From Streptococcus suis (GTDB lineage Bacteria > Bacillota > Bacilli > Lactobacillales > Streptococcaceae): a stretch of DNA of 64,000 nt. The notes below the pieces were generated by a model. The model searched no databases. It saw only the letters and a program-made list of their open reading frames with translations, and was not told the origin of the DNA. Of this stretch, positions 1 to 64,000 are shown piece after piece. Position 1 is the stretch's first letter, and every line of letters starts with the position of its first letter. Both the position numbers and the translations under genes were made by a program. Where the stretch lies: contig CP031970.1 in the NCBI GenBank assembly GCA_022354845.1, positions 682,001 to 746,000 of the forward strand. The letters are read 5' to 3'.

Positions 1-450
1 ATGAATTTTGATATCCCCAATATAGCGGTTATTAGTCTGGTTGAGTGTATAGTGACCTAAAATGCCTAAACCGTCAATTTTACGTCCACCTGCTTCAATA
101 TAATATTTACCAAGTAATTGGAATCCTCCACAGATGGCTAGCATAACACCTCCATTTTCAATGTAGTCAGCCAGATTTTCTTTTTTTGTTGGCAAATCTT
201 TGGCTAGAACAGATTGCTCATAATCTTGACCGCCCCCGAAAAAGACGATGTCATATAAGTCTTTGTCAAAACGGTCTGTCAGCGAAACAATGTCCACTTG
301 AACTCGCGCCCCCAGCTTTTCAGCAACATATTTGAGCATAAGGACATTGCCATTATCACCATAGGTATTCATCAAGTCACCGTAAAGGTGAGCGATATGG
401 AGATCGTATTGATAGTCTTTATCAGGGCTTTTTAAAGAGGTATAGACCAT
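1..450 (-). CDS. gatD: Lipid II isoglutaminyl synthase, glutamine amidotransferase subunit (partial)
   Basis: The minus-strand reading frame starts at the ATG whose complement is 448-450 ([13 protein letters not shown]...) and runs off the left edge, so the C-terminus is missing. It reads as a class I glutamine amidotransferase-like protein: [11 protein letters not shown] is followed by [17 protein letters not shown], where Cys in AICGGFQ is the expected nucleophile. GatD supplies ammonia to MurT, which amidates the D-glutamate of lipid II to isoglutamine. The start overlaps the murT stop by one base (TAATG), so the two are translationally coupled. About 150 residues are visible, against roughly 260 expected. 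Confidence 0.93.
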
Positions 451-1793
451 TATTTCATCTCCTTTCCAACGGCTTGACGCTGAGCGAGTAAGTCACGAAA
501 TTCCAACATAGCTGTATATGTAGCCAATATATAGGCGTGTTGGCTGCTAGATTGCTCTATTAAGCTCATGATGTCCTCCAGTTTAGGTGTTTCAACAATC
601 TGGTTTTCAGGAAAACCAGTCACACGAAGGCGACGGGCAATCTCTGATGAACGGACCCCACCAGCAAACACTTGTGGAATGTCCATTTGGGTTATTTGCT
701 CAAAGTCTGCATCCCAAATCCAGCTGGTATCAATACCGTCAGCGTAGTTGGCGTTAAGTAGGACTGACAAACTAAAGTCATATGGAGCCAATTTCATCAT
801 TTCAATGGCTTGAGTTGCACCTACTGGATTTTTGATAAGGACAAGTGTGCAATCCTTATCCCCTAATTTAAAGGATTCTTGGCGACCAAAAACTGCCTTA
901 GATTTATCAAAACCGGCTTTGATTTCTTCAGGTGAAACTCCGAAGAATTCAGCGACACTGACTGCTGCAAGAGCATTATAAATGTTGTAGAGACCACCGA
1001 TATTGATTTTATAATCTTGGCCATCAATCACGAAAGTAGAAGAAGTATTGGTAATTTCCTTCAACTCAGTCAACTTGTAGTCCAGCTCAGGTCTGCTAAA
1101 GCCACAGTTGGTACAAATATAGCTCCCTAAGTTAGCATATGTATTGAGCTTGTACTGGATAATCTGGTGGCAATGTGGGCAAAGAATGCCTTCAGTATTG
1201 TAATGGGCCAGTCGTGGTTCATGTTCTTCCGTTGCAAAACCGTAGTATTTAACTGGATTGATAACAGAAGTTGAATTGAAGAGCGGGCTATCACCATTCG
1301 CCAATATAGTTGCTTGAGGAGCTTTGGATGCCCCGTCCAAAATCATCTGATAGGTGGTATAAATTTCACCGTAGCGATCCATTTGATCACGAAAGATATT
1401 GGTGAAGACTATTAAGCTAGGTTTAATAAAATCTGTAATACTAGCAAGGCTGGCTTCGTCAATTTCCAAGACAGCTATTTTTTTGCCATTCTTATTTTTC
1501 TTAGCTGATAAAAAAGTGGCTGTAATCCCGGTAATCATATTGGCACCACTAGTGTTGGTTGTGATTTCTCCAAATGCTTCTTGGAGAATTCCAACTGTTA
1601 ATGCGGTTGTCAACGTCTTGCCATTTGTTCCGGTAATGACGACAACTTCATAATCCTTAGCTAAACTGTCTAAAATATGTTTGTCGAATTTGAGGGCGAT
1701 TTTGCCAGGAAGGGTCGTTCCTCGTCCAAGTTTTTTCAAGATAAATTGACTGGACTTCCCTGCTGCAATCCCTAGTAATGTATTTATTTTCAT
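450..1793 (-). CDS. murT: Lipid II isoglutaminyl synthase, MurT ligase subunit
   Basis: 447 aa, a Mur-ligase-fold protein. The P-loop GTNGKT is at residues 55-60. A Cys4 zinc ribbon lies inside the central domain (C205, C208, C227, C230), which is characteristic of MurT and absent from ordinary Mur ligases. The C-terminal DUF1727-type domain ends near residue 440. With GatD it uses ATP and glutamine to convert the alpha-carboxyl of D-Glu in lipid II to an amide, which is needed for efficient transpeptidation. First gene of a murT-gatD pair, divergent from cdaA. Upstream on the minus strand is an AT-rich promoter region with a TGTTAAAAT -10-like sequence. Confidence 0.95.
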
Positions 1794-1913
1794 GGAACTA
1801 TTTTAACATAAAATAAACTGTTTATCTATTATGGAACTATGAGATACTTCACAATGATATGTCACTTTTTTTATCAGTTAAAGAGAGCTCGAACTCATAT
1901 TTGTGACTATTTT

Positions 1914-1923
1914 GTGATATAAT
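1914..1923 (+). promoter_or_regulatory. Extended -10 promoter of cdaA operon
   Basis: TATAAT at 1918-1923 is preceded by TGA at 1915-1917, giving an extended -10 (TGnTATAAT). The -35 region around 1895-1900 is a poor match, as is common for extended -10 promoters. It lies about 43 bp upstream of the cdaA ATG. Confidence 0.7.
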
Positions 1924-1965
1924 AGAACCACTATTGTGTTATACTTTAGAAAGTGTGAGGTATAC

Positions 1966-2817
1966 ATGTTAAACGTAAACCAATTATTAGATTCAGGCTA
2001 TTGGTCAAGTTTGATAGCAAGTCCATGGACTGCTCTTCTTCACCTAATAGATATTAGTATTGTTGCTTATTTGATTTATAATTTTAGTAAGGCCATCGCT
2101 GGTACTAAGATTATGACCCTCATTCGAGGAGTATTTCTTTTTATTATTGCTCAAATTGTAGCAAGTATTTTTGGCTTACAAACGATAGCTTGGTTGATTA
2201 ACCAGGTTATCACTTATGGGGTCATTGCAGCAGTTGTTATCTTTGCTCCTGAATTTCGAGCTATGTTGGAAAAGCTCGGGCGAACAACTCAGATTTTTAC
2301 GACAAATACCGTCAGTGCGGAAGAAAAATTAATAGTTGCCTTTCTTCAGTCGGTTGCTTACATGTCCCCACGGAAAATCGGAGCCTTAGTGGCGGTTGAG
2401 CAAGCTCAAACCTTGCAGGAGTATCGATCTACCGGAATTCCGTTAAATGCAGATGTGTCCAGGGAACTTTTAATTAATATTTTTATTCCCAATACTCCTT
2501 TGCATGATGGGGCAGTTATCGTTAAGGAGGACAAAATCGCAGTAGCTTGTGCCTATTTGCCTTTGTCTGAAAGTGCAGGGATTTCCAAGGAATTTGGGAC
2601 ACGACACCGCGCTGCGATTGGATTATCGGAAGTGTCAGACGCCTTTGTCTTTATTGTTTCAGAGGAAACGGGCAATATCTCTATTGCACATAATGGCGTT
2701 TTCAAACATGATCTGACCTTAGAAGAGTTTGAAGCAGAGTTACGGGCTACTTTTATTCGAGAACCTGATATCAAACAATCTGTATGGAAACGATTGAGGG
2801 GAGGCAAGAATGAATAA
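1966..2817 (+). CDS. cdaA: Diadenylate cyclase CdaA (c-di-AMP synthase)
   Basis: 283 aa from the ATG at 1966, which has GTGAGG just upstream. An in-frame GTG at 1936 would add ten residues but has no good ribosome site. Three hydrophobic segments occupy residues 20-95. They are followed by a DAC domain with the catalytic DGA motif (LHDGAV, about 181-183) and the RHR motif (GTRHRAA, about 213-215). The enzyme condenses two ATP to c-di-AMP at the membrane, controlling potassium/osmolyte balance and wall homeostasis. It overlaps cdaR by 8 bp and is followed by glmM, the conserved Firmicute cdaA-cdaR-glmM operon in which both partners modulate the cyclase. Confidence 0.97.
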   Translation: MLNVNQLLDSGYWSSLIASPWTALLHLIDISIVAYLIYNFSKAIAGTKIMTLIRGVFLFIIAQIVASIFGLQTIAWLINQVITYGVIAAVVIFAPEFRAMLEKLGRTTQIFTTNTVSAEEKLIVAFLQSVAYMSPRKIGALVAVEQAQTLQEYRSTGIPLNADVSRELLINIFIPNTPLHDGAVIVKEDKIAVACAYLPLSESAGISKEFGTRHRAAIGLSEVSDAFVFIVSEETGNISIAHNGVFKHDLTLEEFEAELRATFIREPDIKQSVWKRLRGGKNE

Positions 2818-3514
2818 AAAGTTTAGAACAGTTGGTCATCTCACCCTATCTATTTTTTTAGCCCTCTTACTCTTTTTCTATGCTACGACAACCAATTATA
2901 AAAATTCAGAGTCATCTGCGAGTAATAACGAATCAGAAACCTATGTTCATACTTTAAGTGGCGTCCCAATTGACATTGAATACGACACGAATAAGTATTT
3001 TATATCTGGTTTCTCCTCAACTGTGGCTGTCGAGTTACGAGGATCCAACCGTGTACTTCTACAACGAGAATCTGATGAATCGACTCGCACTTTTCAAGTT
3101 ATTGCAGATTTAAGAGAGCTTACGGATGGCACGCAAACAGTTACATTACAATTAGCTAATTTACCAGCGGGCGTCAGTGCTACATTGGCACCAGATGCTA
3201 TTACTGTTAAAATCGGGAAAAAAGTTAGTCAGAGTTTAGCCGTTGAAGGGGTCATTTATAGCAATCAATTGGCAAGTGGATATAGTGTGTCTAAAGTCAC
3301 TGTGGATGTCAGCTCTGTAAAGGTGACTACCGATGCAGAAACCATGGCAAAAATTGATCATGTGGAAGCAGTTGCAGTTGATATTAGTAATTTAGACTCA
3401 AATTATAGTGGTACAGCCAAGCTACAAGCAGTTGATAGTGAGGGAAATGCCTTGCCAGTGGTTTTATCTGAAACAGAAGCAAATATTCAAGTCGTTGTTA
3501 CACAAACAAAATAA
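2810..3514 (+). CDS. cdaR: CdaR, YbbR-domain regulator of CdaA
   Basis: 234 aa. One N-terminal membrane segment (about 7-27, HLTLSIFLALLLFFYATT) anchors an extracellular part of YbbR-type beta repeats. The start lies inside the end of cdaA (8-bp overlap), giving translational coupling. CdaR binds the membrane region of CdaA and modulates c-di-AMP production. The protein carries fewer YbbR repeats than the roughly 480-residue Bacillus protein, which is usual for streptococci. Confidence 0.92.
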   Translation: MNKKFRTVGHLTLSIFLALLLFFYATTTNYKNSESSASNNESETYVHTLSGVPIDIEYDTNKYFISGFSSTVAVELRGSNRVLLQRESDESTRTFQVIADLRELTDGTQTVTLQLANLPAGVSATLAPDAITVKIGKKVSQSLAVEGVIYSNQLASGYSVSKVTVDVSSVKVTTDAETMAKIDHVEAVAVDISNLDSNYSGTAKLQAVDSEGNALPVVLSETEANIQVVVTQTK

Positions 3515-3527
3515 GGAATGAATAAAA

Positions 3528-4880
3528 ATGGGTAAATATTTTGGTACGGACGGTGTCCGTGGAGAAGCAAACGTAGAATTGACGCCAGAATTGGCATTTA
3601 AACTAGGTCGTTTTGGTGGCTATGTCCTTAGTCAACATGAAACGGATGTACCTCGAGTTTTCGTGGCGCGTGACACACGTATTTCAGGACAAATGCTTGA
3701 GTCTGCTTTGGTTGCAGGTCTTTTATCAGTAGGTATTCATGTATATAAACTTGGTGTGCTCGCAACACCTGGTGTTGCCCACTTAGTCAAAGCAGAAAAA
3801 GCTAGCGCGGGGGTTATGATTTCTGCAAGCCACAATCCAGCACAGGATAATGGAATTAAGTTCTTTGCTGGTGATGGTTTCAAATTAGATGATGCATTGG
3901 AAGCAGAGATAGAAGCCCTTCTTGATGCGGAAGAAGATACATTACCACGTCCGTCTGCTCAAGGTTTGGGTGATGTAGTGGAGTATCCAGAAGGTCTACG
4001 CAAGTATCAACAATTTTTAGTATCAACTGGTACTGAATTAGAAGGTATGAAAGTTGCTTTGGATACAGCTAATGGTGCAGCGGCAACTTCTGCTCGCCAA
4101 ATTTTTGCAGACCTAGGTGCAGATTTGACGGTTATCGCTGAAAATCCAGACGGTTTGAATATCAATGAGGGCGTTGGTTCTACGCATCCTGAAAAATTGC
4201 AAGAATTAGTTAAGGAAACCGGTAGTCAAATTGGCCTTGCCTTTGATGGAGATAGCGATCGCCTGATTGCTGTAGACGAAAATGGTGATTTAGTAGATGG
4301 CGATCGCATCATGTATATCATTGGTAAATACCTTGCTGATCGTGGTCTATTGGCCAAAAATACAATTGTGACCACAGTTATGTCCAATCTCGGATTCCAT
4401 AAGGCCTTGGATCGCGAAGGAATTGAAAAAGCTGTGACCGCAGTTGGAGACCGTTATGTGGTCGAGGAAATGCGCAAAGAAGGTTACAATATTGGTGGTG
4501 AACAATCTGGTCACGTAATTCTTATGGATTATAACACCACAGGTGATGGCCAATTGACCGCTGTGCAACTGACTAAAATCATGAAAGAAACAGGTAAAAC
4601 CTTGTCAGAGTTGGCAGCAGAAGTTACGATTTATCCACAAAAATTAGTCAATATTCGTGTTGAAAACAGCATGAAGGATAAATCTATGGAGGTTCCTGCT
4701 ATCGCAGCTATCATTGAAAAGATGGAGGCAGAGATGGCAGGGAATGGCCGTATCTTAGTTCGTCCAAGTGGGACTGAGCCACTATTGCGTGTTATGGCGG
4801 AAGCCCCAACAGATGCTGAGGTTCACTATTATGTAGATACAATCGCAGATGTGGTTCGTGCTGAAATCGGTTTAGATTAA
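3528..4880 (+). CDS. glmM: Phosphoglucosamine mutase
   Basis: 450 aa, full length. It has the N-terminal [12 protein letters not shown] signature, the active-site serine loop MISASHNP (Ser at about 101), the metal-binding loop DGDSDR (about residue 240) and the C-terminal phosphate-binding loop [12 protein letters not shown]. It interconverts glucosamine-6-phosphate and glucosamine-1-phosphate for UDP-GlcNAc and peptidoglycan synthesis. It sits 13 bp after cdaR in the same operon. A hairpin follows the stop codon. Confidence 0.98.
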
Positions 4881-4889
4881 AAGAGTAAA

Positions 4890-4919
4890 CAGAGACTGGA
4901 AGCATTTCCAGCCTCTTTT
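4890..4919 (+). terminator. Hairpin terminator after glmM
   Basis: AGAGACTGGA and TCCAGCCTCT form a 10-bp stem with one mismatch, followed by TTTTG. It ends 12 bp before the next gene, so read-through into the ABC-F gene is possible. Confidence 0.6.
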
Positions 4920-4930
4920 GTGAGGAATTT

Positions 4931-6475
4931 ATGAGTATTTTAGAAGTAAAGAATTTGAGCCATGGCTTTGGTGACCGTGCAATTTTTGAAAATGTCTCCT
5001 TCCGTCTCTTGAAAGGGGAACATATCGGACTTGTCGGTGCCAATGGTGAAGGGAAATCGACCTTCATGTCCATCGTGACAGGTCAATTGCAGCCAGATGA
5101 AGGTAAGGTTGAATGGTCACGTTATGTAACGGCAGGTTATTTAGACCAGCATGCTAAATTAGAAAAGGGTCAATCGGTCCGTGACGTCTTACGCACAGCC
5201 TTTGATGAATTATTCAAAACCGAAGCTCGTATCAATGATATATATATGTCAATGGCTGAAGATGGGGTTGATATTGATGCTCTTATGGAAGAGGTTGGAG
5301 AACTCCAAGATCGCTTGGAAAGTCGTGATTTCTATACTTTAGATGCTAAAATTGATGAAGTAGCTCGTGCTCTTGGTGTCATGGAATACGGTATGGACAA
5401 GGATGTGACGGAATTGTCTGGAGGTCAACGGACCAAGGTACTCTTGGCTAAGTTGCTCTTAGAGAAGCCAGATATTTTGCTCTTAGATGAACCAACCAAC
5501 TACTTGGATGCTGAGCATATTGATTGGCTCAAACGATATTTGCAGAACTATGAAAATGCATTTGTTTTAATTTCCCATGATATTCCATTCTTGAATGATG
5601 TGATCAATATTGTTTATCATGTTGAAAACCAACTTTTAACTCGCTATACCGGTGACTATTATCAATTCCAAGAAGTCCATGCCATGAAGCGTGCACAATT
5701 GGAAGCGGCCTATGAACGTCAACAGAAAGAAATCGCTGATTTGCAGGATTTTGTGAATCGAAATAAGGCTCGAGTTGCTACTCGAAATATGGCCATGTCT
5801 CGTCAGAAGAAGTTGGATAAGATGGAGATTATTGAACTTCAATCCGAAAAACCAAAGCCATCCTTCGACTTCAAAATGGCACGCACACCAAGTCGATTTA
5901 TCTTCCAGACCAATAATTTAGAAATAGGATACGATCGCGTTTTAACACGTAAACCGCTCAATTTAACCTTTGAGCGTAACCAAAAGATTGCCATTGTCGG
6001 TGCCAACGGTATTGGTAAATCCACCCTTCTCAAAAGTCTTCTAGGCATTATTCCACCGCTAGGAGGAACTGTTGAGCGTGGGGAGTATTTAGAATTAGGT
6101 TATTTTGAACAGGAAGTTGCTGCTGGTAATCGTCAGACGCCACTTGAAGCGGTATGGGATGCCTTTCCTGCACTTAATCAAGCTGAAGTCCGTGCTGCCT
6201 TGGCTCGCTGCGGTTTAACGTCTAAACATATCGAAAGCCAGATTCAAGTCCTTTCAGGTGGAGAACAGGCTAAGGTTCGTTTCTGTTTGCTTATGAACCG
6301 TGAAAACAATGTACTTATCCTTGACGAGCCGACCAACCATTTAGATGTGGATGCCAAAGATGAACTTCAACGAGCTCTCAAAGCCTACAAGGGTTCTATT
6401 CTCATGGTCTGCCATGAGCCTGATTTCTATGAGGGCTGGGTTGACGATGTTTGGGATTTTAATGACCTGACTTAA
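4931..6475 (+). CDS. ABC-F family ATPase (YbiT/YkpA-like)
   Basis: 514 aa with two ABC nucleotide-binding domains and no membrane segments. The first Walker A GANGEGKST is at about 36-44, with LSGGQRTK and LLLDEPTNYLD following. A linker rich in Lys/Arg/Glu occupies about 240-310. The second Walker A GANGIGKST is near 350, with LSGGEQAK and LILDEPTNHLD. ABC-F proteins act on the ribosome as translation factors, sometimes giving antibiotic protection. This length and linker fit the housekeeping YkpA/YbiT subgroup rather than dedicated resistance factors. Preceded by GTGAGGA as ribosome site. Confidence 0.9.
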   Translation: MSILEVKNLSHGFGDRAIFENVSFRLLKGEHIGLVGANGEGKSTFMSIVTGQLQPDEGKVEWSRYVTAGYLDQHAKLEKGQSVRDVLRTAFDELFKTEARINDIYMSMAEDGVDIDALMEEVGELQDRLESRDFYTLDAKIDEVARALGVMEYGMDKDVTELSGGQRTKVLLAKLLLEKPDILLLDEPTNYLDAEHIDWLKRYLQNYENAFVLISHDIPFLNDVINIVYHVENQLLTRYTGDYYQFQEVHAMKRAQLEAAYERQQKEIADLQDFVNRNKARVATRNMAMSRQKKLDKMEIIELQSEKPKPSFDFKMARTPSRFIFQTNNLEIGYDRVLTRKPLNLTFERNQKIAIVGANGIGKSTLLKSLLGIIPPLGGTVERGEYLELGYFEQEVAAGNRQTPLEAVWDAFPALNQAEVRAALARCGLTSKHIESQIQVLSGGEQAKVRFCLLMNRENNVLILDEPTNHLDVDAKDELQRALKAYKGSILMVCHEPDFYEGWVDDVWDFNDLT

Positions 6476-6481
6476 GAAGTA

Positions 6482-6691
6482 ATACTCAATGAAAACCAAA
6501 ATCCGACTTGCTCCAATTGTCCGGGGAACCTTTGAAGGTTGGAAATAGGCGAACCTAGTTCGTTTCGCTCTGATGCAGATAGAACTCTGTTCCTTTTCTA
6601 TTTCAAGGGAACAGGCTGAAAACCTCCTCAGGAGCGCTTTACAGTCATCAAATTAAGTCAACAACGTCTGATTTTGATTTTCGAAGAGTAT
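6482..6691. repeat. 210-bp MITE-like inverted-repeat element
   Basis: The ends are imperfect 26-bp inverted repeats: the left end begins ATACTCAATGAAAACCAAAA, and the right end, read on the other strand, begins ATACTCTTCGAAAATCAAAA. The interior is non-coding and carries the motifs GATGCAGATAGAACTCTGT and GGAACAGGCTG. A second, truncated copy lies at 11869-11980. It resembles the dispersed repeats common between streptococcal genes. Confidence 0.8.
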
Positions 6692-6694
6692 AGG

Positions 6695-6716
6695 CTGCCG
6701 AAAGGTAGCTTTTTCT
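6695..6716 (+). terminator. Small hairpin with T-run
   Basis: GCTGCC GAAA GGTAGC followed by TTTTTC. A nearly identical GCTACC GAAA GGTAGT stem with T7 follows the methyltransferase gene at 7601-7622, so the unit may be a matched pair of terminators flanking that gene. Confidence 0.6.
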
Positions 6717-6728
6717 TTGTATGCATAC

Positions 6729-6796
6729 TATAATAGAATGAACATAGTAAAGGAGGTAAAAACATGAAAAGAATAGAACGAGGTCACAATGGCTAG
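6729..6796 (+). other. Promoter and 10-codon leader ORF before methyltransferase
   Basis: TATAAT at 6729-6734 is followed by a strong ribosome site (AAAGGAGG, ending about 6756) and an ATG at 6764 that opens a ten-codon ORF (MKRIERGHNG, stop 6794-6796). The main gene starts 22 bp later with a weaker site of its own. The ORF end lies in a small AGGTC...GACCT inverted repeat. It could be a leader peptide or the decayed start of a longer protein; it is not annotated as a gene. Confidence 0.4.
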
Positions 6797-6817
6797 ACCT
6801 CTCCAGAGGAAAAAAGA

Positions 6818-7594
6818 ATGACAAAATATGTAGACTTCAATCAAGATAGATGGAATAGGGTATCAAGTAGACAAGGTAATCCCTATACAATTCCTCTTAG
6901 TCATGAGGAATTTGAACATGCAAAGGCAAATTCCCTCACCGTCGCTTTGACAGTTGGAAAGACAGTTCCACTTAACTGGTTTGAAAAGGCTAGAGGAAAA
7001 AAATTATTGGGACTAGCTTGTGGAGGTGGTCAACAGGGACCGATTTTTGCAGCTCATGGTTATGAAACGACTATAATGGATTTTTCTCTGAAACAGTTGG
7101 AAAAAGATAGGTTCGTTGCAGAGCGAGAAAATTTAGATTTACAGACGATCCAGGCAGATATGACACAAGCTTTTCCTTTTGAGGATGAAACTTTTGACAT
7201 TATTTTTTGCCCTGTTTCAAATGTCTATATTGAAGACCTAACCAATATGTGGCAGGAATCCTATCGGATCTTGAAAAAGGGCGGACTGCTCATGGTGGGC
7301 TACATGAATCCTTGGATTTATGTCTTTGATGCTGACGAGGTCTGGGATCAGCCAGACAAGACCTTGATACCGAAGTACAGCCTGCCTTTCAATGCACGAA
7401 AATTAGAAGAAGCAGGACAAATTGCGATTGACCCAGAATATGGCTATGAATTTAGCCACACCTTAGAAGAACAGATTGCTGGGCAATTTCGAGCTGGTTT
7501 TGCCATGATTGATTTTTACGAATCAAAGGATCATCGCAATCGCCTGTCCCAATTTGGTTCAGATTATCTGGCGAATTTGTCAATAAAATTATAG
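6818..7594 (+). CDS. Class I SAM-dependent methyltransferase
   Basis: 258 aa. The SAM-binding motif I is LLGLACGGGQQG (about 63-74), an acidic residue follows at IMDFSLKQLE, and motif II-like DIIFCPVSNVYIED lies near 125-140. RILKKGGLLMVGYMNPW is the typical post-motif segment. The fold is a Methyltransf_11-type domain; the substrate cannot be deduced. A single gene between two matching small hairpins. The start at 6818 follows AGAGGAAAAAAGA. Confidence 0.85.
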   Translation: MTKYVDFNQDRWNRVSSRQGNPYTIPLSHEEFEHAKANSLTVALTVGKTVPLNWFEKARGKKLLGLACGGGQQGPIFAAHGYETTIMDFSLKQLEKDRFVAERENLDLQTIQADMTQAFPFEDETFDIIFCPVSNVYIEDLTNMWQESYRILKKGGLLMVGYMNPWIYVFDADEVWDQPDKTLIPKYSLPFNARKLEEAGQIAIDPEYGYEFSHTLEEQIAGQFRAGFAMIDFYESKDHRNRLSQFGSDYLANLSIKL

Positions 7595-7600
7595 AGTTAA

Positions 7601-7622
7601 GCTACCGAAAGGTAGTTTTTTT
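7601..7622 (+). terminator. Rho-independent terminator
   Basis: GCTACC GAAA GGTAGT followed by seven T residues, just after the methyltransferase stop codon. Confidence 0.8.
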
Positions 7623-7741
7623 ATAGATGATTGAGTGTTTCACAATAAGATCTCAAATATTTTGACAGATTAATCAAAATATATTATTATATATTTGATA
7701 GTAATGTAACTGATAATAAAGGATTGAAAGGAAGATATATC

Positions 7742-8122
7742 ATGAAGTACCAATTTAAACGGATTATGTTGTTGACAATTCTAACTACAATATTCTTATC
7801 TGCATGCCAGCCAGCTAAAAACGAAATGGATTCTCTTGAGCAGTATAGGACCGAATATATCGGAGATAATAACAATGTAATTAAGATTGCAAGTTTACAG
7901 GATTACCCAACAGGTTACACGTATGATCATATTGAAATACGTTCAGATGAAGAACCATATGAGCTTATCATCTATTTGAATGTAACTGAAATGCCTGACT
8001 CTGACTATTTAGAGTTAGAGCAGAATAGTAACTCCATTTTTGACTTGATTGCTAATTTAGGAAAGATAACCTTTGTCAATGAAGAAACCCAAAAAGAAAT
8101 AGTTTCATATAATAAAGAATGA
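7742..8122 (+). CDS. Small putative lipoprotein
   Basis: 126 aa from the ATG at 7742, which follows GAAAGGAAG. An in-frame TTG at 7724 contains that ribosome site and is unlikely to be used. The N-terminus is a lipoprotein signal: KR residues, the hydrophobic stretch MLLTILTTIFLSAC and the lipobox LSAC with Cys at about 21. The mature part (about 105 aa) is acidic and has no motif I recognise. It probably sits on the outer face of the membrane. Function unknown. Confidence 0.75.
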   Translation: MKYQFKRIMLLTILTTIFLSACQPAKNEMDSLEQYRTEYIGDNNNVIKIASLQDYPTGYTYDHIEIRSDEEPYELIIYLNVTEMPDSDYLELEQNSNSIFDLIANLGKITFVNEETQKEIVSYNKE

Positions 8123-8190
8123 CCTGCCTTATGTAGGTTATTTCTCAATTATGAGTATCGTCTGAATTTTATTAGATAGTTTCAAAATAC

Positions 8191-8218
8191 TTGACATATT
8201 GATAGATAGGAGTATAAT
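8191..8218 (+). promoter_or_regulatory. Promoter of cupin-fetAB operon
   Basis: TTGACA at 8191-8196, a 16-bp spacer, and TATAAT at 8213-8218. Both hexamers are perfect matches, so strong transcription is expected unless repressed. The first PerR-like box begins on the last base of the -10. Confidence 0.85.
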
Positions 8219-8232
8219 TAGAATTATTCTAA
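8218..8232. promoter_or_regulatory. PerR-like operator 1
   Basis: TTAGAATTATTCTAA is a perfect 15-bp palindrome fitting the PerR/Fur-family box TTATAATnATTATAA at 12 of 14 fixed positions. It overlaps the -10 and the start point, so bound repressor would block transcription. Confidence 0.7.
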
Positions 8233-8239
8233 ACAAAAT

Positions 8240-8254
8240 TTAGAATCATTATAA
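8240..8254. promoter_or_regulatory. PerR-like operator 2
   Basis: TTAGAATCATTATAA matches the PerR box at 13 of 14 fixed positions. It lies 7 bp after the first box, in the untranslated leader just before the GGAGG of the cupin gene. Confidence 0.7.
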
Positions 8255-8270
8255 ATTGGAGGCGATAAAT

Positions 8271-8699
8271 ATGACAATGAAAGATTATGGAAAAGATCCA
8301 TTTGTAACCAATATTGAAACTGCTACGCTAGAAAATACAAACTATCGAACAGCAATTTGGACTGGTGAATTGCTTCAAGTGACCTTGATGTCCATTCCAG
8401 TCGGAGAAGATATTGGTGCGGAAGTGCACAATGAAAACGATCAGTTCCTCCGCATTGAACAAGGTCATGGCCGAGTTATCATGGGAGAATCTGCTGAAAA
8501 GATTACCTTGGATAGAGAAGTTGGACCAGAAGATGTTATCTTGATTCCAAACGGTACCTACCATAATGTCATCAATATTGGCCAAGAAGACCTCAAAATC
8601 TATTCTATCTATGGACCAGCCCATCACGCTCATGGTACGGTTCATGAAACACAAGCTATTGCACTTGCTGCGGAAGAAGCTGAAGAACATGGTCACTAA
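8271..8699 (+). CDS. Cupin-domain protein
   Basis: 142 aa starting at ATG 8271, nine bases after TTGGAGG (an in-frame TTG at 8256 is part of the ribosome site). A single cupin barrel: GAEVHNENDQFLRIEQGHG (first cupin motif, His and Glu) and DVILIPNGTYHNVINIG (second motif, His). The tail is rich in His and Glu (AAEEAEEHGH), which may bind metal. Such small cupins are often annotated as mannose-6-phosphate isomerase-like, without proof of activity. It is the first gene of an operon with the iron-exporter-like genes fetA and fetB behind two PerR-like boxes, suggesting a role in metal or peroxide stress. Confidence 0.85.
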   Translation: MTMKDYGKDPFVTNIETATLENTNYRTAIWTGELLQVTLMSIPVGEDIGAEVHNENDQFLRIEQGHGRVIMGESAEKITLDREVGPEDVILIPNGTYHNVINIGQEDLKIYSIYGPAHHAHGTVHETQAIALAAEEAEEHGH

Positions 8700-9339
8700 T
8701 ACACCGATTTTTGAACTAAAATCCGTCGGCTTATCTGATAAAGATAAGTCGATTTTGACTGATATTCATTTTTCTGTTAGTGAAGGTGAGCGTCTAACCT
8801 TGGTTGGGCCTTCGGGTAGCGGAAAAAGTAGCATCTTAAAATTATTAGCAGGGCTTACTTCAGCGACTCAAGGACAGATTCTTTTTAGAGGAAAGGAAAT
8901 AGAGAAGCTGGATATGCCCACCTATCGAAGAGAAGTTTCCTATTGCTTTCAACAACCAGTACTTTTTGGAAATACAGTCGAAGACAATCTGCGTTTTCCA
9001 TTCACAGTGAGACAGTTAGAATTTGATAAATCAAAAGCGATTACAGCCTTAAAAAATGTAAATTTAGGTGAAGATTTTCTTACCCAAGGGATTACAGAAT
9101 TATCAGGTGGTGAAAAACAACGTGTCGCTCTTATACGCAATTTACTTTTTGAACCTCAAGTTTTGCTATTAGACGAAGTTAGTGCAGGGTTAGATGCGGA
9201 GACCAAAGCTATTGTGAATCAATTACTTACTGATTACCACATTTCTGGAAAAACATTAATTGAAGTGACGCATGACCAATCAGAAATTGATGGGGCTAAG
9301 CATATTTTGAGAATGAAAGATGGGAGGATGCAAGCATGA
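8689..9339 (+). CDS. fetA: ABC transporter ATPase, FetA-like
   Basis: 216 aa from the ATG at 8689, which overlaps the end of the cupin gene by 11 bp; a longer frame upstream lies inside the cupin gene and is not used. Walker A GPSGSGKSS is at about 40-48, the signature LSGGEKQR near 137 and Walker B LLLDEVSAGL near 160. It pairs with the downstream UPF0014 permease and corresponds to FetA/YbbL, the ATPase of an iron exporter that raises resistance to peroxide. The operator context supports this assignment. Confidence 0.82.
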   Translation: MVTNTPIFELKSVGLSDKDKSILTDIHFSVSEGERLTLVGPSGSGKSSILKLLAGLTSATQGQILFRGKEIEKLDMPTYRREVSYCFQQPVLFGNTVEDNLRFPFTVRQLEFDKSKAITALKNVNLGEDFLTQGITELSGGEKQRVALIRNLLFEPQVLLLDEVSAGLDAETKAIVNQLLTDYHISGKTLIEVTHDQSEIDGAKHILRMKDGRMQA

Positions 9340-10100
9340 ACTCTGTTTCAGTAGATAACTTATCCCTAGTCTTAATTTTCGGCTTAGTTTTACTTGCGAT
9401 GGGGATAAGCCAAAAAGAGAAACTAGGGCTGACAAAAGATATTTTGGTAGCGGTTGTCCGTACGATTGTTCAACTATTCGTTGTTGGCTATATTTTAAAA
9501 TTTATTTTTCAAGTTTCGAATGTTTTCCTCAGTTTGGGTATGGTGTTGATTATTCTTTATAATGCCAGTGTACAAGCAAATAAACGCAATCCAAACAAGA
9601 ACAAAAAGCTGATTTATCCTTTTCTTGCTTTGCTTACTTCCACTAGTATCACTTTAGGATTGTTACTGTTATCAGGTGCCATCCAATTAATACCTTCTCA
9701 AGTCATTCCAATTTCAGGGATGTTGGCTAGTAATGCAATGACAGCAATCGGTCTATCCTATCGAGCAATGTACCGGTCCTTTACTGATAACCGCCAACAG
9801 GTGTTGGAAAAATTAAGTCTAGGGGCAACGAGTAAATTGGCTTCACAGGAAATTTTGCGAGAATCCATTCGGACTGGTATGCAACCGACAATTGACTCAG
9901 CCAAAACTGTTGGTTTAGTCAGTTTACCAGGAATGATGTCTGGACTGATTTTTGCAGGAGTAGACCCTGTCCAAGCCATTCGCTATCAGATTATGGTCAT
10001 GTTCATGCTGCTATCAGCAACCAGTCTCGCATCTGTTATAGCCTCATATGCGGCCTATAAGACTTATTTTACAGATAGGACGCAGTTAGATTTTGAATAA
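9336..10100 (+). CDS. fetB: ABC transporter permease, FetB-like (UPF0014)
   Basis: 254 aa with about seven hydrophobic segments, and the family signature ISGMLASNAMTAIGLSYR near residues 127-144. The UPF0014 (YbbM/FetB) family is the membrane partner of FetA. The start overlaps the fetA stop by four bases (ATGA). The predicted role is export of iron from the cytoplasm. A hairpin terminator follows directly. Confidence 0.88.
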   Translation: MNSVSVDNLSLVLIFGLVLLAMGISQKEKLGLTKDILVAVVRTIVQLFVVGYILKFIFQVSNVFLSLGMVLIILYNASVQANKRNPNKNKKLIYPFLALLTSTSITLGLLLLSGAIQLIPSQVIPISGMLASNAMTAIGLSYRAMYRSFTDNRQQVLEKLSLGATSKLASQEILRESIRTGMQPTIDSAKTVGLVSLPGMMSGLIFAGVDPVQAIRYQIMVMFMLLSATSLASVIASYAAYKTYFTDRTQLDFE

Positions 10101-10107
10101 GGAAAAT

Positions 10108-10135
10108 GATCTTTCTGTGTGAAAGGTCTTTTTTT
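10108..10135 (+). terminator. Terminator after fetB
   Basis: GATCTTTC / GAAAGGTC stem (one G:U pair), loop TGTGT, then seven T residues. Confidence 0.8.
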
Positions 10136-10197
10136 ATCGGTGAAGTCTGCGAAAATATGATAAAATAGACTTACTTTGATACTGAAAAGGAGAACAT

Positions 10198-11598
10198 ATG
10201 ACAGTAGATTTTAGAGCAGAGTTTGACAAACGCAAAGATGAGTTTTTAGCGGACCTCTTTGACCTCTTACGCATCAATTCTGAGCGTGACGACAGCCAGG
10301 CAGATGCCCAGCATCCATTTGGACCTGGACCAGTGCGTGCCTTGGACAAGTTCCTTGAAATCGCAGAGCGTGACGGCTATCCGACTAAAAATGTCGATAA
10401 CTATGCAGGTCACTTTGAGTTTGGTGAAGGCGACGAAGTCCTTGGTATTTTCGGTCATTTGGACGTGGTGCCAGCAGGAAGCGGTTGGAACACTGACCCA
10501 TACGAGCCACAAATCATCGATGGTAAGCTCTTTGCCCGCGGATCTTCTGACGACAAGGGACCAACCATGGCTTGTTACTACGGCTTGAAAATCATCAAGG
10601 AGTTGGGTTTTCCGACCTCTAAAAAAGTCCGTTTCATCGTTGGTACCGATGAAGAGTCTGGCTGGGCGGACATGGATTACTACTTCGAGCACGTCGGCCT
10701 TCCTTTGCCAGATTTCGGATTTTCTCCAGATGCTGAGTTCCCGATTATCAACGGGGAAAAGGGCAATATCACAGCTTATCTTCATTTTGCGGGGGAAAAT
10801 AGCGGAGCTGCTAAACTGCATTCTTTCACTGGTGGTTTGCGTGAGAACATGGTGCCTGAATCTGCGACAGCTATTATCTCTGGCGACCTAGCAGATCTGG
10901 ACAGCAAGTTGGCAGCATTCACAGCTGCTTATGGCCTAAATGCTGACGCGGAAACCCTTGAAAATGGTCAAGTTCAAGTCACCGTCATCGGAAAATCAGC
11001 CCACGGTTCAACCCCAGAAGAAGGTGTCAACGGAGCAACCTATTTGGCAAAATTCCTCAGCCAATTCGCCTTTGACGGAGCAGCTAAAGCCTATCTTGAT
11101 TTGGCTGGTCAAGTCCTTCTGGAAGACCACGATGGACAAAAACTCGGCGTAGCCATCTACGATGAGCAAATGGGAGCTCTTTCAATGAACGCTGGTGTCT
11201 TTAAGTTTGATGAAACCTCATCTGATAACACCATTGCCCTCAACTTCCGTTATCCAAAAAATACCAACCCAGAAACCATCAAGGCTGGTTTGGAAAAACT
11301 GGGCGTGGAAGCTGTTAGCCTGTCTGAGCACGGTCATACTCCACATTATTGCCCGATCGATGACCCAATGGTCGCAACCCTCTTGTCTGTTTATGAAAAA
11401 CACACAGGCTTGAAAGGTCACGAACAAGTAATCGGTGGCGGAACATTCGGCCGCTTGCTCAAACGTGGTGTTGCCTACGGAGCTATGTTCCCAGGTGATG
11501 TCAATACCATGCACCAAGCCAACGAATTTATCGAAGTGGAGCAACTCTACCGTGCAGCTGCCATTTACGCAGAAGCTATCTATGAATTAATCAAATAG
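10198..11598 (+). CDS. pepV: Dipeptidase PepV (M20 family)
   Basis: 466 aa, the usual PepV length. Zinc ligands and catalytic residues of M20 peptidases are visible: FGHLDVVPAG (H87, D89), GSSDDKGP (D118/D119) and GTDEESGW (E152, E153), with a late GGGTFGRLL motif. The enzyme cleaves Xaa-His and other dipeptides in the cytoplasm. Start ATG 10198 has AAAAGGAG seven bases upstream, and a TAAAAT -10-like box lies near 10160. Codon use is biased toward C-ending codons (gac, ttc, atc), suggesting high expression. Confidence 0.95.
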   Translation: MTVDFRAEFDKRKDEFLADLFDLLRINSERDDSQADAQHPFGPGPVRALDKFLEIAERDGYPTKNVDNYAGHFEFGEGDEVLGIFGHLDVVPAGSGWNTDPYEPQIIDGKLFARGSSDDKGPTMACYYGLKIIKELGFPTSKKVRFIVGTDEESGWADMDYYFEHVGLPLPDFGFSPDAEFPIINGEKGNITAYLHFAGENSGAAKLHSFTGGLRENMVPESATAIISGDLADLDSKLAAFTAAYGLNADAETLENGQVQVTVIGKSAHGSTPEEGVNGATYLAKFLSQFAFDGAAKAYLDLAGQVLLEDHDGQKLGVAIYDEQMGALSMNAGVFKFDETSSDNTIALNFRYPKNTNPETIKAGLEKLGVEAVSLSEHGHTPHYCPIDDPMVATLLSVYEKHTGLKGHEQVIGGGTFGRLLKRGVAYGAMFPGDVNTMHQANEFIEVEQLYRAAAIYAEAIYELIK

Positions 11599-11767
11599 TA
11601 CGAACCCATATTTACAGTACTGCACTTTTATCTAAAGCTAGTTCTTCAGCTACTCATCGTTCGTTTTTTTCAAATTACAGTTGGTATTCCTTCAAAAAAC
11701 TGCCTTGATTAGCTGAAAAACTATCTCTTATATCAAAGTACTTTACTTGTGAATGTAGGTTCTTATC
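11599..11767. other. Non-coding stretch after pepV
   Basis: About 170 bp with scattered stops in all frames and no RNA I recognise. It ends in the strong hairpin at 11768, which may be the effective pepV terminator. Confidence 0.5.
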
Positions 11768-11791
11768 AAGATGGGTTCGCCCATCTTTTTT
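11768..11791 (+). terminator. Strong UUCG-loop terminator
   Basis: AAGATGGG TTCG CCCATCTT with a run of T. A perfect 8-bp stem with a stable UUCG tetraloop. Confidence 0.85.
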
Positions 11792-11801
11792 AGGAGGGAG
11801 A

Positions 11802-11869
11802 ATGGAACTGACAGAACTCACAGTTGCAGGTATGGAAATGGTCAAACAGCTCTTCTTATCTGTATTTAT
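11802..11869 (+). pseudogene. Truncated N-terminus, GNAT-acetyltransferase-like
   Basis: After AGGAGGGAG an ATG opens MELTELTVAGMEMVKQLF... The phrase resembles the start of GNAT acetyltransferases. The frame then enters the inverted-repeat element at about 11869 and meets a stop shortly after. The good ribosome site suggests a once real gene cut by the element. The family assignment is weak because only about 22 residues remain. Confidence 0.4.
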
Positions 11870-11980
11870 AGTCAATGAAAATAAAAATCAGATTAGGCGA
11901 CGCAGATGCAGATAGAACTCTGTCACTTTATTATTGTCAAGTGACAGGCTGGAAACCTCCACTGGAGCTTTCCACTCATC
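11869..11980. repeat. Truncated copy of the 6482-6691 element
   Basis: ATAGTCAATGAAAATAAAAA is the left inverted repeat. Internal motifs GATGCAGATAGAACTCTGT and GACAGGCTGGAAACCTCC align with the copy at 6482-6691. The right half is missing: homology stops near 11980, where coding sequence of a sugar permease begins. This marks the left junction of the foreign catabolic region. Confidence 0.7.
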
Positions 11981-12135
11981 TTCCACTTCGTATGTTCTTC
12001 TTCTTTGGACAATATACGAAACAGTGGCACTTAGCACTTGCGGGCTTAACGATTGCGATTATTCCGGTCATTCTCAGTTACTTCTTTGCCCAAAAACACA
12101 TTATTAAAGGTGTGGCCGATGGTGCTGTGAAGTAA
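11980..12135 (+). pseudogene. Remnant: C-terminus of sugar ABC transporter permease
   Basis: The last ~50 codons read FGQYTKQWHLALAGLTIAII, then PVILSYFFAQKHIIKGVADG and a short AVK tail. This matches the end of MalG/MsmG-type permeases (QKHIIKGVADGAVK-like ending). No start or body of the gene is present; it is fused to the truncated repeat on its left. It is not expected to be functional. Confidence 0.75.
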
Positions 12136-12167
12136 CGTGTGGTGATGAATAAAAAAATAACAACCAA

Positions 12168-12206
12168 AAGACATGGAGTAAGCGAAAACCCGCTCCATGT
12201 CTTTTT
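12168..12206. terminator. Bidirectional terminator
   Basis: AAGACATGGAG and CTCCATGTCTT arms (11 bp), flanked by A-rich sequence on the left and T5 on the right. It serves the permease remnant and the convergent AraC gene. Confidence 0.8.
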
Positions 12207-12969
12207 AATTAATTTTACGATACTGACTCGGTGACATCTGATACTCTCGGGTGAATAGGCGGTGAAAATAAGGATAGTTACCGAAGCCGCACGTAAAAGC
12301 GATTTGTTCGAGGGTCATATTGGTATATTTCATTTGATTGATAGCCGCCTCTAATTTGATGTGCTGAGCGTACTGAATTATCGTCTTATCGGTATGGTCT
12401 TTAAACAAATGACTCGCACGGGAGACACTTAAATCGACTTCATTCGCAACATCTTCAAGTGTTAGTCGCTCGAGTGCATGTTCTTCAATATAACGCATCA
12501 TTCGAGTCACAATGAAGGGGCGTTGAATTGAGTGACGGGCATTTATTTCTGTTTCAATCATCAACATAATGCTTTTCAATAGATGCGTGTTCAAGTCATG
12601 GTTTTGTTCATGACTGGGACGGAGCTTTTCTGTTGATAATAGTCGCCACAATGTCACAATCGTATCGGTTGATGAAAGCGCGGCAAAATCGGGACAATCA
12701 AGTTTTTCCCACCAATCCTCTAACCAATCCCCGGTGATAAGTAAATGATAATCCCCGCTTAATTGATTCGTTTCAATCGTCAGTTCATAGTGTGTGCCTG
12801 GAGGGACAAAGATAATCGATCCTTGTTCTAATTGATATGTTTTACTTTGAATAGTCGCTTTACCTCTTCCTTCAATTTGTACACGAATTAAAAAGTGATT
12901 AAACCCGTTACGACGTAAGTCGTGATAACCATCGGTATGTGATGAGTAACTGCAGTAATCAATATTCAT
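12205..12969 (-). CDS. AraC-family transcriptional regulator
   Basis: 254 aa. The N-terminal half is a cupin-type sensor (GSIIFVPPGTHYEL about 51-64). The C-terminal 100 residues form the double helix-turn-helix of the AraC family, with LTLEDVANEVDLSVSRASHL and the signature AFTCGFGNYPYFHRLFTREY near the end. It is divergent from the five-gene sugar catabolic cluster, with about 150 bp between, so it is the likely activator of that cluster in response to a sugar or sugar derivative. AGGAAAC is upstream of the start. Confidence 0.9.
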   Translation of the reverse strand: MNIDYCSYSSHTDGYHDLRRNGFNHFLIRVQIEGRGKATIQSKTYQLEQGSIIFVPPGTHYELTIETNQLSGDYHLLITGDWLEDWWEKLDCPDFAALSSTDTIVTLWRLLSTEKLRPSHEQNHDLNTHLLKSIMLMIETEINARHSIQRPFIVTRMMRYIEEHALERLTLEDVANEVDLSVSRASHLFKDHTDKTIIQYAQHIKLEAAINQMKYTNMTLEQIAFTCGFGNYPYFHRLFTREYQMSPSQYRKIN

Positions 12970-13089
12970 TAAAAGTTTCCTCCATTTGTAGCAAGATAGG
13001 ATATGAATTCATCATATCATATATTTTAAAAAAGAGAAAGAGACGGTAAGATAAAGTTAATCAAATAAAACGTAAGTGAAATAAGATAA

Positions 13090-13106
13090 TGAAAACGTTT
13101 TATAAT
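13090..13106 (+). promoter_or_regulatory. cre-like site overlapping the -10 of the sugar cluster
   Basis: TGAAAACGTTTTAT at 13090-13103 fits the CcpA consensus TGWAANCGNTNWCA at all positions but the last two. It overlaps TATAAT at 13101-13106. Binding of CcpA there would repress the cluster when glucose is present. Confidence 0.6.
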
Positions 13107-13122
13107 AAAGGAGCAAATACAC

Positions 13123-14154
13123 ATGAAAACATTAAAAGTAGGCATCATTGGTTGCGGGAATATTTTTCCGATGCACGCGGCAAGTGTTATGGAAAGAGAC
13201 GATGCTGAACTCGTCGCTGTCTGTGACGTAAAGAAAGATCGTGCTGATGAAAAAGCAGAGCAATTAGATACAAAATCTTATTATGATTACGAAGAGATGA
13301 TGGACACAGAACAGCTAGACGTTGTGCATATTTGTTTACCGCACTACTTACACGCACCAGCAACAGCCGCCGCAACGAAACGGCAGATTCACGTGATGAC
13401 AGAAAAACCGATGGCGATTAACTATGATGATGCCAAAGCGATGATTGACGGCGCAAAGGAAAACGGCGTGACACTAGGTGTTATTTTCCAAAACCGCTAC
13501 AATCCAGGTTCACAATTAATTAAGAATATGTTGACCTCGGGTGAACTAGGCGCCGTGAAGTCGGGTAAATTACAAGTCGCATGGGACCGATCAGATGAAT
13601 ACTATCAAAACAGTGATTGGAAAGGGACTTGGGATAAAGAAGGCGGCGGTGTCATTATTGACCAAGCGATTCATACAATGGATTTAATGCGCTGGTTCGT
13701 TGATAGTGAGTTAAACTATGTCGATGCCTCAATCAGTAACCGTGCCCACGAAATCATTGAAGTAGAAGATGCAGCCGAAGGTGTGATTGCTTATAAAAAT
13801 GGTGTCGTAACGGCCTTCCATGCGATTAATTACTATACGTATGATGCCCCAGTCGAAATTGAATTACACTGTGAAAATGGACTGGCGAAGATGGTGGCAG
13901 ACAAAGCGACGGTTATATTAAATGACGGGCGCACCTTTATTGCGGATCATAACCCGCTTGAAACATTCACTTATGACTCAGGAGTGAAAGGGTACTGGGG
14001 TGTGAGTCATGTGAAACAAATCAATAATTATTATGACGTACTTCAAGGTAAAGTGGATGCACTTGATATCCCAGCTGAAGAAGCACTTAAAACCCAACAA
14101 ATGATTAATGCTGTCTATCAATCAGGAAAAGAAAAACAACGTGTACATTTCTAA
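13123..14154 (+). CDS. Gfo/Idh/MocA-family oxidoreductase
   Basis: 343 aa. The N-terminal Rossmann motif is VGIIGCGNIFPMHA (residues 6-19), followed by the family Glu-Lys-Pro motif MTEKPMAI near 92-99 (Lys is the catalytic residue) and GGGVIIDQAIHTMDL near 175-189. These NAD(P) enzymes oxidise or reduce sugars, inositols and their derivatives. First gene of a five-gene cluster that shows a GC- and ACG/ACA-rich codon habit unlike the flanking core genes. Exact substrate unknown. Confidence 0.9.
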   Translation: MKTLKVGIIGCGNIFPMHAASVMERDDAELVAVCDVKKDRADEKAEQLDTKSYYDYEEMMDTEQLDVVHICLPHYLHAPATAAATKRQIHVMTEKPMAINYDDAKAMIDGAKENGVTLGVIFQNRYNPGSQLIKNMLTSGELGAVKSGKLQVAWDRSDEYYQNSDWKGTWDKEGGGVIIDQAIHTMDLMRWFVDSELNYVDASISNRAHEIIEVEDAAEGVIAYKNGVVTAFHAINYYTYDAPVEIELHCENGLAKMVADKATVILNDGRTFIADHNPLETFTYDSGVKGYWGVSHVKQINNYYDVLQGKVDALDIPAEEALKTQQMINAVYQSGKEKQRVHF

Positions 14155-14207
14155 AGACAATCATTTGTACAATATTAAGCAAGAGGAGATAAAGGGAGGC
14201 TATTAGA

Positions 14208-14930
14208 ATGAATATTTTAGTGTGGAACGAAAACAGACATGAACAAAAAAATCCAAAAGTCAGTGAGATTTACCCGGAAGGTATTCATGGGGCAATTAAA
14301 AGCTTTTTGACAGAGGCAGGTCACGAGGTGACAACGGCAACCTTGGATGAAGAAAACCATGGTCTATCTGATCATTTATTAAATCAAACCGATGTATTAA
14401 TTTGGTGGGGCCACCTGGCGCACGATGAAGTAAAAGATGAGTGGGTAGAAAAGATTCAACAACGTGTATTAGATGGTATGGGCTTATTAGTCCTTCACTC
14501 AGGTCACTTCTCTAAAATCTTTAAAAAGCTTATGGGAACCAGTTGTGATTTAAAGTGGCGTGAAGCGGATGATAAAGAACGTTTATGGGTTATTGATCCG
14601 ACTCACCCGATTGTTTCTGGGTTAGGGAGTTATATTGAGCTTGAAAAGGAAGAAATGTACGGGGAACATTTTGATATTCCAGCCCCTGATGAATTGGTCT
14701 TTGTCAGTTGGTTTGAAGGCGGCGAAGTCTTTAGAAGTGGGGCAACATATAAACGCGGACGCGGGAAAGTCTTTTACTTTAGACCGGGTCATGAAACGTA
14801 CCCAACGTATCATAATCAAGAGATTCAAACGGTGATTAAAAATGCTGTTAACTGGTTAAAAGTAACCCAAACAAATCAGCCGACCTACGGCAATAGCAGG
14901 CCACTAGAAACTATTTCAAAGAAGGGATGA
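14208..14930 (+). CDS. ThuA-like domain protein
   Basis: 240 aa with a ThuA (trehalose-utilisation) fold related to glutamine amidotransferases: [21 protein letters not shown] at the start, [14 protein letters not shown] near 63-76 and [14 protein letters not shown] near 92-105. ThuA proteins occur with Gfo/Idh/MocA oxidoreductases in sugar clusters and may act in keto-sugar metabolism. It is preceded by AAGGGAGG. Third-party substrate evidence is lacking. Confidence 0.87.
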
Positions 14931-14934
14931 AGAT

Positions 14935-15672
14935 ATGATACCGGTAGCGATTCAGCTCTTCACTTTACGTGAAGCGTGTCAACAAGATATGAAACAAACA
15001 TTAGAGCGAGTGAAAGCCATCGGCTTTCAAGGTGTTGAACTGGCCGGCTATGGCAATTTAACGGTGGAGGAAGTTAGAGCTATCCTAGATGCGCTTGATT
15101 TAACCGTCGCCGGTAGTCATGTACCACTCACAGACTTAATTAACCGGTTAGATGAGGTAATTAACGAACAAAAATTGTTAGGTAATACACGGGTGGTATG
15201 TCCTTTTATCTTACCAGAAGACCGGACGCATGAATTTTATCAAGATTTACCGTCTGTCTTACAGTCGATTCAACTAGAACTACAATCACATGGAATGGAC
15301 TTACTGTATCATCACCATGATTTTGAATTAGAACCTTATAGTGATGATGAAAATGTGCTTGAGTACCTACTCAGAACAGTTGACGGTTTAAAACTAGAGT
15401 TAGACGTGTACTGGATTCAAAAAGCTGGGGAAGATCCGATTACGTGGATCAATAAGTATAAAGACCAACTTGCACTTGTTCACTTAAAAGATATGACGAA
15501 AGATGAGCGAGCGACCTTTGCGCCATTAGGGACAGGGCGTACAGATTTATCAACGATTCTAAATACAGCGACACCTGCTTACTGGATTGTGGAACAAGAC
15601 CAAACCGATGGTGATCCGTTTGATTCGATTCAAACAAGTATGACGTTTTTAAAAAATGAAGGAGTGATTTAA
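14935..15672 (+). CDS. Sugar phosphate isomerase/epimerase family protein (245 aa)
   Basis: AP-endonuclease/xylose-isomerase-like TIM barrel. Visible features are IPVAIQLFTLREACQQDM at the start, GFQGVELAGYGN near 31-42, LLYHHHDFELEPY (His and Glu metal ligands) near 124-136, LELDVYWIQKAG near 155-166 and LVHLKDM near 181-187. It begins four bases after the ThuA stop and ends one base before the next gene, so it is part of the same transcript. Predicted role: epimerase, isomerase or dehydratase step on a sugar derivative. Confidence 0.85.
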   Translation: MIPVAIQLFTLREACQQDMKQTLERVKAIGFQGVELAGYGNLTVEEVRAILDALDLTVAGSHVPLTDLINRLDEVINEQKLLGNTRVVCPFILPEDRTHEFYQDLPSVLQSIQLELQSHGMDLLYHHHDFELEPYSDDENVLEYLLRTVDGLKLELDVYWIQKAGEDPITWINKYKDQLALVHLKDMTKDERATFAPLGTGRTDLSTILNTATPAYWIVEQDQTDGDPFDSIQTSMTFLKNEGVI

Positions 15673-15673
15673 G

Positions 15674-16702
15674 ATGAGTAAATTAAAAGTAGCAGTCATT
15701 GGTTGTGGGAGTATTAGTAAATATCGTCACTTACCTGAATATCATCAAAATGAGGCAGTAGAAATTGTCGCCTTGTGCGATATTGTCGCTTCACGTGCTG
15801 AAGCGATGCAAGAACTTTATGGTGGTGCGGTCTATACAGATTATGAGGAACTTTTAAAAAATGAAACGGTTGACCTTGTGAGTGTCTGCCTACCGAACGC
15901 GCTCCATGCGCCGGTCTCAATTGCTGCACTTGAAAGTGGTGCTCACGTGTTATGTGAAAAGCCGATGGCAACAACACAAGCTGAAGCAGAAGCGATGATT
16001 GAAGCAAGCGAGAAAAGCGGAAAAACGTTAATGATCGCGCATAATCAGCGGTTTGTACGTTCACACCAAAAGGCAAAAGAATTGATCGCAGAAGGAGCAA
16101 TCGGAAAAGTATATAGCTTCCGTACGACATTTGGTCATGGTGGACCAGAAGGCTGGAGTGTTGACGGCGAAAACTCATGGTTCTTTAGAAAAGACGATGC
16201 GGTAATCGGGGCAATGGGTGACTTAGGTGTGCATAAGGCCGACCTGATTCGCTATATTTTAGGTGAAGAGTTTACTGAAGTATCAGCGATGGTTGAAACG
16301 AATGCGAAAGAGAATATCAGTGTCGATGATAACGCTGTGTGTCTCTTAAAGAGTACTTCCGGTGTGATTGGCACATTAACAGCGAGTTGGGCATATAAAG
16401 TTAACGAAAGTAATGCCACTGTTATTTACGGGGAAAAAGGTGTGTTACGTCTTGAAGATGATCCAAATTATAGCTTGATTGCCACGTATACGGATGGCAG
16501 TAAAGTCAACTATGAACTTGGAAAAATCCAAACGAACGAAGAAGGTCAACAAACATCTACGGGTGTCGTAAGTCACTTTGTTGAATCGGTGAGAACGAAT
16601 ACAAAGCCTTTAATCGATGGTGTGGAAGGTAAGAAGTCATTAGGTATTATTCTTGCGGCGATGGAATCAAGTCAAACAGGTCGAACGATTAAATTAAACT
16701 AA
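15674..16702 (+). CDS. Gfo/Idh/MocA-family oxidoreductase (second copy)
   Basis: 342 aa. Rossmann motif VAVIGCGSISKYRHLPEY (5-22), EKP motif VLCEKPMATT near 93-102, and GAMGDLGVHKADLIRYILG near 180-198. It is only distantly similar to the copy at 13123, so the two are not a recent duplication and probably catalyse different or opposite steps, as in oxidise-modify-reduce schemes with a 3-keto intermediate. It starts one base after the preceding gene. Confidence 0.9.
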   Translation: MSKLKVAVIGCGSISKYRHLPEYHQNEAVEIVALCDIVASRAEAMQELYGGAVYTDYEELLKNETVDLVSVCLPNALHAPVSIAALESGAHVLCEKPMATTQAEAEAMIEASEKSGKTLMIAHNQRFVRSHQKAKELIAEGAIGKVYSFRTTFGHGGPEGWSVDGENSWFFRKDDAVIGAMGDLGVHKADLIRYILGEEFTEVSAMVETNAKENISVDDNAVCLLKSTSGVIGTLTASWAYKVNESNATVIYGEKGVLRLEDDPNYSLIATYTDGSKVNYELGKIQTNEEGQQTSTGVVSHFVESVRTNTKPLIDGVEGKKSLGIILAAMESSQTGRTIKLN

Positions 16703-16771
16703 ATAATCAGATTGTGTTTGATTAGAATCGGTGTGATGATTATGAATAGTGAATGAAAAGGAGCGAATAGA

Positions 16772-17740
16772 ATGAAATTAGGTGTCTTTACCGTATTATT
16801 TGCGGATAAAAATCTCGAAGAGATGTTAGATTATGTGAAAAATGCAGGGTTAGATGCGGTTGAAATTGGTACAGGTGGCTATCCAGGTGATGCGCACTTA
16901 AAACTCGATGTGTTACTAAATAGCGAAGCAGAAAGACAAACCTTTTTAGAAAAGGTCAATTCACGTGGTTTAACAATCAGTGCCCTTAGTTGCCACGGGA
17001 ATCCCGTCTCACCAGATGAAGCTTTTAGAAAAGACTCACACGAAACGTTAGTCAAAACGATCAAACTTGCAGGACTATTAAACATTCCAGTGGTCAATAC
17101 CTTCTCTGGTACACCGGGAGATTCGGAAGATGGTAAATATCCAAACTGGCCCGTAACACCGTGGCCAGAAGAATACAGTACCGTACTTAAGTGGCAATGG
17201 GAAGAAAAACTCGTGCCTTACTGGAAAGAAATAAACACGATTGCAGAAGAAAATAACGTTAAGATTGGTTTAGAACTGCATGCGGGCTTCTTAGTTCATA
17301 CGCCGCATACGATGTTAAAATTACGTGAACAGACAGGGAATGCGATTGGAGCTAACCTTGACCCAAGTCACTTATGGTGGCAAGGGATTGACCCTGTCGC
17401 GGCCATTAAGATCCTTGGAAAAGCCAATGCGATTCATCACTTCCACGCAAAAGATACGTATATTGACCAGGAACATGTGAATATGTACGGTTTAACGGAT
17501 ATGCAGCCATATAGTGAGGTGCAATCACGCGCTTGGACATTCCGTTCTGTTGGCTATGGTCACTCAGTGAAAGTATGGAGTGATATTATTAGCGCTCTGC
17601 GTACGTATGGGTATGATCATGTCATTAGTATTGAACATGAGGATCCCATTATGTCGATTGATGAAGGGTTTATGCGTGCGGTTGAGAACTTAAAATCTGT
17701 GTTGATTTATGACCAACCAGCTGATATGTGGTGGGCATAA
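16772..17740 (+). CDS. Sugar phosphate isomerase/epimerase family protein (322 aa)
   Basis: TIM-barrel protein of the xylose-isomerase-like superfamily. Key segments: GLDAVEIGTGGYPGDAHLK near 30-48, LELHAGFLVHTPHTM (Glu and His) near 169-183, GANLDPSHLWWQGIDP near 193-208, HFHAKDTYID near 226-235 and ISIEHEDPIM near 289-298. The charged residues match the metal-binding positions of the family. Last gene of the catabolic cluster, preceded by AAAAGGAG. Confidence 0.88.
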   Translation: MKLGVFTVLFADKNLEEMLDYVKNAGLDAVEIGTGGYPGDAHLKLDVLLNSEAERQTFLEKVNSRGLTISALSCHGNPVSPDEAFRKDSHETLVKTIKLAGLLNIPVVNTFSGTPGDSEDGKYPNWPVTPWPEEYSTVLKWQWEEKLVPYWKEINTIAEENNVKIGLELHAGFLVHTPHTMLKLREQTGNAIGANLDPSHLWWQGIDPVAAIKILGKANAIHHFHAKDTYIDQEHVNMYGLTDMQPYSEVQSRAWTFRSVGYGHSVKVWSDIISALRTYGYDHVISIEHEDPIMSIDEGFMRAVENLKSVLIYDQPADMWWA

Positions 17741-17754
17741 TACATCAAGACTCA

Positions 17755-18056
17755 GATGAGCTAAAAATAATAGGGAGAAAGAGACTGGGATAAAAAAATC
17801 CATTTTCTCAAAATGTGAATATTTTTTCTCTAAATAAGAATAAGATTACCGCAACTGAAATATACTTGCTTTCTGAATGGATCTTTAGCTCAAGGGACTG
17901 CGATTACTCGCCCCAACAGAAACTTTCGTTGTTCCCACAGGAGTCTCGCATATTTCAGTTGCTAACTTAGGCTTCCTAGCAAAAAAATAACCGAGCCATA
18001 ATTGGCGTTAGTCAATTATGGTTCGGTTATTTTAATATCTTATTTGCCTTTGCCCC
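17755..18056. repeat. Intergenic element bounded by GAGACTGGGATAAA / TTTGCCCCAGCTTC
   Basis: The left end GAGACTGGGATAAAA and right end TTTGCCCCAGCTTC are inverted repeats of the kind found in Lactobacillales intergenic regions (AGAGGCTGGGACAAAA type). Inside are GCAACTGAAATATA and its inverted partner TATTTCAGTTGC, and a strong hairpin at 17985-18033. No coding sequence is seen in the roughly 400 bp from 17741 to 18149. It is the right edge of the catabolic region. Confidence 0.65.
17985..18033. terminator. Bidirectional hairpin terminator
   Basis: AAATAACCGAGCCATAATTG and CAATTATGGTTCGGTTATTT arms with a short loop and a T-run on the right. Confidence 0.75.
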
Positions 18057-18078
18057 AGCTTCAATATGTAAAAATACA

Positions 18079-18124
18079 TTGACTTTTAAAACTAATGGTT
18101 ATATAGTTAATTACATAAGTAACT
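18079..18124 (+). promoter_or_regulatory. Promoter and operator-like palindrome before truncated GntR gene
   Basis: TTGACT at 18079-18084, a 17-bp spacer, TATAGT at 18102-18107. AGTTA (18105-18109) and TAACT (18120-18124) form an inverted repeat just after the -10, as expected for an autoregulating YtrA-type repressor. The promoter is intact although the gene it drives is truncated. Confidence 0.65.
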
Positions 18125-18149
18125 AACCAAATAAGTTAGGTGATGAAAT

Positions 18150-18362
18150 GTGACGCAAACTATAGACAACAGTAAACCAATTTTTCAACAGATCAAAGAA
18201 CAAATTGAAGATATGATTATGAACGACACTATTTCAGAAACTGGCCGAGTCCCCTCAACAAATGAATTTGCAAAATATCACAAGATTAATCCTGCAACAG
18301 CTGCTAAAGGTATTAATCAGTTAGTCGAGGAAGGTATAAAAAATGTGGTTTTCATGCTCTAG
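18150..18362 (+). pseudogene. Truncated GntR-family regulator (YtrA-like)
   Basis: 70 codons from a GTG start at 18150. PIFQQIKEQIEDMIM and VPSTNEFAKYHKINPATAAK form the winged-helix domain. After LVEEGIKN the expected wing and C-terminal dimerisation part (normally ending near 120 residues) is missing and a stop follows. YtrA-type regulators usually precede an ABC transporter; here a UDG-family gene follows directly, so the rest of the regulator and its transporter were probably deleted. Confidence 0.75.
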
Positions 18363-18398
18363 AAGCAGATGTAACAATGGTCAAGAAAGTAGGACATC

Positions 18399-18980
18399 AT
18401 GGAACTTGCTGATATTCGTCAGGCGATTATGGAGGATTTAACCAATCAAGCTTTTACGAAAAAAGGGATAAAGCCGCTTTTCCAAGCATCGTCTACCGCA
18501 AAAATTCTCATTATTGGACAGGCACCGGGATTAAAAACACAAGAAAAAGGTCGCTTATTTGATGATGCTAGTGGAGAGAATCTGCGGAAATGGTTGGGAG
18601 TAGACAGGGAATTCTTCTATGCATCTGGTCATTTTGCTATTCTTCCTATGGATTTCTATTATCCAGGAAAAGGGAAGTCTGGGGATTTGCCGCCTCGCAA
18701 GGATTTTGCGCCCAAATGGCACCCACTCATTATGAATCAACTACCCCAGATTGAGCTGACCTTGTTGATCGGTAAGTATGCCCAGGACTATTATTTAGGA
18801 GAATCCCATAGGACTTTGACCGAGAGAGTGGAGAATGCAGCTGATTACCTACCCACCTATTTTCCCCTACCTCACCCATCGCCAAGGAACAATATATGGC
18901 AAGCTAAACATCCTTGGTTTGTTGAAGAGATTTTGCCACTGCTGAAAAATAACATAAATATATTGATAAAGCAAAACTAA
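18399..18980 (+). CDS. Uracil-DNA glycosylase family protein
   Basis: 193 aa. The UDG-superfamily motif 1-like segment is ILIIGQAPGLKTQEKGRLF near 35-53 and motif 2-like is PLPHPSPRNNIW near 155-166. Both motifs resemble the family 4/5 and SMUG-like group rather than classical Ung. The activity (removal of uracil or related bases) is inferred; no Fe-S cysteines are visible. Start ATG 18399 with TAGGA upstream. Confidence 0.82.
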   Translation: MELADIRQAIMEDLTNQAFTKKGIKPLFQASSTAKILIIGQAPGLKTQEKGRLFDDASGENLRKWLGVDREFFYASGHFAILPMDFYYPGKGKSGDLPPRKDFAPKWHPLIMNQLPQIELTLLIGKYAQDYYLGESHRTLTERVENAADYLPTYFPLPHPSPRNNIWQAKHPWFVEEILPLLKNNINILIKQN

Positions 18981-19047
18981 CATGATATAATTGTATATAT
19001 ATACCTAGAAAATTTTTCTTATCTTTGTTCATCGAAGGAGGTGTCTG

Positions 19048-19830
19048 ATGAGAAAATGGAAAACACTGATTGTCACTGGTCTAACTATTTTAGCGGTTTG
19101 TTTGTTAATTCCACCTGCCTTGGTAAATGCAAACCAGATTCCCGATCGGCCGATAGATACAACAGTAGTAGATGATACTCAATTACTTTCTAGCGAGACC
19201 ATTGCAGAAATTGATCAGCTTAATCTCAATTGGTCAACAACCGAACAAGGTTTACAGGTCGGTGTCTATATGACGAATAGTCTTTGGACAGATATCGAAA
19301 GTTTGGCCAATGAGACATTTCGTCAGTGGCAAGTTGGATTTTCAGGCACAAATAATGGGATACTTCTGGTTATTGCAATAGAAGATAGGGAATTTCGGAT
19401 TGAAACGTCAGATAATGCTGCGACAGTCTTGACAGATGTAGAATCAAAAGAAATTCTCGAAAATGCAAGAGAATTCTTTCGACAGGAAGATTACAATGGC
19501 GGTGTGACCTATATTGTTCAATCCATTGGTGATCAGTTTTATGGTACCAGCGTTGGTCAGAGCCAGTTAGCCACCTTAGATGAGAGAACATCGGAAGAGG
19601 AGGAGGGCTTTTTCGCTTTCTTAACTGTTGTCGTTGTGATTATTATTTTTGTGATAATTGAAAAATCCAGTCGTGGTGGTGGTGGACCAGGCAATTTGCT
19701 CTGGATGTTGGTGGATGATCAGCATCACCACCGCAATCATCACTCGTCTAATTCCTCATCGTCCGGCTTCGGTGGCGGTGGTTGGTCCGGTGGTGGCGGA
19801 GGAGGTGGAGGTTCCTCTTCCGGTTGGTAA
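19048..19830 (+). CDS. TPM-domain membrane protein (YgcG family)
   Basis: 260 aa. Signal peptide (LIVTGLTILAVCLLIPPALVNA, 7-28), TPM domain about 30-180 with VVDDTQLLSSETI and GILLVIAIEDREFRIETS, one membrane helix about 192-208 (FAFLTVVVVIIIFVII), then a His-rich and Gly/Ser-rich tail (GFGGGGWSGG) ending SSSGW. The partner lemA follows 70 bp later; TPM and LemA proteins commonly occur together in the envelope. AAGGAGG upstream of the start; TATAAT near 18983. Confidence 0.87.
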   Translation: MRKWKTLIVTGLTILAVCLLIPPALVNANQIPDRPIDTTVVDDTQLLSSETIAEIDQLNLNWSTTEQGLQVGVYMTNSLWTDIESLANETFRQWQVGFSGTNNGILLVIAIEDREFRIETSDNAATVLTDVESKEILENAREFFRQEDYNGGVTYIVQSIGDQFYGTSVGQSQLATLDERTSEEEEGFFAFLTVVVVIIIFVIIEKSSRGGGGPGNLLWMLVDDQHHHRNHHSSNSSSSGFGGGGWSGGGGGGGGSSSGW

Positions 19831-19900
19831 GGAATCTTGTAAAGATTCTGATAGCTATTCGTTTTTTAGAATGTTTACTCATTGTTAGAAAGGAAATCAT

Positions 19901-20482
19901 ATGAAAAAGAAATGGTTGGTTCTCCTCATTCCAGTCCTAGCTCTGCTATTTTTAGGATTGGGAGCAGTCGGGCAATACAATGGCTTGGTGGACAGTTTTG
20001 CTGAAGTTGAAAACGCGCAAGCCAATGTAGACACACAGTTGCAACGACGCTATGACTTGATACCTAATGTAGTCGCAGCTGTCAAAGGAGCCATGGAACA
20101 CGAGGAAGAAATATTTACTGCTATTGCAGAAGCGCGTGCTAAAATTGGCTCCAGTCAACAGGGAACGGGTGAATATAACCAAGCTCAAAGTCAGTTGGAT
20201 TCTGCAGTTTCTCGACTATTGGTAGTGGCAGAAAACTATCCACAATTGACAGCTAATCAACAGGTTTCAGACTTGATTACAGAGCTTGAAGGTACTGAGA
20301 ATCGAATCTTAGTTGCCCGTAAAGATTATAACGCAGTGGCAACATCTTACAATAAAAAAATCAAACGCTTCCCAACATCAATCTATGCAGGTCTATTCGG
20401 ATATGAAAAAGTTGAACTCTTCCAAGCAACAAATGATGCAGCAACGACTGTGCCAAGTGTTGATTTGAGTGACGAAGAGTAG
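19901..20482 (+). CDS. lemA: LemA family protein
   Basis: 193 aa. One N-terminal membrane segment (LVLLIPVLALLFLGLGAVG) followed by the helical LemA domain with the family phrase VENAQANVDTQLQRRYDLIP (37-56) and a conserved YNKKIKRFP near 152-160. Its role is poorly defined; in streptococci it often travels with a TPM protein or HtpX. Preceded by AAAGGAAA. Confidence 0.92.
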   Translation: MKKKWLVLLIPVLALLFLGLGAVGQYNGLVDSFAEVENAQANVDTQLQRRYDLIPNVVAAVKGAMEHEEEIFTAIAEARAKIGSSQQGTGEYNQAQSQLDSAVSRLLVVAENYPQLTANQQVSDLITELEGTENRILVARKDYNAVATSYNKKIKRFPTSIYAGLFGYEKVELFQATNDAATTVPSVDLSDEE

Positions 20483-20522
20483 AATAAGATTCTTGTTTTC
20501 ATTAGATAAAAAATAACAAAAT

Positions 20523-20555
20523 AGAACTCGGCAAAAAACCGAGTTCTATTTTGTT
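20523..20555. terminator. Bidirectional terminator between lemA and hypothetical gene
   Basis: AAATAGAACTCGG and CCGAGTTCTATTTT arms around a short A-rich loop; T-runs on both strands. Confidence 0.85.
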
Positions 20556-20943
20556 ATGGATTGACCCAAATACCACTCACATAATCTTCTGATAAGGTCG
20601 TTTTATTGGTTATCTTTTTAGTCTGCAAATCATAAATGATAAGAGTATCCGAAAGAATCATCATCAGACGACGATTGTCTATTTGACGGACATGTTCAAG
20701 ATAGTGGGGTCGAGGATTTAACTCCTTCAATGAATGAAAAACTTGTTCCCCAGTTTCTGCATTGTAAATGGTAAATGAGATGGGACTGAATTGGTAATTA
20801 GTGTGTTCGATAAAAAGCAAATTTTTATCTTTTAGTGGATAGATTGCGCTCGGTGAAGAATGTTCTAATGTAATTGAAGAATGTTCTAATGTAATTGATG
20901 AAAATGTCCGTTTTGATGTGTCAAAGGTCAGGAGTTGAGACAT
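20554..20943 (-). CDS. Hypothetical protein with 21-bp tandem duplication
   Basis: 129 aa on the minus strand, no signal peptide. The pattern of short beta-like strands (LLTFDTS, LLFIEHTNYQ, LIIYDLQTKKIT) resembles one or two blades of a beta-propeller, so it may be a fragment of a longer protein. A 21-bp unit is duplicated in tandem at 20854-20895, giving SITLEHS twice. A good ribosome site (AAAGGAGA) precedes an out-of-frame ATG AAA AAA TGA 16 bases upstream of the annotated start, which hints at an N-terminal frameshift. Function not recognised. Confidence 0.55.
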   Translation of the reverse strand: MSQLLTFDTSKRTFSSITLEHSSITLEHSSPSAIYPLKDKNLLFIEHTNYQFSPISFTIYNAETGEQVFHSLKELNPRPHYLEHVRQIDNRRLMMILSDTLIIYDLQTKKITNKTTLSEDYVSGIWVNP

Positions 20944-21035
20944 TCTTTCATTTTTTCATCGTAGTGTCTCCTTTCTATTTTTTAGCATTATATAATTTAC
21001 AGCAATCAACAAGTATTTTTTGATTTTTTATATAT

Positions 21036-21066
21036 AAAAGTCATGCAAATTTTTTTGCATGACTAT
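21036..21066. terminator. Bidirectional terminator downstream of mnmE
   Basis: AAGTCATGCAAA and TTTGCATGACT arms with T/A runs; it terminates mnmE on the minus strand. Confidence 0.75.
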
Positions 21067-21068
21067 AT

Positions 21069-22442
21069 TTATTTTCCAAGACAAAATTGGCTAAAGAGTT
21101 GTGTGATTAATTCATCTGGAGCGGCATCTCCTGTGATTTCGCCCAGTATTTGCCAACAACGTGTTAGGTCTACCTGTAACAAGTCGACAGGCATACCCAT
21201 TTCCAATCCATCATTAACTGCCTGAAGACTTTGGACAGCTTGTTCAATCAAGGATATATGTCTTGAATTAGATAAGTAAGTAGCATCTTGTTCTACCAAA
21301 CCTGCATTTTCAAAGAAAAGTTGATTGATTTTTTCTTCGATTTGATCAATGTTTTGGTTTTCTAAGACAGAGATGCGAATGACATCCTCAGGTAGTTGAT
21401 CAGCTTCAATTTTTTCTTCTAGGTCTGTTTTATTGAGCAAGATAATGCGATTAGCCATGTTTGAAATGGCTAATAGATTTCGGTCTTGTTCGGTAAGTGG
21501 CTCAGATGCGTTGAGGACAAGTAGGACCAGGTCGGCCTCCTCAAGCGCTTTTTTAGACCGTTCCACACCAATTTTTTCAACGATGTCATCTGTTTCACGG
21601 ATACCAGCGGTATCAATCAGCTTGAGGGGGACGCCTTTGATGTTGACGTATTCTTCGATAACGTCGCGAGTTGTCCCTGCTATATCTGTAACGATGGCTT
21701 TTTCCTCACGGAGGAGATTATTGAGTAGGCTGGATTTTCCCACATTTGGTCGGCCGATAATAGCTGTTGCGATACCTTCACGTAAAATCTTACCTCGACG
21801 AGCGGTTCGGAGAAGATTTTCCAAAAGAGCTTGAAACTGGAGAGTCTTCTCACGGACTAAGTCTGTGGTTGCCTCTTCAACATCATCATACTCTGGATAA
21901 TCAATATTCACTTCGACTTGAGCCAAAGTATTGAGGATTTCCTGACGTGTTTCATTAATCAGTTGGGAGAGAGAGCCATCCAACTGACGGACTGCGTTGT
22001 GCATAGCCTTGTCGGTCTTGGCACGGATGACATCCATGACAGCCTCTGCCTGGGTCAAATCCACACGTCCGTTGAGAAAGGCCCGCTTGGTAAACTCACC
22101 AGGCTCAGCCATTCGGGCACCTTGTCTAATCAACAATTGAAGAATTTCATTCGTGACGGCGATACCCCCATGTGTATTGATTTCAATAACATCTTCTCGC
22201 GTAAAGGTCTTTGGAGATCGCATGGCACCGAGCATCACTTCATCCAGTACCTGTCCAGTCGCTGGATCAATAATATGTCCATAGTTCAGACTATGACTTG
22301 GCACAGTCGCTAAGTCCTTTCCTTTAAAAACTTTGCTTGCAATGGAAAATGCATCTGTACCAGACAGACGAACAATCCCAATTGCTCCCTCTCCGAGAGG
22401 AGTCGAAATAGCAGTTATTGTATCGAATTCTTTTGTGATCAT
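21069..22442 (-). CDS. mnmE: tRNA modification GTPase MnmE
   Basis: 457 aa, full length. The N-terminal formyl-THF-binding domain begins [20 protein letters not shown]. The G domain has [12 protein letters not shown] (P-loop, near 228-239), [20 protein letters not shown] and NKTD. The C-terminus ends with FCLGK, the conserved CxGK motif. With MnmG it makes carboxymethylaminomethyl-uridine at the wobble position of several tRNAs. Single gene, transcribed toward lemA. Confidence 0.97.
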
Positions 22443-22528
22443 AGAGTTTGGCTTTCTGTAGGATTATAATAAAACTATTATAGCATGTTGTGTAATATTC
22501 GATGGTAAAAATGAGACAAAAAAAAGAC

Positions 22529-22542
22529 AGAAAACGCTTTCT
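22529..22542. promoter_or_regulatory. cre-like site upstream of cas3
   Basis: AGAAAACGCTTTCT fits the CcpA consensus TGWAANCGNTNWCA at 12 of 14 positions; only the outermost bases differ. It lies over the expected -35 region of a promoter with TAGAAT at 22561-22566, 49 bp before the cas3 start. Confidence 0.55.
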
Positions 22543-22590
22543 AAACCTATTGAAAAATGGTAGAATATTACTAAAAACAGGAGGTAATAG

Positions 22591-25026
22591 ATGAGGTTAG
22601 CACATCTTGAAAAAAGAGACATAGAAAGTCGGTTTCAATATCTAGAGGACCACCTGTTCAATGTTGCGATGGGGGCCAAAGTCCTTACAGATACGATTGG
22701 CCAAGGGGATATTTTGTTCTTACTAGGACTTTATCATGATTTGGGCAAGAGTGAAAGACTTTTTCAGAAAAAAATGAAAGAGGAGCCAAATCTACACGTC
22801 GATCATTCGTATGCAGGAGCCCGTTACCTATTTCAAGAGATTGAGCAAGTCTTTCAACGATCGGGGAGAAACCCAAACGATGCCCAGCTTTTTCGTGAAA
22901 TAATAGCCTACATTATATCTGCCCACCACGGTGTGTATGACGTCCCTCTACCTGAGGATATGGAAGGAGCAGGTAGATATCGGTATAGTAAGTTATTCTA
23001 TCGGATTGGCCAGCCACGAGCAGACTATCATTATGAAGAAGATATAAAGGCCTATGCCAAGTTATTGGAAGAACAGCTACCTAGCTTTGGCTATCAAAAT
23101 GTAGATGATTTAGTTATGAAATCATTTGAAAATTTTCAAACCGCTTGGGCGAAGTTATGCATCAATGATGATAGCGAATCGGCTTTTTATAGTTCTTGTT
23201 TTATTCGGCTCTACCTGTCTTATTTGAAGAATGCGGATATTTTGGATACGATTAATGCCTATGACCTTGTTATCGAGCCAAAAACTACTGAGGAAAATAG
23301 TGAACTTGTTCAGAAGTATTTTCAATCAGTAGAAGAAGTTTATGCAGGTTTTGGAAATCCAACTACCGAACTTAACCGTATTCGAACGGCCTTGGGAGAG
23401 CGTGTTAAACATCGTGGTGCTACGGATTCTTCAGGCATTTATCGCCTCAATCTTCCGACGGGTACAGGTAAAACTAATCTGTCGCTTCGTTACGCTATTC
23501 ATCAACTGACACAGAAAGGTAAAAATCGTTTCTTCTACATGACGCCCTTTTTGTCCGTTTTAGAACAAAATGCAGCAGCGATTCAGGAGATTATTGGCAA
23601 AGAAGGTGTCTTGGAGCACCATTCTAATCTAGTCAGAGAACAACAAGATGCCACACCTCAAAATGAGGAGTATGGAGAGGAAACTGTCAATAGTCTAATG
23701 ACAGATTACCTGATTGATACCTGGGATAGCCCAGTTGTCCTTACCACCATGGTTCAGTTCTTTCAAACCCTCTTTAAGACCAAGTCAGCTAATATCAGAC
23801 GCTTCTCCAACTTAGCAAACAGCGTCTTGATTTTAGATGAAGTCCAATCCCTCCCCATTGAGGTCACTACGCTTTTTAATCTGACCATGAATTTTTTGAG
23901 TCGTGTCATGGGGGCTACAGTTGTTCTCTGTACTGCGACTCAACCTGCCTATGATTCGGTTTCCATAAGCCACCGACTATTATATGGTGGGGAAATAGCA
24001 GAGCAGGCAGACATTGTCACCTTAACCGCTGAAGAACAAGAGGTCTTTAAGAGGACAGAACTCCGCAAGTTTGATGAAAGCAATGCAATTTCCCGATTGA
24101 CTGACCTGGCAAGTTTTATCTTGGAAGAAGAAACTTCTACGCTTGTCATTCTCAATACCAAACCAGCAGTAGAAAAACTATATAGCCTATTAGAATTCCA
24201 AACAGACAGACCACTTTATCACCTCTCAACCAATATGTGTGCCCAGCACCGTCTTGATGTTATCCAAGAAATCAAAAAGCAGTTGAAAGACGATGTTCCT
24301 ATAATTTGTATTAGTACGCAATTGATTGAAGCAGGAGTGGATGTTGATTTTGAGCGAGTGGTTCGATCTTATGCTGGACTAGATTCAATTGTTCAAGCAG
24401 CTGGCCGTTGTAATCGTGAAGGAAAACGTGATGTAGGTCAGGTAACATTGATAAATTTATCCAAGGAAGAAGAAAGCCTCACCTATCTTAAAGAAATCAA
24501 GCATAAAAAAGAGGCGACTGAGAATATTTTGATAAAAGAAACGTCACCAATTGAAGTTGGGGCCTTAAATCTTCTATTTTTTGAACGTTACTATGCCGAC
24601 AATACAAAACAATTTGATTACCCACTGTCTACCAATGAATCTGTCTATGACTATCTCAGCTTAAGTAGCTTCAAAGGAAGTCCGAACTGCAAAGTCAGAC
24701 AGTCGTTCAAGACTGCAGGGCAGAAAATGGATTTAATCAAAGATGATAGTATTGGTGTCCTAGTTCCATATGGTGACGGAGTGGATATAATCGCTGACTT
24801 GGAAGAACTTTTGGTAGATACTCCCTATCCAAGAGGCCAGGATTTAGTTGAGATTAAACAAATTCTCAAGAGTTTGCAGCCTTTTACAGTCAATCTGAGA
24901 AAGTATGACAGTCGGCTACAAGCAATCCGATATTATTTGGAGGGAAAGGTCTTAATACTGCAAGAAGAGTATTATGATGACGAAAAGCTTGGATTAAAAA
25001 AAGAGGCAAACCTTCCTATCTTGTAA
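22591..25026 (+). CDS. cas3: Cas3 helicase-nuclease, type I-C
   Basis: 811 aa with an HD nuclease domain then a superfamily 2 helicase. HD residues: H21 (EDHLFNVA), H49-D50 (LYHDLGKS), H78 (DHSYAG) and ISAHHGVYD near 109-117. Helicase motifs: LPTGTGKTNLS (about 288-298), LILDEVQSLP (about 414-423), TATQP, and motif VI-like VQAAGRCNREG near 606. It degrades DNA bound by the I-C Cascade. Normally the I-C genes cas5c-cas8c-cas7c follow with little spacing; here a 465-bp gap holding a regulatory module separates cas3 from cas5c. The stop codon lies in the loop of a hairpin that may belong to that module. Confidence 0.97.
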   Translation: MRLAHLEKRDIESRFQYLEDHLFNVAMGAKVLTDTIGQGDILFLLGLYHDLGKSERLFQKKMKEEPNLHVDHSYAGARYLFQEIEQVFQRSGRNPNDAQLFREIIAYIISAHHGVYDVPLPEDMEGAGRYRYSKLFYRIGQPRADYHYEEDIKAYAKLLEEQLPSFGYQNVDDLVMKSFENFQTAWAKLCINDDSESAFYSSCFIRLYLSYLKNADILDTINAYDLVIEPKTTEENSELVQKYFQSVEEVYAGFGNPTTELNRIRTALGERVKHRGATDSSGIYRLNLPTGTGKTNLSLRYAIHQLTQKGKNRFFYMTPFLSVLEQNAAAIQEIIGKEGVLEHHSNLVREQQDATPQNEEYGEETVNSLMTDYLIDTWDSPVVLTTMVQFFQTLFKTKSANIRRFSNLANSVLILDEVQSLPIEVTTLFNLTMNFLSRVMGATVVLCTATQPAYDSVSISHRLLYGGEIAEQADIVTLTAEEQEVFKRTELRKFDESNAISRLTDLASFILEEETSTLVILNTKPAVEKLYSLLEFQTDRPLYHLSTNMCAQHRLDVIQEIKKQLKDDVPIICISTQLIEAGVDVDFERVVRSYAGLDSIVQAAGRCNREGKRDVGQVTLINLSKEEESLTYLKEIKHKKEATENILIKETSPIEVGALNLLFFERYYADNTKQFDYPLSTNESVYDYLSLSSFKGSPNCKVRQSFKTAGQKMDLIKDDSIGVLVPYGDGVDIIADLEELLVDTPYPRGQDLVEIKQILKSLQPFTVNLRKYDSRLQAIRYYLEGKVLILQEEYYDDEKLGLKKEANLPIL

Positions 25027-25036
25027 GGTAAGATAG
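25016..25036 (-). other. Hairpin at cas3 stop, candidate second pseudo-repeat
   Basis: CTATCTT (25016-25022) and AAGATAG (25030-25036) form a 7-bp stem with a 7-base loop. On the minus strand it starts about 35 nt after the degenerate repeat's guide, within the 32-36 nt range of real spacers, exactly where a second repeat hairpin would lie. About 10 nt further on the minus strand is a run of seven T, so it might instead act as a weak terminator for the guide RNA. Confidence 0.4.
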
Positions 25037-25039
25037 AAA

Positions 25040-25107
25040 GATCTGCCAGTCTTTGTGCTATAACACTTAACTATATTTCAATCCACATGGACACATACCA
25101 TGATGAC
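25040..25107 (-). ncRNA. crRNA-like guide RNA (CreA/CreR-like)
   Basis: On the minus strand, 25107-25075 is a degenerate CRISPR repeat: it begins GTC, forms a stem CATGG/CCATG around TATGTGT, and ends GTGGATTGAAAT, identical to the last 12 bases of the array repeats (the 5' handle region made by Cas5c). The array stem GCACCC/GGGTGC is replaced by a different but still paired stem. The guide begins at 25074 with ATAGTTAAGTGTTAT and matches ATAGTAAAGTGTTAT in the divergent promoter (25162-25176), with TTC as adjacent PAM. Only the first 15 bases match, which should allow Cascade binding but not cutting. Predicted role: Cascade-dependent repression of the promoter at 25169-25197. The 3' end is uncertain. 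Confidence 0.75.
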
Positions 25108-25110
25108 TTG

Positions 25111-25139
25111 ATTATACCACAGATAATAGTCCCTTTCAA
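25111..25139 (-). promoter_or_regulatory. Promoter of the crRNA-like guide RNA
   Basis: On the minus strand: TTGAAA (25139-25134), 17-bp spacer, TATAAT (25116-25111) with TG one base upstream (extended -10). The expected start point falls at the first few bases of the degenerate repeat, so the RNA needs almost no leader. Confidence 0.8.
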
Positions 25140-25161
25140 AAAATGAAGACCTTTAATAAAA

Positions 25162-25179
25162 ATAACACTTTACTATGAA
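25162..25179. promoter_or_regulatory. Target site of the crRNA-like guide, with TTC PAM
   Basis: On the minus strand TTC (25179-25177) is followed by ATAGTAAAGTGTTAT (25176-25162). It matches guide positions 1-15 except position 6, a position that is flipped out and tolerant of mismatch in type I Cascade. TTC is the established I-C PAM. The site covers the -35 hexamer of the rightward promoter. Confidence 0.75.
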
Positions 25180-25197
25180 TAGTAAAAGTGGTAATAT
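25169..25197 (+). promoter_or_regulatory. Rightward promoter for small ORF and possibly cas5c operon
   Basis: TTTACT at 25169-25174, a 17-bp spacer, TAATAT at 25192-25197. The match to consensus is moderate. Transcription would begin just before the strong AAGGAGG at 25212-25218. No U-rich intrinsic terminator is evident before cas5c. Confidence 0.6.
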
Positions 25198-25235
25198 ATA
25201 GATATAACATTAAGGAGGAACTTCTATAGAAGTAT

Positions 25236-25337
25236 ATGATTCAACTAATATACAAATTGTTGGAGCGCTTACCAGGTATTCTAACGGCCGTAGCTTATCT
25301 GGTTGTTGCCTTTCAATCGGGAAATAAGAACAAGTAG
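25236..25337 (+). CDS. 33-aa hydrophobic peptide, candidate CRISPR-repressed toxin
   Basis: ORF of 33 codons: MIQLIYKLLERLPG, a hydrophobic stretch ILTAVAYLVVAF, then QSGNKNK. A single membrane-spanning or amphipathic helix with a basic tail resembles the general form of small type I toxins and holin-like peptides; I do not recognise the family. The strong AAGGAGG (25212-25218) is 17 nt from the ATG, but between them the perfect palindrome CTTCTATAGAAG (25221-25232) can fold and bring the site to about 5 nt. Its promoter is the target of the divergent crRNA-like RNA, the defining arrangement of CreTA modules. It could also be a leader peptide for the cas operon. Translation is unproven. Confidence 0.5.
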   Translation: MIQLIYKLLERLPGILTAVAYLVVAFQSGNKNK

Positions 25338-25370
25338 TTTTTGTCATTAAAAAATTACTTTTAAGAGTTA

Positions 25371-25414
25371 GTCAGTGGTTACTGTAGTTGAAGGCTATAG
25401 TGACCACCGCTGGC
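25371..25414 (+). other. Long hairpin between small ORF and cas5c
   Basis: GTGGTTACTGTAG (25375-25387) pairs with CTATAGTGACCAC (25395-25407) over 13 bp including two wobble pairs. GTCA and TGGC extend it across a 3-base bulge. No T-run follows, so it is not a simple terminator. It could stabilise or process the transcript, or limit read-through into cas5c. Confidence 0.55.
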
Positions 25415-25491
25415 TATCCTGTTAGTTAGGTTGTACATTTCTGTTGTAGTCTATCTTTACTATATTTAAAAAGAAAAGGAGGAACTTGATT

Positions 25492-26229
25492 TTGTATCGT
25501 TCACGGAATTTTTACCTGCGGGTGAAGGGTGATCTGGCTCTCTTTACGAATCCTGCGACCAAGGGTGGTGGAGAAAGGTCAAGCTATGCCGTTCCTACTC
25601 GACAGGCCTTAAAAGGTGTGGTGGATGCGGTTTACTATAAACCAACCATTACAAATGTTGTGACAGAAGTGAAGATTGTCAATCAAATTCAAACGGAGCT
25701 TCACGGAGTCCGAGCCTTGTTGGCTAATTATGGAGCTGACTTAAGTTATGTTTCTTACCTTAGCAAAGTGGAATACCTGGTCAAATTTCACTTTATCTGG
25801 AATGAAAATCGCCCAGATTTAGTACACGATCGTTTGCCCAACAAACATGAGGCGATTATGGAAAGGTCTATCAAAAAAGGCGGGCGACGAGATGTCTTTC
25901 TTGGAACCAGGGAATGTCTTGGTTTAGTTGAAGCCATTAGCCAGGAAGATTATGAAACAGCTGATGTCAAATATGGAGATGTCACCATCGACTTTGGAAT
26001 TATGTTTCATTCATTTGCCTATCCAACAGAGTCTAATCAACCGCTTCGTTCCTATTTTACAAGGACCGTCATGGAAAACAGTGTCATACGGTTTAAGGAG
26101 CAAGAAGACTGCGAGATTGTGAACACACTTTCAAATTATGTTTTCAAGACTTCGGGAGATATCAAGTTAGTAGAAGAAGAATTTGAGATATACTCACGAG
26201 ATCAAGAAAATGAGGAAGGAGGTCGCTAA
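25492..26229 (+). CDS. cas5c: Cas5c (Cas5d) crRNA endonuclease/Cascade subunit
   Basis: 245 aa using TTG 25492, nine bases after GGAGG (25478-25482); an in-frame TTG at 25486 is only three bases from that site. No ATG is available near the conserved start YRSRNFYLRVKGDLALFTNP. The RAMP-fold protein cleaves pre-crRNA in I-C systems, where cas6 is absent, leaving the ATTGAAAT-type handle. The bases AAGGAGGAACTT around its ribosome site recur at 25212-25223 in the upstream module. Its stop overlaps the cas8c start (TAATG). Confidence 0.93.
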   Translation: MYRSRNFYLRVKGDLALFTNPATKGGGERSSYAVPTRQALKGVVDAVYYKPTITNVVTEVKIVNQIQTELHGVRALLANYGADLSYVSYLSKVEYLVKFHFIWNENRPDLVHDRLPNKHEAIMERSIKKGGRRDVFLGTRECLGLVEAISQEDYETADVKYGDVTIDFGIMFHSFAYPTESNQPLRSYFTRTVMENSVIRFKEQEDCEIVNTLSNYVFKTSGDIKLVEEEFEIYSRDQENEEGGR

Positions 26230-28121
26230 TGGATTTCTTTACAGCACTTTTACGGGCTTATGAAGCAGCCGAGGACACGGGATGGGTAGACAATGCTCAA
26301 AAATCAACTAGTCCCCTCCTACCGATTTACCATACCAGTCGTCGTTCAAATGGGAAGGACACGATAGCTATTCTACTAGACAATGAAGGAAACTTCATGA
26401 AGGCAGACTTTATGGCTGATGGCGAGAGTATCATCTTTCCGGTGACTTCTGACTCGGTGGCTCGTTCGGGGAAAAATCCAGCTCCGCACCCGTTGGTTGA
26501 TAAATTGACTTACTATCTTTCAGAAATAGACCAAGGACAGTATGATGCCTATCATCGTCAGTTAGATGAATGGATTTCCCAGTGTCAGGAACAAGAAGTT
26601 AAAAGATTTTTGAGTCATATCCAGCGTTTTCTGTTACAGGATGACTTTATAGAGAAGATTGTCCAGTCCCTCTATGGTAGAGTAACCAGTAGAGAGGGAT
26701 TAAAAGTAACTTTTCTGAACAGTGATGATAGTGAAAAGACTATTGACCTATCGACTGCTTTTCTGGAATTTAAAATTGATCAATTCATAGGGTATCAAAC
26801 CGTTTCTGTTACCAACTATTTGGACTTACATAAGGCTTACATTTCCTATGTGGAATCGAATCAGCAAGCAGATATCATCTGTAATATTAGTGGGAAACAA
26901 GAAGTGCTGGCTGCCAAGCACCGCGGATTGATAGGAAATGCCAAATTGATTTCCGTCAGCAATAACATTGAAACCTATAAGGGACGCTTCAAGCAACGAG
27001 AGGATGTCTTTACCGTTGGGAATCAGACTTCGGAAAAAATTCATTTAATGGCAAAATTTTTGTTGGAGAATGAACATACCCACGCATGGCTAGGGTCAGG
27101 ACAGCATTTAATCAACTGGTTTAGTGATGATTTGTCCAATGAGACACAATTAGATATCACCAGTCCAAAAGTGGAAGATAATGGAATGTTTGATTTTGGA
27201 GAAACGTCTTCAGATGATAGCCCAAAATTTCAAGTAACAGAGGTAAATAAGAAAATCCGCTCTGCCTTTATCCATGGTAAAAAAGAATTTGGTGACGGAG
27301 CGACTTACTATGTTGCTATCGTTAACAAGACCAATGATGGTCGTGTTGCCCTTAAATACTTTAGACAGCTAGCTGCCTCTCAACTACTAGATAATCTCAA
27401 TAAATGGCAGGACAGGTATTCTTGGCAATTTAAGAAGCAAAATGGAGAGTATGCGGAGTGTCCACCGAGTTACCAGGATATTGTTTTAGCGGCCTATGGT
27501 GTAGATAGAGGTCGATTCTTGGAACTAGACAACGACAAGTTCAAGAGTGATCAGTTCCAAAAGTTAGCTACAAGCATGATTGATGGGAAAGATATTCCGG
27601 ATACGATTCTTGGTAAATTAAAAGACAATATCAAGCAACGTCAGAGATATGGGAACACATGGAACAAGGTATTATTTGTTTCCTTGGCCCTTTTACATAA
27701 AACTAATAAGGAGGAGTTTACACCGATGTTAGACCACGAGAATAAGGATCGTTCCTATTTGTTTGGACGATTATTGGCGATTTTTGAATTGTTAGAGCTT
27801 CAACGGTATCAGTTAGACGGTTCAAAAAATGATCGCATCACGAATGCGGAACGTTATTGGAATGCCTATACAAGTCAGCCAGCTAAGCTGATGATGAATT
27901 TAACCAATAAAATCAAACCTTACGAAGAAGCAGTAAAGTTAAACAGTCCTGGTATTTTTAATAAATTAGAAAAAGAACGGGAAGAAATCATGGTGTTATT
28001 AGGGCCTTTGATGCAAGAACGTGGAATCAATGACCCATTAGACTATCGCTTTATATTTGGTTATTATGCTGAGAAGCAATACTTCTACACAAAACAAGAA
28101 AAAATTGAAAGTGAGGAATAA
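26229..28121 (+). CDS. cas8c: Cas8c (Csd1) large Cascade subunit
   Basis: 630 aa, typical for Csd1. It begins MDFFTALLRAYEAAEDTGWV; phrases such as LLPIYHTSRR and RFLELDNDKFKSDQFQKLAT fit the family. It recognises the PAM and, through an internal start within its 3' part in many I-C systems, also yields the small subunit Cas11c. Position overlaps cas5c by one base and ends three bases before cas7c. Confidence 0.95.
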   Translation: MDFFTALLRAYEAAEDTGWVDNAQKSTSPLLPIYHTSRRSNGKDTIAILLDNEGNFMKADFMADGESIIFPVTSDSVARSGKNPAPHPLVDKLTYYLSEIDQGQYDAYHRQLDEWISQCQEQEVKRFLSHIQRFLLQDDFIEKIVQSLYGRVTSREGLKVTFLNSDDSEKTIDLSTAFLEFKIDQFIGYQTVSVTNYLDLHKAYISYVESNQQADIICNISGKQEVLAAKHRGLIGNAKLISVSNNIETYKGRFKQREDVFTVGNQTSEKIHLMAKFLLENEHTHAWLGSGQHLINWFSDDLSNETQLDITSPKVEDNGMFDFGETSSDDSPKFQVTEVNKKIRSAFIHGKKEFGDGATYYVAIVNKTNDGRVALKYFRQLAASQLLDNLNKWQDRYSWQFKKQNGEYAECPPSYQDIVLAAYGVDRGRFLELDNDKFKSDQFQKLATSMIDGKDIPDTILGKLKDNIKQRQRYGNTWNKVLFVSLALLHKTNKEEFTPMLDHENKDRSYLFGRLLAIFELLELQRYQLDGSKNDRITNAERYWNAYTSQPAKLMMNLTNKIKPYEEAVKLNSPGIFNKLEKEREEIMVLLGPLMQERGINDPLDYRFIFGYYAEKQYFYTKQEKIESEE

Positions 28122-28124
28122 AGA

Positions 28125-28976
28125 ATGTTGGAACAGAAAATTGATTTTATGGTAACCATTGAGGTGCGTGAGGCCAATGCTAATGGCGATCCCTTATCAG
28201 GAAATATGCCACGTACGAATGCAAATAACCAAGGGATTATTAGTGATGTTGCTATTAAGCGAAAAATTCGCAATCGTATGCAGGATATGGGGCATTCTAT
28301 TTTTGTCCAGGCAAATGATCGGATTGAAGATGGCTTAAATTCTTTAGAAAAACGCTTCAAAGCTCAATTTTCTGGAAAAGAATCAGATGAGGAAATCAAT
28401 GAAAAAGCTAATCAAATCTGGCTAGATGTACGCTCATTTGGTCAGGTCTTCACGTATTTGAAGGATCGCTCTTTTGCTATCCGTGGACCAGTTTCTGTTA
28501 GCATGGCTCATTCGTTAGAACCTATTATCATTTCTAGTTTGCAGATTACTAGAAGTACAAATGGTGTGGAACCTAAGAAAGCAGGAGGTCGTTCTTCTGA
28601 CACCATGGGAACCAAGCATTTTGTAGATTACGGTGTATATATTGTAAAAGGGTCTATCAATGCTTATTTTGCAGAGAAGACAGGCTTTACGGCGGAAGAT
28701 GCGGAGGTCTTGAAAGAAACTCTAATTACCCTATTTGAAAATGATGCATCATCAGCTCGCCCAGAAGGTTCAATGCGTGTTCGTGAAGTTTTCTGGTTCA
28801 CTCATTCCAATAAACTGGGCAATGTTTCTAGTGCACGCATCTTCGACTTGTTAGAATTTGATAAGGAAAAGCAAGACAAGTCAAGCTATGAAGAGTATGC
28901 GATTGGACTGAAGCAGAAAGAGCTGGCTGAGTTTCAGGCTAAGGGATTGAAAGTTGATATTTTAGAAGGATTGTAA
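28125..28976 (+). CDS. cas7c: Cas7c (Csd2) Cascade backbone subunit
   Basis: 283 aa RAMP-family protein: DFMVTIEVREANANGDPLSG near the start, SFGQVFTYL and IRGPVSVSMAHSLEPI in the middle, and DYGVYIVKGSINAYFA near 160-175. Six or so copies line the crRNA in Cascade. It follows cas8c after three bases, with GAGGAATAAAG overlapping as ribosome site. Confidence 0.96.
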   Translation: MLEQKIDFMVTIEVREANANGDPLSGNMPRTNANNQGIISDVAIKRKIRNRMQDMGHSIFVQANDRIEDGLNSLEKRFKAQFSGKESDEEINEKANQIWLDVRSFGQVFTYLKDRSFAIRGPVSVSMAHSLEPIIISSLQITRSTNGVEPKKAGGRSSDTMGTKHFVDYGVYIVKGSINAYFAEKTGFTAEDAEVLKETLITLFENDASSARPEGSMRVREVFWFTHSNKLGNVSSARIFDLLEFDKEKQDKSSYEEYAIGLKQKELAEFQAKGLKVDILEGL

Positions 28977-28977
28977 G

Positions 28978-29649
28978 ATGGCCTATGCAGAAGATGATTA
29001 TTTGATGTTGTCTGGTATTCAACATTTTCAGTTCTGCAAACGTCAATGGGCCTTGATCCATATTTATCAAGAATGGGCTGAAAATGAGGCAACCACTCAC
29101 GGTCAGTTTCTTCATCAAAAAGCTGACAATCCCTATATCAAAGAAAAACGTAAGGATTTCTTGATTTCTAGGGCGATGCAGGTATCGTCTAAGGAGTTAG
29201 GGCTTTACGGGATTTTGGATGTTGTGGAATTCCATAAAGATGAGGCAGGTATTTCACTGAGTGGAAAACGTGGTAAATGGATTCCAACTATCGTTGAATA
29301 CAAGCGTGGTAAGCCGAAAAAAGATGAACGGGATATTGTTCAATTGGTGGCACAGACCATGTGTTTAGAGGAAACACTGGCTTGCAAAATTGATACGGGC
29401 TATCTGTACTATCATAGTGTCAATAAAAAAGTAGAAATTAGCATTAGTGCTGAATTGAGGCAGCTGGTTGTTGAATTAGCTAGACAAATGCATGAACTTT
29501 ATCAGAAAAGAGATTTGCCAAAGGCTGAGTATTTTAAGAATTGCCAACTTTGCTCACTGGTAGATATTTGTATGCCTAGATTGAGTAAAAAATCGCGTAG
29601 TGTTGCTCATTATATCCAACAATCCATGGCAAGCGAGGAGGGGTTATGA
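28978..29649 (+). CDS. cas4: Cas4 exonuclease
   Basis: 223 aa. Four Fe-S cysteines are visible: C20 (HFQFCKRQW) and C189, C192, C198 (NCQLCSLVDIC). Nuclease motifs include the GILDVVEF acidic motif and VEYKRGKPKKDE near 104. It helps select PAM-bearing prespacers with Cas1-Cas2. It overlaps cas1 by four bases. Confidence 0.95.
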   Translation: MAYAEDDYLMLSGIQHFQFCKRQWALIHIYQEWAENEATTHGQFLHQKADNPYIKEKRKDFLISRAMQVSSKELGLYGILDVVEFHKDEAGISLSGKRGKWIPTIVEYKRGKPKKDERDIVQLVAQTMCLEETLACKIDTGYLYYHSVNKKVEISISAELRQLVVELARQMHELYQKRDLPKAEYFKNCQLCSLVDICMPRLSKKSRSVAHYIQQSMASEEGL

Positions 29650-30671
29650 AGAAACTGCTGAATACACTCTATCTGACTCAGGAAGATTTTTATTTGACTA
29701 GAGAGCGGGACAACATTGTCATTAAGCAAAATGGCGTTGCTGTTCACCGCTTTCCCTATCGCATTATAGACGGTATTGTGTGTTTTTCCTATCTAGGAGC
29801 CTCTCCGTCATTAATTGAACTGTGTGCGGAACATCAGATTAACCTTTCTTTCCATACACCTCAAGGGCGATTTTGTGGCCGGTTTGTAGGTCCGACGAAT
29901 GGAAATGTTCTGTTAAGACGGCAACAGTATCGCCTAGCTGATGATGATTTGTCTCTGGAATTTGCCAAACGTTTTATTCTGTCTAAAATCTCTAATTCCA
30001 GAAAATACCTATTGCGATTTCGTAGAGATCATAAAGATAGGGTGGATGGGAATCTATTTGAAGAGGTCAATTCAGAGCTGACTTGGGCAGTGGAAATGGT
30101 TCAAACAGCTTTAGATAAGGAGACACTACTTGGAATTGAGGGGCAAGCAGCGAATCACTATTTCCGCTTATTCAATGAAATGGTTTTGGCTGATAAGGAG
30201 ACGTTTCAGTTCAATGGTCGCAGTAGAAGACCTCCGTTGGACTGTGTGAATGCCTTGCTTTCCTTCGGTTACAGTCTGTTGACCTATGAATGCCAATCAG
30301 CAATTGAAGCGGTTGGTCTGGATAGTTATGTTGGATTTTTCCATACAGACCGTCCTGGTCGTGCGAGTCTGGCTTTGGATTTAGTTGAGGAATTTCGTTC
30401 CTTCATTGTTGATCGGTTTGTATTTTCCTTAATCAATAGAGGACAGTTAACGAAAAAGCATTTTGATATCAAAGAAAATGGAAGTGTTTTGTTGACTGAA
30501 AAAGGCAGAGCAGTTTTCATTGAAGCCTGGCAAAAGCGAAAACATACAGAAGTTGAGCATCCATTTACCCAGGAAAAAGTCAAATTGATGTTATTGCCCT
30601 ACGTTCAGGCACAATTGCTTGCAAAGGCTGTTCGAGGCGAGTTGGACAGTTATCCTCCGTTTATGATATAG
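29646..30671 (+). CDS. cas1: Cas1 integrase
   Basis: 341 aa, type I-C Cas1. Conserved residues: EGQAANHYFRLFNEM (catalytic Glu, about 160-174), FFHTDRPGRASLALDLVEEF (His and Asp, about 231-250). It integrates prespacers at the leader-repeat junction. It overlaps cas4 by four bases and lies 10 bases before cas2. Confidence 0.97.
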   Translation: MKKLLNTLYLTQEDFYLTRERDNIVIKQNGVAVHRFPYRIIDGIVCFSYLGASPSLIELCAEHQINLSFHTPQGRFCGRFVGPTNGNVLLRRQQYRLADDDLSLEFAKRFILSKISNSRKYLLRFRRDHKDRVDGNLFEEVNSELTWAVEMVQTALDKETLLGIEGQAANHYFRLFNEMVLADKETFQFNGRSRRPPLDCVNALLSFGYSLLTYECQSAIEAVGLDSYVGFFHTDRPGRASLALDLVEEFRSFIVDRFVFSLINRGQLTKKHFDIKENGSVLLTEKGRAVFIEAWQKRKHTEVEHPFTQEKVKLMLLPYVQAQLLAKAVRGELDSYPPFMI

Positions 30672-30681
30672 GAGCTATATT

Positions 30682-30975
30682 ATGATGGTATTAGTGACCT
30701 ATGATGTCAATACAGAAACAGTAGCTGGACGAAAGCGATTGAGACAAGTAGCCAAGCTGTGCGTTGACTTTGGTCAACGTGTGCAACATTCTGTCTTCGA
30801 ATGTTCAGTCGCTCCAGCAGAATTTGTTGAGTTAAAGAATAAGTTGCTGGAAATCATTGACAAGGAACAGGATAGTATCCGCTTTTATTTGCTAGGAAAA
30901 AACTGGCAAAATCGTGTGGAAACGATTGGACGAGATACTAGTTATGATCCTGATCAAGGAGTCCTCCTGTTATAG
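30682..30975 (+). CDS. cas2: Cas2
   Basis: 97 aa. Ferredoxin-like fold with MVLVTYDVNTETVAGRKRL (first strand with the Asp of TYDV) and FGQRVQHSVFECSV. Length and motif are typical of I-C Cas2. A second Met codon follows the first; ATG 30682 has AGGAGC upstream. Last cas gene before the leader. Confidence 0.96.
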   Translation: MMVLVTYDVNTETVAGRKRLRQVAKLCVDFGQRVQHSVFECSVAPAEFVELKNKLLEIIDKEQDSIRFYLLGKNWQNRVETIGRDTSYDPDQGVLLL

Positions 30976-31120
30976 ATTATCTCTGCGAATCGGGCTTACT
31001 CATTAAATGTGAGGAGATTCGCGTGAAAAGCATATGAAAAAAAGTGAAAATAGAGTGAATTTATGGTATATTCTATATCTGTAGAAACTTTATTTTTACA
31101 AAACAGTGTCAAATAGCGCT
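30976..31120 (+). promoter_or_regulatory. CRISPR leader
   Basis: 145 bp between cas2 and the first repeat. It holds a GCGAATC/GATTCGC stem (30985-30991 with 31016-31022), then an A/T-rich tract with TATATT-like -10 sequences near 31067-31075. The leader side is set by repeat orientation and by the degenerate last repeat at the other end. Confidence 0.8.
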
Positions 31121-33190
31121 GTCGCACCCTACACGGGTGCGTGGATTGAAATTTGAAACGTGTAGCATATCAGCTATTTCTTCCCGTCGCACCCTACACG
31201 GGTGCGTGGATTGAAATAAGTTCTAAGGACTCGGGAAAATCCTAATAAGCTTGTCGCACCCTACACGGGTGCGTGGATTGAAATTTAATACCATTTGAAC
31301 CCAGACCACAATCAAGACCGTCGCACCCTACACGGGTGCGTGGATTGAAATAAGTAGTTATCGGAATTTTTAAAGTAAGACGATTGTCGCACCCTACACG
31401 GGTGCGTGGATTGAAATATTTAATAACATTTTAAGCACCACGCCAAAAGCGTGTCGCACCCTACACGGGTGCGTGGATTGAAATCAATTTAGCTGGCCTC
31501 ATCTTAAGATGCCTCATGTCGCACCCTACACGGGTGCGTGGATTGAAATTACAATATCTATACCGTCATCAGTCATGTGTTCGTCGCACCCTACACGGGT
31601 GCGTGGATTGAAATATGGTAACGATAACGAGACCAACAGACGTCGCGAGTCGCACCCTACACGGGTGCGTGGATTGAAAGATATCGTCGGGCTATGACGA
31701 TCACTAGGACAGGTCGCACCCTACACGGGTGCGTGGATTGAAATTCTTTGTCGTCTTTCTTTTTAGTTTAAAATAGGGTCGCACCCTACACGGGTGCGTG
31801 GATTGAAATCAATCTATTGTTTTGCTGTTGGGCTAGACGTCCAGTCGCACCCTACACGGGTGCGTGGATTGAAATATTTTATGATTTTATCACTGAAAAA
31901 ATACCTGAGTCGCACCCTACACGGGTGCGTGGATTGAAATAGTCGAGCAGATCCATATTGGCAAGGTGGATGAGTCGCACCCTACACGGGTGCGTGGATT
32001 GAAATAGTGTCAGCTATGGCAAGAGAGGACGAAAGCAAGGTCGCACCCTACACGGGTGCGTGGATTGAAATATTTTATATTTAAAGTCTTAATATTTATG
32101 CTACGTCGCACCCTACACGGGTGCGTGGATTGAAATTCTTGAGCATTTTGAGAGTTTTTAATCCGGTAGTGTGTCGCACCCTACACGGGTGCGTGGATTG
32201 AAATCAACTGCGCCAATCCAACTCGCCAATACACGTCAGTCGCACCCTACACGGGTGCGTGGATTGAAATTACCTTATAATCTGAACTATATAAAATACC
32301 ATTGTCGCACCCTACACGGGTGCGTGGATTGAAATAACATGTGTGCTAAACAACTTGAAGCCTTGAGAAGTCGCACCCTACACGGGTGCGTGGATTGAAA
32401 TATTCTCACGTATCTTACGTGATCCAAAAACTGGACGTCGCACCCTACACGGGTGCGTGGATTGAAATCATTTTCTAACAACTCTGCAGTACACTCGTTT
32501 GAGTCGCACCCTACACGGGTGCGTGGATTGAAATTAGCAGACAATCGGGGGTAAGTTTTAATTTATACAGTCGCACCCTACACGGGTGCGTGGATTGAAA
32601 TCGTAGAGTGAACTCAAACTCTTCTGTGAACGAGGGTCGCACCCTACACGGGTGCGTGGATTGAAATTCGATCTCGGCAAGCAGATTCGACTTTGTAGAA
32701 AGTCGCACCCTACACGGGTGCGTGGATTGAAATTCTAAAACGGCAATTTTACAAAACGCCCGACAAGTCGCACCCTACACGGGTGCGTGGATTGAAATAC
32801 TCCTTTTATTTACGACTAACCCAAGACTCCTGTCGCACCCTACACGGGTGCGTGGATTGAAATTTGCACCATTGGTTGTCCTGTGGTTGGTGTCATGTCG
32901 CACCCCACATGGGTGCGTGGATTGAAATTTGCACCATTGGTTGTCCTGTGGTTGGTGTCATGTCGCACCCCACATGGGTGCGTGGATTGAAATTTGAAAA
33001 ATGTTGCTAAACCATCAAGGACGTTCCCGTCGCACCCCACATGGGTGCGTGGATTGAAATATTTTTTTCCTCCTTTGTTTTTTTCCTGGTCACGTCGCAC
33101 CCCACATGGGTGCGTGGATTGAAATTTGTCTGTTGCTCTACTTGTCCGCTTATATTTGGTCGCACCCCACATGGGTGCGTGGATTATAGA
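31121..33190 (+). CRISPR. Type I-C CRISPR array, 32 repeats and 31 spacers
   Basis: 32-bp repeats begin GTCGCACCC, contain the loop TACAC and arm GGGTGC, and end GTGGATTGAAAT. Start positions run from 31121 to 33159 at 64-68 bp intervals, giving spacers of 32-36 nt. Repeats 1-27 have loop TACAC; repeats 28-32 (from 32897) have CACAT. Repeat 9 ends in G instead of T; the last repeat is degenerate after GTGGATT. Spacers 27 and 28 are identical, so there are 30 distinct spacers. Frames of up to about 110 codons inside the array are artefacts of the repeat. The spacers' targets cannot be determined here. Confidence 0.98.
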
Positions 33191-33355
33191 GTGATACTCT
33201 AATAATCATTTCCTCAATAAAATCTTTTGTCAGAGAACTCAGAGAAAATTATAAGATTCTTGGTGTTAGAATATAAATAGTACAAGTCAAAATGAGAAAA
33301 TCCTAGAAGCAAAAACATGATACAATAAAAACATCGTACTACAGGAGGACTCATT

Positions 33356-33640
33356 ATGGCAAAACATTATGACAAGCAGTTCAAATTGGACGCAGTGCAA
33401 TATTATCAAGATCACAAGAATCTTGGTCTACAAGGCTGCGCATCGAATTTAGGTATCAGCCAGCAAACTCTTTCCAGATGGAAGAAAGAGCTAAACGATA
33501 CTGGGAATATAGAACACCGTGGTTCCGGCAATTACTCTTCTGATGAGGAAAAAGAAATTGCTAAATTAAAGCGGGAGCTACGCGACACCCAGGATGCACT
33601 AGATGTATTAAAAAAAGCCATCAGCATTCTGGGAAAATAA
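33356..33640 (+). CDS. IS3-family transposase OrfA
   Basis: 94 aa helix-turn-helix protein: FKLDAVQYYQDHKNLGLQGC, LGISQQTLSRWKKEL, then a leucine-zipper-like tail (EIAKLKRELRDTQDALDVLK). Seven A residues at about 33611-33617 (TTA AAA AAA G) form a slippery site for -1 frameshifting, which would fuse it to OrfB as the active OrfAB transposase. Confidence 0.92.
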   Translation: MAKHYDKQFKLDAVQYYQDHKNLGLQGCASNLGISQQTLSRWKKELNDTGNIEHRGSGNYSSDEEKEIAKLKRELRDTQDALDVLKKAISILGK

Positions 33641-33717
33641 CAGAAGCCATTTATCTTGAGGTTTCTGAAAAGACAGAAATAGCTAAAAAGCAAAACCGCC
33701 GAGTTTCTGTCTCTGGA

Positions 33718-34551
33718 ATGCTGAAAATCTTAGGCGTATCAAGATCTGGTTATCATGCATGGCTAAAACATGTACCTTCCAATATGCAAAAGCGTAAGGA
33801 AGCGGTTAAAACCAAAATAAAGGATATTTACAACGAATCAAAACAAAACTACGGAGCCCCCAAAATCACCAAGGAACTACAAAAGGATGGTGAAATCATC
33901 GCTGAACGAACGGTGGGCAAATATATGCGAGAAATGGGCATCAAAGCCCAGTGGATAAAACCCTGGACCATTACCACCAAAGACTCCGACTTTAGTAAGG
34001 AACTTCAAAATATCCTTGACGAACAATTCAACCCTGACCGCCCCAATGCCGTTTGGTGTAGTGATATCACCTACATTTGGACAGCCGAAGGCTTCGCCTA
34101 TCTAACTAGCATCATGGACCTATTCTCCCGAAAAATCATTGCCTGGACGCTCTCCAAAACAATGGAAGTATCCTGTGTAATTGAAACTATAACCAAAGCT
34201 AAAGCAAGACGTCAAACGGATTTACCTTTGATTCTTCATAGCGATCGCGGAAGTCAATACGTTTCCAAGGAATATCGCAAAGCAACCGATAAAATGCAAC
34301 TAAGCTACTCCAAGAAAGCCTTTCCTTGGGATAATGCCTGCATAGAATCCTTTCACTCCTTGATTAAACGGGAATGGCTCCATCGCTTCAAAATCCAGAA
34401 TCATGCTCATGCACATAAACTCGTATTTGAATATATTGAATGCTTTTACAATACGAAAAGAATTCACGGCCACTGTGATTTTATGTCGCCGAATGATTTT
34501 GAAAAGTTGTATGCAGAAGCACAAAAAGACAATGAGCAATTAGCAAGTTAA
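33718..34551 (+). CDS. IS3-family transposase OrfB (integrase domain)
   Basis: 277 aa from ATG 33718; the frame is open further upstream and joins OrfA by -1 frameshift at the A7 run. DDE catalytic residues: D in VWCSDITYIW, D in LILHSDRGSQYVS, E in NACIESFHSLIKRE. An HTH_21 region precedes (YGAPKITKELQKDGEIIAER). The element looks intact and possibly active. Confidence 0.92.
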   Translation: MLKILGVSRSGYHAWLKHVPSNMQKRKEAVKTKIKDIYNESKQNYGAPKITKELQKDGEIIAERTVGKYMREMGIKAQWIKPWTITTKDSDFSKELQNILDEQFNPDRPNAVWCSDITYIWTAEGFAYLTSIMDLFSRKIIAWTLSKTMEVSCVIETITKAKARRQTDLPLILHSDRGSQYVSKEYRKATDKMQLSYSKKAFPWDNACIESFHSLIKREWLHRFKIQNHAHAHKLVFEYIECFYNTKRIHGHCDFMSPNDFEKLYAEAQKDNEQLAS

Positions 34552-34721
34552 AAAAAGGATAAAATTCTCATTTTAATGTGTACTAAATCTTGACATAGGA
34601 CCATCTTCTAATATTTTTGGTAATGTTTTCTAATTTTTCTTCCCCTCTTTTTAAATTTTCTTATAATAACTTACACACTTCATGCTATAATAGTTATATG
34701 AGTTTTTAAAAGGAGCATGAA

Positions 34722-35393
34722 ATGTCAAACTTAAAAGAGCAGGTTGGTATTAAGGCGGCGGAATTTGTAACGGATGGTATGGTTGTTGGTCTAGGGACTG
34801 GGTCTACAGCCTACTATTTTGTTAAAGAAATTGGCCGTCGGGTTGCGGAGCAGGGGTTGCAAATTATTGGTGTAACGACCTCTCATGCTACGGCAGAGCA
34901 TGCTGCGTCCCTTGGGATTCCCCTAAAAAATATCGATGAAGTTGAGTATGTAGACTTAACGGTAGATGGGGCTGATGAAGTAGATGGAGCCTTTAACGGA
35001 ATCAAAGGTGGCGGTGCAGCTTTATTAATGGAGAAAATTGTTGCGGTCAATAGTAAAGATTGCATCTGGATTGTTGATGAATCCAAAGTAGTTGAAACGC
35101 TAGGAGCATTTAAATTGCCAGTAGAAGTGGTTCAATACGGTTCTGAAAATCTATTTCGCTTGTTCGAATCAAAAGGATATCGACCAAGTTTCCGAATGAG
35201 TGATGGTGAAAAACTTGTGACGGATATGAAAAATTACATTATTGACCTCGATTTACAACGGATTGAAGATTCAGTTGCATTGGCGGAAGAATTGGATCGA
35301 ACAGTTGGAGTTGTTGAACATGGTCTCTTTATTGGTTTGATTTCCAAGGTAATCGTTGGTACGCCTGACGGTCCTCAAATAGTTGAAAAATAA
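34722..35393 (+). CDS. rpiA: Ribose-5-phosphate isomerase A
   Basis: 223 aa. Substrate loop [13 protein letters not shown] (residues 21-33), catalytic region [11 protein letters not shown] (about 84-94) and [12 protein letters not shown] (about 99-110) are intact. It interconverts ribose-5-phosphate and ribulose-5-phosphate. It precedes deoB and nucleoside phosphorylases, a common streptococcal nucleoside salvage cluster, though a terminator separates it from deoB here. AAAGGAG upstream. Confidence 0.97.
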
Positions 35394-35401
35394 ATAACAT
35401 G

Positions 35402-35439
35402 AAAACGCTTCTCAATTACTAACAATGAGAAGCGTTTTT
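35402..35439 (+). terminator. Terminator after rpiA
   Basis: AAAACGCTTCTCA and TGAGAAGCGTTTT arms (13 bp) with T5. Confidence 0.9.
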
Positions 35440-35443
35440 ATGG

Positions 35444-35449
35444 TATAAT
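35444..35449 (+). promoter_or_regulatory. Extended -10 of the deoB transcript
   Basis: TGG TATAAT (TG at 35441-35442), right after the rpiA terminator. The -35 region is weak. It implies a leader of about 250 nt before deoB. Confidence 0.55.
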
Positions 35450-35540
35450 GAAAACACGAACGTTTGAAGTTAATGAGAATTTATTTACAATTTTATAGAT
35501 GTATTTTGCTATCCATTGTTTGCAAGCCCTATGAATAAGT

Positions 35541-35594
35541 ATAGATTTTCTAGAATGAATCTATGCTCTAGGTGTTCGGGGATGGTCCGAGCAC
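35541..35594 (+). promoter_or_regulatory. Structured leader upstream of deoB
   Basis: Stem ATAGATT/AATCTAT (35541-35547, 35558-35564) is followed by GTGTTCGG/CCGAGCAC (35572-35579, 35587-35594). TGCTC at 35564-35568 can instead pair with GAGCA at 35589-35593, giving mutually exclusive folds. No known riboswitch family was recognised. The 311 bp from 35394 to 35704 contain no other gene. Confidence 0.4.
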
Positions 35595-35704
35595 GAAGAA
35601 GGTAACAGATAATGCATTTATTAAAAGATGAAATTCCAGATATTTTACTGGTATTATGGTTGGAAATAAATTTTCTGTAACTCATGATTCAAAAGGAGAC
35701 AATT

Positions 35705-36916
35705 ATGCCTAAATTTAAACGTGTTCACTTGGTTGTTATGGATTCTGTCGGAATCGGCGCAGCACCAGACTCAGATAAATTTTTCAATGCAGCTGTAGCA
35801 GATACAGAGTCTGATACACTCGGTCACATTTCTGAAAAAGCTGGGCTTGATGTGCCAAACATGGCAAAAATTGGTCTTGGCAATATTCCTCGTGATACAG
35901 CGCTTGCGACAGTTCCTGCTGAAAGCCATCCAACTGGTTATGTAACCAAATTGGAAGAGGTTTCGCTTGGGAAAGACACCATGACAGGACACTGGGAAAT
36001 TATGGGTCTCAATATTACTGAGCCTTTTGATACATTCTGGGATGGTTTCCCTGAAGAGATTTTGACAAAAATCGAAGAATTCTCAGGTCGTAAAATCATT
36101 CGCGAAGCAAACAAGCCGTATTCAGGTACAGCTGTTATTGATGACTTTGGACCTCGCCAAATGGAAACAGGGGAGTTAATCGTCTATACCTCCGCAGATC
36201 CTGTGCTTCAGATTGCAGCCCATGAAGACATTATTCCACTTGATGAGTTGTATCGTATCTGTGAATATGCTCGCTCGATTACCCTTGAACGCCCTGCTCT
36301 TCTAGGTCGTATCATCGCACGTCCATATGTTGGTGAACCAGGGAATTTCTCACGGACTGCAAACCGTCATGACTATGCGGTGTCACCGTTTGAAGCAACT
36401 GTCCTCAACAAACTGGCAGATGCGGGTGTACCAACTTACTCAGTTGGTAAAATCAGTGATATTTTCAATGGTTCAGGTATTACAAATGATATGGGTCACA
36501 CCAAGTCCAACAAGCACGGTGTCGATGTGTTGATTGATACTCTGAAGTTATCAGACTTCGAGGAAGGATTTACTTTTACAAACCTAGTTGACTTTGATGC
36601 TGTCTATGGTCACCGTCGCAATATAGAAGGTTACCGCGACTGCTTGCAAGAGTTTGATGCACGTATTCCAGAGATTATTGACAATATGCGTGAAGATGAC
36701 CTGCTCTTGATTACTGCAGACCACGGCAATGATCCATCTTATGTTGGGACAGACCATACACGTGAATATGTGCCTCTCTTGGCATACAGCAAGGCTTTCA
36801 AAGGAAATGGTATCTTGCCAGTCGGTCACTTTGCGGATATTTCAGCCACTGTTGCTGAAAACTTTGGTGTGGAGACAGCCATGATAGGTGAAAGTTTTTT
36901 AGGAGGTTTAGTTTAA
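35705..36916 (+). CDS. deoB: Phosphopentomutase
   Basis: 403 aa from ATG 35705, which follows AAAGGAGAC; an in-frame ATG at 35684 lies before the ribosome site. Alkaline-phosphatase-superfamily metal sites: [13 protein letters not shown] (N-terminal Asp), [11 protein letters not shown], and the C-terminal [18 protein letters not shown]. It interconverts (deoxy)ribose-1- and -5-phosphates, linking the nucleoside phosphorylases downstream to the pentose pathway. The stop overlaps the next start. Confidence 0.97.
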
Positions 36917-37320
36917 TGGAAAAAGTTGTAATTTATCATAATCCTGCATGTGGAACATCGCGCAACGTCCTTGCTATTATCCGACATGTTGGAATTGAAC
37001 CTGAAATTGTTCATTATTTGGATACCCCACCGAGTGAGGAAGAATTGCATGATTTATTGTCCAAAATGGGAATAACAGCTAGAGATTTGTTACGAACCAA
37101 TGTACCACCATATCATGAAATGGGGATTGATTGGGAGAGTGCATCTGAGGATACTATCATTTCGGCAATGGTTGTTGAACCAATTCTTATCAATCGACCA
37201 ATTGTTGTGAGCTCAAAGGGTGTTAAATTATGTCGTCCTTCAGAGACAGTTTTGGAATTATTGCCACCAATGAAAACACCCTATGTTAAAGAAGATGGTG
37301 AAGTAGTTTTGCCTCTATAA
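36916..37320 (+). CDS. ArsC/Spx-superfamily protein, arsenate reductase-like
   Basis: 134 aa, glutaredoxin-type ArsC fold: VVIYHNPACGTSRNVLAIIR with the single catalytic Cys at 12, and the Arg-containing PILINRPIVVSSKGVKLCRPS near 93-112. It would reduce arsenate with glutathione/glutaredoxin or have an unrelated redox role. It is wedged between deoB and punA, overlapping the deoB stop by one base, so it is probably co-transcribed with nucleoside salvage; no arsenic genes are nearby. Confidence 0.85.
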   Translation: MEKVVIYHNPACGTSRNVLAIIRHVGIEPEIVHYLDTPPSEEELHDLLSKMGITARDLLRTNVPPYHEMGIDWESASEDTIISAMVVEPILINRPIVVSSKGVKLCRPSETVLELLPPMKTPYVKEDGEVVLPL

Positions 37321-37416
37321 AAATTTATATTCTATGGGTTTATCAAAGATTATAGAAAGGAAGTTTAATTAGCTAGGCTAATTGAATTTGGACGACAGTC
37401 CAGTATCATTGAACTT

Positions 37417-38226
37417 ATGACATTAGTAGAAAAAATTTATGAAACAAAAGCGTTCTTGGAAGAAAAAGGTCTAGTGAAACCTGAATTCGGTTTGATCTTG
37501 GGATCTGGCTTGGGTGAATTAGCTCAAGAAGTTGAAAACGCCATTGTCATCGACTATGCAGATATTCCGAACTGGGGCAAATCAACGGTTGTTGGTCATG
37601 CTGGTAAGTTGGTTTACGGTGATTTGGCAGGACGTAAGGTCTTAGCTCTTCAAGGTCGTTTCCACTTTTATGAAGGAAATCCTATGGAGGTCGTGACCTT
37701 CCCTGTCCGTGTCATGAAAGCTCTCGGTTGCGAAGGAGTGATTGTGACAAATGCCGCAGGCGGTATCGGTTATGGTCCAGGTACCTTGATGGCAATTACT
37801 GACCACATCAACATGACAGGTCAAAACCCATTGATTGGTGCAAACTTGGAAGAATTTGGTCCACGTTTCCCAGATATGTCCAATGCCTACACTAAAGAAT
37901 ACCGTGAAAAAGCCCATACCATTGCGGAAAAATTGGGCATCAAGTTGGACGATGGTGTCTATCTAGGTGTGACAGGTCCTACATATGAAACACCTGCTGA
38001 AATCTTGGCCTTCAAGACTATGGGTGCACATGCAGTCGGTATGTCGACAGTACCAGAAGTTATCTTGGCTGCTCACTCAGGTATGAAAGTCTTGGGCATT
38101 TCTGCTATTACAAACTTTGCGGCTGGTTTCCAATCTGAACTCAATCACGAAGAAGTTGTAGAAGTAACCGAGCAAATCAAGGACAACTTCAAGGGCTTGG
38201 TGAAAGCTATCTTGGCTGAGTTGTAA
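37417..38226 (+). CDS. punA: Purine nucleoside phosphorylase (PNP-I, trimeric)
   Basis: 269 aa. Phosphate-binding GLILGSGLGELA (24-35), VVGHAGKLVYG, LQGRFHFYEG (His), VTNAAGGIGYG, and GPTYETPAEI near 186-195 are typical of the low-molecular-mass PNP family (inosine/guanosine). The ATG has no close Shine-Dalgarno; AAAGGAAG lies about 55 bases upstream, followed by two small hairpins (TTAGC/GCTAA and GGAC/GTCC), so translation may be structured or coupled. Confidence 0.95.
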   Translation: MTLVEKIYETKAFLEEKGLVKPEFGLILGSGLGELAQEVENAIVIDYADIPNWGKSTVVGHAGKLVYGDLAGRKVLALQGRFHFYEGNPMEVVTFPVRVMKALGCEGVIVTNAAGGIGYGPGTLMAITDHINMTGQNPLIGANLEEFGPRFPDMSNAYTKEYREKAHTIAEKLGIKLDDGVYLGVTGPTYETPAEILAFKTMGAHAVGMSTVPEVILAAHSGMKVLGISAITNFAAGFQSELNHEEVVEVTEQIKDNFKGLVKAILAEL

Positions 38227-38335
38227 ATTGGTGTAAGTGAGAGTACAATGATCACATTTCACACTCTTACTTCAGTACTTTTATCGTTTTCCAATCTAAT
38301 AAGAAGAATAATTATCAAGAAAGGTAAGGCTCTAC

Positions 38336-39052
38336 ATGTCTATCCATATCTCCGCAAAACCAGGTGAAATCGCTGATAAGATTTTACTGCCTGGTGATCC
38401 ACTTCGTGCTAAATTTATCGCTGAAAACTTCCTTGAAGATGCTGTTTGTTTCAATGAAGTCCGCAATATGTTTGGCTATACAGGTACGTACAAAGGTCAT
38501 CGTGTTTCTGTGATGGGAACAGGAATGGGTATGCCATCTATTTCTATTTATGCACATGAACTGATTACCGAATATGGCGTAAAAAAATTGATACGTGTGG
38601 GAACAGCCGGTTCTTTAAATAAGGATGTTCATGTCCGTGAATTGGTACTTGCTCAAGGGGCAGCTACTAATTCAAAAATGATGAATATTGACTGGCCAGA
38701 ATATGATTTGCCCCAAATTGCTGATTTTGAATTGTTGGATAAGGCTTATCATATTGCTAAGGAACTTAACTTGACAATCCATGTCGGCAATGTCTTGTCA
38801 TCAGATAGTTTCTATTCTCCAAAGCTATTCAGTCGGAACTTAGAATTAGGGAAATTGGGTGTGAAAGCTGTAGAAATGGAAGCAGCCGCACTTTACTATT
38901 TGGGTGCTAAGTTTGGTGTTCAAACCCTTGCTATTATGACAATTTCTGATAGTTTGGTGAATCCAGAAGAAGACACTACAGCTGAAGAGCGTCAAAACAC
39001 ATTCACTGATATGATGAAGGTTGGTTTGGAAACTCTGATTGCTGATGAATGA
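38336..39052 (+). CDS. deoD: Purine nucleoside phosphorylase DeoD-type
   Basis: 238 aa hexameric-type [24 protein letters not shown] at the start, [16 protein letters not shown] near 62-77, RVGTAGSL, and [12 protein letters not shown] and SDSL near the end (Asp catalytic). It handles adenosine as well as inosine and guanosine, complementing punA. AAGGTAAGG upstream. Last gene of the salvage group. Confidence 0.96.
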
Positions 39053-39124
39053 TAAAAAATCTAGATTGCTATAAAACGCAATCGTTTGAAAGGCGAACCA
39101 ATTTCTATTTGTACGGAACTTGGC

Positions 39125-39169
39125 TTGTCTTTTTTTGTTGAATAAGGTATAATAAAGAAAGCGGTTACA
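39125..39169 (+). promoter_or_regulatory. Promoter and cre site of glgP
   Basis: TTGTCT (39125-39130), 17-bp spacer, TATAAT (39148-39153). AGAAAGCGGTTACA at 39156-39169 fits the CcpA consensus at 13 of 14 positions, just after the -10, consistent with catabolite repression of glycogen or maltodextrin use. Confidence 0.75.
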
Positions 39170-39229
39170 TTTTTTAACAGAAACATTCGTGGATACTTAC
39201 ATAAATAAGTTTCCTAAAGGAGGAAAAGA

Positions 39230-41497
39230 ATGATCAACTTACAAAACTTTGTCCAGTCTATGTATGCCAAACGTATCGAAGATTGCACAGACCAACAACT
39301 CTATTATGCTTTATTAGCCTTTACTAAACAACAAAGTGAAGCCAAGTATACCAACGATCAGAAGAAAAAAGTTTACTACATTTCAGCTGAATTCTTGATT
39401 GGTAAATTATTATCTAATAACCTAATCAATCTTGGACTTTATGATGAAGTGAAAAGTCAGTTGGTTGCAGCTGGCAAAGATTTGATTACCATTGAAGATA
39501 TGGAATTAGAACCATCACTTGGCAATGGTGGTTTAGGTCGTTTAGCTGCCTGTTTCTTAGACTCGATTGCAAGTCTTGGTTTAAATGGTGATGGTGTTGG
39601 CCTCAACTATCATTTTGGTCTCTTTCGTCAATTATTTGCCTACCATCAACAGACTGCCGTTCCAAATGAGTGGATTACTCCGCATTCATGGTTAACGGAA
39701 TCACCGATTTCTTATCAGGTGCCATTTGCTCACTTCACACTGACTTCAAAGCTCTATGATATTGATGTACCAGGTTATAAAGTAGAACGGAAAAACCGTC
39801 TGCGCTTGTTTGACCTAGGCTCAGTAGATGATAATATCATTTATGATGGTATAGAATTTGATAAAGAAGACATTTTTCGCAATTTGACTCTCTTCCTTTA
39901 CCCAGATGATTCGACAGATGAAGGAAAAGTCCTTCGGATTTTTCAACAATATTTCATGGTGTCCAATGCTGCGCAACTCTTGATTGATGAGGCGATTGCC
40001 AAAGGTTCTAATCTGCATGATTTGCCTGATTACGCTGTCGTTCAAATCAATGATACCCATCCTTCATTGGTCATTCCTGAATTGATTCGTTTGTTAGAAC
40101 TTCGTGGTATTTCATTTGATGAAGCGGTTGAGATCGTGAAAAAGATGACGGCCTATACCAACCATACCATTTTATCAGAGGCTTTGGAAAAATGGCCACT
40201 TGATTTCTTAAACCGTGTTGTGCCACATCTGGTACCATTTATCGAAGAATTGGACCGTCGTGCGAAAGCTGTCAAGAACGATCCAGCGGTGAACATTATT
40301 GATGAACAAGGCCGTGTTCATATGGCTCACATGGATATTCATTATGGCTATTCCATCAATGGAGTGGCGGCCCTTCACACAGAAATCCTGAAGACTTCAG
40401 AATTGAAGGCTTTTTACGAGCTTTATCCTGAGAAATTCAACAACAAAACAAACGGGATTACCTTCTGACGTTGGCTGATGCATGCGAATCCAAGTCTGGC
40501 AAGCTACTTTGATGGCTTAATCGGACATGGCTATCACCATGATGCGAGTGAATTGGAAAAACTTTTGGATTTCAAGGGAAACAAGGAACTTAAAGACTGG
40601 TTAGAAGAAACCAAACAACATAATAAACGTAAATTGCAACGTCATATTGCGAAAACTCAAGGTGTAGAGGTTAACCCTGAATCCATTTTTGATGTGCAAA
40701 TCAAGCGCATGCATGAGTACAAACGGCAACAAATGAACGTATTATATGTCATTTACAAATATCTGGATATCAAAGCTGGAAATATCCCAACCCGACCATT
40801 AACCGTATTCTTCGGAGGAAAAGCGGCACCAGCCTATACAACTGCCCAAGATATTATTCACTTAATATTAGTATTGTCACAAGTTATTCAAAATGACCCT
40901 GATGTGGCCCCACATTTGCAAGTGGTGATGATTGAAAATTATAATGTAACCGAGGCGAGTTATATTATCCCAGCAGCAGATATTTCCGAACAGATTTCTC
41001 TTGCATCTAAGGAAGCATCAGGTACTGGCAATATGAAATTCATGTTGAATGGTGCGTTGACAATTGGTACGGATGATGGTGCCAATGTAGAAATCCATGA
41101 ATTGGTTGGTGATGAAAACATCTACATTTTTGGTCAAGATAGTCAAACTGTTATTAATCATTATGCAAATGGAACCTACCACCCATCCGCTTACTACGAA
41201 CGCGATACAATCCGTCCATTGATTGATTTCATTACTAGTGATGTTGTACGTCATGCTGGTGGTATCGATGAACGTCTATGGCGCTTACAAGATAACTTGA
41301 AACACAATGACCACTTTATGACCCTCTTAGACTTGGAAGATTACATTCTAACCAAGGAACGCATGTTGACAGATTATGAAGACCGTAATAGCTGGCTTGA
41401 AAAAGTGATTGTCAACATTGCCAAATCTGGATTCTTCTCATCAGACCGTACGATTCAACAGTACAATGAAGATATCTGGCATTTGGAAGCTAAATAG
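39230..41497 (+). pseudogene. glgP: Glycogen/maltodextrin phosphorylase with one in-frame stop
   Basis: 755 codons, family length. It reads intact to NGITF, then TGA at 40466-40468, then [14 protein letters not shown]. Relatives have ITFRRW at this point, so CGA became TGA by one C-to-T change. Both halves are otherwise well preserved: [20 protein letters not shown] early, and the PLP-binding [20 protein letters not shown] late. As written it yields a 412-residue N-terminal piece without the PLP site. The alternatives are a sequencing error or a very recent mutation. The promoter and cre site are intact. Confidence 0.9.
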
Positions 41498-41548
41498 CAT
41501 AAAAGTAGACAGATAATCTAAAAAAATCTCACTCTGAACAACATTAGA

Positions 41549-41602
41549 AAAAAATAGCTTAGAATCAACGTTGCTGATGGCGTCCTTCTAAGCTATTTTT
41601 TA
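41549..41602 (+). terminator. Terminator after glgP
   Basis: AAATAGCTTAGAA and TTCTAAGCTATTT arms with a loop of about 25 nt and a T-run. Confidence 0.75.
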
Positions 41603-41641
41603 TGTTAAAGACTAGTTATCCAGATTTATTTTTTTGAATTT

Positions 41642-41747
41642 TATAGTCGAATGAATTAACTTTCAGACAAGGAGCTGAGACGCAGGCTGTACTAGAGTAC
41701 GGCAAGGCGAAAGCGACGATGTATCAAAGTTAATTCAAATGACTATA
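41642..41747. repeat. 106-bp MITE-like element
   Basis: Imperfect 22-bp terminal inverted repeats: left begins TATAGTCGAATGAATTAACT, right reads on the opposite strand TATAGTCATTTGAATTAACT. The interior is non-coding with GAGTACGGCAAGGCGAAAGC. The right end supplies the last codons and stop of the VanZ-family gene. Confidence 0.8.
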
Positions 41748-42307
41748 TTTTTGAAGAATTGACCAATTACTGATCGTCCAATGAAATTTCCAAGGACAAA
41801 ACCGATTGTATTGAGCAGGATGTCACCAAGATCAAAGAAACCTAATGAGAAAGCGTACTGGCAGACTTCAATTATCAGAATTGCACCAATAAAAAGAGTT
41901 ATTTTTTTCCATGAAAAGGGAACGAGCAATCCTAGGGGGAAAAATAATAAGAGGTTAAAGACTAAGACAGCTGGGTTGAGAAAAAGGTCTTGTGTGAAGG
42001 TGGAAAAGAGATTCCAGTTGAAACCTTGGACACCAATACTTTTGAAAAATAGGAGATAAATGAGGAGAAGTATATAGCTACAATAGAAAAAGTAGAGAGT
42101 TGGTCTAGAAATTTTTGGTTTATAGATTAATCGTAAAATGTTAAAGCAAAACGCTGTCATCAACAGGATTGCCGCAAGTGTCGGAATGACTTCATAGGTC
42201 ATAAATATAGTCGAAAACTGGAAAAATAGAAAAGTCATAAAAATCCAGCGGCAGACTAAAAATGACAGGATGAGATTGATGCTATCGTATATTCTTTCTT
42301 TGTTCAT
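41735..42307 (-). CDS. VanZ-family membrane protein
   Basis: 190 aa from the ATG at 42307, preceded on the minus strand by GAAAGGAGA; a longer frame upstream lacks a ribosome site. Five hydrophobic segments and the VanZ-like phrases LLFFPLGLLVPF and DLGDILLNTIGFVLGNFIG. VanZ-like proteins have been linked to lipoglycopeptide tolerance, but most chromosomal copies are of unknown role. The C-terminal KNIVI and stop come from the adjacent MITE, so the original end has probably been replaced. Confidence 0.8.
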   Translation of the reverse strand: MNKERIYDSINLILSFLVCRWIFMTFLFFQFSTIFMTYEVIPTLAAILLMTAFCFNILRLIYKPKISRPTLYFFYCSYILLLIYLLFFKSIGVQGFNWNLFSTFTQDLFLNPAVLVFNLLLFFPLGLLVPFSWKKITLFIGAILIIEVCQYAFSLGFFDLGDILLNTIGFVLGNFIGRSVIGQFFKNIVI

Positions 42308-42406
42308 TAAAAGTCTCCTTTCATCTTTATTATACAAATATTTTAGAGAGAAGTAAAGTGTGGCTCCAAAAAAAGTTTTCATTGACAATGTGCTATAATA
42401 GATTTT

Positions 42407-43546
42407 ATGAATAATCGACCGACATCAGCCTACATTCACATTCCATTTTGCACTCAAATTTGTTACTATTGTGACTTTTCCAAGGTATTTATTAAAAACC
42501 AACCTGTCGATGAGTATTTGTCCGCCCTCATGGAAGAGGTCAAGTTTTACGACCTCCCAGCCCTTCGGACCCTATATATTGGTGGCGGAACACCTTCGGC
42601 TTTATCAGCAAATCAATTAGACTACCTCTTGACCAATCTTGAGAATTTGTTGGATTTATCTCAACTGGAGGAATTTACTATTGAGGCTAACCCTGGTGAC
42701 CTGACAGCAGACAAAATTGAAGTTCTAAAAAAATCTAAGTGTAACCGTGTATCACTGGGGGTTCAAACCTTTGATGACCGTATGTTAAAAAAAATTGGTC
42801 GTAGTCATAATCAAGCGCAAATTTATGAAACCATTGCTTCACTAAAAGCAGCAGGTTTTCATAATATTTCCATAGATTTTATCTATGCGTTACCTGGTCA
42901 GACCATGGAGCAAGTCAAAGACAATGTTGCAAAGGCCTTAGAATTGGATATACCCCATATGAGTCTCTATAGCTTGATTTTGGAAAATCATACGGTCTTT
43001 ATGAATCGCCAACGCCGTGGAAATCTTCATCTGCCCAATGAGGACGTAGAATCTGATATGTTTGATTACATCCTTCGGGAGTTAGAAAAAAATGGTTTTG
43101 AGCACTATGAGATTTCTAATTTTACCAAACCAGGATTTGAAAGTCGTCATAATCTCATGTACTGGGATAATGCAGAGTATTATGGATTAGGGGCAGGGGC
43201 TTCAGGCTATTTGGATGGCATGCGTTATCGTAACCGAGGCCCGATTCAGCACTATCTCAAATCAATTCGTGAGAAAGGTCATTCACGTTTACATGAGGAA
43301 TTTCTCAGTAAAACGGAGCAGATGGAAGAAGAGATGTTTTTAGGCCTGAGAAAGAAAACGGGTGTCTCGATTGAACGATTTGAAGAAAAATTTGGTATCT
43401 CATTTGAAGAACGATATGGTCAGGTTGTTAGAGACTTAATAAATGAAGGTCTCTTACAGGAGGAGAACCATTGGCTTAGAATGACGAAAAAAGGATTATT
43501 TCTTGGCGATACAGTAGCTGAACGGTTTATTATTGAAGAGTTGTAG
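42407..43546 (+). CDS. hemW: Radical SAM heme chaperone HemW (HemN-like)
   Basis: 379 aa. Radical SAM cysteines C15, C19, C22 (PFCTQICYYCDF). LYIGGGTPSAL near 63-73 and EANPGDLT near 100 are typical. Without the extra N-terminal cysteine pattern of true HemN, this is the HemW group, often misnamed coproporphyrinogen oxidase; the organism group lacks heme synthesis. Followed closely by the acyl-ACP thioesterase. Confidence 0.93.
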   Translation: MNNRPTSAYIHIPFCTQICYYCDFSKVFIKNQPVDEYLSALMEEVKFYDLPALRTLYIGGGTPSALSANQLDYLLTNLENLLDLSQLEEFTIEANPGDLTADKIEVLKKSKCNRVSLGVQTFDDRMLKKIGRSHNQAQIYETIASLKAAGFHNISIDFIYALPGQTMEQVKDNVAKALELDIPHMSLYSLILENHTVFMNRQRRGNLHLPNEDVESDMFDYILRELEKNGFEHYEISNFTKPGFESRHNLMYWDNAEYYGLGAGASGYLDGMRYRNRGPIQHYLKSIREKGHSRLHEEFLSKTEQMEEEMFLGLRKKTGVSIERFEEKFGISFEERYGQVVRDLINEGLLQEENHWLRMTKKGLFLGDTVAERFIIEEL

Positions 43547-43559
43547 TGGGGGGAGCTAA

Positions 43560-44300
43560 ATGGGATTAAAATACCAAGAAAATGTAACTATTCCATTTGA
43601 TATGTGTGATGTGCAACATGAAATTAAATTACCAGCTTTTATTTCATATTGTCTGGGAGTGTCCGGACGTCAATCAGAGTCAGTTGGAAGAAGTGATGTA
43701 TTTATTTTTGAAGAATTTGGATTAATCTGGGTAGTGACTGATTATGAGCTGAACATTCATCGCTTACCAACTTATAATGAGACCATCACCATTGTGACAG
43801 AAGCGATTGCCTATAATAAATTTTTCTGCCATCGGATGTTCTATATTTATGATGAAAATGGCAATCTTTTACTCGATATTCTCTGCTATTTTGTGTTGAT
43901 TGATTTTGAAACTCGAAAGGTAGCTCCAGTTCCAGAAGTATTGATTGAGCCATTTCAATCTGAACAGGTCAAAAAATTACCACGGGCACCCAAATACCAT
44001 GAACTGGATGCACCATTTGTTCAGGAGTTTTCGGTTCGTTATTTTGATTTGGATATGAATGGTCATGTCAACAATAGTAAGTACTTAGAATGGATGTGTG
44101 AATCGCTAGGATACGATTTTCTACTCTGCCATGTTCCTAAAAAAATTCAATTAAAATACATCAAGGAAGTAGCTCCTACAAGTCAAGTGAGTTCTCGATT
44201 GGTTACAACAGCATTACATAGCCAACATGAAATCGTTGTAGAGGGGCATATTCATGCACAAGCTACAATTGAATGGAGGAAAAGAGATGACGCAAGATAA
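43560..44300 (+). CDS. Acyl-ACP thioesterase
   Basis: 246 aa, double hotdog fold of the FatA/FatB-like family. MGLKYQENVTIPFDMCDVQ starts the first domain. FSVRYFDLDMNGHVNNSKYLEW near 155-176 holds the catalytic Asn/His motif (NGHVNN). It releases fatty acids from acyl carrier protein. Preceded by GGGGGAG. Overlaps the Nudix gene by 14 bp. Confidence 0.92.
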   Translation: MGLKYQENVTIPFDMCDVQHEIKLPAFISYCLGVSGRQSESVGRSDVFIFEEFGLIWVVTDYELNIHRLPTYNETITIVTEAIAYNKFFCHRMFYIYDENGNLLLDILCYFVLIDFETRKVAPVPEVLIEPFQSEQVKKLPRAPKYHELDAPFVQEFSVRYFDLDMNGHVNNSKYLEWMCESLGYDFLLCHVPKKIQLKYIKEVAPTSQVSSRLVTTALHSQHEIVVEGHIHAQATIEWRKRDDAR

Positions 44301-44904
44301 GTGGTTGGACTGGGCTGTGCGTCTACAAGCCATCGCTCAAACAGGTTTAGCCTATGGGAAAGATGTTTATGATATTGAACGTTTTGAAGAAGTGCGGCAA
44401 ATTGCGGCAGAAATGTTAGTGGAGCCTTCAGGGCAACCTTTGGAAGTAGTGAAAGAGCTATTTTGTAATGAATCTGGCTATCAGACACCGAAACTTGATA
44501 CTCGCGCAGCCATTTTTCAGGATAACAAAATTTTGTTGGTTCAGGAAAATGATGGACTTTGGTCTTTGCCTGGCGGTTGGTGTGACGTAGATCAATCGGT
44601 TAAGGATAATGTGATTAAAGAAGTAAAAGAAGAAGCGGGACTCGAGGTTGAAGCAAAACGGGTTGTGGCGATTTTGGACAAACATAAGAATAATCCAGCC
44701 AAGTCTGCACACCGTGTAACAAAGGTATTTATTCTTTGCAAGGTTATTAGTGGGGAATTTCAACCAAATTTGGAAACAATCGGCTCAGCTTATTTTGAAC
44801 TTAACGACTTGCCACAGCTATCTTTAGGGAAAAATACACCAGAACAAATAGCCCTTTGTTTTGAAGCTTGTCATGCCAAACATTGGGAAACACGATTTGA
44901 TTAA
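44287..44904 (+). CDS. Nudix hydrolase with N-terminal helical domain
   Basis: 205 aa from ATG 44287, preceded by GGAGGAAAAG; the longer in-frame start lies within the thioesterase. Residues 1-65 match the Nudix_N helical domain, followed by a Nudix fold. The Nudix box reads GGWCDVDQSVKDNVIKEVKE then EAGL: the usual first Glu of GX5E is Gln here and the Arg of REUXEE is Lys. The metal-binding EVKEE is kept. Substrate unknown; ADP-ribose or NAD-type compounds are common for this group. Confidence 0.87.
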   Translation: MTQDKWLDWAVRLQAIAQTGLAYGKDVYDIERFEEVRQIAAEMLVEPSGQPLEVVKELFCNESGYQTPKLDTRAAIFQDNKILLVQENDGLWSLPGGWCDVDQSVKDNVIKEVKEEAGLEVEAKRVVAILDKHKNNPAKSAHRVTKVFILCKVISGEFQPNLETIGSAYFELNDLPQLSLGKNTPEQIALCFEACHAKHWETRFD

Positions 44905-44913
44905 GGAGGAAAA

Positions 44914-45687
44914 ATGACGTACCAAGGATACTTGATTGATTTAGATGGGACAATTTATGAAGGGAAAAAGCGCATACCAGCTGGGGAACGATTTGTACAT
45001 CGATTGCAGGAACGACAAATTCCCTATTTATTTGTGACCAATAATACCACCCGCAGACCTGAAACGGTGCAGGCCATGCTGGCTGAGCAATTCAATATTG
45101 TGACGCCACTCGAAACCATCTACACTGCAAGTCTTGCTACCATCGACTATATGAATGATTTTGGTAAAGACAAGACCGTTTATGTAATCGGTGAAGATGG
45201 GCTAAAATCAGCTATTTATGAGGCAGGTTACGTTGAGGATACAAATAATCCTGCCTATGTCGTTGTTGGGCTAGACACTGATTTGACTTATGAAAAACTC
45301 ACGATTGCTACATTAGCGATCCAAAAAGGAGCAACCTTTATTGGCACCAATCCAGATTTGAATATTCCAACTGAGCGTGGGCATTTACCGGGAGCAGGTT
45401 CATTATTGGCGCTATTAGAAGCTGCAACTCGGATCAAACCAGCCATCATTGGAAAACCAAAATCCATCATTATGGATAAGGCCTTGGAGATACTGGGAAC
45501 TGAAAAGAGTCAGACAATTATGGTTGGTGATAATTATTTAACAGATATTCGGGCAGGTATTGATAATGGTTTTTCAACACTTTTGGTACTTACTGGTTTT
45601 ACGAAGCCAGAAGAAGTAGCTCATTTACCAATTGCGCCAACCCATGTGTTGAATAGTTTAGATGAATGGAGCTTTGATGAAAACTAA
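44914..45687 (+). CDS. HAD-family phosphatase, NagD-like (TIGR01457)
   Basis: 257 aa. HAD motif [14 protein letters not shown] (residues 7-19), motif II VTNNTTR (about 44-50), motif III Lys in [12 protein letters not shown] and motif [13 protein letters not shown]. Type IIA cap. It dephosphorylates small phosphates; physiological substrate unclear (often annotated 4-nitrophenylphosphatase). AAGGAGG upstream. Its end overlaps the next gene by 11 bp. Confidence 0.92.
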
Positions 45688-46309
45688 ACTACAAGTATTC
45701 GGAACGGTTTTATTTGTGCTGTCGGGTGCAATCCTTGCTACCATTTATTTGGCATGGCTAGTGTTTCCTGTTGAAATTTCTTATCTAGGGCTGGAAAAAA
45801 TCGTCTATATGAAATCGGCAGACATCTCATATAATTTCAATATTTTGATGAACTATTTAACCAATCCATTTCAGACAGTTTTAGACATGCCTAACTTTTC
45901 TTCCTCAGTTGATGGTCTCAAACATTTCGCTGATGTGAAAAAACTATTTCATTTAGCGCAAGGTGTGTTTGTTCTAAGTTTTCCCGCTTTTTTCTTGTTC
46001 ATCAAACAGATTCTTTTAAAAGGCCATGGCTGGTTGGTTCAAAAAACCTTCTTGTGGATGATACTTGCACCGGTTGTCATCGGCTTAATGGGGCTTCTTA
46101 TGGGATTTGACCAATTCTTTGTTCTTTTTCATACGGCCCTTTTTCCTGGTGATTCTACTTGGTTATTTGATCCAGTCAAGGATCCTGTCATTTATATTTT
46201 ACCTGAGGAATTTTTCTTGCATTGCTTTATTTTATTTTTTGTTCTTTACGAAGTGTTCTTTTGGGCAATGCTTGCGTGGTCTCGAAAAAGCAATCGATTG
46301 ACAAGTTGA
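45677..46309 (+). CDS. TIGR01906-family integral membrane protein
   Basis: 210 aa from ATG 45677 (GGAGC upstream). Four hydrophobic segments near residues 7-29, 105-120, 128-152 and 185-205; a soluble loop between the first two ([19 protein letters not shown]). The family is typical of Lactobacillales and follows the NagD-like phosphatase in many streptococci. Function unknown. Confidence 0.87.
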
Positions 46310-46346
46310 CCTAGGACAGATTTTTATGATTTAAAATCAAAAAAGA

Positions 46347-46375
46347 TTGACAAACGGATGCATTCATAGTAAAAT
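46347..46375 (+). promoter_or_regulatory. Promoter of rpsU
   Basis: TTGACA (46347-46352), 17-bp spacer, TAAAAT (46370-46375). Confidence 0.85.
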
Positions 46376-46409
46376 GATAAAGACTTTGAAATTGAGGGGA
46401 GTGAAAAAA

Positions 46410-46586
46410 ATGTCAAAAACAGTAGTACGCAAGAACGAATCACTTGATGATGCTCTTCGTCGTTTCAAACGTGCGGTTACTAAAGCTGGTACTCTTCAAG
46501 AAACACGTAAACGTGAATTCTACGAAAAACCATCTGTAAAACGTAAACGTAAATCAGAAGCAGCTCGCAAGCGTAAAAAATTCTAA
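46410..46586 (+). CDS. rpsU: 30S ribosomal protein S21
   Basis: 58 aa, standard length, starting at ATG 46410 after GAGGGGAGTG; in-frame upstream codons overlap the promoter and are not translated. [20 protein letters not shown] and a very basic tail ending [14 protein letters not shown] match S21. It binds near the anti-Shine-Dalgarno end of 16S rRNA. Confidence 0.97.
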
Positions 46587-46593
46587 TTGAATT

Positions 46594-46621
46594 TAAAACA
46601 GCTTTAGGGCTGTTTTTTATT
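46594..46621 (+). terminator. Terminator after rpsU
   Basis: AAAACAGC / GCTGTTTT stem with loop TTTAGG and T-run. Confidence 0.85.
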
Positions 46622-46700
46622 TACATTTTACCTTATCTAACTTATAATAGGTATGTAGAATTGAGTCAAGTCATATTGTTCATGAAAAAAGGAGTTTTGC

Positions 46701-47714
46701 ATGAGTATTTTAGTAACAGGTGGTGCTGGGTATATTGGTAGCCATACAGTTGTTGAATTGATAAAATTGGGCAAAGAGGTTGTCATTGTTGATAATCTTT
46801 CTAATTCAAGTATTCTGGTTTTGGATCGTATTGAGGAGATTACAGGAAAGAGACCGATTTTTTATGAATTGGATGTAGCTGATAAGGCGGCTCTCCGTTC
46901 GGTTTTTGAAAAAGAATCGATTGAAGCAGCAATCCATTTTGCAGGATACAAGGCTGTTGGTGAGTCTGTAGAAAAACCAGTAATGTATTATGAAAATAAT
47001 ATCATGTCAACGCTTGCTCTGGTAGAGGTGATGGCTGAATTTGGAGTTAAGAAAATGGTCTTTTCATCCAGTGCTACTGTATATGGATTGAACAATCCAT
47101 CACCATTGGTGGAAAATATGCCAACAAGTGCGACTAACCCTTATGGTTATACAAAGGTGATGTTGGAACAGATTTTGCGCGATCTCGAAGTTTCTGATAA
47201 AGAATGGAGTGTTGCTCTTCTTCGTTATTTCAACCCAATTGGTGCTCATGAATCAGGATTGATTGGTGAAGATCCTGCTGGTATTCCAAACAACCTTATG
47301 CCATTTATTGCACAAGTAGCTGTTGGTAAACGGGCAGAGTTGAGTGTATTTGGGAATGACTATGATACTGTAGATGGTACAGGTGTTCGTGACTACATTC
47401 ACGTAGTTGACTTAGCACTTGGGCACATTAAAGCACTTGAAAAGATTTCGGATACGACAGGTGTATATACTTATAATTTAGGTTCAGGACAAGGAACAAG
47501 TGTATTAGAACTCGTACAAGCTTTTGAAAAGGTAAATGGAGTTCCGGTACCTTATAAAATTGTTGATCGTCGTCCTGGGGATGTAGCAACTTGTTATGCA
47601 AATGCTGACAAGGCTCTGGCTGAACTCAATTGGAAAACCGAAAAAACAATTGAAGATATGTGCCGAGACACATGGAATTGGCAATCTAAAAATCCAAATG
47701 GTTACAAGGGTTAA
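46701..47714 (+). CDS. galE: UDP-glucose 4-epimerase
   Basis: 337 aa. NAD-binding VTGGAGYIGSHTV (5-17); catalytic Ser in FSSSATVYG and Tyr/Lys in NPYGYTKVMLE (about 146-156). It interconverts UDP-glucose and UDP-galactose for galactose use and surface polysaccharide. Single gene with AAAAGGAG upstream. Confidence 0.95.
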   Translation: MSILVTGGAGYIGSHTVVELIKLGKEVVIVDNLSNSSILVLDRIEEITGKRPIFYELDVADKAALRSVFEKESIEAAIHFAGYKAVGESVEKPVMYYENNIMSTLALVEVMAEFGVKKMVFSSSATVYGLNNPSPLVENMPTSATNPYGYTKVMLEQILRDLEVSDKEWSVALLRYFNPIGAHESGLIGEDPAGIPNNLMPFIAQVAVGKRAELSVFGNDYDTVDGTGVRDYIHVVDLALGHIKALEKISDTTGVYTYNLGSGQGTSVLELVQAFEKVNGVPVPYKIVDRRPGDVATCYANADKALAELNWKTEKTIEDMCRDTWNWQSKNPNGYKG

Positions 47715-47773
47715 TGTTGATTTTTAAAAATATAAAGGTGTGCGCGTAGTGCTCACATCTTCTTTTTTGGGTA

Positions 47774-47803
47774 ACAAAAAAAGACAGGTGATTCACCTGT
47801 CTC
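47774..47803 (-). terminator. Terminator of mscL
   Basis: On the minus strand AGACAGGTGA ATCACCTGTCT followed by T7. It may also stop galE transcription from the other side. Confidence 0.88.
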
Positions 47804-47815
47804 TCCAATCAAGAA

Positions 47816-48181
47816 TTATTTTTTCAATAAATCACGGATTTCAGTAAGCAATTCTTCCTGAGTTGGTCCAGCAGGAGCTGGTTCTTCAACTTTTTTAGGG
47901 AAAGCTTTTTCAGCAGCTTTAACAATAAAGAAGAGGATAGTGCCAATGATGAGGAAGTTGATTACTGCGCTCAAGAAGTTACCATAAGTAACACCATTCC
48001 AGCTCAATTCTGAAATTTTATCTGCACCTGCAGCTTTTAAAGCTGGATTTAACAACAAAGGTGTGATTAAATCAGCTACGAATGAGTCAATGATGGATTT
48101 GAATGCAGCACCGAAGATAACTGCGATTGCAAGGTCAATAACATTGCCTTGGAACAAAAATGCTTTTAAATCTTTTAACAT
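47816..48181 (-). CDS. mscL: Large-conductance mechanosensitive channel
   Basis: 121 aa. It starts MLKDLKAFLFQGNVIDLAIA with the conserved pore helix AVIFGAAFKSIIDSFVADLI, second helix about 70-90 (AVINFLIIGTILFFIVKA), and a C-terminal helix ending LLTEIRDLLKK. It releases solutes during osmotic downshock. Single minus-strand gene. Confidence 0.96.
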   Translation of the reverse strand: MLKDLKAFLFQGNVIDLAIAVIFGAAFKSIIDSFVADLITPLLLNPALKAAGADKISELSWNGVTYGNFLSAVINFLIIGTILFFIVKAAEKAFPKKVEEPAPAGPTQEELLTEIRDLLKK

Positions 48182-48342
48182 ATCCTAAATATGTCCTTTC
48201 ATAAATATTCTCACTTTCTATTATAACCGCTTTTATTTTTTTTTCAATTATAACGACTTGAAAGTTTTACTTTTCAAGAAATTTATTATACAATATAGAA
48301 TGTTAAAATGTGCAGATTCCCTGAATTTTATGGAGGTAACCG

Positions 48343-50130
48343 ATGTTAGCAAAAGAAAAAATAAATGAGCTTAAGCAATCGGTTAACATTGTAGATATTA
48401 TTGGTGAATCGGTTGCGCTTACCAAAGCGGGGCGAAATTATTTAGGTTTGTGTCCTTTTCATGGGGAAAAAACACCTTCTTTTAACGTAGTTGAAGATAA
48501 GCAGTTTTATCATTGTTTCGGTTGCGGTAAATCAGGAGATGTTTTCAAATTTATTGAGGAGTTTCGTGGCGTTTCATTTGCTGATGCCGTGGCAATTATT
48601 GCTGAAAAAGCTGGTTTTCAAACCGAATTCATCCCCACTAATCAGCAGGCGGAATCAAGACAGCATCCCCATCAGGTTCTCTTTGATATACACAAGGATG
48701 CCGCAAAATTTTACCATGCCTTCTTAATGACGACGAAGATGGGTGAAGAGGCAAGGAGATACTTGCATCAACGTGGTTTGACTGATGAAGTGATTCAAAC
48801 TTTTCAAATCGGTCTCTCACCACCTGAGCAAAATATCCTTTATCAAAAATTATCAGCAGAGTACAATGAGGCAAACTTACTACAGTCGGGCTTATTTAAC
48901 CCAAGTGAAGGCGAAATGATCTACGATGCGTTTCAAGGGCGTATTATTTTTCCTTTGAGTGATGAATATGGTCGAGTTATCGCATTCTCGGGTCGTATTT
49001 GGACGAAAAAAGACCAAGAAAATAAGCAACTAGCCAAATATAAAAACTCTCGCAGCACGCCGATTTTTAATAAGAGCTATGAGCTGTATCATTTGGATCA
49101 GGCTAAGGCTACTATCAAAAAGCAACGGGAAGTGTATCTAATGGAAGGTTTCTTGGATGTCATTGCGGCGCATCGGGCTGGTATCGAAAATGCAGTTGCC
49201 TCCATGGGAACATCATTGACACAAGAGCATGTTGGTCACCTTTCTAAATTTTGTAAAAAAGTTGTCCTTACATACGATGGAGATAAAGCTGGCCAGGCTG
49301 CAACTATGAAAGCACTGGATGAATTGCAAAATTTTCAGATAGATATTGTGAAGCTTCCTGATAATATGGACCCGGATGAATTTTTACAGAAAAATTCTCC
49401 AGAGGCACTGCAACAGATATTGGAAAAATCAAGGATGAGTGATGTTGAGTTTTTAATTCAGTACCTCAAACCTGAAAATCCTGATAACTTGCAAATGCAA
49501 ATTGAATTTGTTGATAAGATTGCACCGATTATTGCAAAAACACCATCCATTACTGCTCAAAATTCTTATATATACAAAGTGGCAGATTTATTGTCTGATT
49601 TTGACTACACACAAGTTGAGTTAGCGGTCAACAATGCACGACTGCAACAACGGCAGACAAGAGTTGGTAGAGGAAATGAGCAAGTTGTTCCAAGAAAGCT
49701 GCTTCCTGAACAACCTTTCCTTCGTACTACAAGTCTTATTCGGACAGAGAACCATTTATTATATAGGATGGTTGAACACGCTTATATTTTAAATGAATTT
49801 CGACTACGAGATGATTTTTATTTTGTTACACCAGAACTTCAAGTTATTTATGAAACATTGCGTGAACAGGGCGAAATTACAAGTTATGAATTGTCTCAAA
49901 TGGATGCCTCGGTTCAACAAGCCTGGTATCGGATGCTGGAAGAACGTTTGCCAGAAGAAGTTGCTCAGGGTGAAATAGAAGAATTGGAGAATAAGCGAGA
50001 TAAGGAGCTTTTAAAAAAAGAAAATCAATTAATTTCACGAAATATTCGTGAATACTCTCATATGGGAAATAGTGATGTTGCACTTAATGAGTTGCAACAG
50101 TTGCTGGATAAAAGAAAACTAATGGAGTAA
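48343..50130 (+). CDS. dnaG: DNA primase
   Basis: 595 aa. The CHCC zinc site is C37, H40, C58, C61 ([25 protein letters not shown]). TOPRIM motifs: [16 protein letters not shown] (about 265-280) and [13 protein letters not shown] (about 307-319). C-terminal helicase-binding domain present. It makes RNA primers for replication. Start preceded by GGAGG; rpoD follows after two bases, as in many Firmicutes. Confidence 0.97.
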
Positions 50131-50132
50131 GC

Positions 50133-51251
50133 ATGACAAATAATAAAGATAAAAAAACTGAAGTAACAACCTTTGACGTCCAAGTTGCAGAATTTATTCG
50201 CAACCATAAGAAGCAAGGGTCTGCTGCCGACGATGAGATCAATGACCAATTAGTCATTCCCTTTACATTGGATGCGGATGGTATTGACGATTTGCTTCAG
50301 CGTATTCAAGATGCTGGAATTTCGATTGTTGATAAAGAAGGTAATCCATCGGCACGGGTATTACGAGTTGAAGAAGAACCAGAATTATCTGACGAAGAAT
50401 TGCTAGGAAGTAATTCGGCAAAAGTAAATGATCCTGTTCGGATGTATTTGAAAGAGATTGGTGTTGTTCCACTTTTGACCAACGAAGAGGAACAGGAATT
50501 AGCCTTGGCAGTAGAAGCTGGTGATCCAGAAGCAAAACAACGTCTGGCAGAAGCTAACTTACGTTTAGTTGTTTCTATTGCGAAGCGATATGTTGGTCGT
50601 GGTATGCAGTTTCTTGATTTGATCCAAGAAGGAAATATGGGCTTGATGAAAGCCGTTGACAAATTTGATTACTCAAAAGGATTCAAATTTTCAACATATG
50701 CGACATGGTGGATCCGTCAGGCCATTACTCGTGCTATCGCAGATCAGGCTCGTACCATTCGTATTCCAGTACACATGGTGGAAACAATCAACAAATTGGT
50801 CCGTGAACAACGTAATCTTCTCCAAGAATTAGGTCAAGATCCGACTCCGGAACAAATTGCAGAACGTATGGACATGACACCTGAAAAAGTTCGTGAAATT
50901 CTTAAGATTGCACAAGAGCCTGTTTCACTTGAAACACCTATTGGTGAAGAGGATGATAGCCATTTAGGAGATTTTATTGAAGACGAAGTCATTGAAAATC
51001 CTGTTGACTACACCACACGTGTCGTACTACGTGAGCAACTAGATGAGGTATTGGATACTCTTACTGATCGTGAAGAAAACGTATTGCGTCTTCGTTTTGG
51101 TTTAGATGATGGTAAAATGCGCACGTTAGAAGATGTTGGTAAGGTCTTTAACGTAACCCGTGAACGCATCCGCCAAATTGAAGCCAAAGCCCTCCGCAAA
51201 CTCCGCCACCCATCCCGCAGTAAACCACTCAGAGACTTTATTGAGGATTGA
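50133..51251 (+). CDS. rpoD: RNA polymerase primary sigma factor
   Basis: 372 aa, sigma-70/SigA. Region 1.2 [20 protein letters not shown], region 2 [17 protein letters not shown] and [20 protein letters not shown] (-10 recognition), region 3 [13 protein letters not shown], region 4 with [20 protein letters not shown] (helix-turn-helix for -35). Co-transcribed with dnaG, two bases apart, GGAGTAAGC upstream. Confidence 0.98.
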
Positions 51252-51275
51252 GAAAGCCTACGGATAGGCTTTCTC
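51250..51275 (+). terminator. Hairpin overlapping rpoD stop
   Basis: GAGAAAGCCTA and TAGGCTTTCTC, a perfect 11-bp stem with loop CGGA; no T-run follows. The stop codon TGA is in the left arm. Confidence 0.6.
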
Positions 51276-51900
51276 AACGTCCGCCTAGAAACATGAAAGC
51301 GGCCAAGGTTCGGGGAACCTTTTTAACCGCTCCCCTTGAAATTAGAAAGGGAGCGTAACCTCCGGGGAACCTTTTTAACCGCTCGCTGAAAACAGGAAAC
51401 GAGCGAAGGTATGGGGGAGGTTTTGACACAAACTTCGTTTGTTTCATCTCCAACCTTTAACAGTCTCCCAGACTGTTGAAGCCTGCCGAGAAATCGGAAA
51501 GCAGGCAAGGTTCAGTGACTTGTTTTGACGGGAGTGGGAAAGAACTCAACCATTCATAGAAGGGTTTGTCAACAATTTTTCGTTTTAAGTTGTTTCACTC
51601 CTACCCCCGCACAGCTTCAACAGTCAGAGTAGTGACTGTTGGAGGTTTGAAATGGAGCGAACTTTGTTTGCAACAGTCATGATAGTCAGATTTGGAGTGT
51701 AAAAAACGAACAGATCTGCCAATCAACCACTGCGCTGAGATGTTGACACTAACTTTGAGAAGCGGTGCTGAGCTTTTTGCCCAGTCTCTTCATCTCCAGC
51801 CTTCAACAGTCCCCGGGACTGTTGAAGCTGACTTCCGTCAGTCCTATTCCCCGCTAACTATTTGATATAAAGAACGAATAACTTATTTTCCTATTATAGC
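51276..51900. repeat. Cluster of modular hairpins and direct repeats after rpoD
   Basis: About 620 bp without a plausible gene. CGGGGAACCTTTTTAACCGC occurs at 51311 and 51363. Three stem-loops have unrelated stems but similar A-rich loops: CGCTCCC/GGGAGCG, CGCTCG/CGAGCG and GCCTGC/GCAGGC. Three AACAGTC...GACTGTT palindromes are at 51459-51477, 51619-51640 and 51801-51827, the last with 13-bp perfect arms. A block TTGACAC...TTCATCTCCA(A/G)CCTT occurs twice. This looks like nested, decayed intergenic repeat insertions. Confidence 0.65.
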
Positions 51901-51972
51901 CAAGTTTTGGAAAGATAATTAACAAGTAAAATTTCATAGCATTTTTAACATTAGAAAGAGAGTGATTGAAAA

Positions 51973-52296
51973 ATGGCGTATACAGAAGATCAAATTAAAG
52001 ATATCCAGGAGCGTATTTTTCAAGCTCTTGAAGATGTGATTGACCCTGAACTAGGGATAGATATTATCAATCTAGGACTAGTTTATGAAATTCGTTTTAT
52101 TGATGGCAAAGCTGAAATTGATATGACTTTGACAACAATGGGCTGTCCCTTAGCCGATTTGATTACAGATCAAATACATGATGTTTTAAAAGATGTCCCA
52201 GAAGTGACTGAAGTGGATGTGAGACTTGTCTGGTCACCGGCTTGGACTGTTCAAAAAATGAGTCGTTATGCTCGTATTGCATTAGGAATTAAGTAA
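51973..52296 (+). CDS. MIP18/DUF59 family Fe-S assembly factor (SufT/PaaD-like)
   Basis: 107 aa. DUF59 domain: FQALEDVIDPELGIDIINLG (14-33), LTTMGCPLADLITDQI with the conserved Cys near 60, and VRLVWSPAWTVQKMS near 85-99. Members help mature or transfer Fe-S clusters. Single gene with GAGAGTG upstream and a terminator downstream. Confidence 0.93.
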   Translation: MAYTEDQIKDIQERIFQALEDVIDPELGIDIINLGLVYEIRFIDGKAEIDMTLTTMGCPLADLITDQIHDVLKDVPEVTEVDVRLVWSPAWTVQKMSRYARIALGIK

Positions 52297-52308
52297 TATA
52301 AATATGTG

Positions 52309-52337
52309 ATGGTTTCGAACAATCGAAACCATTTTTT
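52309..52337 (+). terminator. Terminator after DUF59 gene
   Basis: ATGGTTTCGA ACAA TCGAAACCAT followed by T5. Confidence 0.9.
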
Positions 52338-52380
52338 AAAGAATGTTTGTTGTTTTTGAATAAAATATTACAAATTCTAC

Positions 52381-52409
52381 TTGTCAAAGGACCATTTCCG
52401 TGTTACAAT
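52381..52409 (+). promoter_or_regulatory. Strong promoter of unidentified RNA
   Basis: TTGTCA (52381-52386), 17-bp spacer ending TGT, TACAAT (52404-52409), with TG one base upstream of the -10 (extended). Confidence 0.8.
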
Positions 52410-52415
52410 AAACAG

Positions 52416-52764
52416 GCCTAGGAAAAGTAGCGATACCTATTCTAGCAAATATCAGACCTATATGGGACAGAACATTGTCATAACCAAAGCCTACGGACAG
52501 GCGGGTCGAATGCCGAAGCGTGGCGAAAGCCACATTATTGATTGAGTTAAAAGCTCAAATTTTATAAGTTGATTTTAGGATTTACCCTAATTCTTACATC
52601 AAATTTTAGTGTGGTGAAAGCACACGTCATCTTGTGAAACGGTCAATAAAGTACGTATATATTTGCACTGGAGAGTAGGAAACGGTAGGCACATAAACTC
52701 AAGAGAAGAATAAAAAACGTCAATAACGATTGTAGAGCAGGATTTTACCCTGCTCTTTTTACAT
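52416..52764 (+). ncRNA. Unidentified structured RNA, about 350 nt
   Basis: A discrete unit between a strong promoter and a strong terminator, with no ORF that has a ribosome site. Hairpins include GTGGC GAAA GCCAC (52520-52533, GNRA loop), TTGAG/CTCAA (52542-52558), TTAGG/CCTAA (52575-52590) and GTGTG GTGAAAG CACAC (52609-52625). Motifs such as GGAGAGTAGGAAACGGTAGGCA near 52671-52692 look like internal-loop elements. I compared it mentally with RNase P, 6S, SRP, T-box and tmRNA and it does not fit. Since it ends in a terminator before speA it is either an independent RNA or a terminated leader of the polyamine operon. Confidence 0.6.
52734..52761 (+). terminator. Terminator of the unidentified RNA
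   Basis: AGAGCAGG ATTTTA CCCTGCTCT followed by T4-5; stem of 8 bp. Confidence 0.9.
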
Positions 52765-52824
52765 GTTTAAAAAGGGCAAAGATAAGATGTTGTACTATAA
52801 GTAAAAGCAAAGGAGTTTTTCTAC

Positions 52825-54273
52825 ATGAAAAATCAACACCAGGCCCCTATTTATGAGGGATTGGTTAAATTAAGACGCAAACGGATAGTTCCTTTTGATG
52901 TTCCGGGTCATAAACGGGGACGCGGAAATGCAGAGCTTGTTGAGCTTCTAGGTGAAAAGTGTGTTAGCATTGATGTCAATTCCATGAAACCCTTAGATAA
53001 TTTAGGGCATCCTGTTTCGATCATTCGTGAAGCAGAAGAATTGGCAGCAGAAGCTTTTGGGGCCAGTCATGCTTTTCTTATGGTTGGAGGAACTACGTCT
53101 TCTGTCCAGACTATGATTTTAGCAACATGTAAGGCAGGGGATAAAATTATCCTTCCTCGAAATGTTCATAAATCTGCCTTGAATGCCTTGGTTTTATGTG
53201 GGGCTATTCCTGTTTATGTTGATATGACCGTTCAGCCAAGGATTGGAATTGCTCTTGGACTGGAGAACGACGCTTTTGCACGGGCGATTGTTGAGCATCC
53301 AGATGCAGTTGCAGTTTTGATAAATAATCCAACTTATTATGGTATTTGTTCGGATGTTAAAACTCTCACTGAGATGGCCCATAAAGCTGGTATGAAAGTT
53401 CTAGTAGATGAGGCTCATGGGGCTCACTTGCATTTTTCTGATCAACTTCCTTTATCCGCTATGGATGCTGGTGCCGATATGGCCGCTGTTTCCATGCATA
53501 AATCAGGTGGTAGTTTGACACAGAGTTCCCTTTTGTTGGTAGGTTCTGAAATGAATGTTGAATATGTTCGTCAAATTATCAACTTAACTCAGTCTACCTC
53601 AGCATCTTACTTACTCTTGTCTAGCTTAGATATTTCAAGGAGAAATCTAGCTCTCCGTGGGAAAGAGTCTTTTGAAAAAGTCATTGAAATGGCTGAATAT
53701 GCCCGTAGAGAAATCAATGCAATTGGTGGTTATTATGCCTATTCAAAAGAATTGATTGATGGACAGTCTGTGTATGATTTTGATGTGACGAAACTTTCTA
53801 TTTACACACAAGGCATTGGCTTAACTGGTATCGAAGTCTACGATCTTCTGCGAGATGAATACGATATTCAGATTGAATTTGGTGATATTGGAAATATCTT
53901 GGCATATATTTCAATTGGTGACCGTTTGCAAGATATTGAGCGGTTGGTGGGTGCTTTAGCGGATATTAAGCGCTTGTATTCACGTGATGGTTCTGATTTA
54001 ATTTCAGGGGAATACATCCAGCCTCAATTGGTCTTATCCCCTCAGCAAGCATTTTATGCAGAACGTGACAGTCTCTCGCTACAAAATGCTGTTGGACAGG
54101 TTTGTGGGGAATTTGTTATGTGCTACCCGCCTGGCATTCCGCTTTTGGCACCAGGTGAACGAGTGACCCAAGAAATTGTAGATTATATTATTTTTGCCAA
54201 GGAACGTGGCTGTTCTGTTCAAGGAACAGAGGATCCAGATGTTAATTTTATCAATGTAATTAAGGAGAAATAG
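52825..54273 (+). CDS. speA: Arginine decarboxylase (fold type I, Orn/Lys/Arg family)
   Basis: 482 aa. PLP lysine K226 in VSMHKSGGSLTQSS, DEAHGAH near 195-201 for PLP nitrogen, and VPGHKRG near 26-32. This short form lacks the wing domain of the inducible enterobacterial enzymes. The operon context (agmatine deiminase, N-carbamoylputrescine amidase) shows the product is agmatine rather than cadaverine, although it is often annotated as lysine decarboxylase. First gene of the polyamine operon; AAAGGAG upstream. Confidence 0.92.
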   Translation: MKNQHQAPIYEGLVKLRRKRIVPFDVPGHKRGRGNAELVELLGEKCVSIDVNSMKPLDNLGHPVSIIREAEELAAEAFGASHAFLMVGGTTSSVQTMILATCKAGDKIILPRNVHKSALNALVLCGAIPVYVDMTVQPRIGIALGLENDAFARAIVEHPDAVAVLINNPTYYGICSDVKTLTEMAHKAGMKVLVDEAHGAHLHFSDQLPLSAMDAGADMAAVSMHKSGGSLTQSSLLLVGSEMNVEYVRQIINLTQSTSASYLLLSSLDISRRNLALRGKESFEKVIEMAEYARREINAIGGYYAYSKELIDGQSVYDFDVTKLSIYTQGIGLTGIEVYDLLRDEYDIQIEFGDIGNILAYISIGDRLQDIERLVGALADIKRLYSRDGSDLISGEYIQPQLVLSPQQAFYAERDSLSLQNAVGQVCGEFVMCYPPGIPLLAPGERVTQEIVDYIIFAKERGCSVQGTEDPDVNFINVIKEK

Positions 54274-54275
54274 GC

Positions 54276-55136
54276 ATGGAAATGTGGTTTTCAGAAGTTC
54301 AAACACCTGATGTAAAATTGTCCATTCGCACCAGTCAACAACTTTATGCTGGAAAAAGCGAATACCAAGATATAGCTGTGTTGGACTCGCCAGCCTTTGG
54401 AAAAATATTAACCCTTAATGGTCGTGTTTTATTCTCGGACGCAGATGACTTTGTCTACAATGAGATGGCAGTACATGTACCAATGGCAGTTCATCCAAAT
54501 CCTAAGAAAATCTTGATTTTAGGTGGTGGAGATGGAGGAGTTGCTCAAGTTCTCAGTATGTATCCTGAAATCGAACGCATTGACGTAGTAGAGCCAGATG
54601 AGTTGTTGGTTGAAGTGTGTCGTCAGTATTTCCCAGACTATGCATCAGGACTTGAAGATGAGCGTGTAGAGGTTTATTTGCAGGACAGCTTGCGGTTCTT
54701 GCGCAATTGTGAAAATGAATATGACATTATCATCAATGATGCGACAGATCCATTTGGACACACGGAAGGGTTGTTTACCAAGGAATTTTACGGTAATGCA
54801 TACAGGGCTTTGAAGGAAGATGGCATTATGGTCTACCAACATGGTTCGCCATTTTATGATGAGGATGAGTCGGCTTTTCGTTCCATGCATCGCAAGGCTA
54901 GTCAATCATTTCCAATTAGTCGTGTCTATCAAGCCCATATTCCAACTTCAGCTGCAGGTTATTGGTTATTTGGATTTGCTTCTAAAAAATACCATCCAAT
55001 TGAAGATTATGATAAGGAAAAATGGAAAGCGCGCGAGCTTTTTACAGAATATTATACAGCTAACCTTCATGTGGGAGCATTTCTCTTGCCCCGATATGTA
55101 GAAGACATTTTAGAAGAGGAGGAGAAAAGAAAATGA
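54276..55136 (+). CDS. speE: Spermidine synthase family aminopropyltransferase
   Basis: 286 aa. Nucleotide-binding ILGGGDGGVAQVLSMYPEIE near 81-100, INDATDPFGHTEGLFTKEFY near 153-172, and Tyr/Asp residues of the family. It transfers aminopropyl from decarboxylated SAM to putrescine. No speD is in the operon and the carboxyspermidine route is encoded beside it, so its donor or role is uncertain. Two bases after speA; overlaps the next gene by four. Confidence 0.92.
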   Translation: MEMWFSEVQTPDVKLSIRTSQQLYAGKSEYQDIAVLDSPAFGKILTLNGRVLFSDADDFVYNEMAVHVPMAVHPNPKKILILGGGDGGVAQVLSMYPEIERIDVVEPDELLVEVCRQYFPDYASGLEDERVEVYLQDSLRFLRNCENEYDIIINDATDPFGHTEGLFTKEFYGNAYRALKEDGIMVYQHGSPFYDEDESAFRSMHRKASQSFPISRVYQAHIPTSAAGYWLFGFASKKYHPIEDYDKEKWKARELFTEYYTANLHVGAFLLPRYVEDILEEEEKRK

Positions 55137-56392
55137 GTCGTTTATTAGTCATTGGTTGCGGTGGCGTAGCCCAGGTTGCCATCAGCAAGGTGTGTCAGGC
55201 AGAAGATACTTTCAAGGAGGTCATGATTGCCAGCCGTACCAAGTCCAAGTGTGATGATTTGAAGGCTGCCTTAGAAGGAAAAACTTCGGTAAAAATCGAA
55301 ACTGCACAAGTGGATGCGGACAAGGTAGAAGAAGTGATTGCCTTGATTGAAAGCTACCAGCCAAAAGCCGTTTTAAACGTTGCCCTCCCATACCAAGATT
55401 TGACCATTATGGACGCTTGTTTGGCGACTGGTGTGGACTACATTGATACAGCCAATTATGAAAGTGAAGATACTGAAAATCCTGAATGGCGTGCTATTTA
55501 CGAAAAACGTTGTGAAGAAGAAGGATTTACAGCCTACTTTGATTACTCATGGCAGTGGGATTATAAGGAGCGTTTTGAAAAAGCAGGGCTGACAGCGCTT
55601 TTGGGATCCGGGTTTGATCCAGGTGTGACCAGTGTATTTTCTGCTTACGCATTGAAACACTATTTCGATGAAATCCACTATATAGATATCTTAGATTGTA
55701 ATGGGGGAGACCATGGTTATCCATTTGCGACCAACTTTAACCCTGAAATCAACTTGCGTGAGGTTTCAGCACCAGGTTCCTACTGGGAAAATGGCAAATG
55801 GGTGGAAGTTGAAGCCATGTCTATCAAGCGAGAATATGATTTCCCAGAAGTGGGTCAGAAAGACATGTATCTTCTCCACCATGAAGAAATTGAATCCCTA
55901 GCTAAAAACATTCCAGGTGTGAAGCGGATTCGCTTCTTTATGACTTTCGGTCAATCCTACTTGACTCATATGAAATGCTTGGAAAATGTTGGTCTCTTAC
56001 GGACTGACCCAATCAACTTTAATGGACAAGAAGTAGTGCCTATCCAATTCCTCAAAGCCCTCTTGCCTGATCCAGCCAGCCTTGGTCCACGTACTGTTGG
56101 GAAAACCAACATCGGCTGTATTTTCACAGGGGTCAAAGACGGTGTGGAGAAGACCATCTACATCTACAACGTATGTGACCACCAAGAGTGCTATAAGGAA
56201 GTGGGTTCACAGGCTATTTCTTACACAACTGGTGTTCCTGCTATGATTGGAACCAAGCTTGTCATGGACGGAACTTGGAAAAAACCAGGTGTATACAACT
56301 TGGAAGAATTGGATCCAGATCCATTCATGGACTTGCTCAATCAATACGGATTGCCTTGGCAAGTGGTAGAAAATCCAGTTTTGGTGGACTAG
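55133..56392 (+). CDS. Carboxy(nor)spermidine dehydrogenase (saccharopine dehydrogenase family)
   Basis: 419 aa. Rossmann start RLLVIGCGGVAQVAISKVC (3-21), SRTKSKCDDL near 34-43, GSGFDPGVTSVFSAYA near 158-173, and a late QAISYTTGVPAMIGTKL. It joins putrescine to aspartate semialdehyde with NADPH giving carboxyspermidine. It directly abuts its partner decarboxylase. Four-base overlap with speE indicates coupling. Confidence 0.92.
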   Translation: MSRLLVIGCGGVAQVAISKVCQAEDTFKEVMIASRTKSKCDDLKAALEGKTSVKIETAQVDADKVEEVIALIESYQPKAVLNVALPYQDLTIMDACLATGVDYIDTANYESEDTENPEWRAIYEKRCEEEGFTAYFDYSWQWDYKERFEKAGLTALLGSGFDPGVTSVFSAYALKHYFDEIHYIDILDCNGGDHGYPFATNFNPEINLREVSAPGSYWENGKWVEVEAMSIKREYDFPEVGQKDMYLLHHEEIESLAKNIPGVKRIRFFMTFGQSYLTHMKCLENVGLLRTDPINFNGQEVVPIQFLKALLPDPASLGPRTVGKTNIGCIFTGVKDGVEKTIYIYNVCDHQECYKEVGSQAISYTTGVPAMIGTKLVMDGTWKKPGVYNLEELDPDPFMDLLNQYGLPWQVVENPVLVD

Positions 56393-57520
56393 ATGAGAAT
56401 TGATCAAGTCCCAACACCAGCTTATGTCATTGATGAAGCTAAGCTGGTCAACAATTTAGAAATTCTCAAGTCGGTCCAAGAGCGAACAGGCTGTAAGGTC
56501 CTTTTGGCCCAAAAAGCCTTCTCCATGTATGCCACCTATCCGCTCATCAGCCAATACCTAGCTGGAACAACTGCATCAGGCCTCTATGAAGCCAAGCTGG
56601 GTCGTGAGGAGTTTGGGGGCGAAGTCCATGTCTTTGCTCCAGCCTTCAAGGATGCGGATTTGGAGGAGATTTTGGAGATTGCGGACCATATCGTCTTTAA
56701 CTCAGAGCGCCAACTCCGCAAGCACGTGGACAAATGCCGAGCAGTTGGAGTCAGTGTTGGCCTGCGTATTAATCCAGAGTGCTCCACCCAAGGTGACCAT
56801 GCCCTCTATGATCCCTGCGCAGCAGGTTCTCGCTTCGGTGTTCGTATTGACCAGTTTTCAGAAGACCTGGTGGACTTGGTGGATGGTCTGCATTTCCATA
56901 CACTCTGTGAGCAAAATTCGGATGATTTGAAAACGACCTTGGATGCTGTTGAGGCCAAATTCGGTCCTTATCTACACCGTATTAAATGGCTCAATATGGG
57001 CGGAGGCCATCATGTGACCAGAGAAGATTATGATCTGGACTTGCTGATTTCCTCTATCCAGCACATGCAGGAAACCTATGGATTAGAAGTCTACATTGAG
57101 CCTGGTGAAGCCATTGCCCTCAATGCGGGTTATTTGGTGACAGAAGTTTTAGATATCTTTGAAAATGGTATTGAAACGCTAGTGTTAGACGCATCAGCCA
57201 CCTGCCATATGCCTGATGTCTTGGAAATGCCCTATCGCCCACCGCTTCGTCATGGCTTTGAGGCAGGTGAAAAGGCCTATACATACAGACTATCTTCCAA
57301 TACCTGTCTGACGGGCGACATCATTGGCGATTATTCCTTTGAAAAACCTGTGGAGATTGGCGACAAGCTCTACTTTGAAGATATGGCTATTTATTCCTTT
57401 GTAAAAAACAATACCTTCAATGGCATTGGTCTGCCAAGTCTGGTCTTGATGGACAAGACTGGTGACTGCCGAATTGTTAAGAGTTTTGGATATGAAGATT
57501 TCAAAGGGAGGTTGTCATGA
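56393..57520 (+). CDS. nspC: Carboxy(nor)spermidine decarboxylase
   Basis: 375 aa, alanine-racemase-fold PLP enzyme. PLP lysine K41 in [23 protein letters not shown] near 165-173, [13 protein letters not shown] near 200-212 and [14 protein letters not shown] near 228-241. It removes CO2 from carboxyspermidine to make spermidine. The start follows the previous stop immediately and overlaps the next gene by four bases. Confidence 0.94.
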
Positions 57521-58620
57521 TAGAAAGTCCAAAAGTGGCTGGCTACCGCATGCCTGCTGAGTATGAGCCTCATCATGGTACCCTCATGGTGTGGCCGACT
57601 CGCCCAGGATCCTGGCCCTTTGATGGTCAGGGGGCGAAAAAAGCCTTTAACCAGGTCATTAAAACCATTGCTGAAAGCGAGCAGGTCTATCTCTTGGTGG
57701 ATGAGGCACACCGTGAGGAGGCTCAATCCATGTTGGGGGCTGACATCACCTACCTGGACATCCCCACCAACGATGCTTGGGCGCGTGACACAGGTCCGAC
57801 GGTTTTGGTCCGTGAAAATGGCAGAGCCTTGTCTGTCGATTGGGCCTTTAACGCTTGGGGCGGAAACTATGATGGTCTTTATCAGGACTATGAGTCAGAT
57901 GATCAGGTGGCTAGTCGATTTAGTCAAGCCATCGGTCTGCCAGTCTACGATGCCCACCCCTTTGTCCTAGAAGGCGGAGCCATCCATAGCGACGGTGAGG
58001 GAACCATCTTGGTGACAGAATCCTGTTTACTGAGCCCAGGCCGCAATCCTCATCTAACCAAGGACCAGATTGAGCAAGTGCTTCTAGATAGTCTAGGTGC
58101 TGAAAAGGTTCTCTGGCTTCCATACGGAATTTTCAATGATGAAACCAATGAACATGTGGACAATGTTGCGGCCTTTGTTGGTCCAGCTGAGATAGTTTTA
58201 GCCTGGACAGATGATGAGGCAGACCCCCAATATGCCATGTCCAAGGCTGATTTGGACTACTTGGAAGAGCAAGTAGATGCTAAGGGCAGAAAGTTTAGCG
58301 TACATAAACTGCCTATTCCAAAAGATCCTATTCTAGTAACAGAAGAGGATTTGCCAGGCTATGTCTATGAAGAAGGGGAAGAAGAACGGACTGCTGGCGA
58401 ACGCTTGGCAGCTTCCTATGTGAATTTTTACGTCAGCAACGGTGCGGTATTAGTGCCCCAGTTTGATGATGAGCATGACGCTCATGCACTGCATCTCCTA
58501 GCGCAGCTTTTTCCAACCAGAAAAGTCGTCGGCATACCAGCCCGCGACATCCTGCTAGGAGGTGGAAATATTCACTGTATCACCCAGCAAATCCCACTTT
58601 ATGGTGCTAAATGTCCCTGA
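57517..58620 (+). CDS. aguA: Agmatine deiminase
   Basis: 367 aa. N-terminal [34 protein letters not shown] near 85-98; [14 protein letters not shown] (Glu/His) near 149-162; catalytic Cys354 in [13 protein letters not shown] at the C-terminus. It converts agmatine to N-carbamoylputrescine and ammonia. Coupled to nspC by ATGA overlap. Confidence 0.96.
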
Positions 58621-58670
58621 TACGACGTCGTTGAATTGCCCATCATGAATTTATGAAAAGGATCAAAAAA

Positions 58671-59546
58671 ATGAGAAATGTTACTGTTGCTGCTGTTCAA
58701 ATGCAATGCAGTCATATTTTAGCTGAAAATCTGGCGACTGCAGAGCGTTTGGTCAGACAGGCTGCTGGTCAGGGAGCGCAGATTATTCTCCTGCCTGAAC
58801 TCTTTGAGCGTCCTTATTTTTGTCAAGAACGCCAATATGACTATTATAGCTACGCTAAATCTGTAGAGGAAAATGATGCTGTTCAGCAATTTATTCCCAT
58901 TGCCAAAGAATTACAGGTGGTTATACCCATTTCTTTTTATGAAAAAGATGGAAATAGCCTCTATAATTCCATTGCGGTTATTGATGCGGATGGTAGTGTT
59001 TTGGGAGTTTACCGTAAGACTCATATTCCTGACGACCATTATTATCAGGAGAAGTTTTACTTCACACCGGGAAATACTGGGTTTAAGGTCTGGGAAACTC
59101 GCTATGCCAAGATTGGTATTGGTATCTGTTGGGACCAATGGTTTCCAGAAACTGCTCGCTGTTTGGCTCTAAATGGGGCAGAATTGCTTTTTTACCCAAC
59201 AGCTATCGGCTCAGAGCCGATTTTGGATACAGATAGCCAAGGACATTGGCAACGGACCATGCAAGGGCATGCTGCGGCCAATATCATGCCAGTTATTGCA
59301 GCTAACCGTATTGGCTTGGAAGAAGTCCAGCCATCTGACGAAAATGGTGGACAGTCTTCTAGCTTATGTTTCTATGGTTCCTCTTTCTTGACTGATGAGA
59401 CAGGAGAACTTTTAACAAAGGCGGGACGTGAGGAAGAAGTTGTCTTGCTTGCAATGTATGATTTGGATAAGGGAGCGCGCGAACGTTTGGATTGGGGACT
59501 ATTTAGAGACCGCAGACCTCATATGTATCGACGTATTTCGGAATAA
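58671..59546 (+). CDS. aguB: N-carbamoylputrescine amidase
   Basis: 291 aa using ATG 58671, which has AAAAGGA upstream; an in-frame ATG 18 bases earlier has no ribosome site. Nitrilase-superfamily triad: Glu in LLPELFERPYF, Lys in YRKTHIPD, Cys in GIGICWDQWFPE. It releases putrescine. The six genes together run arginine, agmatine, N-carbamoylputrescine, putrescine, carboxyspermidine, spermidine. Confidence 0.95.
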   Translation: MRNVTVAAVQMQCSHILAENLATAERLVRQAAGQGAQIILLPELFERPYFCQERQYDYYSYAKSVEENDAVQQFIPIAKELQVVIPISFYEKDGNSLYNSIAVIDADGSVLGVYRKTHIPDDHYYQEKFYFTPGNTGFKVWETRYAKIGIGICWDQWFPETARCLALNGAELLFYPTAIGSEPILDTDSQGHWQRTMQGHAAANIMPVIAANRIGLEEVQPSDENGGQSSSLCFYGSSFLTDETGELLTKAGREEEVVLLAMYDLDKGARERLDWGLFRDRRPHMYRRISE

Positions 59547-59574
59547 GAAGCAGAAAGAATTCTTCAAAACACTA

Positions 59575-59606
59575 AAAAAACTTGGTTGATTGAACCAAGT
59601 TTTTTA
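59575..59606. terminator. Bidirectional terminator between aguB and VTT gene
   Basis: AACTTGGTT GATTG AACCAAGTT with A-run on the left and T-run on the right. Confidence 0.88.
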
Positions 59607-60197
59607 TTTCATAAAATGATTTAGCCAGTAGCTACCGTAAATCCAAAAATAGCTGTATGCAATGATAGAAAATGGTCGACAGATTAGGATAATCGAAATG
59701 AACTTCCGATAGCTCATACTTGTCAGTCCAGAAATCATCACAACAATATCGGCTGGAGTGAAAGGGAATAACATACAGAAAACGAAGAATATTTCATAAC
59801 CTCGCTTATTGTCAACTTTCTTTTCATGTTTATCGAACGTTTCTTCGTTCATAAATAAGAGACAGAATTTTTTACCATATCTCCGAGCGAGCCAGAATAA
59901 AATAATACTTCCAATATTTATTCCAATGTAATTTAGGATGAAACCCCACCAAAATTTAAAGACAAGGAAACCAACGACAGTTGTTACCCCGCCAGGAATG
60001 ATAGGGAAAACAACTTGAATAATTTGTAATCCTATGAAAGTTAAGCTGCCATAGACACCTTGATTTTGTAATAAATTGGATAATGCATTCTGATCATTTA
60101 ATATTCCGATTTTGTAAAGCCAAAAAAGGAATATAGCTGTGCCGATCAATACAAGCACACTTAGAACTTGTATAACTTTTTGAAAGAATTTATACAT
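59604..60197 (-). CDS. VTT-domain (TVP38/DedA-like) membrane protein
   Basis: 197 aa, about five hydrophobic segments. SNARE-associated/VTT domain features: VVFPIIPGGVTTVVGFLVF near 64-82 (re-entrant loop) and FCMLFPFTPADIVVMISGLTSMSYRKF near 135-161 (GLTSMSYRKF is typical). The family includes lipid scramblase/flippase-like proteins; the role in streptococci is not defined. Single minus-strand gene. Confidence 0.85.
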   Translation of the reverse strand: MYKFFQKVIQVLSVLVLIGTAIFLFWLYKIGILNDQNALSNLLQNQGVYGSLTFIGLQIIQVVFPIIPGGVTTVVGFLVFKFWWGFILNYIGINIGSIILFWLARRYGKKFCLLFMNEETFDKHEKKVDNKRGYEIFFVFCMLFPFTPADIVVMISGLTSMSYRKFISIILICRPFSIIAYSYFWIYGSYWLNHFMK

Positions 60198-60256
60198 AAT
60201 TTCATTCTACCATATTTCTTTTGTAATTAAATTTCAGGAACATAAATAAATATTCT

Positions 60257-60285
60257 TTGCAATTCATTCAAGAATCTGATATAAT
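60257..60285 (+). promoter_or_regulatory. Promoter of ssrA
   Basis: TTGCAA (60257-60262), 17-bp spacer, TATAAT (60280-60285); RNA begins about 20 bp later. Confidence 0.85.
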
Positions 60286-60305
60286 AACTCTCGTATCTAA
60301 CCCAC

Positions 60306-60650
60306 GGGGTTGTTACGGATTCGACAGGCATTATGAGGCTTGTTCTGCAACCCATCGGCAGATGTAAAAATGCCAGTTAAATATAACTGCAAAAAATACA
60401 AATTCTTACGCATTAGCAGCTTAATAACCTGCTAGCGTGACCATTCGCAAATTGCTTGTGTTTGTTTATTGGTCTTAATTTTACAAGCTACGTTGGAATT
60501 GAGTCAGGCTGTTCCAAAAGAGATTTACTGACTCGCTTGTACTCGGTTTGAGTTATGTATCAAGTCCAAGTTAAAGTAAGACATAACCTATGGTTGTAGA
60601 CGAATAAGTTAGCAGATGTTTGGACGTGGGTTCGACTCCCACCAACTCCA
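60306..60650 (+). ncRNA. ssrA: tmRNA
   Basis: The 5' end GGGGTTGTTACGGATTCGAC pairs with the 3' end, which carries GTGGGTTCGACTCCCACCAA before CTCCA. The tag frame starts at GCA 60389 and ends at TAA 60422-60424, encoding AKNTNSYALAA with the typical streptococcal ALAA degradation end. About 345 nt. It rescues stalled ribosomes with SmpB. Confidence 0.97.
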
Positions 60651-60655
60651 TATAT

Positions 60656-60743
60656 GGAAGATTACTCAAGAGGCTCAAGAGGCCGTGTTGGAAACGCGGT
60701 AGGCGTGTAACAGCGTGCGTGGGTTCGAATCCCATGTCTTCCG
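60656..60743 (+). tRNA. tRNA-Ser (anticodon GGA)
   Basis: Acceptor GGAAGAT pairs with GTCTTCC (one wobble); anticodon stem GCCGTGT TGGAAAC places GGA in the loop; long variable arm GGTAGGCGTGTAACAGCGTGC; T arm GTGGGTTCGAATCCCAT. The long variable arm fits serine. 88 nt, CCA not encoded. Lies 5 bp after tmRNA, so the two are likely co-transcribed. Confidence 0.95.
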
Positions 60744-60749
60744 TATTGC

Positions 60750-60778
60750 AAGAACGATTTAAAATCGTTCTTTTTTAT
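60750..60778 (+). terminator. Terminator after tRNA-Ser
   Basis: AGAACGATTT AAAATCGTTCT followed by T-run. Confidence 0.85.
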
Positions 60779-60894
60779 TTTTCAAACGAGTCTTTCCATC
60801 AATGACGTTCATTTTAAGGCACATACAACTTGATTTTTAAGGAAAATGTTGTATGATAAGTGACAATATACTCATGAAAGAGATGTAAATACTA

Positions 60895-61920
60895 TTGAAT
60901 GTTCAGAAATTAGCCAAAACCGAGTTGCATTGTCATCTAGATGGTTCATTGTCGCTTTCACTTATTCGAAAACTTGCTCAATTAGCTAATCTCTCTCTCC
61001 CAGAAGAAGATAGTGATTTACGTCAGTTAGTCAGTGTTGATGGCAAGGTGGATAGTTTGATGACCTATTTGAAAAAGTTTGATTATACTCGTCCACTGTT
61101 ACAAAGTTTTGAGGCTCTCGAATTATCTGCGTACGATGTTGTGCAACAAGCTGCAATGGATAATATTTTGTATATTGAAATTCGTTTTGCACCCGAGTTA
61201 TCAACTGATGGAGGTCTCACTGTCTTAGAGGCCGTAGAAGCAGTTTTGGCAGGATTAGAGCGCGCTCAGAAAGATTTTCATATAATGGCTAAATTATTGG
61301 TCTGTGGATTAAAACAAACCAATCCAAGTCAGACTAAAGAAATCTTTTCAGCCATTGCAGATTTGGCTCTTAAAGGCTTAGCTGGTTTTGATTTTGCAGG
61401 AAATGAGGCTGAATATCCAACGGAGGATTTAGAAGAGCTCATCCAATTTACACAATCCTTGGGCTACCCTATCACATTTCATGCTGGTGAATGTGGCTGT
61501 GTGACCAATGTTGCTCATGCTCTGGCACTTGGTATTAAGAGGATTGGACACGGAACCGCCCTCTATAAGAACCCGGAGGTTATTCAGGGACTTATTCATA
61601 GTGGAGCAACGGTCGAAATGTGTCTAACATCAAACCTCCAAACTGGAGCTGCCTCATCACTAGCAAGCTTTCCTTATTCTCAACTGATAGAGGCGGGAGC
61701 AAAAATCACAATCAATACCGATAATCGAACCGTTTCAAATACAAACTTAAATAAAGAGTACCAACTGTTTGTCGAACATTTCGGTACAACTAAAGAAGAT
61801 TTTTATCAATTTAATCGTCACGCCATTCATGCAAGTTTTGCTAGCGAGAAAGAAAAGGAAAAATTGTTACGCATTCTTTCGCTAGCCTACCAACAATTAC
61901 CTGTAAAAAGAAAGCTCTAG
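60895..61920 (+). CDS. add: Adenosine deaminase
   Basis: 341 aa with a TTG start at 60895 (GAAAGAG upstream; no in-frame ATG is available before the conserved motif). Zinc site TELHCHLDGSL (H12, H14), ITFHAGECG near 196-204 (His/Glu), IKRIGHGTAL near 219-228 and ITINTDNRTVS near 276-286 (Asp). It converts adenosine to inosine, feeding the purine phosphorylases found earlier in the window. Confidence 0.93.
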   Translation: MNVQKLAKTELHCHLDGSLSLSLIRKLAQLANLSLPEEDSDLRQLVSVDGKVDSLMTYLKKFDYTRPLLQSFEALELSAYDVVQQAAMDNILYIEIRFAPELSTDGGLTVLEAVEAVLAGLERAQKDFHIMAKLLVCGLKQTNPSQTKEIFSAIADLALKGLAGFDFAGNEAEYPTEDLEELIQFTQSLGYPITFHAGECGCVTNVAHALALGIKRIGHGTALYKNPEVIQGLIHSGATVEMCLTSNLQTGAASSLASFPYSQLIEAGAKITINTDNRTVSNTNLNKEYQLFVEHFGTTKEDFYQFNRHAIHASFASEKEKEKLLRILSLAYQQLPVKRKL

Positions 61921-61953
61921 ACCACGTCCGAGTGACATGGGAAGAGCTTTTTA

Positions 61954-62736
61954 TTATTGTAGGTTCAACTTCTTGGTCATGATATAATGGGTACCAAAGT
62001 AATACCCAAAGGCCAAAACAATATTTAATAATACAAAGAACGGATTTGGATATAAAGAGCTAATGGTATCTGCATATACATCTCCTTGGTTAATATAATT
62101 GAACATACTGATTGAGCCTGACAAAACACTGATACCGATGTAAGTTAAAATGGCAAATAGTAATCGATGATCTCGAAATAGTTGACCAACTGAAATAGAG
62201 AAGTAGATAAGTAGGATTCCCCTTATACTCTCAATCAATGTACTAAGAGCATATGCGATGAATACACCGATATCAACTTGCTGAAACACGTATTGCAGTT
62301 CAGGAATTAATAATTCATTCGTTGACATAAGTACGAAACTGATTACTATTCCAATAGCTAGGAGAGCAGTTATTCCTGCCAAGAAGTACCATACTAAAGA
62401 GGCGACTAGTTTACTAAGGATCAGTTGGTGACTATTGACTGGAAGGGTCATGGTTAAGTATCCTTGTCTTCCGTAAATATTGCTTCTAAAACGGTTGATG
62501 ACCAGAACGAAAGTTGATAGAAAGAGTGCTGCAATTAGAATACCGAATACCATTGATGAAGTGCCGAAAAGGAACATTTCTGCGTTTGCAGTACTCACAG
62601 CAGATGTAGTTGATTTTAATACCAAAGCCTGTATCCAAAAACCTAATACGACTGAAAGAATAATGACTCCCAAGTAGATTCCTAAATACCATTTTCCAAC
62701 GGATTTGAATTCATATTTTAATAGTTTTTTAAACAT
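61954..62736 (-). CDS. ABC transporter permease (ABC-2 type)
   Basis: 260 aa with six hydrophobic segments (about 16-36, 55-80, 105-133, 152-175, 188-208, 235-252). It starts MFKKLLKYEFKSVGKWYLGI, usual for ABC-2 permeases. Third gene of a GntR-ATPase-permease operon, one-base overlap with the ATPase. Substrate unknown; such YtrA-linked exporters respond to envelope stress or peptides. Confidence 0.85.
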   Translation of the reverse strand: MFKKLLKYEFKSVGKWYLGIYLGVIILSVVLGFWIQALVLKSTTSAVSTANAEMFLFGTSSMVFGILIAALFLSTFVLVINRFRSNIYGRQGYLTMTLPVNSHQLILSKLVASLVWYFLAGITALLAIGIVISFVLMSTNELLIPELQYVFQQVDIGVFIAYALSTLIESIRGILLIYFSISVGQLFRDHRLLFAILTYIGISVLSGSISMFNYINQGDVYADTISSLYPNPFFVLLNIVLAFGYYFGTHYIMTKKLNLQ

Positions 62737-63461
62737 TACAATCCCCTTACATGTTCTGCTTTAAAATCTTGACGGAAGAGTGAATCAATAGATTCTCCTG
62801 TTTCAATTCTCAAATCATCTACGTTCCCTTGTCGGATAACACTACCGTACTGTAGGAAAATGACTTCATCTAATATTTGTTCAACATCAGCAATTAAATG
62901 AGTAGAGATGATAACGGAAGCCATTGGAGAATAATTATTGATAATCGTACGTAAAATATAATCACGTGCTGCAGGATCAACTCCGCCAATTGGTTCATCT
63001 AATACATACAATTGCGCTTGTCGACTCATAACTAATATCAATTGAACTTTTTCTTTGTTCCCTTTTGAGAGATGTTTCATTCGACTATTCAAATCAATTT
63101 GCAACTCCGTTAAGAGGGTGCAGGCACGTTCTATATCAAAATCTTTGTAAAAATCTGCAAAAAAATGTACAGCTTCAATTACTTTCATTTGTTCGTCCAA
63201 ATAGGTTGTATCTGGAAGATAGGAAACGATAGCTTTTGTTTCTGGTGAGGGGGTAAGCCCATTAATGAGAACTTGACCATACTCAGGTTGAAGTAAGCCG
63301 TTGATAATCTTAATCATAGTTGTTTTTCCTGAACCATTTGGACCTAACAAGCCAATTATTTTTCCAGCTGGTAATTTCAAGTTAACATTGTTCAGTGCGA
63401 CAGCACCTCCATATGACTTGGAAACTTGTTGTAACTCGACCAGTGTAAACGCATTATTCAT
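62736..63461 (-). CDS. ABC transporter ATP-binding protein
   Basis: 241 aa. Walker A GLLGPNGSGKTT (about 35-46), Q-loop region SYLPDTTYLDEQM, signature MKHLSKGNKEKVQLI (the LSxG motif reads LSKGN), Walker B LYVLDEPIGGVDP and His switch ISTHL. Partner of the permease downstream. Overlaps the regulator by 8 bp. Confidence 0.93.
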   Translation of the reverse strand: MNNAFTLVELQQVSKSYGGAVALNNVNLKLPAGKIIGLLGPNGSGKTTMIKIINGLLQPEYGQVLINGLTPSPETKAIVSYLPDTTYLDEQMKVIEAVHFFADFYKDFDIERACTLLTELQIDLNSRMKHLSKGNKEKVQLILVMSRQAQLYVLDEPIGGVDPAARDYILRTIINNYSPMASVIISTHLIADVEQILDEVIFLQYGSVIRQGNVDDLRIETGESIDSLFRQDFKAEHVRGL

Positions 63462-63828
63462 AAGAAACTCCCTTCAAGAAATCATCTAGTTGTTTAACTA
63501 ATTCGTCTTGCTTGAAACCTAAATCAAGCATATTTGTAACAAAATTATCTAATTCATTCTGTGCTAATTGGAGACGAGTTCGTCGGATTAGTTCTTCGTT
63601 ATCTGTCACATATCTGCCAGTGGTTCTAACGGAGTAAACGAATCCCTCTATTTCTAGGTCAGACAAGGCCCGTTGGACTGTGTTCGGGTTTACACCAGCA
63701 GTCTCAGCTAAATCTCGGACAGTAGGAAGTTTGTCTCCTGATTTTAATTGGTTTGTTACTATTTGCAATTTTATGGTATTACTTATCTGGATGTATATTG
63801 GGATGTTATTATCAAATTTCCAAGCCAT
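63454..63828 (-). CDS. GntR-family regulator (YtrA subfamily)
   Basis: 124 aa from the ATG at 63828 (AAAGGC upstream); an in-frame upstream extension overlaps the promoter. Winged helix: NIPIYIQISNTIKLQIVTNQ, LPTVRDLAETAGVNPNTVQR, then the short YtrA-type C-terminus. Likely autorepressor of the three-gene operon. Compared with the truncated GntR at 18150, this is the complete form. Confidence 0.92.
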   Translation of the reverse strand: MAWKFDNNIPIYIQISNTIKLQIVTNQLKSGDKLPTVRDLAETAGVNPNTVQRALSDLEIEGFVYSVRTTGRYVTDNEELIRRTRLQLAQNELDNFVTNMLDLGFKQDELVKQLDDFLKGVSYE

Positions 63829-63880
63829 GATTTGTGCCTTTCTATAGGTTAGGTTGTGTTTGTATTTTTGTTCTATATAC

Positions 63881-63909
63881 ATAATACAATAAAAATTCTT
63901 GGACTGCAA
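63881..63909 (-). promoter_or_regulatory. Promoter of GntR-ABC operon
   Basis: On the minus strand TTGCAG (63909-63904), 17-bp spacer, TATTAT (63886-63881), about 50 bp upstream of the regulator. Confidence 0.7.
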
Positions 63910-64000
63910 GAGAAATGTTACATCAAGATGTATTTTTGACAAAAAATATGAGGTTAGAATGATTTTTGAATTGAAAATCAGGTGAAGATAGGTTGTAAAA

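Follow-up and report, generated by a model that had tools for sequence, protein, structure and literature searches.

The stretch of DNA analysed here (the window) comprises 64,000 nucleotides of a Streptococcus genome that is assembled as one contig of 2,026,249 bases. The window holds a complete type I-C CRISPR-Cas locus on the plus strand with the gene order of that subtype, which consists of cas3 (22591..25026; PADLOC Cas3c, 2.9e-180), a gap of 459 bp, cas5c with a TTG start (25486..26229; PADLOC Cas5c, 5.7e-85), cas8c, cas7c, cas4, cas1, and cas2 (26229..30975, the frames being open in all), and the CRISPR array with the repeat GTCGCACCCTACACGGGTGCGTGGATTGAAAT (31121..33190). Of the named Cas5c proteins, the closest come from S. 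plurextorum DSM 22810 (96%) and S. suis strain 614 (94%). The crRNA of type I-C systems is processed by Cas5c and not by Cas6, and the Cas5c of the window is presumed to be both a Cascade subunit and the processing nuclease. A pattern search found 31 array repeats, of which 30 share the 12-nt end GTGGATTGAAAT and one ends in G. An extra terminal repeat near 33159 is altered after GTGGATT. The array exhibits one duplicated spacer, and four of the pattern-found repeats at its far end (32864-33190) have the variant CCCCACATGGG. Two ORFs 3' of the array (33356-34551) are presumably an IS3-family transposase pair.

The cas3-cas5c gap carries a crRNA-like gene on the minus strand. Its promoter, TTGAAA-17-TATAAT with an extended -10 (25111..25139), is present as the sequence-only reading of this DNA had described it; it has 11 of 12 consensus letters and TG before the -10. 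The promoter is followed by a degenerate repeat (psiR, 25075..25102) that consists of the stem CATGG/CCATG closing a 7-nt loop and the handle GTGGATTGAAAT (25086-25075). The handle is the same 12-nt end that the resident array repeats have; this identity and the re-paired stem had both been claimed and both are present in the sequence. The guide ATAGTTAAGTGTTAT (25074-25060) adjoins the handle, and its working part is taken as positions 1-16 (25059..25074) according to the extent of pairing in 23 loci with a target, as described below. An intrinsic terminator with an 18-bp stem and a U tract (24995..25047, minus strand) overlaps the 3' end of cas3 and starts 28 nt into the guide; the sequence-only reading had missed it, as it had the peptide ORF described below. 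The 18-bp terminator hairpin (25047-25005) just after the guide is the one found where 0.3 were expected. The whole guide RNA folds with -34.2 kcal/mol (z -4.09). The window thus has a single psiR and then a terminator, and not the two divergent psiR that are a usual, if not universal, trait of CreTA.

The target of the guide is located at 25162..25176 of the minus strand and matches the guide at 14 of 15 positions. The PAM TTC (25179-25177) lies directly at guide position 1 and the sole mismatch is at position 6, so that the PAM and the mismatch that the sequence-only reading had reported are both found. This is the one site in the 64-kb window, the guide itself aside, that matches the guide at 13 or more of 15 positions (minus 25176-25162). 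When the gap was shuffled 20,000 times with its dinucleotides preserved, no shuffle reached 14/15 with TTC, and the best one reached 12/15. TTC together with seed positions 1-5 and 7-11 has a single occurrence in the 2,026,249-base genome, which is the target. A creA-like gene with a psiR and with PAM-adjacent spacer pairing at positions 1-5 and 7-11, as in CreTA, is therefore present. The targeted promoter on the plus strand, TTTACT-17-TAATAT with TG before the -10 (25169..25197), has 8 of 12 consensus letters plus the extended -10; it is weak by consensus and falls below the threshold of the promoter scan. Its -35 box TTTACT (25169-25174) lies inside the target, so the claim that the target covers the -35 box stands for the window.

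The distribution of this arrangement was surveyed with Cas5c searches, which identified 26 of 284 Streptococcus genomes (the genome of the window included) and 32 of 395 Lactobacillales genomes. Thirty loci were taken from the latter; two of them were streptococci already counted, and the 28 non-streptococcal loci that were examined include one without usable upstream sequence. A psiR with the handle [TC]GGATTGAAAT is present on the minus strand 3' of cas3 in 19 of the 26 streptococcal loci, and the other seven have no psiR unit. All 19 streptococcal psiR loci have a TTC-flanked target in the gap that matches 13-17 of the first 18 guide letters (14/17 where a contig end cuts the guide). The non-streptococcal Lactobacillales have a psiR in the gap of 5 of the 28 loci and a target in four of these five. 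The exception, G313, has a psiR without a target, and shuffles equal its best match in 180 of 300 cases. The clostridial loci L058-L063 were checked for the handle only and none was found.

Of the 24 repeat-bearing loci, 23 thus have a TTC target that matches the guide at 12-15 of 16 positions, and in these 23 the observed match was reached by 0-3 of 300 shuffles per locus. Only 5 of 466 swapped pairs of guide and region (with at least 5 differences among the 16 guide positions) reach at least 12/16. The guides exhibit 16 distinct 11-letter starts among the 24 loci, which are related and not independent, seven of them sharing one start. Guide and target changed together in S. merionis (guide ATCATACTTTG, target ATCATTCTTTG) and in G049 (guide AGAATGGGATG, target AGAATTGGAAG). 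S. plurextorum, with a Cas5c that is 96% identical, has the very different guide TATGTTTTTAT and a target, TATGTATATAT, that is different to match. Position 11 of S. didelphis differs from the seven same-start loci in guide and target alike. The psiR stem also varies on both sides (CATGG/CCATG, CATAG/CTATG, CATC/GATG, and CATAAC/GTTATG); it was detected by script in 22 of 24 loci and missed in G582 and G597. Terminators after the guide were detected by script in 17 of the 19 streptococcal psiR loci, one of the misses being a contig-end cut, and promoter-like boxes are likewise kept across psiR loci. S. pseudoporcinus (L047 / L012) has a full psiR stem that looks like a canonical I-C repeat, with a second repeat-like palindrome nearby, as if its unit was derived from, or replaced by, a minimal array.

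The co-variation of handle, seed, and target across cas3-cas5c gaps had been set as a test by the sequence-only reading, with independent divergence of seed and target as the outcome counting against it. The guide letters change while 23 of 24 loci keep the TTC target, and independent divergence is not seen in these 23 loci; G313 is the exception. The proposal of a streptococcal type I-C version of CreTA or CreR is supported at the level of sequence by these co-varying pairs. It is generally known that repeats decay beside cas genes, and G313 would fit a dead relic of an old array. However, PAM and seed are kept in 23 of 24 loci while the letters change, and promoter-like boxes and terminators are kept as well. 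A chance match or a relic was rejected at the sequence level on the basis of this co-variation and of the 0/20,000 shuffles, and we give it a negligible chance. The solitary repeat might also be a decoy that sequesters Cas proteins in the manner of phage Racr RNAs, which it resembles in being a single repeat unit (PMC10651486). A decoy needs no target, however, and we rejected this very improbable explanation because the guide is constrained jointly with its target. We assign a probability of roughly 0.83 to the reading of the gap as the gene of a crRNA-like guide with one repeat, which would regulate in the manner of CreA/CreR and serve a type I-C system, and we consider the guide-target circuit close to settled. 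The seven streptococcal loci that lack the unit and the target-less G313 count against this reading.

The mismatches in the 23 loci with a target are unevenly distributed along the guide. Positions 1-5 and 7-11 have 8 mismatches in 230 comparisons, positions 13-16 have 9 in 92, and positions 17-22 have 90 in 133. Position 6 is mismatched in 15 and position 12 in 18 of the 23 loci. Because of these counts, positions 6 and 12 look unconstrained and pairing appears to end at about position 16.

The streptococcal loci were divided into three classes. Class A consists of 10 loci, including the window, with psiR, target promoter, and a peptide ORF ahead of cas5c. Class B consists of nine loci with psiR and a target promoter directly 5' of cas5c without an ORF; the distance from the -10 to cas5c is 29-30 nt in eight of them and 96 nt in S. 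merionis. Class N consists of seven loci with neither psiR nor ORF and with gaps of 46-132 bp. The psiR is kept in 10 of 10 ORF loci against 9 of 16 ORF-less loci (hypergeometric 0.017, relatedness ignored). The Cas5c tree places class A and S. merionis (class B) on one side, at a fork with support of only 72/90. Scraps of guide and handle remain in the class N gap of G111, and scraps of promoter in that of G211, as would be expected if a deletion had removed the unit from these two loci. In the non-streptococcal loci G582 and G597, 51-65 nt separate the target promoter from cas5c, and none of the three frames holds a peptide of this kind. The stretch from target promoter to peptide ORF of S. 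thoraltensis (L055, 4840-5343) carries what we take to be fragments of a decayed transposase, and the stretch from target to cas5c of the non-streptococcal psiR locus G290 (L074, 958-1197) carries a short ORF that is presumably the start of a DUF4062-type protein.

The position of the target relative to the promoter differs among these loci, the predicted -35 positions in relatives being the best consensus match only. Target and -35 overlap in the window and in the two loci most closely related to it. The -35 begins 10-12 nt past the target, with the PAM side toward it, in 11 of the 19 streptococcal loci; it is 3-4 nt from the target in two loci, and on the other strand at 14-16 nt in three. 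Repression is therefore less obvious in the 11 loci with the -35 beyond the target, where Cascade may activate rather than repress.

The targeted promoter of the window is followed by an ORF of 33 codons, MIQLIYKLLERLPGILTAVAYLVVAFQSGNKNK (25236..25337, plus strand), which is conserved in 10 loci. Its Shine-Dalgarno AAGGAGG (25212..25218) is 17 nt ahead of the ATG, so that a mini-ORF with a Shine-Dalgarno, as in CreTA, lies under the targeted promoter at 25212-25337. A small hairpin ACTTC/GAAGT between the Shine-Dalgarno and the ATG appears in the minimum-energy fold only, and the whole fold is not significant (z -0.35). The ten peptides have 33-45 codons, the core (F/I)QLL.KL...LPAIL.A.A.L, and a basic tail; P and I alone are invariant and two A are nearly so. 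The dN/dS is 0.07-0.33 in 10 within-group pairs, and the other two frames of the peptide DNA exhibit no excess of synonymous change. From its sequence, the peptide is judged to be under purifying selection. The start codons were assigned by inference; the likely in-frame starts are mostly weak and consist of AUC in three loci, UUG in three, and AUA in two, one of these two being S. suis 614, which also has the AUG of the window. The frame of the S. pseudoporcinus peptide is open and its clear Shine-Dalgarno is lost; a reading of this ORF as broken was dropped on account of the open frame.

A further structure, an RNA hairpin without a U tract, lies between the peptide ORF and cas5c (25366..25415; z -3.6 and -4.7). 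The corresponding z is -4.0 in S. plurextorum, -1.7 in S. suis 614, and -1.9 to 0.6 in seven others. A general role for this hairpin was dropped because only the window and S. plurextorum have it in strong form.

The five peptides that were scanned matched no family of Pfam or NCBIfam at E up to 1. When the peptide profile was searched against the 284 genomes, the strong matches (E up to 1.8e-16) comprised all ten class A loci and nothing else, and 12 other genomes gave weak matches (6e-6 to 0.009). Six weak-match sites from five genomes are ORFs of 48-51 codons, several of which lie near genes that we take to be phage endolysins; G226 (L117, L118) carries two sequence-identical copies of a presumed phrog_3399-type peptide, each near such an endolysin-like gene. 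Two phage-type peptides that were scanned match phrog_3399 (1.1e-31 and 5.7e-28). This family is also the best, if weak, match of all four CRISPR-linked peptides scanned (4.4e-4 to 0.07; 0.012 for the window), and the pairwise profile comparison of CRISPR-linked and phage-type peptides gave 96.8% probability. The phage-type peptide was found in 20 streptococcal phage records, adjoining lysA in PH10, and in no plasmid record. The CRISPR-linked peptide of S. plurextorum has no match among phage records at E up to 10. On sequence comparison, the peptide is likely to be a relative, though a distant one, of the streptococcal phage family phrog_3399. The phage-type copies are unlike the CRISPR-linked peptides in their strong Shine-Dalgarno, AUG/UUG starts, and length of 48-51 codons.

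These elements suggest the following mechanism. A minus-strand RNA would start near 25104, fold into the degenerate repeat stem that Cas5c would cut, and end at the terminator starting 28 nt into the guide. The guide would be loaded in Cascade (Cas5c, Cas8c, and Cas7c), and its first 16 nucleotides would bind the TTC-flanked site on the divergent promoter with positions 6 and 12 free to mismatch. The target is expected to be spared from Cas3 because there is no pairing beyond position 16. Bound Cascade would shut the promoter of a transcript that would carry the small phage-related peptide ORF first and then, probably, cas5c-cas2. If Cascade blocks that promoter, it would repress its own operon, and the peptide also in the ORF-bearing loci; the level of the peptide would rise upon loss or block of Cascade. 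The promoter scan of the window gave no other plus promoter above threshold from the ORF to cas5c, which makes it probable that the peptide and cas5c-cas2 are controlled together. The same scan misses the targeted promoter, and a weak separate promoter for cas5c is therefore possible. Read-through from cas3 is a possible basal supply of cas5c-cas2.

The sequence-only reading had left two functions open, toxin repression or the tuning of cas expression. Both architectures were found, with nine streptococcal loci that target a promoter before cas5c and 10 that have the peptide ORF between them. The circuit of class B is most simply read as cas autoregulation with the logic of CreR. The same may hold for the window: the guide would only tune cas5c-cas2 in a feedback of CreR type, and the peptide ORF, as a leader or a bystander cistron, would influence how the operon is translated or how stable its RNA is. 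This explanation comes near to even odds. The nine ORF-less loci and the peptide-less G582 and G597 agree with it, as do the lack of a further above-threshold plus promoter from the ORF to cas5c in the window and the hairpin that the window and S. plurextorum have 3' of the ORF. However, a leader need not conserve amino acids, and this peptide is conserved across a wide range and has phage relatives.

The alternative, a phage-derived peptide that acts on membranes as a toxin, is plausible at somewhat worse than even odds. The toxin would be held by Cascade and the guide, and the loss or inhibition of Cascade would free it and stop the cell, which is addiction of the CreTA type. The purifying selection on a peptide that is limited to regulated loci, its distant kinship to a family that adjoins lysA in a phage, and its small, hydrophobic or amphipathic form with a basic tail argue for addiction. 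So does the retention of psiR in all ORF loci noted above, and weak or distant starts would curb leakage. The gene gap is also the same as that of the Acinetobacter I-F CreTA (PMC10097628). However, the hydrophobicity of the peptide is ordinary, since a value of 1.6 is attained by 11% of 1139 same-size stop-to-stop frames of the window, and two of the ten peptides do not exceed 1.0-1.2. Moreover, phrog_3399 itself is without known function, and the Shine-Dalgarno is lost in S. pseudoporcinus.

The decay of cas genes bears on both explanations. One of the 10 class A loci and one of the nine class B loci have a Cascade gene (cas5c, cas8c, or cas7c) that is divided between two frames, and none of the seven class N loci does. 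These numbers are small, and several of the genomes with split cas genes are drafts. The class A case is cas8c of S. uberis CAIM 1894 (L048 6702-8623), which is in two frames through a frameshift or a draft-assembly error and which keeps its ORF nonetheless; the class B case is cas8c of G020 (L096 4325-6250). Other split or interrupted genes are cas1 in S. henryi (class A; L043 10158-11168) and G111 (class N), and cas3 in G018 (class B) and in G175, G036, and G164 (class N; L095, L100, L101, and L102 in all). The cas4 of G036 (class N) has one stop. Broken Cascade genes in 1 of 10 loci with the ORF against 1 of 16 without it do not suggest any protection of Cascade genes by the ORF. This pattern agrees with CreR-type feedback and, as far as the sequences tell, lends addiction no support.

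The toxic product could instead be the RNA itself, acting as a rare-tRNA or initiation trap, with the ORF being incidental. The known CreT toxins are mini-ORF RNAs of this kind (PMC8501985, PMC10097628). However, the in-frame peptide is under apparent purifying selection while synonymous sites vary, and we regard an RNA toxin as improbable. A KilA-N protein toxin as in CrePA was rejected, as the gap has no long ORF and the peptide has no Pfam match.

In a tentative scenario, which we put at about one chance in three, the unit is a CreR-CreTA hybrid. One streptococcal lineage would have captured a phage peptide, which became the leading cistron under a promoter that Cascade represses, and what had been feedback on the effector operon would have turned into a module for addiction and anti-CRISPR alarm. 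The states of this scenario stand side by side in the sister loci without the ORF and in those that have lost the unit. Sisters with and without the ORF offer a way to test the step from cas autoregulation to a locus that may be guarded. The phage kinship of the peptide also prompts the question of whether phage genes are co-opted as CRISPR guards.

The findings in this work extend the self-regulation of Cascade, as read from the loci, to type I-C in 19 streptococcal and four other Lactobacillales genomes. The co-varying pairs of guide and target amount to a natural mutational scan, from which sequence alone recovers the free positions 6 and 12 and the regulatory pairing of about 16 nt. The cas3-cas5c gap is the place to look for such units. 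A search of the literature by title and start of abstract, with subscription papers largely outside its scope, found no type I-C or streptococcal version of the CreR/CreA type. The promoter before cas3 in the I-C locus of S. mutans UA159 (PMC10434267) does not conflict with the circuit.

Comparing the window to known systems, CreR has been described for types I-B, I-E, and V-A in the part of a review drawn on here (PMC13131331), in which type I-C is absent from the subtypes named. The window shares with CreR a predicted crRNA-like RNA from a mini-CRISPR beside cas that carries the handle of the resident repeat, a partial match to a cas promoter, and the presumed logic of autorepression. The CreR-type position of the promoter, directly before cas5c, is found in the nine ORF-less streptococcal loci, whereas the window adds a conserved peptide ORF between promoter and cas5c. 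CrePA, with the KilA-N protein toxin CreP, is alike in having a phage-derived protein under the control of CreA (PMC12737573); a KilA-N gene is absent from the gap of the window, where the candidate is instead a peptide that belongs, distantly, with phrog_3399. The Acinetobacter I-F CreTA has the same position between cas3 and the first Cascade gene, a mini-ORF with a Shine-Dalgarno divergent from creA, and a target 5' of the ORF, and it differs in its two psiR, 33-bp ORF, and PAM CC from the one psiR and PAM TTC of the window (PMC10097628). The CreTA of H. hispanica has one psiR and a terminator as in the window, and that of H. hubeiense has a six-codon RNA toxin where the window has a conserved peptide ORF of 33-45 codons with a putative effect (PMC8501985). 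Processing is by Cas6 in these haloarchaeal type I-B systems and is predicted to be by Cas5c in the window. Mutagenesis of the H. hubeiense type I-B CreA found positions 1-5 and 7-11 essential and positions 6 and 12 free, with the PAM TTC (Cheng et al. 2021, PMC8501985). The psiR, the seed at 1-5 and 7-11, the free positions 6 and 12, and the PAM TTC are common to the haloarchaeal and the streptococcal loci.
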